Assembly: GCA_026418415.1 (NCBI GenBank)
Contig: JAOABK010000019.1
Location: forward strand, 1-35,109
Direction: 5' to 3'
Length of the DNA: 35,109 bases
Origin: Pseudomonadota bacterium
GTDB lineage: Bacteria > CALINM01
This document shows positions 1 to 35,109 of the stretch, one piece after another. Within the stretch, counting starts at the first letter, position 1; each line of letters opens with the position of its first letter. Position numbers and translations under genes: made by a program. Below the pieces are notes generated by a model. That model saw only the letters and a program-made list of their open reading frames with translations. It searched no databases and was not told where the DNA came from.

Positions 1-578
1 ACCTTACCAACAAGGTCTGAACCAACATCTGCTGCCTTTGTATAAATTCCGCCACCAACCCTTGCAAAAAGTGCTATTGATGAAGCACCCATGGCATAAC
101 CATTAATTATTGATGCAGTTTCTGGCTGTCCAAAGATAATAAAAAAGACACCAACACCTAAAAGACCTAAACCAGCAACTGCCATACCCATAACTGCACC
201 ACCATTAAAGGCAACCATTAATGCTGCACCTTCCCCATGCTCTTTAGCAGCCCAAGAAGTCCTAACATTAGCCTTAACCGCTGCCTTCATACCGAAAATT
301 CCTGCGAGGATGGATGAGATACCACCACAAATATAGGCTATAGAAGTTTCGACATTTAAAAAGACACCCAGTAAAACTGCAACAACAACCAGGAAGATAG
401 CAAGGCTTTTATACTCTCTTTTAAGGAATGCCATTGCACCCTCTTCAATCAATCCTGCTATTTCCTGCATTCTTTCGTTACCCGCTGGCTTGGCAGCTAT
501 GGCACTAAATAGTCCAAAGGCAATAATTATGCCGAGAACACCAAGAGCAGGCAATGCATAAACTAATAAGCTTTCCAT
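1..578 (-). CDS. hppA: Membrane-bound ion-translocating pyrophosphatase, N-terminal part (cut by window edge)
   Basis: Integral-membrane pyrophosphatase that couples hydrolysis of PPi to H+ or Na+ export across the inner membrane. About 192 N-terminal residues are present, starting [16 protein letters not shown]. The first membrane segments are visible, followed by the family motif [13 protein letters not shown] near residues 46-58 and the substrate-site motif near the cut end, read here as DVGSDLVGK (commonly DVGADLVGK in the family). The full protein is usually about 670-700 residues, so more than two thirds lies outside the window. The ATG at 576-578 follows a G-rich ribosome site about 7 bases upstream and a good promoter. 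The K+-dependence and ion-specificity residues are not visible, so the pumped ion cannot be stated. Confidence 0.95.
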
Positions 579-622
579 ACTGTTCCCCCCTGCTTTTTTA
601 GAGTTTTATTAAAGCAAAATAT

Positions 623-651
623 TTATTACATTTTATGAAGATATTTGTCAA
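623..651 (-). promoter_or_regulatory. Promoter for hppA
   Basis: On the minus strand a perfect -35 TTGACA (646-651) is followed after 17 bases by TAATAA (623-628). The predicted start near 616 gives a leader of about 38 bases before the hppA ATG. This separates hppA from argG, which ends at 701. Confidence 0.6.
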
Positions 652-700
652 GTTTAATTTTATCAAATATTTCATAAAATTTATTAATCCTAACTTTCAC

Positions 701-1903
701 TTAAAGTCTGTTTTTTTCCAGCATCGCTTTTATTCTTAATCTCAGGGCATTTAGCTTTATAAAACCTTCAGCGTCCTTCTGGTTATAGATATTATCTGCC
801 TCAAAAGTAGCCATTTTCTCCATGTATAAACTTTTTTTTGATTGCCTGCCTGCTATTACTACATTGCCTTTGTAGAGTTTTACCCTTACCTTACCTTCCA
901 CCCTTTTGGAAGCTTCATCTATAAAAGTTTGTAATAACTCTCTCTCAGGAGAGAACCAGAAACCGTAATATATGAGCTCTGCATATTTAGTTATAAAACT
1001 ATCTTTAAGCCTTAAAACCTCTCTATCAAGGGTTATTGCCTCCAAAGCCCTCCTTGTTTTGTGTAAAATAGTACCTCCAGGAGTTTCATATACTCCTCTT
1101 GACTTCATACCTACAAACCTATTTTCTACAATATCATCTCTACCAATACCATGTTTACCACCGACTTGATTAAGATAGTCAAGCAAAACATGTGGCTTCA
1201 TCTTCTTTCCATTAACCGCAAGGGGATCACCAGATTTAAATTCTATCTCAATGTATTCCGGACTGTCTGGTGCTTTTTCTGGAGAACAGGTTATTTGAAA
1301 TATATCATCAGGTGGTTCCTTGCTAATATCCTCTAAGATACCTCCTTCATAGCTTATATGAAAAAGATTTCTGTCACTGCTATAGGGTTTACTTTTTGTC
1401 ACCGGAACTGGAATTTTGTTTTTCTTCGCATAATCAATCAAATCTGTTCTCGATTTAAAATCCCAGATTCTCCATGGGGCTATTACTTCTATAGATGGAT
1501 CTAAAGCATAAGCAGTTAATTCGAACCTTACCTGATCATTGCCTTTTCCCGTAGCACCATGGGCTATTGCATATGCCTTTTCTTTCTTAGCAATTTCCAC
1601 CTGTCTTTTTGCAATAAGGGGTCTTGCTATTGAAGTTCCAAGAAGATACCCTGTTTCGTAAATAGCATTACCTCTAAGCATAGGAAAAACATAATCTCTA
1701 ACAAACTCTTCTCTCAAATCTTCTATGTATACCTTAGATGCACCGGTTTTAAGGGCCCTCTCTTTTATCGACTTTAATTCTTCTCCCTGTCCCAAATCTG
1801 CAACAAATGCAATAATCTCAGCCTTATAGGTCTCTTTCAACCAATGAAGTATCACTGAGGTATCAAGACCACCTGAATAGGCAAGTACAATCTTCTTAGC
1901 CAT
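701..1903 (-). CDS. argG: Argininosuccinate synthase
   Basis: Cytoplasmic enzyme joining citrulline and aspartate with ATP to give argininosuccinate, the penultimate step of arginine synthesis. It has 400 residues, the normal family length. The N-type ATP pyrophosphatase loop AYSGGLDTS is at residues 8-16, and the citrulline/aspartate-site motif [13 protein letters not shown] is near 116-128. The start lies 2 bases after argF, and its AGGAG ribosome site is formed by the last codons of argF, so the two are probably translationally coupled. It is the last gene of the argB-argD-argF-argG run. argH, argC and argJ are not in the window. Confidence 0.98.
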
Positions 1904-1905
1904 TT

Positions 1906-2829
1906 TTACACACTCCTTTCTTTTTTAAATATAAATTCTAATAAAGCCTTTTGGGCATGAAGTCTATTTTCAGCTTGTACAAAAATTAGGGATTGTTTAG
2001 ACTCAATAACATCTTCGGTTATTTCTAATCCTCTGTATGCGGGAAGGCAATGAAGAACTACTGCATTTTTCTTAGCCTTCTTAAGCAAATTTTTATTTAC
2101 CTGAAAGCCCTTGAAATCTTTTTTTCTCTGTTCAGACTCTTCCTCATCCCCCATACTTATCCAGACATCTGTATTAATTACATCTGCACCATAAACCGCT
2201 TCTACTGGATTATTAGTTAGCTTAAAATTCTTATTTTTTAAAGCTTTTTTCAAAAGCTGGTGGTCTGGCTCATATCCTTTTGGACATGCCATAGTTAGAT
2301 TAAATCCAAAAATTAAATGTGCTTCAATCCATGAATTAGCCATATTATTTCCATCTCCAACCCAAGCGATATTCAGTTTTTTAATGTCTCCAAAATGTTC
2401 ATATAATGTAAATAAATCTGATAAAACCTGAACAGGGTGGCTATAATCTGATAATCCATTTATTACTGGAATTGATGAATATTTTGCAAGTTCGCAAAGC
2501 ATTTCATGTTTAAAACATCTATAAACTATTCCATGTAAATAAGATGAAAGTACTCTGGCAGTATCTTTTATAGGTTCTCCCCTCCCCATTTGAATATCTC
2601 TAACATTTAAAAATATTGGTATACCACCTAGTTCATTTATTGCAACTTCAAAAGAAACCCTTGTTCTTGTTGATGATTTCTCAAAGATAAGTGCAATAGT
2701 TTTGCGGTCAAGTACTTTTCTTGATTTGGAATTTGAATGCCTCGTTTTCTTAAATAAACTAGCCCTTTTAATAATTGATAATACTTCCTCTTTTGTAAAA
2801 TCTATTAAATTAATAAAATCCCTTTTCAT
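1906..2829 (-). CDS. argF: Ornithine carbamoyltransferase
   Basis: Transfers the carbamoyl group from carbamoyl phosphate to ornithine to give citrulline in the cytoplasm. It has 307 residues, a typical length. The carbamoyl-phosphate loop STRTR is at residues 53-57, HPVQ at 131-134, and the ornithine-side motifs DVWISMG at 221-227 and HCLP at 260-263. The ornithine-type SMG loop distinguishes it from aspartate carbamoyltransferase. The start codon follows the argD stop codon directly, with no spacer. Its order after argD and before argG supports the biosynthetic role over the catabolic arcB role. Confidence 0.97.
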
Positions 2830-4014
2830 TTATAATACCTCATCAAAAGTCTTTGAAATTTTATCAAAAAACTCATCTATTTCTTCTACTTTTATATTAA
2901 GAGGCGGTAGAAGTCTTAATATATTACCCGCAGTAATGTTTAGGAGAAGACCATTTTTGAGACCCCTATCAACAACCTTTGCTGGTTCATCAATTTTTAA
3001 CTCTACACCTCTTAAAAGCCCCATGCCCCTGATTTCTCCAAAGGGGTATTTGCTTTTCATCTTCTCTAAACCTTCTTCAAGATATTTCCCTTTTTTTTCA
3101 ACATCTTGCAAAAATTCTTTATTTGATATTCTATCTACAACACTACATCCCGCTGAACAAATTACCGGTCCTCCACCAAAGGTTGTTGCATGGGTACCGG
3201 GCTCTAATACTTGTGCAATCTCATCTAAAGCAATGATTGCTCCCAATGGGAGTCCTCCAGCAATGCCCTTTGCTAAAGTCCAGATGTGAGGCTTTATTTC
3301 AAAATGCTCATAACAGAAAAATCTTCCTGTTCTTCCAACACCTGTTTGGATTTCATCAAATATTAACAAAATATCTTGCTGGTCGCAAATACTTTTTAGC
3401 TCTAAAAGAAAATCCCTATTGCAAACATTTATCCCGCCTTCTCCTTGAATCAACTCAATCATTATACCTGCAGTCTTTGGAGTTAATAGACTTTTTACGC
3501 TTTCAATATTATTTAATTCTGCATACTTAAACCCGGGCAAAAGGGGTTCAAAATCTTTATGAAACTTTGTCTGGCCTGTAGCAGAAAGGCTTCCATAAGT
3601 TCTACCATGAAAGGAATTTAAAAAAGTTATTATTTCATATTTATCTTTGCCCTTTTTTCTATGATACTTTCTCGCCAGTTTTATTGCACCCTCATTTGCT
3701 TCAGCCCCACTATTACAGAAGAAAACTTTAACACCGCCACCAGAGAGATTAACTAGCCTTTCAGCCAGCTCTATTTGAGGAATTGTAAAGTAGAGATTTG
3801 ATGTATGTATTAGTGTTTTTATTTGATTTTCTACAGCATTTATAACTTCATCTGGACAATGACCTAAACTACAAACTGCAATTCCCCCAGTAAAATCTAA
3901 ATACCTATTTCCCCTATCGTCATAAACGTAACTTCCTTTTCCCCTAACGAGGACTAATTCATTTCTTTTATAAGTATTCATTATTGTCTTTCTTGCTCTT
4001 TCAATGTAAGACAT
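2830..4014 (-). CDS. argD: Acetylornithine aminotransferase (PLP-dependent)
   Basis: Class III aminotransferase that converts N-acetylglutamate semialdehyde to N-acetylornithine using glutamate. Homologues often also serve lysine synthesis as the DapC activity. It has 394 residues. The PLP phosphate loop NSGAEANEGA is at 101-110, the Asp that contacts the pyridine nitrogen is D220 in FDEIQTGVGRTG, and the Schiff-base lysine is K249 in LAKGIAGGLPLGA. The ATG overlaps the argB stop by one base (TAATG), and the argB 3' end supplies a GGAGGA ribosome site. Neighbouring argB and argF make the arginine role the primary assignment. Confidence 0.96.
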   Translation of the reverse strand: MSYIERARKTIMNTYKRNELVLVRGKGSYVYDDRGNRYLDFTGGIAVCSLGHCPDEVINAVENQIKTLIHTSNLYFTIPQIELAERLVNLSGGGVKVFFCNSGAEANEGAIKLARKYHRKKGKDKYEIITFLNSFHGRTYGSLSATGQTKFHKDFEPLLPGFKYAELNNIESVKSLLTPKTAGIMIELIQGEGGINVCNRDFLLELKSICDQQDILLIFDEIQTGVGRTGRFFCYEHFEIKPHIWTLAKGIAGGLPLGAIIALDEIAQVLEPGTHATTFGGGPVICSAGCSVVDRISNKEFLQDVEKKGKYLEEGLEKMKSKYPFGEIRGMGLLRGVELKIDEPAKVVDRGLKNGLLLNITAGNILRLLPPLNIKVEEIDEFFDKISKTFDEVL

Positions 4015-4901
4015 TATTCGTCCTCCATTGAAAGCTTTGTTCCTACACCAGTTTGAGTGAAAATTTCAAGTAAAACAGAGTGTTCAACTCTTCCATCAAT
4101 TATGTGACAGGATTTAACATCATTTTTTAGAGCCTCTATGCAACACTTTATTTTGGGAAGCATACCACCAGAAATCTCTTTCTTTTCTTCTAACATTCTC
4201 GAAGCCCTTTCGTAGGATATATACGAGATGAGTTTGCCATTTCTATCTAAAACACCTTCGGTATCTGTTAGCAATATAAGTTTCTCTGCCTTAATGGACT
4301 CAGCAATCTTACCAGCAACAGTATCTGCATTTATATTTAAACTCTCACCATTTTCATCAACACCAAAAGGCGCAATGACTGGAACAAAGCCATTATCAAG
4401 AAGGGCTTTTAATATGTTGACATCGATTGACTCTACTTCCCCTACAAAACCTATATCAATATCTTTAATACCTTCTTCTGTTATCTTTTTACCAAAAATC
4501 TTTTCTGCTCTAATCATATTTCCGTCTTCACCCGATAGACCTATTGCTTTCCCACCATGCTTGTTTATCATACTTACTATCTCTGTATTAATTGCTCCAC
4601 CTAATACCATTTCAACAATATCCATCGTTTCTCTATCGGTTACCCTTAGACCCTCTACAAAAGTTATTTTCTTACCTAATTTTTTCATAAGTTCATCTAT
4701 TTGTGGTCCTCCACCATGTACGACTATTGGTTTCATCCCCACATATTGGAGCAAGACTATATCAAGGGCAAAAGCATTTTTCAAAGCTTCATCTACCATA
4801 GCATGCCCACCATATTTGATTACCACTGTTTTGCCATAAAAACTTTTGATATAGGGTAAGCATTCTAATAATACTTTAACTTTTTCTTGGGCTTTCTTCA
4901 T
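4014..4901 (-). CDS. argB: Acetylglutamate kinase, probably arginine-inhibited type
   Basis: Phosphorylates N-acetylglutamate, the second step of arginine synthesis. It has 295 residues. The amino-acid-kinase motifs are VIKYGGHAM (27-35, with catalytic K29) and HGGGPQI (62-68). An N-terminal extension of about 20 residues precedes the first kinase strand, and the protein ends with a GVGTKL-type segment. Both traits are known from the hexameric, arginine-sensitive kinases and are absent from the short E. coli type, so feedback inhibition by arginine is inferred. An AGGAG site sits 7 bases before the ATG. The gap to the response-regulator gene upstream is 10 bases. Confidence 0.96.
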   Translation of the reverse strand: MKKAQEKVKVLLECLPYIKSFYGKTVVIKYGGHAMVDEALKNAFALDIVLLQYVGMKPIVVHGGGPQIDELMKKLGKKITFVEGLRVTDRETMDIVEMVLGGAINTEIVSMINKHGGKAIGLSGEDGNMIRAEKIFGKKITEEGIKDIDIGFVGEVESIDVNILKALLDNGFVPVIAPFGVDENGESLNINADTVAGKIAESIKAEKLILLTDTEGVLDRNGKLISYISYERASRMLEEKKEISGGMLPKIKCCIEALKNDVKSCHIIDGRVEHSVLLEIFTQTGVGTKLSMEDE

Positions 4902-4911
4902 TTCATTACTC

Positions 4912-6399
4912 CTAATCTATTTTTGATATCCTATCAATTAAACTTTTATTTGCTTCTTCAAGCTCTTTATTGACTCTCACTAATTCATCAGCAGTAATAC
5001 ATAAGTTTTTGTATAGCCAGTTGTTTTTAAAGGCAACAGAGATTAATTTGCATATATCTTGCATTGTATCGAAATCAACATCTTCAATAGAAGAAAGATT
5101 AATGAAGAGTAAAAAACCGAGTGGGAAATTTTTCATATAGATCGGGAAGGACAAAAAATTCTTTATATTAAAATTATCAATAAACTTAGTTATCGCATTA
5201 AATAAAGCCCTTGATGATCTGTGATCCTGTGAGGAACTAAGTAGTTTACCCAACAATTCATGAAACACAAATTTTTCCTTAAAATTTAAACCACTCTTTG
5301 CTTCAAGAAGAAAATTTTCCTTATTTTCATCAATGACATATAAAGCACAACCTTCAGCATTTAAATATTTACTTACTGAAGATAGAATTTTATTAAGAAT
5401 ATCGCCAGTATCAACAATATCAACAATCAATGAAGAAATTTCCTTGTAAATATTTACTCTTCTCAGGCTGGCTTCTAAAAAAGAAATCATATAAGAGGAT
5501 TCAAGAGCAAAAGATATTTGAGCAATAAAAGATTTAAACAAAATAAAATCTTCTTCATTATAAGGCTTAGGTATCTTTCTATCGCTTACACTAACAACTG
5601 CAACCACCTCGTTATTTAGAACCACTGGTCCACACATGAAAGATGAACTCTTATATTGATCCTTAAAGGGTGAGGAATTAAATCTTTCATCTTTTGATAT
5701 ATCAGGAACATAGATTGGCTCTTTAGTATTAGCAACATAACCAACTATACCCTCTCCAATACTTCTTGGTTTAAAAAGCTTTATATCCATACAATAACCA
5801 GCACAGGCAACTACATAATATTTTTTCTTTTCTCTATCAAGCCAGCTCAAAGACACTTTTTCTGCATCAAAGGCTATTACGATAGAATCAAGAATTGATT
5901 GTATAAGCATACTACCAGGATAATTTAGAGGAATCTCTGGCAGAGACTTTCTTGATGCTTTAAGCAAAGTCTCAGTTCCCTTAGCAATTTTGTGAATCTT
6001 TGAAAGTCTTTCAATTTCTTCATTTTTATATAAAGTGAACTCTATTGCCTTTTTTACTGAGAGGATAAGTTCTTCTTTAATAATTGGTTTCTCAATACAA
6101 TCAAAAACACCAGCTCTTATATAACGGACAACTAATTCTTTTCTCTCTGAGCTAACAATTGAAATAATTGGCAAGGTGGGATAGGTTTTTTTTATTGTTC
6201 CAAGCAATATTAAATCCCCGTCTCCTAATTCAGAAACATCACATATAACCACATGGGGCTCATATTTTTCTATGAACTTAGTAAGTTCACCTGGTTTACT
6301 AGCTTTTATAACCTGGTACTTTTCTGCATGTAGAATATCCTCAATTAAGGTGCTATAAAAAATCTCTTTATCATAAATCAAAATCTTTCCCTGGCCCAT
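4912..6399 (-). CDS. Response-regulator receiver protein with two GAF domains, no recognised output domain
   Basis: A 495-residue cytoplasmic protein. The N-terminal receiver domain (about 4-120) has the predicted phospho-acceptor D54 in VVICDVSELGDGD and the conserved lysine K104 in EKP. The first acidic pocket reads YDKE, so the usual second Asp is K11. A first GAF domain spans about 150-300, a second about 320-465, and a short coiled coil closes the protein. No HTH, GGDEF, EAL, kinase or ATPase motif is visible, so it probably signals through protein contacts. It sits 7 bases after hslU and 10 before argB, and no kinase gene is nearby. What the GAF domains sense is unknown. Confidence 0.8.
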   Translation of the reverse strand: MGQGKILIYDKEIFYSTLIEDILHAEKYQVIKASKPGELTKFIEKYEPHVVICDVSELGDGDLILLGTIKKTYPTLPIISIVSSERKELVVRYIRAGVFDCIEKPIIKEELILSVKKAIEFTLYKNEEIERLSKIHKIAKGTETLLKASRKSLPEIPLNYPGSMLIQSILDSIVIAFDAEKVSLSWLDREKKKYYVVACAGYCMDIKLFKPRSIGEGIVGYVANTKEPIYVPDISKDERFNSSPFKDQYKSSSFMCGPVVLNNEVVAVVSVSDRKIPKPYNEEDFILFKSFIAQISFALESSYMISFLEASLRRVNIYKEISSLIVDIVDTGDILNKILSSVSKYLNAEGCALYVIDENKENFLLEAKSGLNFKEKFVFHELLGKLLSSSQDHRSSRALFNAITKFIDNFNIKNFLSFPIYMKNFPLGFLLFINLSSIEDVDFDTMQDICKLISVAFKNNWLYKNLCITADELVRVNKELEEANKSLIDRISKID

Positions 6400-6406
6400 G
6401 TTTTCC

Positions 6407-7732
6407 TCACAAGATATATCTACTTAAATCCGTATTTTCAACAATGTCTTTTAGCTCCTTTTTTACATACTCAGCAGTTATAACAACTTTAGTACCTGCC
6501 ACATCAGGTGCATGGAAGGATAGGTCTTCTAATAACTTTTCCATAATTGTATGTAATCGCCTTGCTCCAATATTCTCCGTTGTCTCATTTACCATATGGG
6601 CAAACCTCGCCAATTCTCTTATACCCTCTTCAGTAAACTCAACTGTTACTCCCTCTGTAGCTAACAATGCAATATATTGCTTAGTGAGTGCATTCTCTGG
6701 TTCCACAAGTATTTTAAAGAAATCTTCCTCTGAAAGGGGTGATAAATTTACCCTAATTGGGAACCTACCTTGAAGCTCTGGTATTAAATCTGATGGTTTT
6801 GAAACATGAAAGGCACCAGAGGCAATAAATAAAATATAGTCTGTTTTTATAGAACCGTATTTTGTATTAACAGTTGATCCTTCTACAATTGGTAGTAAAT
6901 CTCTTTGTACACCTTCCCTTGAAACGTCAGGACCATAGGTTGATCCTTTCCCAGCAATTTTATCTATCTCATCTATAAAAACAATCCCATCCTCTTCTGC
7001 CCTTCTTAAAGCTTCCTTTGTAACTTTATCCATATCAATCATTTTATTCATCTCTTCTTGAACAAGTAAGTTTAGTGCTTCCTTGACTGTCACCTTTTTC
7101 TTTTTAGTCCTTGGTGGAAAAAGCTGGGAAAAGGCATCTTTAAGACCCAAATCTAAATCGCTTATATTAGGAATACCCACTTCGATTATTGGAAAAGGTG
7201 GTTTTTTCTCAGATACCTCAATCTCTACATATTTATCATCTAACTTACCAGAATTTAGCAACATCTTTACATTCTCAGCTGTAAGATATTCTTCATTAGA
7301 ATCCTTTCTCTCTCTTAAAATAATATCAATCAATTTTCTTTCTGCAACCTTTTCTGCCTTATCTTTTATTTTTGTTTGTTCCTCTTCCTTGACCATATTA
7401 ACTGCGACATCCACCAGTTCTCTAATAATTGACTCCACATCTTTGCCCACATAACCAACTTCAGTAAACTTAGATGCCTCAACCTTAACAAAAGGAGCAT
7501 TTGCTAACTTTGAAAGCCTTCTTGCTATCTCAGTTTTTCCAACCCCAGTAGGACCAATCATTATAATATTTTTAGGCATTATCTCTTTTCGTAACGATGG
7601 ATCAACAAGCTTTCTTCTATACCTATTTCTTAAGGCAATGGCTACTGCTTTTTTTGCTTCCCTTTGGCCAATGATGTATTTATCTAACTCTTTAACTATC
7701 TCTTTTGGTGTTAACCCTAACTTATCATTCAT
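6407..7732 (-). CDS. hslU: HslU, ATPase subunit of the HslUV protease
   Basis: AAA+ unfoldase that recognises, unfolds and feeds proteins into the HslV peptidase in the cytoplasm. It has 441 residues. Walker A GPTGVGKT is at 60-67, the substrate-gripping pore loop GYVG at 93-96, an intermediate domain lies in the middle, and the Walker B segment reads VFIDEIDKI. The C-terminus ends SRYIL, the type of tail that inserts into HslV to activate it. The ATG follows the hslV stop codon directly. The order xerC-hslV-hslU matches the codV-codW-codX arrangement known from Bacillus. Confidence 0.98.
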
Positions 7733-8272
7733 TTATAACTCCTCTAATATAATTTCACTATTGGTAAATACACAAATCTCAGATGCTATCTCAAGAGACT
7801 TCTTTACTATGTCCACTGCTTCTAAATCAGTGTTTCTTATTAATGCCCTTGCAGAAGCAAGTGCATAGGCTCCACCAGAACCAACTGCTGCAATTCCATC
7901 ATCTGGTTCAATGACATCTCCACTTCCTGATATTATAAAAACATTTTCTTTATCAGCAACCACAAGCAAGGCTTCCAATCTCTGAAAAACCTTATTGGTC
8001 CTCCATTCTTTTGCAAGCTCAACTGAAGCCCTCTTTAATTGCCCTCTATATTCTTCTAACTTAGATTCAAACCTCTCCAGCAAAGAAAAGGCATCTGCTG
8101 TGCTTCCAGCAAAACCAGCAAGAACATTACCTTTGTAAAGTCTTTGTATTTTCCTTGCCCCCTTTTTCAGTATAATGCTATTGCCTAATGTAACCTGACC
8201 ATCAGCACCCATCGCCACTTTGCCTTTATGCTTTACTGCTATCACAGTTGTATTTCTAATCTTGCTGTTCAT
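7733..8272 (-). CDS. hslV: HslV, peptidase subunit of the HslUV protease
   Basis: Threonine peptidase of the proteasome-like HslUV complex. With the start at 8272 the protein is 179 residues. A short leader MNSKIRN precedes the expected N-terminal nucleophile Thr8 in TTVIAVKHKGKVAMGADGQ, and removal of the leader would expose the catalytic Thr. I chose 8272 because an AGGAG site lies 8 bases upstream. The longer in-frame start at 8302 would add ten residues and deepen the overlap with xerC. The chosen start overlaps the xerC 3' end by 17 bases. Other family landmarks are GFAGSTADAF and GSGGAYA. Confidence 0.96.
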   Translation of the reverse strand: MNSKIRNTTVIAVKHKGKVAMGADGQVTLGNSIILKKGARKIQRLYKGNVLAGFAGSTADAFSLLERFESKLEEYRGQLKRASVELAKEWRTNKVFQRLEALLVVADKENVFIISGSGDVIEPDDGIAAVGSGGAYALASARALIRNTDLEAVDIVKKSLEIASEICVFTNSEIILEEL

Positions 8273-9134
8273 TTCTTTTACTCCTTGGATGACATTTGTC
8301 ATAAATCTTAGCTAATTTATCAAAATTTATATGCAAATACTTCTGTGTTGTTGAAATACTCTCATGTCCTAACAGTTCTTGAATGCTTCTTAAATCCGCA
8401 CCACCTTCAAGTAAATGGGTAGCAAATGAATGCCTAAGCCCATGGGGCGTAATTTTCTTAGGACTTAATCTATCCAACCATCTCTGGATAGTCCTAACAG
8501 ATAACCTATACCCACTTTTATTTAGAAAAACATGTTCATTTTCTTTAGCGACTTTATTTCTCAATTCAAGATATTTAAGAAGACTATTTTTTGCTCTTTC
8601 TCCTAAAGGAACTATCCTCTCCTTTCCCCCCTTTCCCAATACCCTAATGCAGGAGTTCTTAAAATCGATTTGACTAAGTTTTAAAGAGGTTAATTCACTT
8701 ACTCTTAACCCTTCAGAATAGAGGAGATCAAAAATCGCTCTATTTCTTGCATTTATGAAATTATCAGGATTTATACTTTCTATTAGACTAAATGCTTCAT
8801 CAACGGTTAGAAAGGTTGGCAAATATTTTCCCCTTTTCGGTAGAGGAATCTCTTCAAAGATGTTTATATTTAAAACTCCTTCTCTTACAAGAAATTTTCC
8901 TAAAACCCTTAAAGAAGAAATTTTTCTAAGTATACTTGTCGCTTTATTTTTTTTATAAAGTTCAAAAATAAAGGACTTAACATCGGAAATTTGAGATTTT
9001 TCTAAGCTTTTACCAAAGTTATTGTATAAATAGCTTTCATATTCATAGTAATCTCTCATATAGGCTTCTACGCTTTTGATAGAAAGCCCCTTTTCAACTG
9101 AAAGATACCTTTTATACTTATTTGCAATGTCCAT
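8256..9134 (-). CDS. xerC: Tyrosine recombinase XerC, chromosome dimer resolution
   Basis: Site-specific recombinase expected to act at dif with a XerD partner to resolve chromosome dimers. It has 292 residues. The SAM-like core-binding domain occupies about 1-90. The catalytic set is R144 (EGLRVSEL), K168 (GKGGKERIVP), H231 and R234 (HGLRHSFATH), H257 (LLGHESI) and the nucleophile Y266 (TTQKYLH). The ATG overlaps the cobQ stop by one base. Location next to hslVU, rather than beside integrase-type cargo, marks it as the housekeeping copy. XerC versus XerD is assigned from this context and is not certain. Confidence 0.92.
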   Translation of the reverse strand: MDIANKYKRYLSVEKGLSIKSVEAYMRDYYEYESYLYNNFGKSLEKSQISDVKSFIFELYKKNKATSILRKISSLRVLGKFLVREGVLNINIFEEIPLPKRGKYLPTFLTVDEAFSLIESINPDNFINARNRAIFDLLYSEGLRVSELTSLKLSQIDFKNSCIRVLGKGGKERIVPLGERAKNSLLKYLELRNKVAKENEHVFLNKSGYRLSVRTIQRWLDRLSPKKITPHGLRHSFATHLLEGGADLRSIQELLGHESISTTQKYLHINFDKLAKIYDKCHPRSKRNEQQD

Positions 9135-10624
9135 TATATCCCCAGAATTGATAAAAATTTATCAATATCAACAGACTGTGCAAATAACTCAGCTAATTTA
9201 TCATATGCCCTTTCCTTGCTTTTTCCATAGGAGAAATTACTTTCAACTTCACTCATGCCCAAAGACCTTCTTATAGAATTTAGCCATTTAATCCTAAACT
9301 CATCGTTATCAAAAAGTCCATGTATATAACTTCCCCAAACTTTACCATTCTGAGCAGTATAACCATCATAGGTATATTCATTATTAAAAAAAACCTTAAA
9401 GACAGGTGAAAAATCTTTACATTTAGTCACACCCATATGAATTTCATAGCCATTCATGTTTCTTGAATTTCCATCAATGGTTTCAAAAAGCACCTGTCTC
9501 AACTGCTTTTCCTTACCCATTACTGTTTGCAACGGTAAAAAACTAAGTGCTTTAATTTTTGAGATGTTACTTTCCACATTATAGGGATCCTCCACCCATT
9601 CCCCAAGCATCTGATAACCACCACAAATTCCAACTAAAAATCCTCCCTTTTTTACAAAATCTCTTAAAAACTCCTCAAAACCACTATCTTTCAAAAATAT
9701 AAGGTCCTCAATGGTATTTTTACTACCAGGTATTATAACCACATGGGCGTCCATAGCATCCTTTGGGCTTGAAACATACTTGATATCAACTTCCTTTTCT
9801 CCAAAGAGGGGATCGAAATCTGTAAAATTTGATATCCTTGGAAGTCTTATAACCCTTATTCTAATAGTATTTTCTGTTGCTTCTTTTTCAAAGCTTTTTT
9901 TAACTGTTAATGCAACGCCATCCTCTTCAGGAATTTCGATATCTTTAAAAAAGGGGATAACACCAATTACAGGCTTACCTGTTTTTCTTTCTATGAACTC
10001 ATTTGCAGTATTTAAAAGACTCTCGTCACCTCTGAACTTATTAATTACAAACCCCTTTAATAAATCCCTTTCCTTCCTTGTAAGCAGAGCATATGTGCCA
10101 TAAAAAGAGGCATAGACTCCACCTCTATCAATATCTCCAACAATAAGAACCGGTATATTATACAACTTTGCGAAACCCATATTAGCTATATCATTTTTTC
10201 TTAAGTTTATCTCTGCTGGACTTCCCGCCCCTTCAACTACAATAACATCATATTTACTTACAAGATATTCAAAGCTTTCTTTTACAACACTCTTTAATTT
10301 TGACTTAACCCTAACATATTCCTTAGCACTTAAGTTTTTCCAAGGCTTTCCAAGAACAACAACCTGGGCCTTTGAATCAGTGGATGGTTTTAGAAGTATT
10401 GGATTCATCTCCTTTGAAGGCGCTATTTTGGCAGACTCAGCCTGCATTGCCTGTGCTCTTCCAATCTCATAACCATCATAGGTTACGAAAGAGTTCAATG
10501 CCATATTTTGAGGCTTAAAGGGTGCACAAGAGATCCCTCTATTTTTTAAAAACCTCAAAATTGCTGCAACGAGAACACTCTTCCCCGCATGAGAAGAAGT
10601 CCCCTGTATCATTATAGATTTCAT
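9134..10624 (-). CDS. cobQ: Cobyric acid synthase (glutamine-dependent amidase)
   Basis: Amidates four side chains of adenosylcobyrinic diamide with glutamine and ATP in cobalamin synthesis. It has 496 residues, the usual size. The N-terminal dethiobiotin-synthetase-like ATPase domain has a variant P-loop GTSSHAGKS at 8-16. The C-terminal class I glutaminase domain has the nucleophile C334 in GICGGYQMLG and the catalytic histidine H435 in YIHGLF. It opens the long minus-strand operon and is the only cobalamin gene visible. No cobalamin riboswitch can be recognised in the short upstream region. Confidence 0.97.
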   Translation of the reverse strand: MKSIMIQGTSSHAGKSVLVAAILRFLKNRGISCAPFKPQNMALNSFVTYDGYEIGRAQAMQAESAKIAPSKEMNPILLKPSTDSKAQVVVLGKPWKNLSAKEYVRVKSKLKSVVKESFEYLVSKYDVIVVEGAGSPAEINLRKNDIANMGFAKLYNIPVLIVGDIDRGGVYASFYGTYALLTRKERDLLKGFVINKFRGDESLLNTANEFIERKTGKPVIGVIPFFKDIEIPEEDGVALTVKKSFEKEATENTIRIRVIRLPRISNFTDFDPLFGEKEVDIKYVSSPKDAMDAHVVIIPGSKNTIEDLIFLKDSGFEEFLRDFVKKGGFLVGICGGYQMLGEWVEDPYNVESNISKIKALSFLPLQTVMGKEKQLRQVLFETIDGNSRNMNGYEIHMGVTKCKDFSPVFKVFFNNEYTYDGYTAQNGKVWGSYIHGLFDNDEFRIKWLNSIRRSLGMSEVESNFSYGKSKERAYDKLAELFAQSVDIDKFLSILGI

Positions 10625-10710
10625 GATTATATCAGAATAACAACAATGTATTTAAATTGCAAGAGAATGAGATAAATCCATTATCATAAATCCCTATCTT
10701 AAAAACATGA

Positions 10711-10740
10711 TTGTCTATTGTTAGTAAATTTGTCTATAAT
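10711..10740 (+). promoter_or_regulatory. Promoter for tRNA-Sec
   Basis: TTGTCT (10711-10716) and a perfect TATAAT (10735-10740) are separated by 18 bases. The usual start point seven bases after the -10 hexamer is position 10747, the first base of the mature tRNA. Confidence 0.6.
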
Positions 10741-10746
10741 AATTTT

Positions 10747-10836
10747 GGAAGTGCGAGGGCGCCTGGTGGGCTCCACGGACTTCAAATCCGATGTTCCCCG
10801 AGAGGGGAAGGTGGGTTCGATTCCCATGCACTTCCG
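10747..10836 (+). tRNA. selC: Selenocysteine tRNA (anticodon TCA)
   Basis: This 90-base tRNA reads UGA as selenocysteine. The anticodon TCA is at 10782-10784 in the loop CTTCAAA, as in known bacterial tRNA-Sec. The acceptor stem is 8 bp (GGAAGTGC with GCACTTCC), one longer than in ordinary tRNAs. A long variable arm forms a 6 bp stem (TTCCCC, GAGA loop, GGGGAA), and the T-arm carries GGGTTCGATTCCC. The discriminator base is G and the CCA end is not encoded, so a CCA-adding enzyme is required. The genome should therefore encode SelA, SelB, SelD and at least one selenoprotein, none of which lies in this window. Confidence 0.97.
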
Positions 10837-10894
10837 TTTTCAGTGTTTATTATGATTTTTTCACTTATTTTATAATTATGTTTTCATAAAAAAG

Positions 10895-10923
10895 TTGATT
10901 TTTTCTCTAAAATAGTGAATACT
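10895..10923 (+). promoter_or_regulatory. Possible promoter for tatA
   Basis: TTGATT (10895-10900) and AATACT (10918-10923) lie 17 bases apart, giving a leader of about 20 bases before tatA. An alternative TATAAT at 10871-10876 lacks a good -35. Read-through from the tRNA gene is also possible, because no terminator is obvious between the two genes. Confidence 0.35.
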
Positions 10924-10949
10924 AAAAGAAAAGAAAGAATGGAGGAAAT

Positions 10950-11168
10950 ATGTTCGGTTTAGGTTTTCCTGAACTTATAGTTATATTAGTCATTGTAATA
11001 CTGGTCTTTGGAGTTGGTAAACTACCAGAAGTTGGAGCTGGTCTTGGCAAGGCTATTAAAAATTTTAAGAAATCAGTTAATGAACCAGATGCAATTGACG
11101 TAACTAAGAAGTCTGAAGAAGAAGCAAAAAAATCAGATCCCAAGAACACACCTATTAATCCGTCTTAG
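10950..11168 (+). CDS. tatA: Sec-independent (Tat) translocase subunit TatA/TatE
   Basis: Small pore-forming subunit of the twin-arginine translocon, which exports folded, often cofactor-bearing proteins. It has 72 residues. One N-terminal membrane segment (about 5-22) leads into the family hinge [10 protein letters not shown] and the amphipathic helix [15 protein letters not shown], followed by a charged flexible tail. GGAGG at 10941-10945 sets the start. No tatB or tatC is adjacent. Its stop codon overlaps the end of the convergent minus-strand gene by 14 bases. The short tail and FG-LPE hinge favour TatA over TatB. Confidence 0.95.
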
Positions 11169-11904
11169 TCTTTCTTATTAAAATTATTTTTTTTGCTTCA
11201 TATCTTAGTTCTGGATGAAGGGTTTCATCTTTGCTTATTGCCTCTAACTCCTGTATCTTCATATAAAATAACAGAAGTAATGCGATCCTAAAGGGTGTGT
11301 AGGGATTTTTTATAATTGACTCTTTTACTGAATAGTAATTAATCCATTTACTTGATTCATAAATTGTTTTGATAACTGCTTGAGTTGTTGGTCTTATGGA
11401 ACTTATTTTTAAGACATCTTTCTCGCTAACTACTGGATTAGAAAGTAAGTGCTTGATTACAATTGGATCCTTTTCAAATACCATCCTTCTTAACAAAAAG
11501 ACATCCATCTTTTTTGCCATGCTCCTTTTAACACCTAAAGGTAAATAGTCCATCTTCACATCGGTAATTTCGATCTCGCCTTTCTTTAAAAATTTATGTG
11601 GTGGCGGGGGATGCAATAAATTCTTTAAAGTTACATTTGTAGTAGCAATATTTCTTATTTTATCATGGACCCTTTTTGATAAATCTTTGTCATATATACT
11701 TTCGAGCAGATCAACTAACGAAAATAGAATTTCTAAAGTAATTTTATTACCCCTAAAACTCTCTTTTACGATATCCTCTAAAAAATCTGATACTTCTTCT
11801 AAAGCAAACTCTAAAATCTTTTCAGCAAGTATAAAGCTTCTTATTTTCCTATCAAGAATGGATAGAAATTTGTTTATGAAACTTGCGTATTTCTCTTCTC
11901 CCAT
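11155..11904 (-). CDS. Uncharacterised helical-repeat-like protein
   Basis: A 249-residue protein with no signal peptide or clear membrane segment. It is almost entirely predicted helix, in a style reminiscent of HEAT-like repeat proteins, for example the stretch [20 protein letters not shown]. The middle carries a proline run (HPPPPHKF, near 97-104). I recall similar proteins of unknown function in Deltaproteobacteria-like genomes, but no enzymatic motif is visible. The start overlaps the end of the U32-like gene by 31 bases, indicating co-transcription and probably coupled translation. It is the last gene of the mltD-like/moeA operon. No function is assigned. Confidence 0.75.
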
Positions 11905-12632
11905 GATAAATAAACTATCCTATCGGCAATATCTGGAACTGCATTTGACTCTGTATAATAAATTTTACCACACTGTATGAACTCAGAAATCGCATCACCA
12001 CCCCTATAAACCAAAAAGTTACTCAAACATTCCCTACCACATACCTTTCTCCATTCTCCATTTTCAAATGTAAAAGGGCAGTTTAGAGTATAGGACTGAA
12101 AACAATAGGGTGTATATACTGACAAGCCTATTGTAGGATTATTTCTTATATTTACATCATAAGAAGGAATATCTATTTCTACTCTTTTTATACCAAGTGT
12201 TTTTAAAAAATTAATCATTTTATCATTTAAAATAGGAACATACCTCAGCTCCTCTGGGCTAATAACTTCGTAAGTCCTTTGGTTGCCCCTTTTTTGGTAT
12301 GAAAGGATTCTACCTAAAACCAAAGGATAACTATATTTTTTCTTTGATAATACCTGTAATAAACCCCAATCATTTATAACTATTTCAAATGAAATGCTAA
12401 CAGATTTGATTGTTTTATCAATTATCCCTAAAGCTCTATCAACTTCATCATCTAAAAGAGGTGGTAATAATAAAGAAAATTGATATTTTTTTTCTATCTG
12501 ATTGATAATTTCGGCATAATCTTCAGGAAAAGCATTTATACAGTGCTCTGACCCAATATAAACCCTTTTCGCATCATCGGGAAGTAAAGTTATATCCTTT
12601 AGGCTTTGTATAAAATAAGATTTCTCAATCAC
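11874..12632 (-). CDS. Short peptidase-U32-like protein, probable Fe-S (UbiV/YhbV-like)
   Basis: A 252-residue cytoplasmic protein. The segments YIGSEHCINAF (25-35), EIVINDWGLLQVL (83-95) and YPLVLGRIL (102-110) resemble the TIM-barrel core of U32-family proteins such as UbiV and YhbV. Cysteines C177, C185, C198 and C202 cluster in the C-terminal third, with C31 and C221 elsewhere. UbiU and UbiV bind a 4Fe-4S cluster through four Cys, so a cluster here is inferred. Known relatives act in oxygen-independent hydroxylation or RNA modification rather than proteolysis. It follows moeA by 4 bases. The substrate is unknown, and the family call comes from pattern recognition only. Confidence 0.55.
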   Translation of the reverse strand: MIEKSYFIQSLKDITLLPDDAKRVYIGSEHCINAFPEDYAEIINQIEKKYQFSLLLPPLLDDEVDRALGIIDKTIKSVSISFEIVINDWGLLQVLSKKKYSYPLVLGRILSYQKRGNQRTYEVISPEELRYVPILNDKMINFLKTLGIKRVEIDIPSYDVNIRNNPTIGLSVYTPYCFQSYTLNCPFTFENGEWRKVCGRECLSNFLVYRGGDAISEFIQCGKIYYTESNAVPDIADRIVYLSWEKRNTQVS

Positions 12633-12636
12633 TTTT

Positions 12637-13851
12637 CTAAAAAATTTCTACTAAAACTGTTTCGCCTGGCTCAACTCTTGTTTCCTTTTCATTTAAAATT
12701 ATATAACAATTTGCCATAGCCATCGTATTAATTGCTGAAGATGCTTGGTTACTGATACTCTCTACTATTAACTCGCCATCTTCAACAGTTGCTACACCTC
12801 TTATAAAGTGTACTACTCCTTCTTTCTTCTTTATTTTCGATTTTGAACGTGCCTTTAAAATCTTTCTTTTATATTTGTCACTCCCACACATTTTGAATAT
12901 AGCGGGCCTTACAAATTGATCAAAAGTCACCATAGCAGATACTGGATTACCTGGTAGACCAAAAAAAAGTTTATCCTCATATACACCGAAAGCAACCGGA
13001 TGTCCTGGCCTAATTTTAACCTTCCAGAAAAGCCACTTAACACCCATTTCAGCAAAAACATCCTTAACGAGGTCATATTCGCCTACAGATACACCGCCCG
13101 TAGTTATTATTATGTCATATTTTATTGCTTTTTTAAAACTTTCTCTTATATCTTCTTTTGAGTCTTTTAAAATCCCACCTAAGACCGGTTGGGCATCGAG
13201 CTCTTTTACCATCGCAGACAAAGCATAAGAATTGCTATTAACCACATTAAAATTATCGAAGGGGCTATCAATATCTACAAGCTCACTACCAGTTGCGATT
13301 ATATATACTTGAGGTTTTTGAAATACAGTTAAATTTTTTATCCTTAAAGCAGAACAAAGACCTATAGTACCTGGATTTACCCTATCACCAATACTTAATA
13401 TTCTTTGTCCTTCCTCTAAGTCGCTACCCCTTTTTCTTATATCACTTCCCACTTCAACAGATTTCTTAAAAATCGCAAATTCTCCATCTATAATAACATC
13501 CTCTTGCCTGATTACTCCATCAGCTCCCTCAGGAATAATTCCACCAGTAAAAATTCTTGCACACTCTCCCTGATTAATTCCCATTGTGGTTTTCTTTCCA
13601 GCAGTAATTACATCTACAATTTTCAATCTTATGGGATTCGTTGACGATGCATCTTTAAGGTCATTTACTCTTACTACAAAACCATCCATAGCTGAATTAT
13701 CATTGAGTGGGAGAGGATAGGGAGCATATACATCTTCAGCTACAAACCTTCCTAAACTCTCAGTTATGTCTATTTTCTCTTTGGATTTAATAGGAACATT
13801 GTGCAGGATTATTTCTAAAGCTTCATAAAGGGTTACTGATTCTTTTAACAT
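12637..13851 (-). CDS. moeA: Molybdopterin molybdotransferase MoeA
   Basis: Inserts molybdate into adenylylated molybdopterin, the final step in making the molybdenum cofactor. With the ATG at 13851 it has 404 residues. Landmarks are the domain I motif DNSAMDGF (about 51-58), TGGIIPEGAD, the MoaB/MogA-like core TTGGVSVGEYD (250-260) and GLPGNPVS (298-305). A TTG two codons upstream is also in frame, but I prefer the ATG. Either way the gene begins inside the 3' end of the transglycosylase gene, with 29 bases of overlap. Its presence implies molybdenum or tungsten enzymes in the cell. Confidence 0.95.
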   Translation of the reverse strand: MLKESVTLYEALEIILHNVPIKSKEKIDITESLGRFVAEDVYAPYPLPLNDNSAMDGFVVRVNDLKDASSTNPIRLKIVDVITAGKKTTMGINQGECARIFTGGIIPEGADGVIRQEDVIIDGEFAIFKKSVEVGSDIRKRGSDLEEGQRILSIGDRVNPGTIGLCSALRIKNLTVFQKPQVYIIATGSELVDIDSPFDNFNVVNSNSYALSAMVKELDAQPVLGGILKDSKEDIRESFKKAIKYDIIITTGGVSVGEYDLVKDVFAEMGVKWLFWKVKIRPGHPVAFGVYEDKLFFGLPGNPVSAMVTFDQFVRPAIFKMCGSDKYKRKILKARSKSKIKKKEGVVHFIRGVATVEDGELIVESISNQASSAINTMAMANCYIILNEKETRVEPGETVLVEIF

Positions 13852-14935
13852 TTGCAACTTTTTTGTAAACTCTTTTTTTATTTTTTTTCATATAACGTTT
13901 TGTTTTATCTTTTTTAGCCATGATTTTTTTTATCGTTTTTTCATCAGCCCTTTCTAAGGAATCAAAATTATCTAATAAAACCTGAACCTTGTCTTTTGGT
14001 ATTCTTACATAATAGGATGTATCTGGTGGTAAGACACCATATTTTATCGCTGGATTATATTCTTTAAGTGTATCTTCATCGACATCTATTATCTTTCCAA
14101 CAGATGCCAGTGTTGTTTTTGGTGGTAACAAAACCTCTTCATACTCTAAGGGGGGTAAATATTTAATATCTTCAAATCCATATTCCTCAGGCTCTTTCGC
14201 TATTAAGGATGCTGCTACAAATCTCGGAACATATTCTTTAGTTTCTCTTTTAACCTTTTTATGTTTTATAACTTCCCAAAAATCATTTGTTCCTTTAGAA
14301 TTTATAATGCGCATTATCTTTCCCTCACCTGCATTATATGCAGCAAGGGCTAAATCCCAAGAACCGAACATTTCATATAAGTCCTTTAAATATTTAGCTG
14401 CGGCAATTGCTGATTTCTCTGGATCCCTTCTTTCATCAATAAAGTTATCTACTCGAAGTCCATATCTTATGGCAGTGCCCTTTATAAACTGCCATATACC
14501 AACTGCCTGCGCTCTTGATGTTGCGTAGGGAGAAAAACCACTCTCTATAAGTGGTAAAAATACAAGTTCACTCGCTAAACCATGCTCTTCAAAAATTTTA
14601 TTTATAATAGGTAAATATCTACTCGATCTTGAAAGCCAAACTGCAAATCTATCTTTTAATCTTGTTTTGAAATAATTTAAAAACGTATCAACCTTCTCAT
14701 TTTTAGGAGTTCCCCAGATAATTGAACTAATATAACCACTGTTGTTTTCCGTGATGTCAATATTTTTTATATTTTCATCTAACCTTTCTAAGATCCTCTT
14801 TTTCAAATCATCACTTTTTTGCTCGCTTGTAAATGAAGATATATTTTGTTCCTGTATATTTACTTTTTCCTCTGCAAGAACAAAATTATTTAATAGAAAT
14901 AAAGAAAATACCAAAGCTAACACAAACTTATTCAT
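13823..14935 (-). CDS. Exported lytic murein transglycosylase, MltD/Slt type
   Basis: Cleaves peptidoglycan glycan strands in the periplasm to 1,6-anhydro ends. It has 370 residues. A signal peptide ends near FVLA at 18-21, before EEKVN. The Slt domain (about 110-235) has the catalytic E131 in PLIESGFSP, GIWQF at 146-150 and the AYNAGEG motif at 199-205. A degenerate LysM-like region follows, with phrases such as DEDTLKEYNPAIKYGVLPP. The last 35 or so residues are strongly Lys/Arg-rich and are encoded partly in the overlap with moeA. The start codon lies directly after a near-consensus promoter with no room for a ribosome site. No lipobox is seen. Confidence 0.9.
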   Translation of the reverse strand: MNKFVLALVFSLFLLNNFVLAEEKVNIQEQNISSFTSEQKSDDLKKRILERLDENIKNIDITENNSGYISSIIWGTPKNEKVDTFLNYFKTRLKDRFAVWLSRSSRYLPIINKIFEEHGLASELVFLPLIESGFSPYATSRAQAVGIWQFIKGTAIRYGLRVDNFIDERRDPEKSAIAAAKYLKDLYEMFGSWDLALAAYNAGEGKIMRIINSKGTNDFWEVIKHKKVKRETKEYVPRFVAASLIAKEPEEYGFEDIKYLPPLEYEEVLLPPKTTLASVGKIIDVDEDTLKEYNPAIKYGVLPPDTSYYVRIPKDKVQVLLDNFDSLERADEKTIKKIMAKKDKTKRYMKKNKKRVYKKVANVKRISNPL

Positions 14936-14943
14936 AAGTGCGT

Positions 14944-14972
14944 ATAATATCCAAACTTTATCTTTAAGTCAA
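14944..14972 (-). promoter_or_regulatory. Promoter for the mltD-like/moeA operon
   Basis: On the minus strand TTGACT (14967-14972) and TATTAT (14944-14949) are 17 bases apart. The start codon ATG (14933-14935) begins only 8 bases after the -10 hexamer, so transcription should start at or within about 4 bases of the A of the ATG. Confidence 0.65.
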
Positions 14973-14983
14973 TTCAAAAAGGA

Positions 14984-16951
14984 TTAATTTTTAGTTAAGT
15001 TTTTGATATTATTAATCTTTTTTGAAGGATATATTTTATTTTCCCATATGATTTTATTTATAAAATAGCCATAACAATTAAATTCTTCTATCAGCTTTCT
15101 CTTTACATCAGGCAAATTTTTACCTTTTTCCACATCCCTTTCTTTGACTGAATAATCATATACTCCTAAAGTTTTTTCATTGGATGTCATTAAAAAATAA
15201 TTCTCTTTTACATAAACGGCTAAATCGCCATAGGATAATATGGCACTATTCTTATCTGTCTTTCTTAATACTGATTGTCCAAAAGAAGAATGGAAATTAT
15301 TACTCTTTAATAAATCAAGGATTGTTGGTGCTACGTCTAACTGGCTTGATGTGATATCAATAACCTTAGGACTGATTATACTTGGTGCATAAAAAAGACA
15401 GGGCACATGAAATCTTTCATAAATTGAATTTTTTGTTGTTTTTCCCTCTGTATGATCACCTAATATAACAAAAATTGTATTTTCAAAATAACTACTCTTT
15501 TTTGCCTCTTCAAAGAATTTTGATAAAGCATAATCGGAATAATAAAGGGAGTTTAGAAAATCCCCATACTTTTGTTCTTTTTTAAATACCTTAAATTTCT
15601 CTGAAGGAACTTTATAGGGGGTATGACTGGTTAAAGAAAAGATTACAGCAAAAAAGGGTTTATTACCTTTTTCAAATATTTTATTTGCAATAAGAAATGT
15701 GTCTTCATCATATATTCCCCAAACCCCGTCATCTTTTCCGCCCATTTTGATAAGATCTTCTTTTGAAAAATACTTTTTGAAACCTGCATGTCTTGCAAAA
15801 CCACTAAGTCCCATAGAGCCATACCTTGCACCATGAATAAAAATTGTCTCATAACCATGATTTGCTAAAATTTGTGGCAAAAAATTCACTCGTGTTTGAG
15901 ATAGTATTGGATTCTCACTTAAAATCATACCATTCCATGGAGGTATTGAAGTTATTATTGCTGATATTCCTTCAATCGACCTCTGACCATTGGCAAAGAA
16001 ATTTTTTAACAAAAGCCCTTTTTTTGCAAGACTGTCAAAAAATGGTGTTGTATCTATTTTACCACCAACGCTTCTTACAAATTTTCCAGACCAGCTTTCC
16101 ATAATAAAAATTACAACATTATATTTACGGAACTCATCTTCTTTATAATCAAACTTTCTCAAAATCGGATACTCGTCACCATAGGGCATCTCCCCTTTTG
16201 TATAGAAAAGACCCTTTATTTTAGATAGATCTGTTGAAGAGCATTTAAAATTCTCATATTTCCCTTTATTTTTTTTAAACTTAACCTCATATATGGTTTT
16301 TAATGATGTATAAAAACCATTTAAGCATAGATGTCCTAAAGATGGCTCATCAAAAACAAAGGCATCACTTAACTTTATAGGTTTCCACTGAAGGCCACCA
16401 CGAGAGAAAATCACAAGACAGGCTAATAATAATACAAAATTAACCACATTTGATAGAATTGTGTTGAATCTACTTTTAAAATAATGTTCTTTGAATATCC
16501 TTAAATAACTATAACTTACAAGAGAGATATAAATTACAAGAATTATTAATTCTATTCTATACTGACTTAATCCAATCTTAAAAAGAGTCCCAATTTCTCC
16601 ACCAGCATTTAATACCTCAAAACTAAGGTGCCTTAGAGAAAACTGATAATAAATAAGATCTATAAAGAGATAAACTATTAAGAAAAGTAACCAAAAATAA
16701 AAAATTATAAAAATTATTCGAAAAAAAATCTTTGCTCTTTCGGTTACTGGAAAATAAAGCATAACAAGAACAGGCATTAGAAAATAACTGATAGATGCCA
16801 AATCAAATCTTAAACAAACTAAAACTATATCTTTTAAAGGAAGAGATTTTAAACTTTTAAATTCAAAATATTTAAAAAAAAAGGAAAGATGATATAAAAA
16901 AAACGTCAAAAATACATAAAAAAGATATCTAAAGAAAAACCGAATCCTCAT
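14984..16951 (-). CDS. LTA-synthase-like / phosphoglycerol- or phosphoethanolamine-transferase, membrane-bound
   Basis: A 655-residue inner-membrane protein. Five or so hydrophobic segments lie in residues 8-185, and a periplasmic alkaline-phosphatase-superfamily domain spans about 278-590. The metal and nucleophile sites are IFIMESWSG (E285), NGQRSIEG with candidate nucleophile S325, and ILGDHTEG (D499, H500). Relatives transfer phosphoglycerol or phosphoethanolamine to glycans, lipids or osmoregulated glucans. The substrate cannot be told from sequence. In better-studied members the nucleophile is usually Thr, so Ser is a variation. It lies 8 bases after the isochorismatase-fold gene and upstream of the mltD-like promoter. 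Confidence 0.85.
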   Translation of the reverse strand: MRIRFFFRYLFYVFLTFFLYHLSFFFKYFEFKSLKSLPLKDIVLVCLRFDLASISYFLMPVLVMLYFPVTERAKIFFRIIFIIFYFWLLFLIVYLFIDLIYYQFSLRHLSFEVLNAGGEIGTLFKIGLSQYRIELIILVIYISLVSYSYLRIFKEHYFKSRFNTILSNVVNFVLLLACLVIFSRGGLQWKPIKLSDAFVFDEPSLGHLCLNGFYTSLKTIYEVKFKKNKGKYENFKCSSTDLSKIKGLFYTKGEMPYGDEYPILRKFDYKEDEFRKYNVVIFIMESWSGKFVRSVGGKIDTTPFFDSLAKKGLLLKNFFANGQRSIEGISAIITSIPPWNGMILSENPILSQTRVNFLPQILANHGYETIFIHGARYGSMGLSGFARHAGFKKYFSKEDLIKMGGKDDGVWGIYDEDTFLIANKIFEKGNKPFFAVIFSLTSHTPYKVPSEKFKVFKKEQKYGDFLNSLYYSDYALSKFFEEAKKSSYFENTIFVILGDHTEGKTTKNSIYERFHVPCLFYAPSIISPKVIDITSSQLDVAPTILDLLKSNNFHSSFGQSVLRKTDKNSAILSYGDLAVYVKENYFLMTSNEKTLGVYDYSVKERDVEKGKNLPDVKRKLIEEFNCYGYFINKIIWENKIYPSKKINNIKNLTKN

Positions 16952-16959
16952 TAAAAATG

Positions 16960-17523
16960 CTATTTAAGATAGGGTAACATACATTTGAATTCTTCTGTGC
17001 CAGCCCTGCCCATCCATCTAAAAATGAGCATTTCAGTTGATAATATAGTAGCACCCATATTTTCCATGGTTTTTATTGCTATTTCAAAATCTAAATTATA
17101 CCTACTTCCAACTGCATCAGCACAAATAAAAACATTATATCCAGAACAAAGAAGATCATAGCATGTCTGCAATACACAAATATGGGACTCTATTCCTATT
17201 AGTATTATATTTTTTCTTTTAATTATATCTATGGCTTCTTTGAATCCCTCAGCAAAAGAGCCTGAAAAGCAAGTTTTTGTGATTGGCTTGTAGTCTTCTT
17301 CTAATGCGTCCTTAATCCTTTGATTTGTAGGACCTATTCCCTTAGGATACTGTTCAAATACAAGAATTGGCATTCTATGCTGTCTAAAATATTTTATTAT
17401 CGCAACGCTTCTGTTTAAAATCCTTTCTTTTATTTCCTCTTGAAAAACTTTTAGAAGATTATCTTGAATATCAATTACAATTAATATTGATTCATCTTTT
17501 TGGGGAAAAGTAAAATTACTCAT
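16960..17523 (-). CDS. Isochorismatase-fold cysteine hydrolase (YcaC-like)
   Basis: A 187-residue cytoplasmic protein of the isochorismatase-like hydrolase superfamily. The catalytic triad candidates are D18 (VIDIQD), K83 (TKTCFS) and the nucleophile C116 (GIESHICVLQT), in the usual order and spacing. Family members hydrolyse amides or related small molecules. The bacterial YcaC type has no settled physiological substrate, so a nicotinamidase or isochorismatase activity should not be assumed. GGAG lies 6 bases before the ATG. It is probably co-transcribed with the downstream membrane transferase, 8 bases away. Confidence 0.88.
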   Translation of the reverse strand: MSNFTFPQKDESILIVIDIQDNLLKVFQEEIKERILNRSVAIIKYFRQHRMPILVFEQYPKGIGPTNQRIKDALEEDYKPITKTCFSGSFAEGFKEAIDIIKRKNIILIGIESHICVLQTCYDLLCSGYNVFICADAVGSRYNLDFEIAIKTMENMGATILSTEMLIFRWMGRAGTEEFKCMLPYLK

Positions 17524-17552
17524 ATGATGCTCCTATTTGCAAAACTTTCTAT

Positions 17553-17581
17553 TTAATAACACTTTAATACACATTTTGCAA
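17553..17581 (-). promoter_or_regulatory. Promoter for the isochorismatase-fold gene
   Basis: On the minus strand TTGCAA (17576-17581) and TATTAA (17553-17558) are 17 bases apart, giving a leader of about 23 bases. The rest of 17524-17638 is AT-rich and holds no recognisable gene or terminator. Confidence 0.5.
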
Positions 17582-17638
17582 GGATATTTTATATTAGGAA
17601 AAGAGGGGTAGCTAATTTTGAATTGTAGAAATCTTATC

Positions 17639-18220
17639 TTATTTAAATCTGTTTCTTTGGGATACAACCGCAAAACCAGTATCATTAAAACAATAATTTT
17701 CAACCCTCACAAATTTTTTAAGATATTCTTTATCTTTAAACTGGTCAAACTCAAAAGAACCTATCAAATCAGTAGTATCTTGCTGAAACCATACTCCATT
17801 AAACTTAACCTCCACCCAAGCATGCTGTACTGGTCTTTTATCGCTATGTAACTCACCTACTATAATTCTTACCTGACTCTCAGGAATTCCTAAAGCTCTG
17901 TATAGGGAAACGAGCAGAACTGCTTTGCTTAAACAATTACCTTCCCTCAAACTTATTGTAACCTCTGGTTTATTTGTAACCATCATGGGATTAAAAATAA
18001 TAAAATCTCTAACATAATAATAAGCTTTAACTGGATCTTTAACCCTTTGAGAAATTCTTTCTACCTCTCTATTTTCTGGAGTAATAAGTTCAACGTATTT
18101 ATTTGGTTCAATAATTTCAATATTTTCAAAATAAAATTTCTTTTTTGAACTCTTTGAAAAGTTCAAAATAAGAAATAAAAAAGTTATCGATAAAATAAAT
18201 ATTACGGCTATCTTTTTCAT
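17639..18220 (-). CDS. Membrane-anchored transglutaminase-like protein
   Basis: A 193-residue protein. An N-terminal hydrophobic segment (about 4-20) acts as an uncleaved anchor or signal and places the rest in the periplasm. The transglutaminase-like core has C96 (REGNCLSKAVLLVSLYRALG), H133 (QHAWVEV) and an acidic residue at D148 or D151 (QQDTTD), the classic Cys-His-Asp order of bacterial transglutaminase-fold proteases and isopeptidases. Its true activity (protease, amidase or crosslinker) is unknown. The start codon is preceded by AT-rich sequence with no evident ribosome site. It is divergent from the histidine kinase gene. Confidence 0.85.
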   Translation of the reverse strand: MKKIAVIFILSITFLFLILNFSKSSKKKFYFENIEIIEPNKYVELITPENREVERISQRVKDPVKAYYYVRDFIIFNPMMVTNKPEVTISLREGNCLSKAVLLVSLYRALGIPESQVRIIVGELHSDKRPVQHAWVEVKFNGVWFQQDTTDLIGSFEFDQFKDKEYLKKFVRVENYCFNDTGFAVVSQRNRFK

Positions 18221-18311
18221 TAATCAAAATTAATTATAATTGTTTTTAATTTTACAAAATTTAAAAATATTTTCAACTCTTTATAATTTTATTTTTTTTT
18301 TAATTGATTAG

Positions 18312-18320
18312 TGCTATATT
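18312..18320 (+). promoter_or_regulatory. Extended -10 promoter for the heme-type histidine kinase
   Basis: The sequence TGCTATATT is an extended -10 element whose predicted start, about 18327, is 3 bases before the kinase ATG. A T10 tract (18292-18301) lies where a -35 would be. An alternative TATAAT at 18282-18287 would give a leader of about 36 bases. Confidence 0.4.
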
Positions 18321-18329
18321 TAAAAAATT

Positions 18330-19970
18330 ATGAAAAAGTTTTTTATTTTAATTAGTAGTCTTATCATTATATCTCTTATCACATTGGCCTGCTTTAGTAT
18401 TTATCAAATTCAAAATCAAAATAGATTCCTAAATACCCAACAGAGCCTTCAACTGTTAAAGGACAAAACTGCCAGTTTTATTATAAAAATTGATCAAAAC
18501 ACAGATGAAGTTATAAGCGCAATTAAACAGAAAGATCACTCTTTATCAAAAAGAGCAATGCTCAACATTTATAACGAGATAAGCACTTATAAAAACGCTG
18601 TTAAAATAGATTATATGGTAAAAGGTTGTATCTACTGTCACGGTGAGAAGGATCCAAATATAATTAATTTAAAAAATAGTTTTACGAATTTAACAGACCT
18701 ATCACTAATCCTTCATAACGAATTGAGTATATATTTATCAAATCCAGAAAATTTAGTAAAAGTTTTACACTACAAATCGGAATTAAGAAATAAGCATGCA
18801 GAATTACAAGAGTTATTACAAACAATGCATGCCCATATAAATGAGGAGATTTTTAACCAAAATGATTTTTTTAACAAGTTAGGACTTGTTATCACAATTA
18901 TTACAATTTTAATTATATTTTTCTTGGTATTAATTTTTTATAAGAAAATCATAAAAGACATAGATGGTTTAATTAAATTATCAGAAACTTTATTTGATCA
19001 AAAAAAGCCTCTGGAAATCAATTTAGACATCTTTAAGAATAAAGAAATTAAAGAGTTTGTCCAACTACTTAGCAAAGCCATGCATAGTCTCTATGAAAAG
19101 GAAAAACAATTACAAGAGCAAATGGAAGAAATTTCAAGCATGAATGATGAACTACAAGCATCAAATCAACAAATGGAAATGCTAACCTTTGAATTAGAAG
19201 AAGCGAGAGAAAACTTAGAAAATATAGTTAAAGAAAAAACTAAGGAATTACAAAGGGCATACAAAGAACTTCAAGAATTAGATACCCTAAAGAGTAACTT
19301 CCTACACAGCATATCTCATGAATTTAAAACACCACTAACTCCATTATTTGGATATTTAAAACTTTTTAAAAATAAAGATTTAGGGGAGTTAACCCCCCTT
19401 CAGGAACAAAGCATAGATATAATGCTTGCATGCGCAGAAAAGCTTTACAATACAATTGAGGATATTATCTTATTGGCAAGATTAGATGTGGAGAAGGAAA
19501 AATACATCTTGAAGGAAGTTGATTTAGCATATCTCCTAAAGAGTACTCTAAATAGAATAGAAAAAGAACTTTTAGAGAAAAAAATTACTCTCATACAAGA
19601 CATTCCAAATATATCTATCGTTATAATTGGTGAACAATTGATGTTAATTCAAACTTTTCTCCATACCTTAAGAAACTCAATAAAATTCACTCCTGAGAGG
19701 GGCACTATTAGAGTAGTATTAAGTCAGGAAGAAAAAAATGCTGTGGTAAGAATAATCGATACAGGTACTGGATTACCTGAAAAAACGGTTAATGAAATTA
19801 ATGAATACTTAGCCTCGCAAAGTATTTATACAAATAAGCGAGGCGATGCAATAACAATTGGATTAAACCTTATGAAACGTGTTATAATAATTCACAATGC
19901 TTCAGTTCGTTATAAAAGTGAGAAAGGAATTGGCACTGAAGTAATATTTACTTTCCCTTTAAAGGGTTAA
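18330..19970 (+). CDS. Sensor histidine kinase with periplasmic c-type heme motif
   Basis: A 546-residue inner-membrane kinase. TM1 is about 4-25, a periplasmic domain about 26-183, and TM2 about 185-204. The periplasmic part contains [11 protein letters not shown], a CxxCH heme c attachment motif at 100-104. A HAMP-like linker (about 205-257) and a long coiled coil (258-318) follow. The HisKA phospho-site is H330 in [12 protein letters not shown]. In the ATPase domain the N-box asparagine is N449 in RNSIKFTP, and the G1 box is DTGTGLP at 477-483. Heme binding suggests redox, oxygen or NO sensing, which is an inference. No response regulator is adjacent, and cysE begins one base later. No ribosome site is visible before the ATG. 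Confidence 0.88.
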
Positions 19971-19971
19971 A

Positions 19972-20667
19972 ATGGGCTGGATAAAGAATATAAAAAAAGA
20001 AATTGAATGCATTTTCGAAAGAGACCCCGCTGCAAGAAGTGTATTAGAAGTTCTTATATGTTATCCAGGATTCCATGCAATCTTATTCCATAGACTTTCA
20101 AACTTTTTATGGAGAAAAAATTTAAAACTTTTAGCAAGGTTTATATCTCATATAGCAAGGTTCTTAACTGGGATTGAGATACATCCTGGGGCTAAAATAG
20201 GAAAGAGGTTTTTCATAGACCACGGCATGGGGGTTGTTATAGGTGAAACTGCAGAAGTTGGTGATGACGTAACAATATATCATGGCGTCACCTTAGGTGG
20301 TACCTCGTGGAAAAAGGGCAAAAGACATCCTACAATTGGTAACAATGTAGTAATTGGTGCTGGAGCAAAAATTTTAGGACCTATAACTATTGGTAATAAC
20401 TGCCTTATTGGTGCAGGATCTGTTGTTGTGAAGGATGTACCCGATAACTCAACCGTTGTTGGTGTCCCTGGTAGGATAGTTTATAGAGGTGGTGAGCAGG
20501 TTAAGATCGATGAGAAACTACCTGATCCAGAAGCCCAAGTTCTACAATGCCTCATGGAACAATTAAGGGATATAGAAAAGAAACTAAAGGAATTAACAAA
20601 AGAACATATAGAATTTACTTCCTGTTCACTTGAAAATTTAGGACATAAGGATGAGAAAGGGAGATAA
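19972..20667 (+). CDS. cysE: Serine O-acetyltransferase
   Basis: Transfers acetyl from acetyl-CoA to serine, the first committed step of cysteine synthesis. It has 231 residues. A short helical N-domain precedes the left-handed beta-helix hexapeptide repeats. The active-site residues are D83 and H84 ([12 protein letters not shown]) and H104 (IYHGVTLGG), and the KKGKRHP loop is also present. The C-terminus is a charged tail ending EKGR and lacks the terminal Ile that docks into CysK in the E. coli-type enzyme. That suggests no classical cysteine synthase complex (inference). It lies one base after the heme kinase, so the two genes share a transcript. Confidence 0.95.
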
Positions 20668-20681
20668 AAGACTTTATCTCC
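20660..20681. terminator. Hairpin between convergent cysE and clpB
   Basis: A perfect 9 bp stem (GGAGATAAA, loop AGAC, TTTATCTCC) begins within the last codons of cysE. The T-run after it is weak on both strands, so it is a plausible but imperfect bidirectional terminator for cysE and clpB. Confidence 0.55.
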
Positions 20682-20707
20682 TCTTTACTACCTTTAAATT
20701 TTCTTAT

Positions 20708-23290
20708 TTAATCAACCTTGAACAATATCTTTCCAGTAGAATTATCAAAATCAATCACCACTTTGTTGCCTTCTTTAATGTTACCAGATAAAATTTCCGT
20801 AGCAAGTTTATCCTGAATTTCTCTTTGTATTAATCTTTTCAGAGGCCTTGCTCCAAAGGCTGGATCATACCCATTTTCTGCAAGAAAATCTTTCAAAGAT
20901 TCAGTTGCTAAAATCTCAATCTTCCTTTCCTGCAGGATTTTTCTTAACCTTTCGATCTGAATATCTATAATCTGCTTTATATTTTCTTTACTCAACCTAT
21001 GGAATATAATAACTTCATCTAATCTGTTTAGGAACTCTGGTTTAAAATACTCCTTTAAAAGCCCCTGAACCCTTCTTTTAATTTCTCCTTCCGTTGCATC
21101 TTCATCAAGGATATATTGACTACCAATATTAGAGGTCATAATAATTATTGTATTTTTGAAGTCCACAGTCTTACCCTTACCGTCTGTAAGCCTTCCATCA
21201 TCAAAAACCTGAAGTAGAATATTGAAAACATCATTATGGGCCTTCTCTATCTCATCAAGGAGAATAACTGAGTAGGGCTTTCTTCTAACTGCTTCTGTAA
21301 GTTGTCCCCCCTCTTCGTACCCCACATATCCAGGGGGGGCGCCAATAAGTCTTGATACAGTGTGTTTTTCCATATATTCAGACATGTCTATCCTAATAAT
21401 TGCCTTTTCATCATCAAACAAAAACTCTGCCAGAGCTTTTGCAAGCTCAGTTTTACCCACACCAGTAGGACCTAAAAAGAGAAAAGTACCGATGGGTTTA
21501 TTTGGATCCTGAAGCCCCGCTCTGCTTCTTCTAACAGCATTGGAAACCGCTTTAATAGCCTCTTCCTGTCCCACAACTCTTTTAGAAAGCCTCTCTTCCA
21601 TATGTATGAGTTTTTCTTTCTCCCCCTCAAGGAGTTTAGACACAGGTATGCCAGTCCACTTAGATACAATCTTTGCGATATCTTCTTCATCTACTTCTTC
21701 TTTAAGCATCTTTCTATCCCTTTGAATCTGCTTTAATTCTTCATTCTTCTGGGCTAACTTTTTGTTTAATTCTGTTAGAACTCCATATTTTATCTCCGAT
21801 GCCCTTGTTAAATCACCCTTCCTTAGAGCTTCTTGTTCCTCTGTTTTTAGTCTGTCTATTTCTTCTTTTATAGCCCTAATTTCAGAGATCTTCTGTTTTT
21901 CCTTTTCCCAAGTTAGTTTTAAGGAACTTAATTCCTCATTTAAGTTTGCAATCTCCCTTTCTATTTCCATTAGCCTTTCTAAAGAAACCTCGTCCTTTTC
22001 TTTCTTTAAAGCCTGTCTTTCTATTTCCAATTGGATTAGTTTTCTCTGAACCTCATCAATCTCCATGGGTACACTATCTATCTCAATTCTTAATTTTGAA
22101 GCAGCCTCATCAATGAGGTCTATTGCCTTATCTGGCAAGAATCTATCTCCAATATATCTATGAGAAAGTGTTGCAGCTGCAACAAGTGCAGTATCTTTGA
22201 TTCTAACACCATGATGAACTTCATATTTTTCTTTAAGTCCCCTAAGAATAGCAATAGTATCTTCCAATGATGGTTCTGCAACATATACTGGCTGAAACCT
22301 TCTTTCAAGGGCTGGATCCTTCTCAATATATTTTCTATATTCATCAACTGTAGTTGCACCAATACAATGGAGCTCTCCCCTTGCAAGAGGTGGTTTTATC
22401 ATATTTCCTGCATCCATTGCTCCTTCTGCTTTGCCTGCTCCCACAATAGTATGCAACTCATCTATGAATAGTATTATCTTACCCTCTGAAGCAATGACCT
22501 CTTTCAAAACCGCTTTTAATCTATCTTCAAACTCACCCCTGTACTTTGCACCTGCTATCATTGCACCCAGATCAAGGGCAATCACCCTCTTGTTTTTTAA
22601 ATTCTCGGGCACATCCCCAGCAACAATCCTCTGAGCAAGTCCTTCTACTATGGCAGTCTTACCAACGCCTGGATCACCAATTAGGACGGGATTATTTTTA
22701 GTTCTTCTTGAAAGAACCTGTATGACCCTCCTTATCTCTTCATCTCTACCTATTACTGGATCTAATTTTCCTCTACCTGCTAAGGCGGTTAGGTCTCGTC
22801 CATACTTTTCTAATGCTTGATATTTATCCTCTGGATTTTCGTCAACTACATTCTGACTGCCCCTTACTTCTTTTAAAACAGACATTATTGTATTTTTGTT
22901 TATACCCTTTTGCTTAAAAATCTTAGAAGAGGGTATATCAAGTTCACAAAAGGCTATTAATAAATGTTCAGTACTTACATATTCATCTTTTAATAAATCT
23001 TTCTCTTCCCATGCCTTTGATAAAAGCTTCTCAGTAGAATTTGAGAGATAGACTTTGCCACCAGAGACCTTAGGCATCCTATCAATAATATTTTTTAACT
23101 CCCTTTTCAACAGAGATGGAGAAACACCTATTTTCTCAATGATTTGAGATGGTACACCCTTCTCATCCTCGAGAAGAACGTAAATTATATGTTCTGGTTC
23201 AATCGCTGGATGCTCTTCCCTTTGTGCCAGGTTATAGGCATTCTGAATTGCCTCTCTTGATTTTACGGTAAGTCTTTCAAAGTCAATCAT
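20708..23290 (-). CDS. clpB: ClpB disaggregase chaperone
   Basis: Hexameric Hsp100 AAA+ chaperone that extracts proteins from aggregates together with DnaK. It has 860 residues, the full family length. It comprises the N-domain (1-145), a first ATPase domain with Walker A GDPGVGKT at 205-212 and pore loop KYRGEF (Y250), the coiled-coil M-domain at about 400-530, which separates ClpB from ClpA and ClpC, and a second ATPase domain with GPTGVGKT at 607-614. The M-domain makes the assignment firm. GGAGG lies 6 bases before the ATG. I see no CIRCE or clear heat-shock sigma element upstream, only a vegetative-type promoter. Confidence 0.98.
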
Positions 23291-23321
23291 TTTACTCCTC
23301 CATTTTTACTCTTACATTAAC

Positions 23322-23350
23322 AATATAAGCATAGGATTTCTTTTTTTCAA
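23322..23350 (-). promoter_or_regulatory. Promoter for clpB
   Basis: On the minus strand TTGAAA (23345-23350) and TATATT (23322-23327) are 17 bases apart, giving a leader of about 25 bases. The pattern is sigma-70-like. Confidence 0.55.
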
Positions 23351-23385
23351 ATTTCTCATAGTTAGACACTAAAAACATTATTTTC

Positions 23386-23394
23386 TGATATAAT
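23386..23394 (+). promoter_or_regulatory. Extended -10 promoter for the TudS/YbgA-type gene
   Basis: TGATATAAT forms an extended -10 element with no good -35 at 17 bases. It predicts a start near 23401 and a leader of about 13 bases that includes the AAAGGG ribosome site. Confidence 0.45.
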
Positions 23395-23413
23395 TCTAAA
23401 AAAGGGCTTGCTA

Positions 23414-24352
23414 ATGAAAATTAAAATTGGGATTAGTTCCTGTCTTTTAGGTGAAAAGGTTCGTTACGACGGTGGACATAAGTTAGATCACTACCTTAAA
23501 GAAACACTGGGACAGTACGTAGAATGGATACCTGTTTGTCCAGAAGTAGAATGTGGGCTACCAATTCCAAGGGAAGCAATGAGAATTGTAAAAGAAGGTG
23601 ATACTTTGAGATTGGAGACAGTTAAATCTAAAATTGACCATACAGAAAGAATGCAAAGATGGATAAAAGAAAAGCTCAAAGCTCTTGAAAGAGAGGAACT
23701 GTCAGGCTTTGTTTTTAAATCAAAATCACCAAGTTCAGCCCTTTTTAGCGCTAAAGTTTATTCAAAAGATGGTAAAGTAATTGGTAAATCTGCGGGTTTT
23801 TTTGGAAAAGCCTTTACCCAAAACTTCCCTCAGATACCCGTTGAGGAAGATGGAAGGCTTCAAAATCCATGGATAAGAGAGAATTTCATTGAAAGAGTAT
23901 TTATATATCAAAGATGGCAGAATCTTAAAGAAAAGGGCTTACGTTACAATAAACTCATAGAATTTCACGCCTCCATGAAGCTTACGATTCTGTCTCACTC
24001 ACCCAATCATTACAAAAGATTAGGAAGATTGATAGCAGAAGGTAGAAAGGATAGTGATATTTATGATAAGTACTTTGCTATACTTATGGAAGGGCTAAAA
24101 TTACGTGCTACGATCAAAAAAAACACAAATGTTCTTTATCATATAATGGGCTACTTTAAAAAACTCTTAACAAAAGAGGAAAAGGAAGAGCTAATTGAAT
24201 TAATTGAGAACTACCACAAAGGGCTTATACCTTTAATCGTTCCAATAACACTTTTAAACCATTATGTAAAAAAATTTCATATTAAGTATTTAGAAAACCA
24301 GTTTTACTTAGATCCCTTTCCATCGGAGCTTATGCTTAGAAACCATGTATAA
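23414..24352 (+). CDS. DUF523-DUF1722 fusion protein (TudS-like plus YbgA-like)
   Basis: A 312-residue cytoplasmic protein in two parts. The N-terminal DUF523 domain (about 1-160) carries the three cysteines C10 (GISSCLLGEKVRYDGGHK), C42 and C47 (CPEVECGLPIPRE). In the characterised thiouracil desulfidase TudS, three such Cys hold a catalytic 4Fe-4S cluster. The C-terminal DUF1722 domain (about 185-305) is helical and has no known activity. I chose the ATG at 23414, 7 bases after AAAGGG, over an in-frame TTG at 23408. A role in removing sulfur from modified bases is inferred from TudS only. A strong terminator follows directly. Confidence 0.85.
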   Translation: MKIKIGISSCLLGEKVRYDGGHKLDHYLKETLGQYVEWIPVCPEVECGLPIPREAMRIVKEGDTLRLETVKSKIDHTERMQRWIKEKLKALEREELSGFVFKSKSPSSALFSAKVYSKDGKVIGKSAGFFGKAFTQNFPQIPVEEDGRLQNPWIRENFIERVFIYQRWQNLKEKGLRYNKLIEFHASMKLTILSHSPNHYKRLGRLIAEGRKDSDIYDKYFAILMEGLKLRATIKKNTNVLYHIMGYFKKLLTKEEKEELIELIENYHKGLIPLIVPITLLNHYVKKFHIKYLENQFYLDPFPSELMLRNHV

Positions 24353-24382
24353 AAAAGCCCGACCTTTTTGGTCGGGCTTTTT
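24351..24382. terminator. Strong bidirectional rho-independent terminator
   Basis: An 8 bp GC-rich stem (GCCCGACC, TTTTT loop, GGTCGGGC) is flanked by A6 on the left and T5 on the right. It works on both strands, ending the TudS/YbgA-type gene (plus) and the porin gene (minus). Confidence 0.95.
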
Positions 24383-24404
24383 AAAACTAAGGTCTTAATA
24401 TCAA

Positions 24405-25922
24405 TTAGAAAGCATAGTTAAATTTAACGAGTGCTCTGTAAAGGCTGTCTGGATGTCTTACAATGTAGTTCATCATGTTGTAATAATCTCCAAGGTCTGC
24501 CCAAGCAAGAACACCAGTAATGCTCATGTTTTTATCAACCATGTATTTAAGCTGAGCATTGATCTCTGTACCCATATGCATTCCTGCATTGTATCTTGAG
24601 GTATTTGTAAGTGCCAATGCTGCGTTTCCATCTACACGGTTGTCATTTGCCTGCATATAACCTGCACCAATCTGTAGGCTCATCTTATCGGTGAGTTTGT
24701 GGTTATAATCAGCATAGATTAGGAATACACCACGACCATTATTGTTTACATCTGGAAGAAGTGCAGTCGAATGAGTTATATCTTCAGATGTACGGATGAG
24801 TATGAAAAGGTCCGTACAAAGGAGTGGTAAATCAGATCCGATTGAATACTGATTACCCGTAATCATACCATTGTAATCTTCTTTGTTTTTATCACCACCG
24901 GATACATAAAGTACGCGACCACGAAGTGTTCCAGCACCAAGGGCAACATCAGCCATTGCATGGAGTGCATAAGACTGAATATCCATTTTCTTGATTCTTG
25001 GTAGTGGAGTTGCGATTGTTGCACCTGTTAATGGATTTAGATGGGGTAAATTTGCTCCATTAATTTCACCCCAGTTATACACGCCATATAGTGTGTAAGC
25101 AACATTTCCGCTCTTTCCAGAGAAGTTCACACCAGCATAATAAATTCTTGCACGCTGGTAATCAAAGCCCATTCTTGTTTTGTGTACTGGTGAAACTGCT
25201 GGAATAGCTGCAAAAAATGGATGAGCTTCAGAAGAGACAGATGTTCTATTTGAAGAAAGGCTAAGTGTTGTTGATGTATTATCAAGATTTTCTGCTGCTC
25301 TACCACTATCATCAAAAAGTCCATAAAGTGATAAACTAAGAGTGTTATTGCCCATCTTCTGCTTTAATGTAACAGGGATAAAATAAACACCATCGTTAAC
25401 CTTTACATCTCTGTCAGAGAAGAGGAACCAACCTGCCATTAAGCTGGTATCTTTTGAAAGGTTCCAGTCTCCGCGAATACCAGCCATATCAGCACCACCA
25501 AAAATAATACCCATATACTCATCGGTGAACCCCTGGACTCCAAGTGTGTATCTTGAGTTTACTGTAGGTTTAAACCATAAAAAGAGGTTTTTGGTCTCAA
25601 TGTTAATTGTATCTGCTGATAATGCTCCACCCCTATTTCTTGCCACTGCAAAAGCTACATCACCCCATCTAAAATCGATTTCTGTTGCGTAGGTACCACC
25701 TAAATTTTCACCAGTTTTAAAATTGAAAAAAATACGAGCTCTTTGATCTACGAAGGCTCTTGTCTGTGAATCGTCTGAAAGCTGAATACTTCCATAACCA
25801 TAGTTGTTAATTTCTGGATAGACCCTGATAAAACCAGTAAAATTAACCGTTGTCTGAGCAAAAGAAAGACCACACATCATAAGAACTGCAAACAATGTAA
25901 CCAAAAACTTACTTCTTTTCAT
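24405..25922 (-). CDS. Outer-membrane porin-like beta-barrel protein
   Basis: A 505-residue exported protein. The signal peptide MKRSKFLVTLFAVLMMCGLS runs to a predicted cut after FA, before QTTVNF. The mature part is rich in alternating polar/aromatic strands, for example NLFLWFKPTVNSRYTLGVQG and GNVAYTLYGVYNWG, and ends with the aromatic residue F (KFNYAF), as expected for barrel insertion by BAM. I do not recognise the substrate, and the protein could serve as a general diffusion channel. It has a consensus promoter, a long leader and an AGGAGGG ribosome site, suggesting high expression. It stands alone, with a terminator on its 3' side. Confidence 0.85.
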   Translation of the reverse strand: MKRSKFLVTLFAVLMMCGLSFAQTTVNFTGFIRVYPEINNYGYGSIQLSDDSQTRAFVDQRARIFFNFKTGENLGGTYATEIDFRWGDVAFAVARNRGGALSADTINIETKNLFLWFKPTVNSRYTLGVQGFTDEYMGIIFGGADMAGIRGDWNLSKDTSLMAGWFLFSDRDVKVNDGVYFIPVTLKQKMGNNTLSLSLYGLFDDSGRAAENLDNTSTTLSLSSNRTSVSSEAHPFFAAIPAVSPVHKTRMGFDYQRARIYYAGVNFSGKSGNVAYTLYGVYNWGEINGANLPHLNPLTGATIATPLPRIKKMDIQSYALHAMADVALGAGTLRGRVLYVSGGDKNKEDYNGMITGNQYSIGSDLPLLCTDLFILIRTSEDITHSTALLPDVNNNGRGVFLIYADYNHKLTDKMSLQIGAGYMQANDNRVDGNAALALTNTSRYNAGMHMGTEINAQLKYMVDKNMSITGVLAWADLGDYYNMMNYIVRHPDSLYRALVKFNYAF

Positions 25923-25988
25923 ATTTTACCCTCCTTCGAAATTTTTAAATTACTATCGACTTCTAATTAACTTACTTTTTTGCTCTCA

Positions 25989-26002
25989 CCCCCTTTTTTT
26001 TT
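25989..26002 (-). promoter_or_regulatory. A9-G5 homopolymer tract in the porin leader
   Basis: On the minus strand the leader contains nine A followed by five G, about 17-30 bases after the predicted start point. The GGGGGTGAG sequence resembles a second ribosome site but has no start codon at a fitting distance. Confidence 0.4.
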
Positions 26003-26025
26003 AAAATAATGTTTTATTGTTGCCT

Positions 26026-26055
26026 TTTATACCAAATTAATGCTTAGTATGTCAA
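26026..26055 (-). promoter_or_regulatory. Promoter for the porin gene
   Basis: On the minus strand a perfect -35 TTGACA (26050-26055) and TATAAA (26026-26031) are 18 bases apart. The predicted start near 26019 leaves a leader of about 97 bases. An inverted repeat ATGCTT/AAGCAT (26040-26045, 26054-26059) straddles the -35. Confidence 0.75.
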
Positions 26056-26064
26056 GCATAAATT

Positions 26065-27528
26065 CTATTTTTTAATATTTTGGAAAACATAAATCTTACC
26101 TTCTTCGACCTCCGATATAACAGAAACTAAAATATTCATTTTATCTTTATCAATTGTTATATCTGATAGATACCCATTTATGTCTTGGGTTATTATTTCC
26201 TCTTTGTAGCTTGCACCATCAAATTTAAGAAGGGCAACTTTACCGCTATCAAACCCCTTAGATTTTAAAAAAAGCCTCATCCCTTCATTTTTGATCGTAA
26301 GTATCATATCTGTATCTTTATCTTCGATACGAAACATTCTTGGATGAATGGGGACAAACTTCTTTTCCCTGTAATCATCTATCCCTTTAAAGACACCAAG
26401 CGTTGACCCACCATACCTATCTTTTAGACGGGTGACTATTTTGCCCTTCTCATCCATTATCTTTAGATAATCCGATTCATCAAAATAGGCAATCATGTTT
26501 GTGCCTTTAAACTTAATTGGCAGAATCTGATAGATATTCAAATCCTTCGCTAATCCTAAAGGCTTTTCGGGAAAGATATTTCCAGCCTTATAAAAGAGAG
26601 CATATACATCCCCACTAAAGGCATCATTTGGACCAGACCTTTGTCCAACAAGGGTTTTACCCTTACCAGGTATATCAAGCACCCTCACATACCAGCCAAA
26701 CTCACCGATTTTTGAAAAAGCACCTTTATCAAACTCAAAAATATGGGTAAATACTTCTTCATTATTAAGGCCAACAAGATATATCTCATCTTTGTTGTTT
26801 TTATTAAAATCACCTGCATCAATAGAAAGAAAACTAATCCCCTTGTATTGCCCCTTTGATATCTCCTTGAGATTGTTATTTTCAATTATATAGGCGATAA
26901 TCTCGTTTTTTGTTGCGATAACAATTTCTTCTTTCCCATCTCCATTTATATCCGCTAAAACCATCCCAGAGGGTTTATAGGGAAGGGGATATATCGCAGT
27001 CCGTGGGAATTCTTTCTTTGAAGGCTCATATGCTGGTTTTTCAACCTCTTTAACTACAATCTTCTCCTGAACAGGCTTACCTTGTATGTGGGCAATAACA
27101 TTAGACGATAGGTCCTCAAGTGCTGAAAAGAGCTTAGCCTCTTTATCGGTAGTAATATAAAAGGGCTTGAAATTTGCATCTCCCCTTCTTAAGATTTTTA
27201 CATCAAGAGAGATCGCATCACCAAGCTTTGTAAATGCCCCCATTATTATCGCTGAATAATCCGTCCTTTCTAACAGGTATTTTGCCTGAGATAGCTCATC
27301 TTTTGTCTCATATCCCTTTAGCAAATCTTTAAGCTGCTCTTTTCTTAATATCTCCTTATTTTGAAAGGGAAGTCTCGAATAAAGCATTTCAGGAAGGGCA
27401 TCCTTTAAATACTGAACCTCATAGGGACCAAAAACTTTAAAGGGGATTATCCCAATCTTCTCTTGTGCATAGGCATTTATACTGAAAAACATTAGAAAAA
27501 ACAAAAAAGATATTAACCCTCGCTTCAT
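26065..27528 (-). CDS. Exported FG-GAP/VCBS-repeat protein
   Basis: A 487-residue exported protein with a signal peptide ending near FSINAYA at 21. The N-terminal part (about 23-150) begins KIGIIPFKVFGP and resembles the TolB-N-like or FlgO-like alpha/beta fold seen in surface-assembly proteins. The C-terminal part carries FG-GAP/VCBS-type repeats, the clearest being DINGDGKEEIVIA and DFNKNNKDEIYLV, whose Asp/Asn loops usually bind calcium in a beta-propeller. The start overlaps the stop of the rhodanese-like gene by one base, so the two are co-translated. Function is unknown. A role in envelope assembly or sensing would be a guess. Confidence 0.75.
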   Translation of the reverse strand: MKRGLISFLFFLMFFSINAYAQEKIGIIPFKVFGPYEVQYLKDALPEMLYSRLPFQNKEILRKEQLKDLLKGYETKDELSQAKYLLERTDYSAIIMGAFTKLGDAISLDVKILRRGDANFKPFYITTDKEAKLFSALEDLSSNVIAHIQGKPVQEKIVVKEVEKPAYEPSKKEFPRTAIYPLPYKPSGMVLADINGDGKEEIVIATKNEIIAYIIENNNLKEISKGQYKGISFLSIDAGDFNKNNKDEIYLVGLNNEEVFTHIFEFDKGAFSKIGEFGWYVRVLDIPGKGKTLVGQRSGPNDAFSGDVYALFYKAGNIFPEKPLGLAKDLNIYQILPIKFKGTNMIAYFDESDYLKIMDEKGKIVTRLKDRYGGSTLGVFKGIDDYREKKFVPIHPRMFRIEDKDTDMILTIKNEGMRLFLKSKGFDSGKVALLKFDGASYKEEIITQDINGYLSDITIDKDKMNILVSVISEVEEGKIYVFQNIKK

Positions 27529-28283
27529 TAATCTCCCTCCTTAAACACCATTACATTACCATAACCACAAACCTTGCTCAATAAATATTTAACACCGAAG
27601 AGTGTTAAAATATCATTGCCTTTGAGGATTATATCTTTTTTATCTTTTCTTTTTCCAGTGAAAATTATCTTATCTATTTCTTCACAGGTCTTTAGAATCC
27701 CATTTTCAAAAAATATTTTGCTATTAACTATGTTAACATTCTTACCTTTTTCTAATTTTCCATTAAGACTTATTACCTGAACATTTTTTTGTTTCTCTAA
27801 TCTTCTATATGTATCAGGAGTTAAAAAATTAAAGGCATAATTTATAGCCCAATCACTATAAACAAGCTTTGCGCCTTTGTCAGTCTCTGGGAAACCTGCA
27901 TTTATAAGGTCTTTGTAATCAACTTTTACAATAAATGCTTCTTTAATACCTATGTAATTCAGTAAACCAGCAAGAATCATTGCATTGAAAATACCATCAC
28001 TATCATTAGCTGAAATTATATAATTCGCTTTATTTGGCATGATGCCTAAAATTACACAGAGATTATGAAACTCCGCAATCCCCCCACTTTGTATCACTGT
28101 TTTTAAATCATCAATATTAATATTTACTGAACCCGAGATATGCCCCTTCTTGAATTGTTCTTTTGGCCTCATATCAATGATAAATGAGTTTTTTAAAATC
28201 TCTCTATCGGGGATGACTATCTGGGCATACAAGTTAAATTTCAAAAGAACAAAAAAAATAATTATAGTTAAAGCGCCTTTCAT
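27528..28283 (-). CDS. Exported rhodanese-like protein lacking the catalytic Cys
   Basis: A 251-residue periplasmic protein with a signal peptide ending at YA (19-20), before QIVIP. The first rhodanese domain (about 25-140) shows IIDMRPKEQFKKGHISGSVNI. Where the active-site loop should carry Cys it reads SANDSDG (91-97), like the inactive N-terminal domain of tandem sulfurtransferases. The second half (about 150-250) looks like a further degenerate rhodanese domain with no CxxxxR-type loop. A binding or structural role is therefore more likely than sulfur transfer. It is paired with the FG-GAP protein. No ribosome site is evident before the ATG. Confidence 0.75.
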   Translation of the reverse strand: MKGALTIIIFFVLLKFNLYAQIVIPDREILKNSFIIDMRPKEQFKKGHISGSVNINIDDLKTVIQSGGIAEFHNLCVILGIMPNKANYIISANDSDGIFNAMILAGLLNYIGIKEAFIVKVDYKDLINAGFPETDKGAKLVYSDWAINYAFNFLTPDTYRRLEKQKNVQVISLNGKLEKGKNVNIVNSKIFFENGILKTCEEIDKIIFTGKRKDKKDIILKGNDILTLFGVKYLLSKVCGYGNVMVFKEGD

Positions 28284-28331
28284 AGTCAGTGCATTAAAAC
28301 AAATTTTTTTTAAAATTCCATTAAAAAAAGG

Positions 28332-29624
28332 TTAAATTTTAACTTCTCCGAATAGGTCATAACCTTTCACCTTTTTTATCTTAACTGGTACTAAGGTCCC
28401 CATATTTGAAGTATATCCTTCTATGTAAATGACCCCATCAACCTCTGGAGCCTGACCATAGAATCTGCCAACCCACAAAACACCCATATCATCTACTGGC
28501 TCCTCAACAAGACACTCTAAAACCTTCCCTCTGTATTCATTAAGCTTCTTCTTTACTATCTTATATTGTTCTTCCATGAGGATTCTTTTTCTTCTGCTTT
28601 TAGTCCTCTCAGGTATGAGAGGGCGTAAGTTGACCGCTGGAGTATCTTCTTCTGGCGAGTATGTAAAGACCCCAAGATGGTCAAACTCAATTTCTTTTAT
28701 AAAATCAACTACCTCATTAAACTCCTCCTCACTTTCCGATGGGAAACCAGTAATTAATGAGGTCCTAAGAACTATATTTGGGACCTTCTTTCGAAGGTTT
28801 TCTATAACTTTAAAAAGTTCGCTTTTTGTGTAATCCCTGTTCATTAGTTTTAGAATCCTATCGTTTACATGTTGAATGGGAATGTCAAGATAGGGAATTA
28901 GCCTTTCGTCATCTTTCATAATTTCAATAATTTTATTTGGTATTCTTGTGGGATAGAGGTATAACAATCTTAACCAGAACTTCTTTTTTATTTCCAGTAT
29001 TTTATTTACAAGCTCCACAAGTTTAGAGTCCCCATACAAGTCTTTGCCATAGGCAGTAATATCCTGACCAATCAGGTTGAACTCGAAAACACCATCTTCT
29101 AAAGATAGCTCAATCTCTCTCACTATGTCTTCTATCTTTCTGCTTTTAAGAGGACCTCTTATCATTGGAATTACACAATAGGAGCAGTAATTGATACATC
29201 CGTCAGATATTTTTACGTATTTATAAGTTGGTGGGGTAAATAAAATCTTCCTTTCCCTTCGATTTTTTTTTATTACTGGAGGGAAATGATTTTTTATTGC
29301 CCTTGCAATTTCATCAGGAGGCATTACGGGCAAAAAAAGTTCTACTTCCGGTATGGCATCTTTCAGCTCCCTTAAATACCTCTGAACAAGACATCCAAAA
29401 ACAACAACTGGCGCTTCTTTGCTCTTATTTTGAAGGGCTTCAAGAATGGTCTCTATGGACTCCTTTTTTGCATCACCGATAAAGCCACAGGTATTAATGA
29501 TTACTAAATCAGCTTCCTGTATATCATCAACGGGCATATAGCCCATCTGTATTAAATGCTTGGTTAAATTCTCACTCTCTACAAGATTCTTAGCACACCC
29601 TAAGTTAATTAAAAAGAAGTCCAT
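28332..29624 (-). CDS. rimO: Ribosomal protein S12 methylthiotransferase RimO
   Basis: Radical-SAM enzyme that adds a methylthio group to the conserved Asp of ribosomal protein S12. It has 430 residues. The N-terminal UPF0004 domain has the auxiliary cluster ligands C10, C46 and C78. The radical-SAM motif CINYCSYC supplies C143, C147 and C150. A TRAM domain closes the protein near 365-430. The N-terminal phrase LGCAKNLVESE is typical of RimO and separates it from the tRNA enzyme MiaB. The start is 5 bases after lolA. Confidence 0.95.
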   Translation of the reverse strand: MDFFLINLGCAKNLVESENLTKHLIQMGYMPVDDIQEADLVIINTCGFIGDAKKESIETILEALQNKSKEAPVVVFGCLVQRYLRELKDAIPEVELFLPVMPPDEIARAIKNHFPPVIKKNRRERKILFTPPTYKYVKISDGCINYCSYCVIPMIRGPLKSRKIEDIVREIELSLEDGVFEFNLIGQDITAYGKDLYGDSKLVELVNKILEIKKKFWLRLLYLYPTRIPNKIIEIMKDDERLIPYLDIPIQHVNDRILKLMNRDYTKSELFKVIENLRKKVPNIVLRTSLITGFPSESEEEFNEVVDFIKEIEFDHLGVFTYSPEEDTPAVNLRPLIPERTKSRRKRILMEEQYKIVKKKLNEYRGKVLECLVEEPVDDMGVLWVGRFYGQAPEVDGVIYIEGYTSNMGTLVPVKIKKVKGYDLFGEVKI

Positions 29625-29629
29625 TATAA

Positions 29630-30337
29630 TTATCTGCTTTTTAATGTTGCTGGTGGCTCTATCACCTGCACATCTGGTGGTGGTGTAAAATGAAAATAGG
29701 AGTCCGGTATCTTAAAGGCATCGTTTTTATCATATACATTGAGGTTGTAAAAACTGATTTTATTCATATTTCCAAATCTATCATAGAGTGTAGTCTGTAT
29801 TACCTGATAGATTGTTTCACCACCGTATTGTACAGGCTTTGCAGTAACATAGATTTTTGTCCAGCTATGCTGTGGATTTCTTGGTATGAACTCAAGCAGA
29901 ACATTTTTCTGGTCATCAAAAATAGGTGGCACAAAATTTACCATAAAGTCTCTGTTTATATTACCAAAACCAGAAAGAAAGTTTTGAGGGGTATCCGTAG
30001 AAAACGCCTGATTTGTCCTGTTTTTTATCACCTGTTTGCTCTCTGGCATATACATCCATAAAGTCAGACCATCACTAATAATCTTTTGCTTTGTTGGTTC
30101 CTGATAGATCCATGCCATCTTACCAGGTTTTTTAAAGTAAACTTCACCCTTTGATACCTGAACTTTGTTCAGGTTTTTTATGGTAGCCTCTTGAACAAAG
30201 ATTGCAGATATACCATGGGCAATATCATAAAACTTTTGAATGCCCGCAACAACTGATGGAACAGATATTTTAGGTTGTTGGGCATTCAAAAAACTTGTAT
30301 AGAACAAAAATATTAAACAAAAGATTATTTTCTTCAT
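29630..30337 (-). CDS. lolA: Outer-membrane lipoprotein carrier protein LolA
   Basis: Periplasmic chaperone that carries lipoproteins from LolCDE to the outer membrane. It has 235 residues, including a signal peptide ending at LNA (17-19). The family-type segments are GEVYFKKPGKMAWIYQEP, ISDGLTLWMYMPESKQV and the half-barrel strands that follow. Its presence is direct evidence for an outer membrane. AAGGAG lies 5 bases before the ATG. It lies between ftsK and rimO, an order I recall from other Gram-negative anaerobes. A promoter in the 100-base gap after ftsK is possible but not clear. Confidence 0.92.
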   Translation of the reverse strand: MKKIIFCLIFLFYTSFLNAQQPKISVPSVVAGIQKFYDIAHGISAIFVQEATIKNLNKVQVSKGEVYFKKPGKMAWIYQEPTKQKIISDGLTLWMYMPESKQVIKNRTNQAFSTDTPQNFLSGFGNINRDFMVNFVPPIFDDQKNVLLEFIPRNPQHSWTKIYVTAKPVQYGGETIYQVIQTTLYDRFGNMNKISFYNLNVYDKNDAFKIPDSYFHFTPPPDVQVIEPPATLKSR

Positions 30338-30437
30338 GCCTTGCTCCTTAAATTGATTTTACTAATTATAATTCTACATTTTTTTATATTACCTTGCCAC
30401 AGTAAGTGAAAGAAAATTTAAAAAAATCTTCTACTCT

Positions 30438-32576
30438 CTATCTAATCAATACTTCCCTTGGCTTGCTACCATCCGGTGGCCCAACTATGCCTTCTTTCTC
30501 CATCCTTTCTATTAGTCTTGCCGCTCTATTATATCCAATTCTTAACCTTCTTTGTATTAAAGAGATAGATGCCTGCCTCGTCTCCCTTACTATTCTTACT
30601 GCTTCCTCATATTTGTCATCATCAAACTCATCTCCACCATCTTCTTTCTCTTCCATTATGTCATCGGATATCTCAATATATTGAGGCTTGTACTGTTTTT
30701 TCCAAAAATTAACGACCGATTGGATCTCTTCTTCTGTTACTAAAGGTCCATGAAGCCTTATCAATTGGCTTGTTGCAGGAGGAAGATATAGCATGTCGCC
30801 TTGACCAAGTAATGAGTCTGCACCATTTGCGTCAAGGATAGTTCTCGAATCAATCTTTGAAGCCACTTTAAAGGCAATTCTTGCAGGAAAGTTTGCCTTT
30901 ATCAAGCCAGTTATTACATCTACAGATGGTCTTTGGGTTGCTACAATCATATGGATACCTGCTGCCCTTGCCATCTGTGCTAATCTTGTAATGGAAGTTT
31001 CTACTTCCTTTGGGGAAACCATCATAAGATCTGCTAATTCATCAATAATAATTACAATATATGGCAGTTTCTCTTTTGAATCTCCCTGTTCAAAAAGTGT
31101 AGGATTTTCTTTTGTTATCTTTGCATTATACTGCTCAATATTTCGTACCGCCGAATTTGCCATCAATTCATATCTTCTTTCCATCTCCTTAATTGCCCAT
31201 CTAAGCACCTTCCCTGCTTCCTCTGGATTGGTAACAACTGGATATAAAAGATGGGGGATTTCCTTATAAAGGCTTAACTCAAGCATCTTTGGGTCAATCA
31301 TAATAAATTTTGCATCCCTTGGAGTCATCTTATAGAGGATACTAACTATCATTCCATTTACTGAAACACTCTTACCTGACCCAGTAGAGCCAGCTATTAA
31401 AAGATGGGGCATTCTTGTGAGATCAGAAACATATGGTTCACCAGTAGTATCTTTGCCAAGAGCAAGAGGTATTTTTAGATGTTTGTTTGCAAAGGATTCA
31501 CTGCCAATAATTTCTCTTAAATAAACTGTTGCAATTCTTTTGTTTGATACCTCTATGCCTACAGAAGCTTTACCCGGTATTGGAGCAATAATCCTTATTG
31601 AAATTGCCTTTAAAGCCATAGAAATCTCGTGCTCTAATGAGAGAATTTTACTTATCTTCGTGCCCGGCTCGGGGACAAACTCATACATTGTAATTACTGG
31701 CCCTGGATGTACCTCGGTAATCCTGCCCTTTACATCAAAGTATCTAAAACATTCTTCAATGATACTGCAATTTTCCTTTAACTCAGCCTCACTTGGTCCA
31801 CTGCTTTTCTCTTTGTTAATTGCAAGTAGCGATAGGGGGGGCAACTCTGGCTCCTTTGCATCATTCACCTCCGGTTCTTTTTTAATCTCCTCTTCTATAT
31901 TTCTGCTTTCCTCTTTTTGCATTGTTTTTACTACCCTTGGAGGCCTTGACTCTATTCTGGTTGAACTTTCTTTTATAGTTTTAGTTTTTTTGAGTAATTT
32001 CAACAAGGAGTAAATCTTAACAAAAATTCTTGAAAATATATTTTTTTCAAAAGCAAGAATTGTAAATATAACAAAAAAAATGAATAGAAAAAAAACACTC
32101 CCCGATAGATTAAATACTTCATTAAGATATGTAATCGTAACAAAACCCACAATTCCACCCAGAGGTATCTTCATACCAAAAAATCCACTTTGAGGAAATA
32201 GTCCTGAAAGAATAGCAGAGAGGGAGATTAAAGAAACAATGAAGAAAATTAGCTTGTACCAACGAAAGGAAAAATTTTTCAAAAAATGGGAAGAAAAGAG
32301 GAATATTATAAGGTACAAGGGAATTAAAAATGCCGAAAGTCCAAAACCTTGAAAGAGTAAAGAAGCCACATGAGAGCCTACTTTACCAAAGAAGTTATTG
32401 ATTTTCTGACCTGGAAATACTGGTTGTGTGAAGATTGAAGGATCTGAAGGACTAAAGGTAGCAAGGGTTAGAGAAAAAAATATAATTCCCCCAATAAAAA
32501 GAATAATTGATATATCTCTTCTAATATTTTTTTTTGTGCTTTCTTCTTGTGATTTATTGTTAAGTGGCTTTTCCAT
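30438..32576 (-). CDS. ftsK: DNA translocase FtsK
   Basis: Septum-anchored hexameric DNA pump that clears chromosome termini and activates XerCD recombination. It has 712 residues. The four-segment membrane domain spans about 22-178. A short charged linker (180-260) is followed by the RecA-like motor with Walker A GSTGSGKS at 396-403 and the Walker B region YIVIIDELADLMM. The C-terminal gamma winged helix (about 645-712) reads KOPS-type DNA. The linker is far shorter than in E. coli, giving the compact SpoIIIE-like layout. It lies 49 bases after uppP. Together with xerC it supplies two parts of dimer resolution. Confidence 0.97.
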   Translation of the reverse strand: MEKPLNNKSQEESTKKNIRRDISIILFIGGIIFFSLTLATFSPSDPSIFTQPVFPGQKINNFFGKVGSHVASLLFQGFGLSAFLIPLYLIIFLFSSHFLKNFSFRWYKLIFFIVSLISLSAILSGLFPQSGFFGMKIPLGGIVGFVTITYLNEVFNLSGSVFFLFIFFVIFTILAFEKNIFSRIFVKIYSLLKLLKKTKTIKESSTRIESRPPRVVKTMQKEESRNIEEEIKKEPEVNDAKEPELPPLSLLAINKEKSSGPSEAELKENCSIIEECFRYFDVKGRITEVHPGPVITMYEFVPEPGTKISKILSLEHEISMALKAISIRIIAPIPGKASVGIEVSNKRIATVYLREIIGSESFANKHLKIPLALGKDTTGEPYVSDLTRMPHLLIAGSTGSGKSVSVNGMIVSILYKMTPRDAKFIMIDPKMLELSLYKEIPHLLYPVVTNPEEAGKVLRWAIKEMERRYELMANSAVRNIEQYNAKITKENPTLFEQGDSKEKLPYIVIIIDELADLMMVSPKEVETSITRLAQMARAAGIHMIVATQRPSVDVITGLIKANFPARIAFKVASKIDSRTILDANGADSLLGQGDMLYLPPATSQLIRLHGPLVTEEEIQSVVNFWKKQYKPQYIEISDDIMEEKEDGGDEFDDDKYEEAVRIVRETRQASISLIQRRLRIGYNRAARLIERMEKEGIVGPPDGSKPREVLIR

Positions 32577-32625
32577 ACAAAGTCTTTTTTACCTATTACC
32601 TTGTAACTTAGTAGACTCTATTTTT

Positions 32626-33390
32626 CTACCCCTTCCAAAACCAAACAATCAAAAGTAAAGCGAGAGCAAAACGATAATAGGCAAAACTGCTAAATTTAAA
32701 TTTTCTAATAAATTTTACAAGAAAGATAAGGGCAAGTAAACTAAAAACCAGAGAACTTAAAAGACCTGAAATTAAGGTAACACTATCTAAAGATGACTCT
32801 ATTATCAATGCTTTTCTAAACTCATAGGCAAATGCAGCGCTGATAACTGGAAGACCCATTAAAAAAGAAGTGCTTATTGCCTCTTCCCTTTTCATATTAA
32901 GCAGTAAAGCAGTGGCAATTGTTATGCCCGAACGACTTGTCCCAGGGATTAATGCAATAGACTGCATCAAACCCAATACTAAAAAATCTTTTAATCTAAG
33001 ATTTTCAAGAGTTTTAAGCCCATTGTTTCTTCTTTCTGCAACTATCATATAAACACCCCAGAAAATTAAAGAAAAAATGCTTATTGAAACACTTCTGAAA
33101 TAAACATCCTTCACTGGCTCGATAAGAAATCCAAGAAGAAATGTTGGAATAGCAGAAAGAAAAATTTTAAACAAGATATCGGGATAATGTAAAATCCTCT
33201 TAATATCTTTAAAGAAAAACATAAAAATCGCAAGAATTGAGCCACCATGGAGAATAGCATCAAACATATTGGAATTTATTACTTCACTTTGGAAGTTAAA
33301 AATTTTATTTGCAATAAGCAAATGGGCAGAACTACTAATTGGTAAAAACTCAGTAATTCCCTGAATCATCCCGAGAATAAAGGCTTCCAT
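32626..33390 (-). CDS. uppP: Undecaprenyl-diphosphatase
   Basis: Membrane phosphatase (UppP/BacA) that recycles the undecaprenyl carrier used for peptidoglycan and polysaccharide export, and whose abundance affects bacitracin tolerance. It has 254 residues with multiple membrane segments. The two family motifs are QGITEFLPISSSAH (10-23) and PGTSRSG (149-155). It begins 7 bases after rnj. Confidence 0.97.
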   Translation of the reverse strand: MEAFILGMIQGITEFLPISSSAHLLIANKIFNFQSEVINSNMFDAILHGGSILAIFMFFFKDIKRILHYPDILFKIFLSAIPTFLLGFLIEPVKDVYFRSVSISIFSLIFWGVYMIVAERRNNGLKTLENLRLKDFLVLGLMQSIALIPGTSRSGITIATALLLNMKREEAISTSFLMGLPVISAAFAYEFRKALIIESSLDSVTLISGLLSSLVFSLLALIFLVKFIRKFKFSSFAYYRFALALLLIVWFWKG

Positions 33391-33397
33391 TTCTATC

Positions 33398-34972
33398 TCA
33401 TCCCTCAGCCAATATTACCAGAGGCTTTCTTTTATAATGTTTTTTTATTGCACTCTTAATAATTTGCTTCATATTTTCCATGTCCTCCTCTACTACATCC
33501 CTATTCAAATTTGATATGTATTTTCTAACCTCTGTTGTTATGTACTCTCCTACATTTTCAGATATTTTAAAGCCATAACACTCAAAATTTAAGAGGGGAA
33601 AGGGCTCGTACTTTATCTTAACATGCATAACCCCTTCCTCTCCAATCTTTCTTCTTTCCCTTGCAGTTTCTTCTGATATTAGGGAATTATCATGAAAATC
33701 AAGAAAGAGCCTTTTAACAGGGTCGTGTTTTAATAGCTCTATCTCTCCATTTTTGACAACTAATTTTGTAGACTTATCAATAATTTTTATATTATCTTTC
33801 CCATAGCCCATTTCTATTGCAAGTTCTTTAAGTGATTTTAAATGTCTTATCTCTCCATGTATTGGCACTATATACTTTGCTTTCACATGATTTAGTAATT
33901 TTTTTAATTCCTTTTGAGTACCATGTCCAGAGCTATGAGTTGTAGCGACATCAAGATAATAAACATCTATTTCTCTACTTAAAAACTGGTTTATCATATT
34001 GTAAATATTCTTTTCATTACCAGGAATCATTCGTGATGAGATAACAATGCTATCTCCCTCTTCTAAACGAAAGCCCTTGAATACCCCCTGCGACATTAGT
34101 TTTAGAGAAGAAAACTTCTCTCCCTGTGTGCCCGTTGTTATAATGGCAATCTCATTTCTGGGATATTTATTTATCTTCTCCCATGGGGTTATATCCAAAT
34201 CTTTGATAAGATCAATCTTTTTTGCTATCTCCAAAGAGGTTAAGACGCTTTTTCCTGTAACAAAAAGCCTTCTACCATTTTTTTTAATAAGATTTATCAA
34301 CGACTTAATTCTATCTAAGTTTGTTGAGAAGGTGGCGGATACAAAAGCACCCCTTGTATTTTTTATTATTTTATCGATTGTCCGTCTAACCTCTCCCTCT
34401 GTAACATCTTCTTGGACTCCAGCATTAGTAGCATCAGCAAAGAGTAAAAATGGGGTTTTTGGTAAGCTTTCAAAGCTAAAATGTTTAAAGTCAGAAGTGA
34501 ATACAATCTCTCCATAATCAGTATTTGTATAAAATCCATAACTCTCTGGAATGCTATGATAGGTTTTAAAAAAAATGAAATTTCTTTTTCCAATCTGAAT
34601 TTCAGTATTTCTTCCCTTTATTAAATGAATGTTTAAATTATATTCTCCGCTTATATCGAAAACCTTACTTTTTATTAATTCTCCGGCAAAGGAAGAGGCA
34701 TATATGGGAACACTTAATTGCTTGGCAAAGTAAGGTAACGCCCCGATATGGTCATCATGTCCATGAGTTATTATAATTCCCTTAAGCTTTGTTCTCACTT
34801 CTTTCAGTTCCAGTATATCGGGTATCGAGGCAAAAATTCCAGGGTAGAGATTTTCACAAAGGGAAAGCCCTAAATCTATTAGGAAACACTCATCCCCAAA
34901 ATCCATTAGATAGCAGTTTGAACCTATCTCTCCTACACCACCACAGGCTATAAAGGAAAAATCATATTTCAC
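33398..34972 (-). CDS. rnj: Ribonuclease J
   Basis: Metallo-beta-lactamase/beta-CASP ribonuclease with 5' exonuclease and endonuclease activity in RNA decay and rRNA maturation. It has 524 residues, slightly shorter than B. subtilis RNase J1. The metal motif HGHDDH is at 70-75. Further ligand and CASP regions include the SGHGTQKEL histidine and IVPIHGE. The start is GTG at 34970-34972, overlapping the stop of the upstream gene as GTGA. The nearby ATG is out of frame. RNase J in a Gram-negative genome is typical of several deep or delta-type lineages. Confidence 0.95.
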   Translation of the reverse strand: MKYDFSFIACGGVGEIGSNCYLMDFGDECFLIDLGLSLCENLYPGIFASIPDILELKEVRTKLKGIIITHGHDDHIGALPYFAKQLSVPIYASSFAGELIKSKVFDISGEYNLNIHLIKGRNTEIQIGKRNFIFFKTYHSIPESYGFYTNTDYGEIVFTSDFKHFSFESLPKTPFLLFADATNAGVQEDVTEGEVRRTIDKIIKNTRGAFVSATFSTNLDRIKSLINLIKKNGRRLFVTGKSVLTSLEIAKKIDLIKDLDITPWEKINKYPRNEIAIITTGTQGEKFSSLKLMSQGVFKGFRLEEGDSIVISSRMIPGNEKNIYNMINQFLSREIDVYYLDVATTHSSGHGTQKELKKLLNHVKAKYIVPIHGEIRHLKSLKELAIEMGYGKDNIKIIDKSTKLVVKNGEIELLKHDPVKRLFLDFHDNSLISEETARERRKIGEEGVMHVKIKYEPFPLLNFECYGFKISENVGEYITTEVRKYISNLNRDVVEEDMENMKQIIKSAIKKHYKRKPLVILAEG

Positions 34973-35109
34973 TTTTTAATTTTCCCCAGAAGTTCAGAAA
35001 TTTTTTTATCACAGGCGTTAATCACATGGGGATAGGGCTGATAAAAGCTCTTTGTTGCATAAAGGGAGCTTCTTAAATTCTCATAAACATCAAGAGCATA
35101 TTCATATTG
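34969..35109 (-). CDS. C-terminal end of an unrecognised protein (cut by window edge)
   Basis: An open frame of 46 codons runs in from the window edge and stops at 34969-34971, inside the GTG start of rnj. The visible part includes YALDVYENLRSSLYATKSF and ends LLGKIKK. It is helical and charged, without a recognisable motif. The stop/start overlap indicates translational coupling to RNase J. No function is assigned. Confidence 0.6.
   Translation of the reverse strand, partial: QYEYALDVYENLRSSLYATKSFYQPYPHVINACDKKISELLGKIKK

Follow-up and report, generated by a model that had tools for sequence, protein, structure and literature searches.

Few haem c sensors are known from two-component systems, and the described ones are mostly PAS-like or Cache domains. 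In the accessible parts of the literature, the periplasmic haem c sensors have been classed as PAS-like and are now gathered as sCache_heme (PMC12889525, PMC8396549, PMC3831638). sCache_heme domains are reported to have the Cache alpha/beta fold with the CxxCH motif inserted between beta3 and beta4, and about half of them are described as parts of fusions with kinases, chemoreceptors or cyclic-nucleotide enzymes (PMC12889525). For GSU0582 and GSU0935 a ligand switch is given as the working model, at which an axial methionine is bound when the haem is reduced and released on oxidation (PMC8396549), and the sCache_heme protein of P. azotoformans offers a precedent for NO sensing (PMC12889525). 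Here, we have identified a sensor histidine kinase that, like GSU0582, GSU0935, Tll0287 and the HAMP protein of P. azotoformans, carries a CxxCH in a predicted periplasmic sensor, yet this sensor has no PF11845 match and no strands in its model.

The window, by which we mean the whole stretch of 35,109 nucleotides that was analysed (contig JAOABK010000019.1, from a Pseudomonadota bacterium), carries an ORF with an ATG start for this kinase of 546 aa (18330..19970, +). Pfam recognizes, both above the curated cut-off, a HisKA dimerisation/phosphoacceptor domain at residues 321-386 (19290..19487, +; 3.6e-13 for the family), bearing the SHEFKTP motif with H330, and a HATPase_c catalytic domain at residues 436-545 (19635..19964, +; 1.4e-15). 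Hydropathy windows centred near residues 10 and 189 point to two membrane-like segments: TM1, at residues ~5-27 (18342..18410, +), is a helix in the model as well, and TM2, at residues ~184-206 (18879..18947, +), is modelled as continuous with the last helix of the sensor. They bracket an outer domain of ~156 aa (residues 28-183; 18411..18878, +), in line with the size of about 155 residues estimated in the sequence-only reading. The basic MKK and YKK ends would be compatible with an N-in, sensor-out topology. Past TM2 lies what may be a degenerate HAMP-like linker (residues ~207-256; 18948..19097, +) and then a long coiled coil up to ~residue 318. The linker helices, 209-223 and 238 onward, were taken from a poor full-length AlphaFold2 model (mean pLDDT 59) that served as source for these limits only, and HAMP gave no Pfam match in the whole protein or in the sensor alone. 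Hence, the ORF, the motif, the HisKA and HATPase_c domains and the hydropathy all agree with the initial description of a histidine kinase with a CxxCH between two membrane segments.

The sensor was modelled with AlphaFold2 from the two orthologues (residues 1-215) as a monomer without haem, with a mean pLDDT of 83.4 and a pTM of 0.68. The model is composed of helices only (2-66, 70-92, 98-104, 109-137 and 139-214), of which the bundle helices are helix 1 (28-66), helix 2 (70-92), helix 3 (109-137) and helix 4 (139-183), the first and the last extending into the membrane segments. Confidence is low in the loop ahead of the motif, where residues 93-95 have a pLDDT below 50 and the block 91-100 averages 55. 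By VIA-align the model matched Tsr, PcaY_PP, Adeh_2942 and NarQ at Z 12-15 with a sequence identity of 4-12%, and the alignment to NarQ spanned ~190 residues with both TMs included. We therefore predict an up-down four-helix bundle of the Tsr/NarQ kind, with helix 4 running unbroken into TM2. Since a designed bundle scores alike (Z 14.1) and the Foldseek E-values are weak (best 0.025), the name of the fold rests on its topology; what we claim for the modelled sensor is a fold and not a common descent with Tsr or NarQ.

The profile search proposed in the sequence-only reading was run on the sensor alone of both orthologues (E up to 10), in addition to the whole protein (E up to 1), and returned for the sensor no Pfam match above the curated cut-off. 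The Pfam four-helix sensor profiles, namely 4HB_MCP_1, TarH and PilJ, gave no match either, although such profiles can miss divergent members. Similarly, no PDB sequence of note was matched at E up to 10, the best hit (0.34) being an unrelated protein. The idea of a short DUF3365/Tll0287-type sensor (sCache_heme, PF11845) was rejected, as its profile found no match in either orthologue at these thresholds, in a test that included no family member as positive control, and as the model is an all-helical four-helix bundle instead of a Cache fold. The interpretation made at first sight is therefore supported in part: the haem c motif stands, and the comparison with a shorter DUF3365/Tll0287-type sensor has to be changed.

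The motif itself, CIYCH, occupies residues 100-104 (18627..18641, +) in the loop that links helix 2 to helix 3, on the side that the topology would place in the periplasm. No other CxxCH occurs in the 28 ORFs examined in the window, which total 10,970 aa and for which 0.011 would be expected by chance; the corresponding expectation for the kinase sensor is ~0.00015. The outer domain has no cysteines besides C100 and C103, and the protein has just two more, C21 within TM1 and C368 in the kinase part. It had been anticipated that a haem c assignment would be refuted by a motif lost from orthologues or by a genome without c-type cytochrome maturation genes. The closest relative is a kinase orthologue in a genome of the same genus (G001, contig CALINM010000226.1), with an identity of 82% over the full length and 73% (114/156) in the sensor; no other orthologue has a sensor that can be read, and the motif in this one is CTSCH, so that both cysteines and the histidine are kept and the intervening residues differ (IY against TS). 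In a second genome, from another genus of the same family (G002), the kinase half shares 54% identity and the contig ends within the gene, the rest of which, sensor included, was not found elsewhere in that assembly; hence the conservation of the motif rests on a single orthologue.

The two cysteines and the histidine are kept in this pair of orthologues although synonymous sites are near saturation (dS ~1.5); dN/dS is 0.11 over the whole sensor and 0.07 within residues 86-118. Residues 91-118, which include the motif loop, form the best-conserved stretch of 28 residues in the sensor (25/28 identical). As for maturation, the genome of the window encodes the System II machinery for haem c (ResB-CcsA), with ResB, CcsA and a multihaem cytochrome with many CxxCH in one cluster (C139, ~67424-71053), and each of the three family genomes examined has CcsA-type genes (PF01578). 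A periplasmic CxxCH in a cell with such a system normally receives haem. The assignment is refuted on neither count, and covalent haem c, which is likely, is the best reading of CIYCH, because the motif is periplasmic by topology, is kept in the orthologue of the genus and is accompanied by maturation genes.

If the sensor is an up-down bundle whose first helix rises from the membrane, the loop joining helices 2 and 3, which holds the CxxCH, is its membrane-near loop. On pairing helix 3 with helix 4, residue 109 would lie level with ~167, which would bring the CxxCH loop to about the height of M166-H167-x-H169 on helix 4 (18825..18836, +). This block, our candidate for axial ligation, is invariant in both orthologues and comes directly after residues 151-165, which are only 40% identical between them. 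Besides H104, the periplasmic histidines are 70, 129, 147, 156, 167 and 169; half of these six are conserved (147, 167 and 169), and two of the conserved three, 167 and 169, are on helix 4 across from the haem loop. Among the periplasmic methionines, M96 and M166 are kept in the orthologue and M77 is not. By helical phase, M166 points toward the core, H167 is ~60 degrees off, and H169 and H147 both point away from the core, H169 by ~100 degrees and H147 to the outside; for this reason M166 or H167 would be the most likely distal ligand, with M96 and H169 as alternatives.

We propose, with a probability of roughly 60%, that the kinase is governed by a haem c four-helix-bundle sensor in which TM2 is moved by helix 4 as its axial ligation to the haem changes with redox state or with a gas. 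CcsBA (ResB-CcsA) would attach the haem just above the membrane, through the loop cysteines C100 and C103, and H104 would serve as its proximal ligand, the distal site being held in one state by a helix-4 residue at the same height. Redox partners in the periplasm, or the quinone pool, would then oxidize or reduce the haem and so change the ligation, and a small gas, for instance NO, may be an alternative trigger by binding to the haem. Such a change would pull or free helix 4, unbroken into TM2, from which the signal could travel onward via the HAMP-like linker and the coiled coil to the kinase. What has been observed is the gene, its motif, the retention of the motif in one orthologue and the maturation genes; the four-helix fold is modelled, and we infer that haem is attached, along with the distal ligand, the signal and the way it is passed on. 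We favour redox over NO sensing because several conserved candidate ligands may lie at about the height of the haem, even though the sequence alone cannot tell which of the two it is.

Among the other explanations, the likeliest, which we still regard as unlikely, is that the protein is a sensor of NO or CO whose distal site is open or occupied by water, with no redox ligand switch and with the helix-4 residues shaping the pocket. In P. azotoformans, the sCache_heme protein linked to HAMP is reported to bind NO tightly and to form no stable O2 complex (PMC12889525), and the sensor described here likewise ends in TM2 followed by a kinase. However, the P. azotoformans protein differs in fold, which makes the analogy functional only, and the invariant M96, M166, H167 and H169 at about haem height would rather suggest six-coordination.

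A still less probable explanation dispenses with haem: C100 and C103 might act as a thiol-disulfide switch, or might join H104 and H167 or H169 in binding a metal, so that the redox state of the site is sensed. CxxC alone can act as a redox switch, and two more conserved histidines are found at a similar height; against this, the histidine right after the second cysteine is retained, and in a genome with System II maturation and a multihaem cytochrome a periplasmic CxxCH would normally be haem-loaded. Finally, it is quite improbable that this is an ordinary four-helix sensor for a small anion or an amino acid, in which the CxxCH is a lineage-specific feature, incidental or structural. Its fold is indeed that of the ligand-binding Tar, Tsr and NarQ and its sequence is found in one genus only, but the motif is hardly expected by chance in such a sensor and its loop is the most conserved part of it.

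The confinement to one genus comes from several searches. A profile search at E up to 0.05 in 386 genomes across the domain found no convincing relative of the sensor outside the genus: 15 genomes matched, of which the window's own (G000) and G001 were convincing, the other 13 giving E values of 4.7e-4 or weaker, mostly over short stretches. With the single sequence at E up to 0.1, 25 of 290 genomes of relatives, a set that overlaps with the former, were matched and again only these two convincingly. Two scans of genome contigs, and scans of plasmids and of viral contigs, yielded no convincing sensor relative, and the searches aimed at other phyla covered 2 and 3 genomes, a scope that does not imply absence from large phyla. 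Moreover, four-helix sensors diverge fast, therefore failure to find relatives does not prove their absence. One match (L053) was rejected as a sensor relative; we take it to be a PhoU-like protein.

In addition, 27 loci were scanned for frames with a CxxCH, and three of them (L005, L009 and L027) were inspected. Across the 37 H-box frames of all loci collected, duplicates included, a CxxCH upstream occurred only in copies of the window kinase and in L027. The latter (1453-2976, +, genome G026) encodes a HisKA kinase with HAMP, adjoined by a response regulator gene, whose sensor holds CSGCH and CANAACH (CX4CH) and matches no Pfam family, PF11845 included. Its CxxCH is similarly placed, but it was rejected as a relative of our sensor given an identity of 22%, an E value of 0.0986 and the second motif, and its genome gave no match to the two-row sensor profile at E 0.1. 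It is possibly another undescribed haem c sensor.

The output of the kinase was approached through its neighbours. One base past its stop lies cysE, for a serine O-acetyltransferase (19972..20667, +), and this order is kept in G001 and G002, the two genes being adjacent in each of the three family genomes examined. A role of the kinase in cysteine metabolism was considered, with gene order as its sole support. The lack of an adjacent regulator was confirmed, as a single protein with a receiver domain turned up in the window, ~12 kb away. This protein of 495 aa (4912-6399, -) has a receiver domain followed by GAF domains; the Pfam search of the window covered 18 of the 28 ORFs, and the whole-genome PF00072 search lists no other on the window's contig (C72). 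The search for orphan response regulators that had been suggested produced 54 receiver-domain matches (PF00072) in G000, and 45 in G001, but no pointer to a partner. A promoter scan showed no excess of sites over shuffles (11 against a mean of 13.1). Elsewhere in the window, a protein of 505 residues with a signal-like start (24405-25922, -) has no Pfam match at E 0.01, and we take its sequence, by impression, to be porin-like.

Two other kinds of haem protein may be set beside the modelled sensor. Cytochrome c' also joins four helices to a CxxCH, with its motif near the end of the last helix. In contrast, the CxxCH of the window kinase lies between helices 2 and 3 and there is no PF01322 match, and cytochrome c' was rejected on these two grounds. 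MsmS (MA4561), which is placed in the cytoplasm, resembles the kinase proposed here as a c-type haem kinase, yet it is not a periplasmic four-helix bundle. This Methanosarcina acetivorans sensor kinase is listed among those with c-type haem and described as PHY-like (PMC8396549), so kinases can have c-type haem outside Cache as well. The accessible portions of PMC13401364, PMC6956133 and PMC4822843 name no four-helix bundle that binds haem covalently, and no haem c four-helix sensor kinase was found among titles and the beginnings of abstracts, mainly of open papers. G. sulfurreducens is reported to have twelve signal transducers with CX2-4CH (PMC8396549). We do not claim a first report, since the literature covered is mainly open and the folds of these twelve Geobacter transducers are unchecked.

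The closest parallel in architecture is to Tar/Tsr, PcaY_PP, NarQ and Adeh_2942, which have the same up-down four-helix bundle as the modelled sensor; in Tar/Tsr and NarQ, helix 4 continues into TM2 as it does in our model. Adeh_2942 is described as having no known ligand (PMC3831638). Tar/Tsr, PcaY_PP and NarQ bind small ligands, and the literature covered names no covalent haem for these or for Adeh_2942, whereas the modelled sensor carries a haem c motif. Perhaps, and this we hold only tentatively, it represents a separate class of haem c sensor, at which a CxxCH loop has been placed in a ligand-binding four-helix bundle and a ligand on helix 4 staples the haem to the signalling helix close to the membrane, the sensor thereby reading the redox state of the periplasm or of the quinone pool. 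If this is true, haem c sensing would have been invented independently beside sCache_heme. It would also join the best-studied fold of transmembrane signalling to a switch that can be read by spectroscopy, and ligand-driven motion of helix 4 would become directly measurable.
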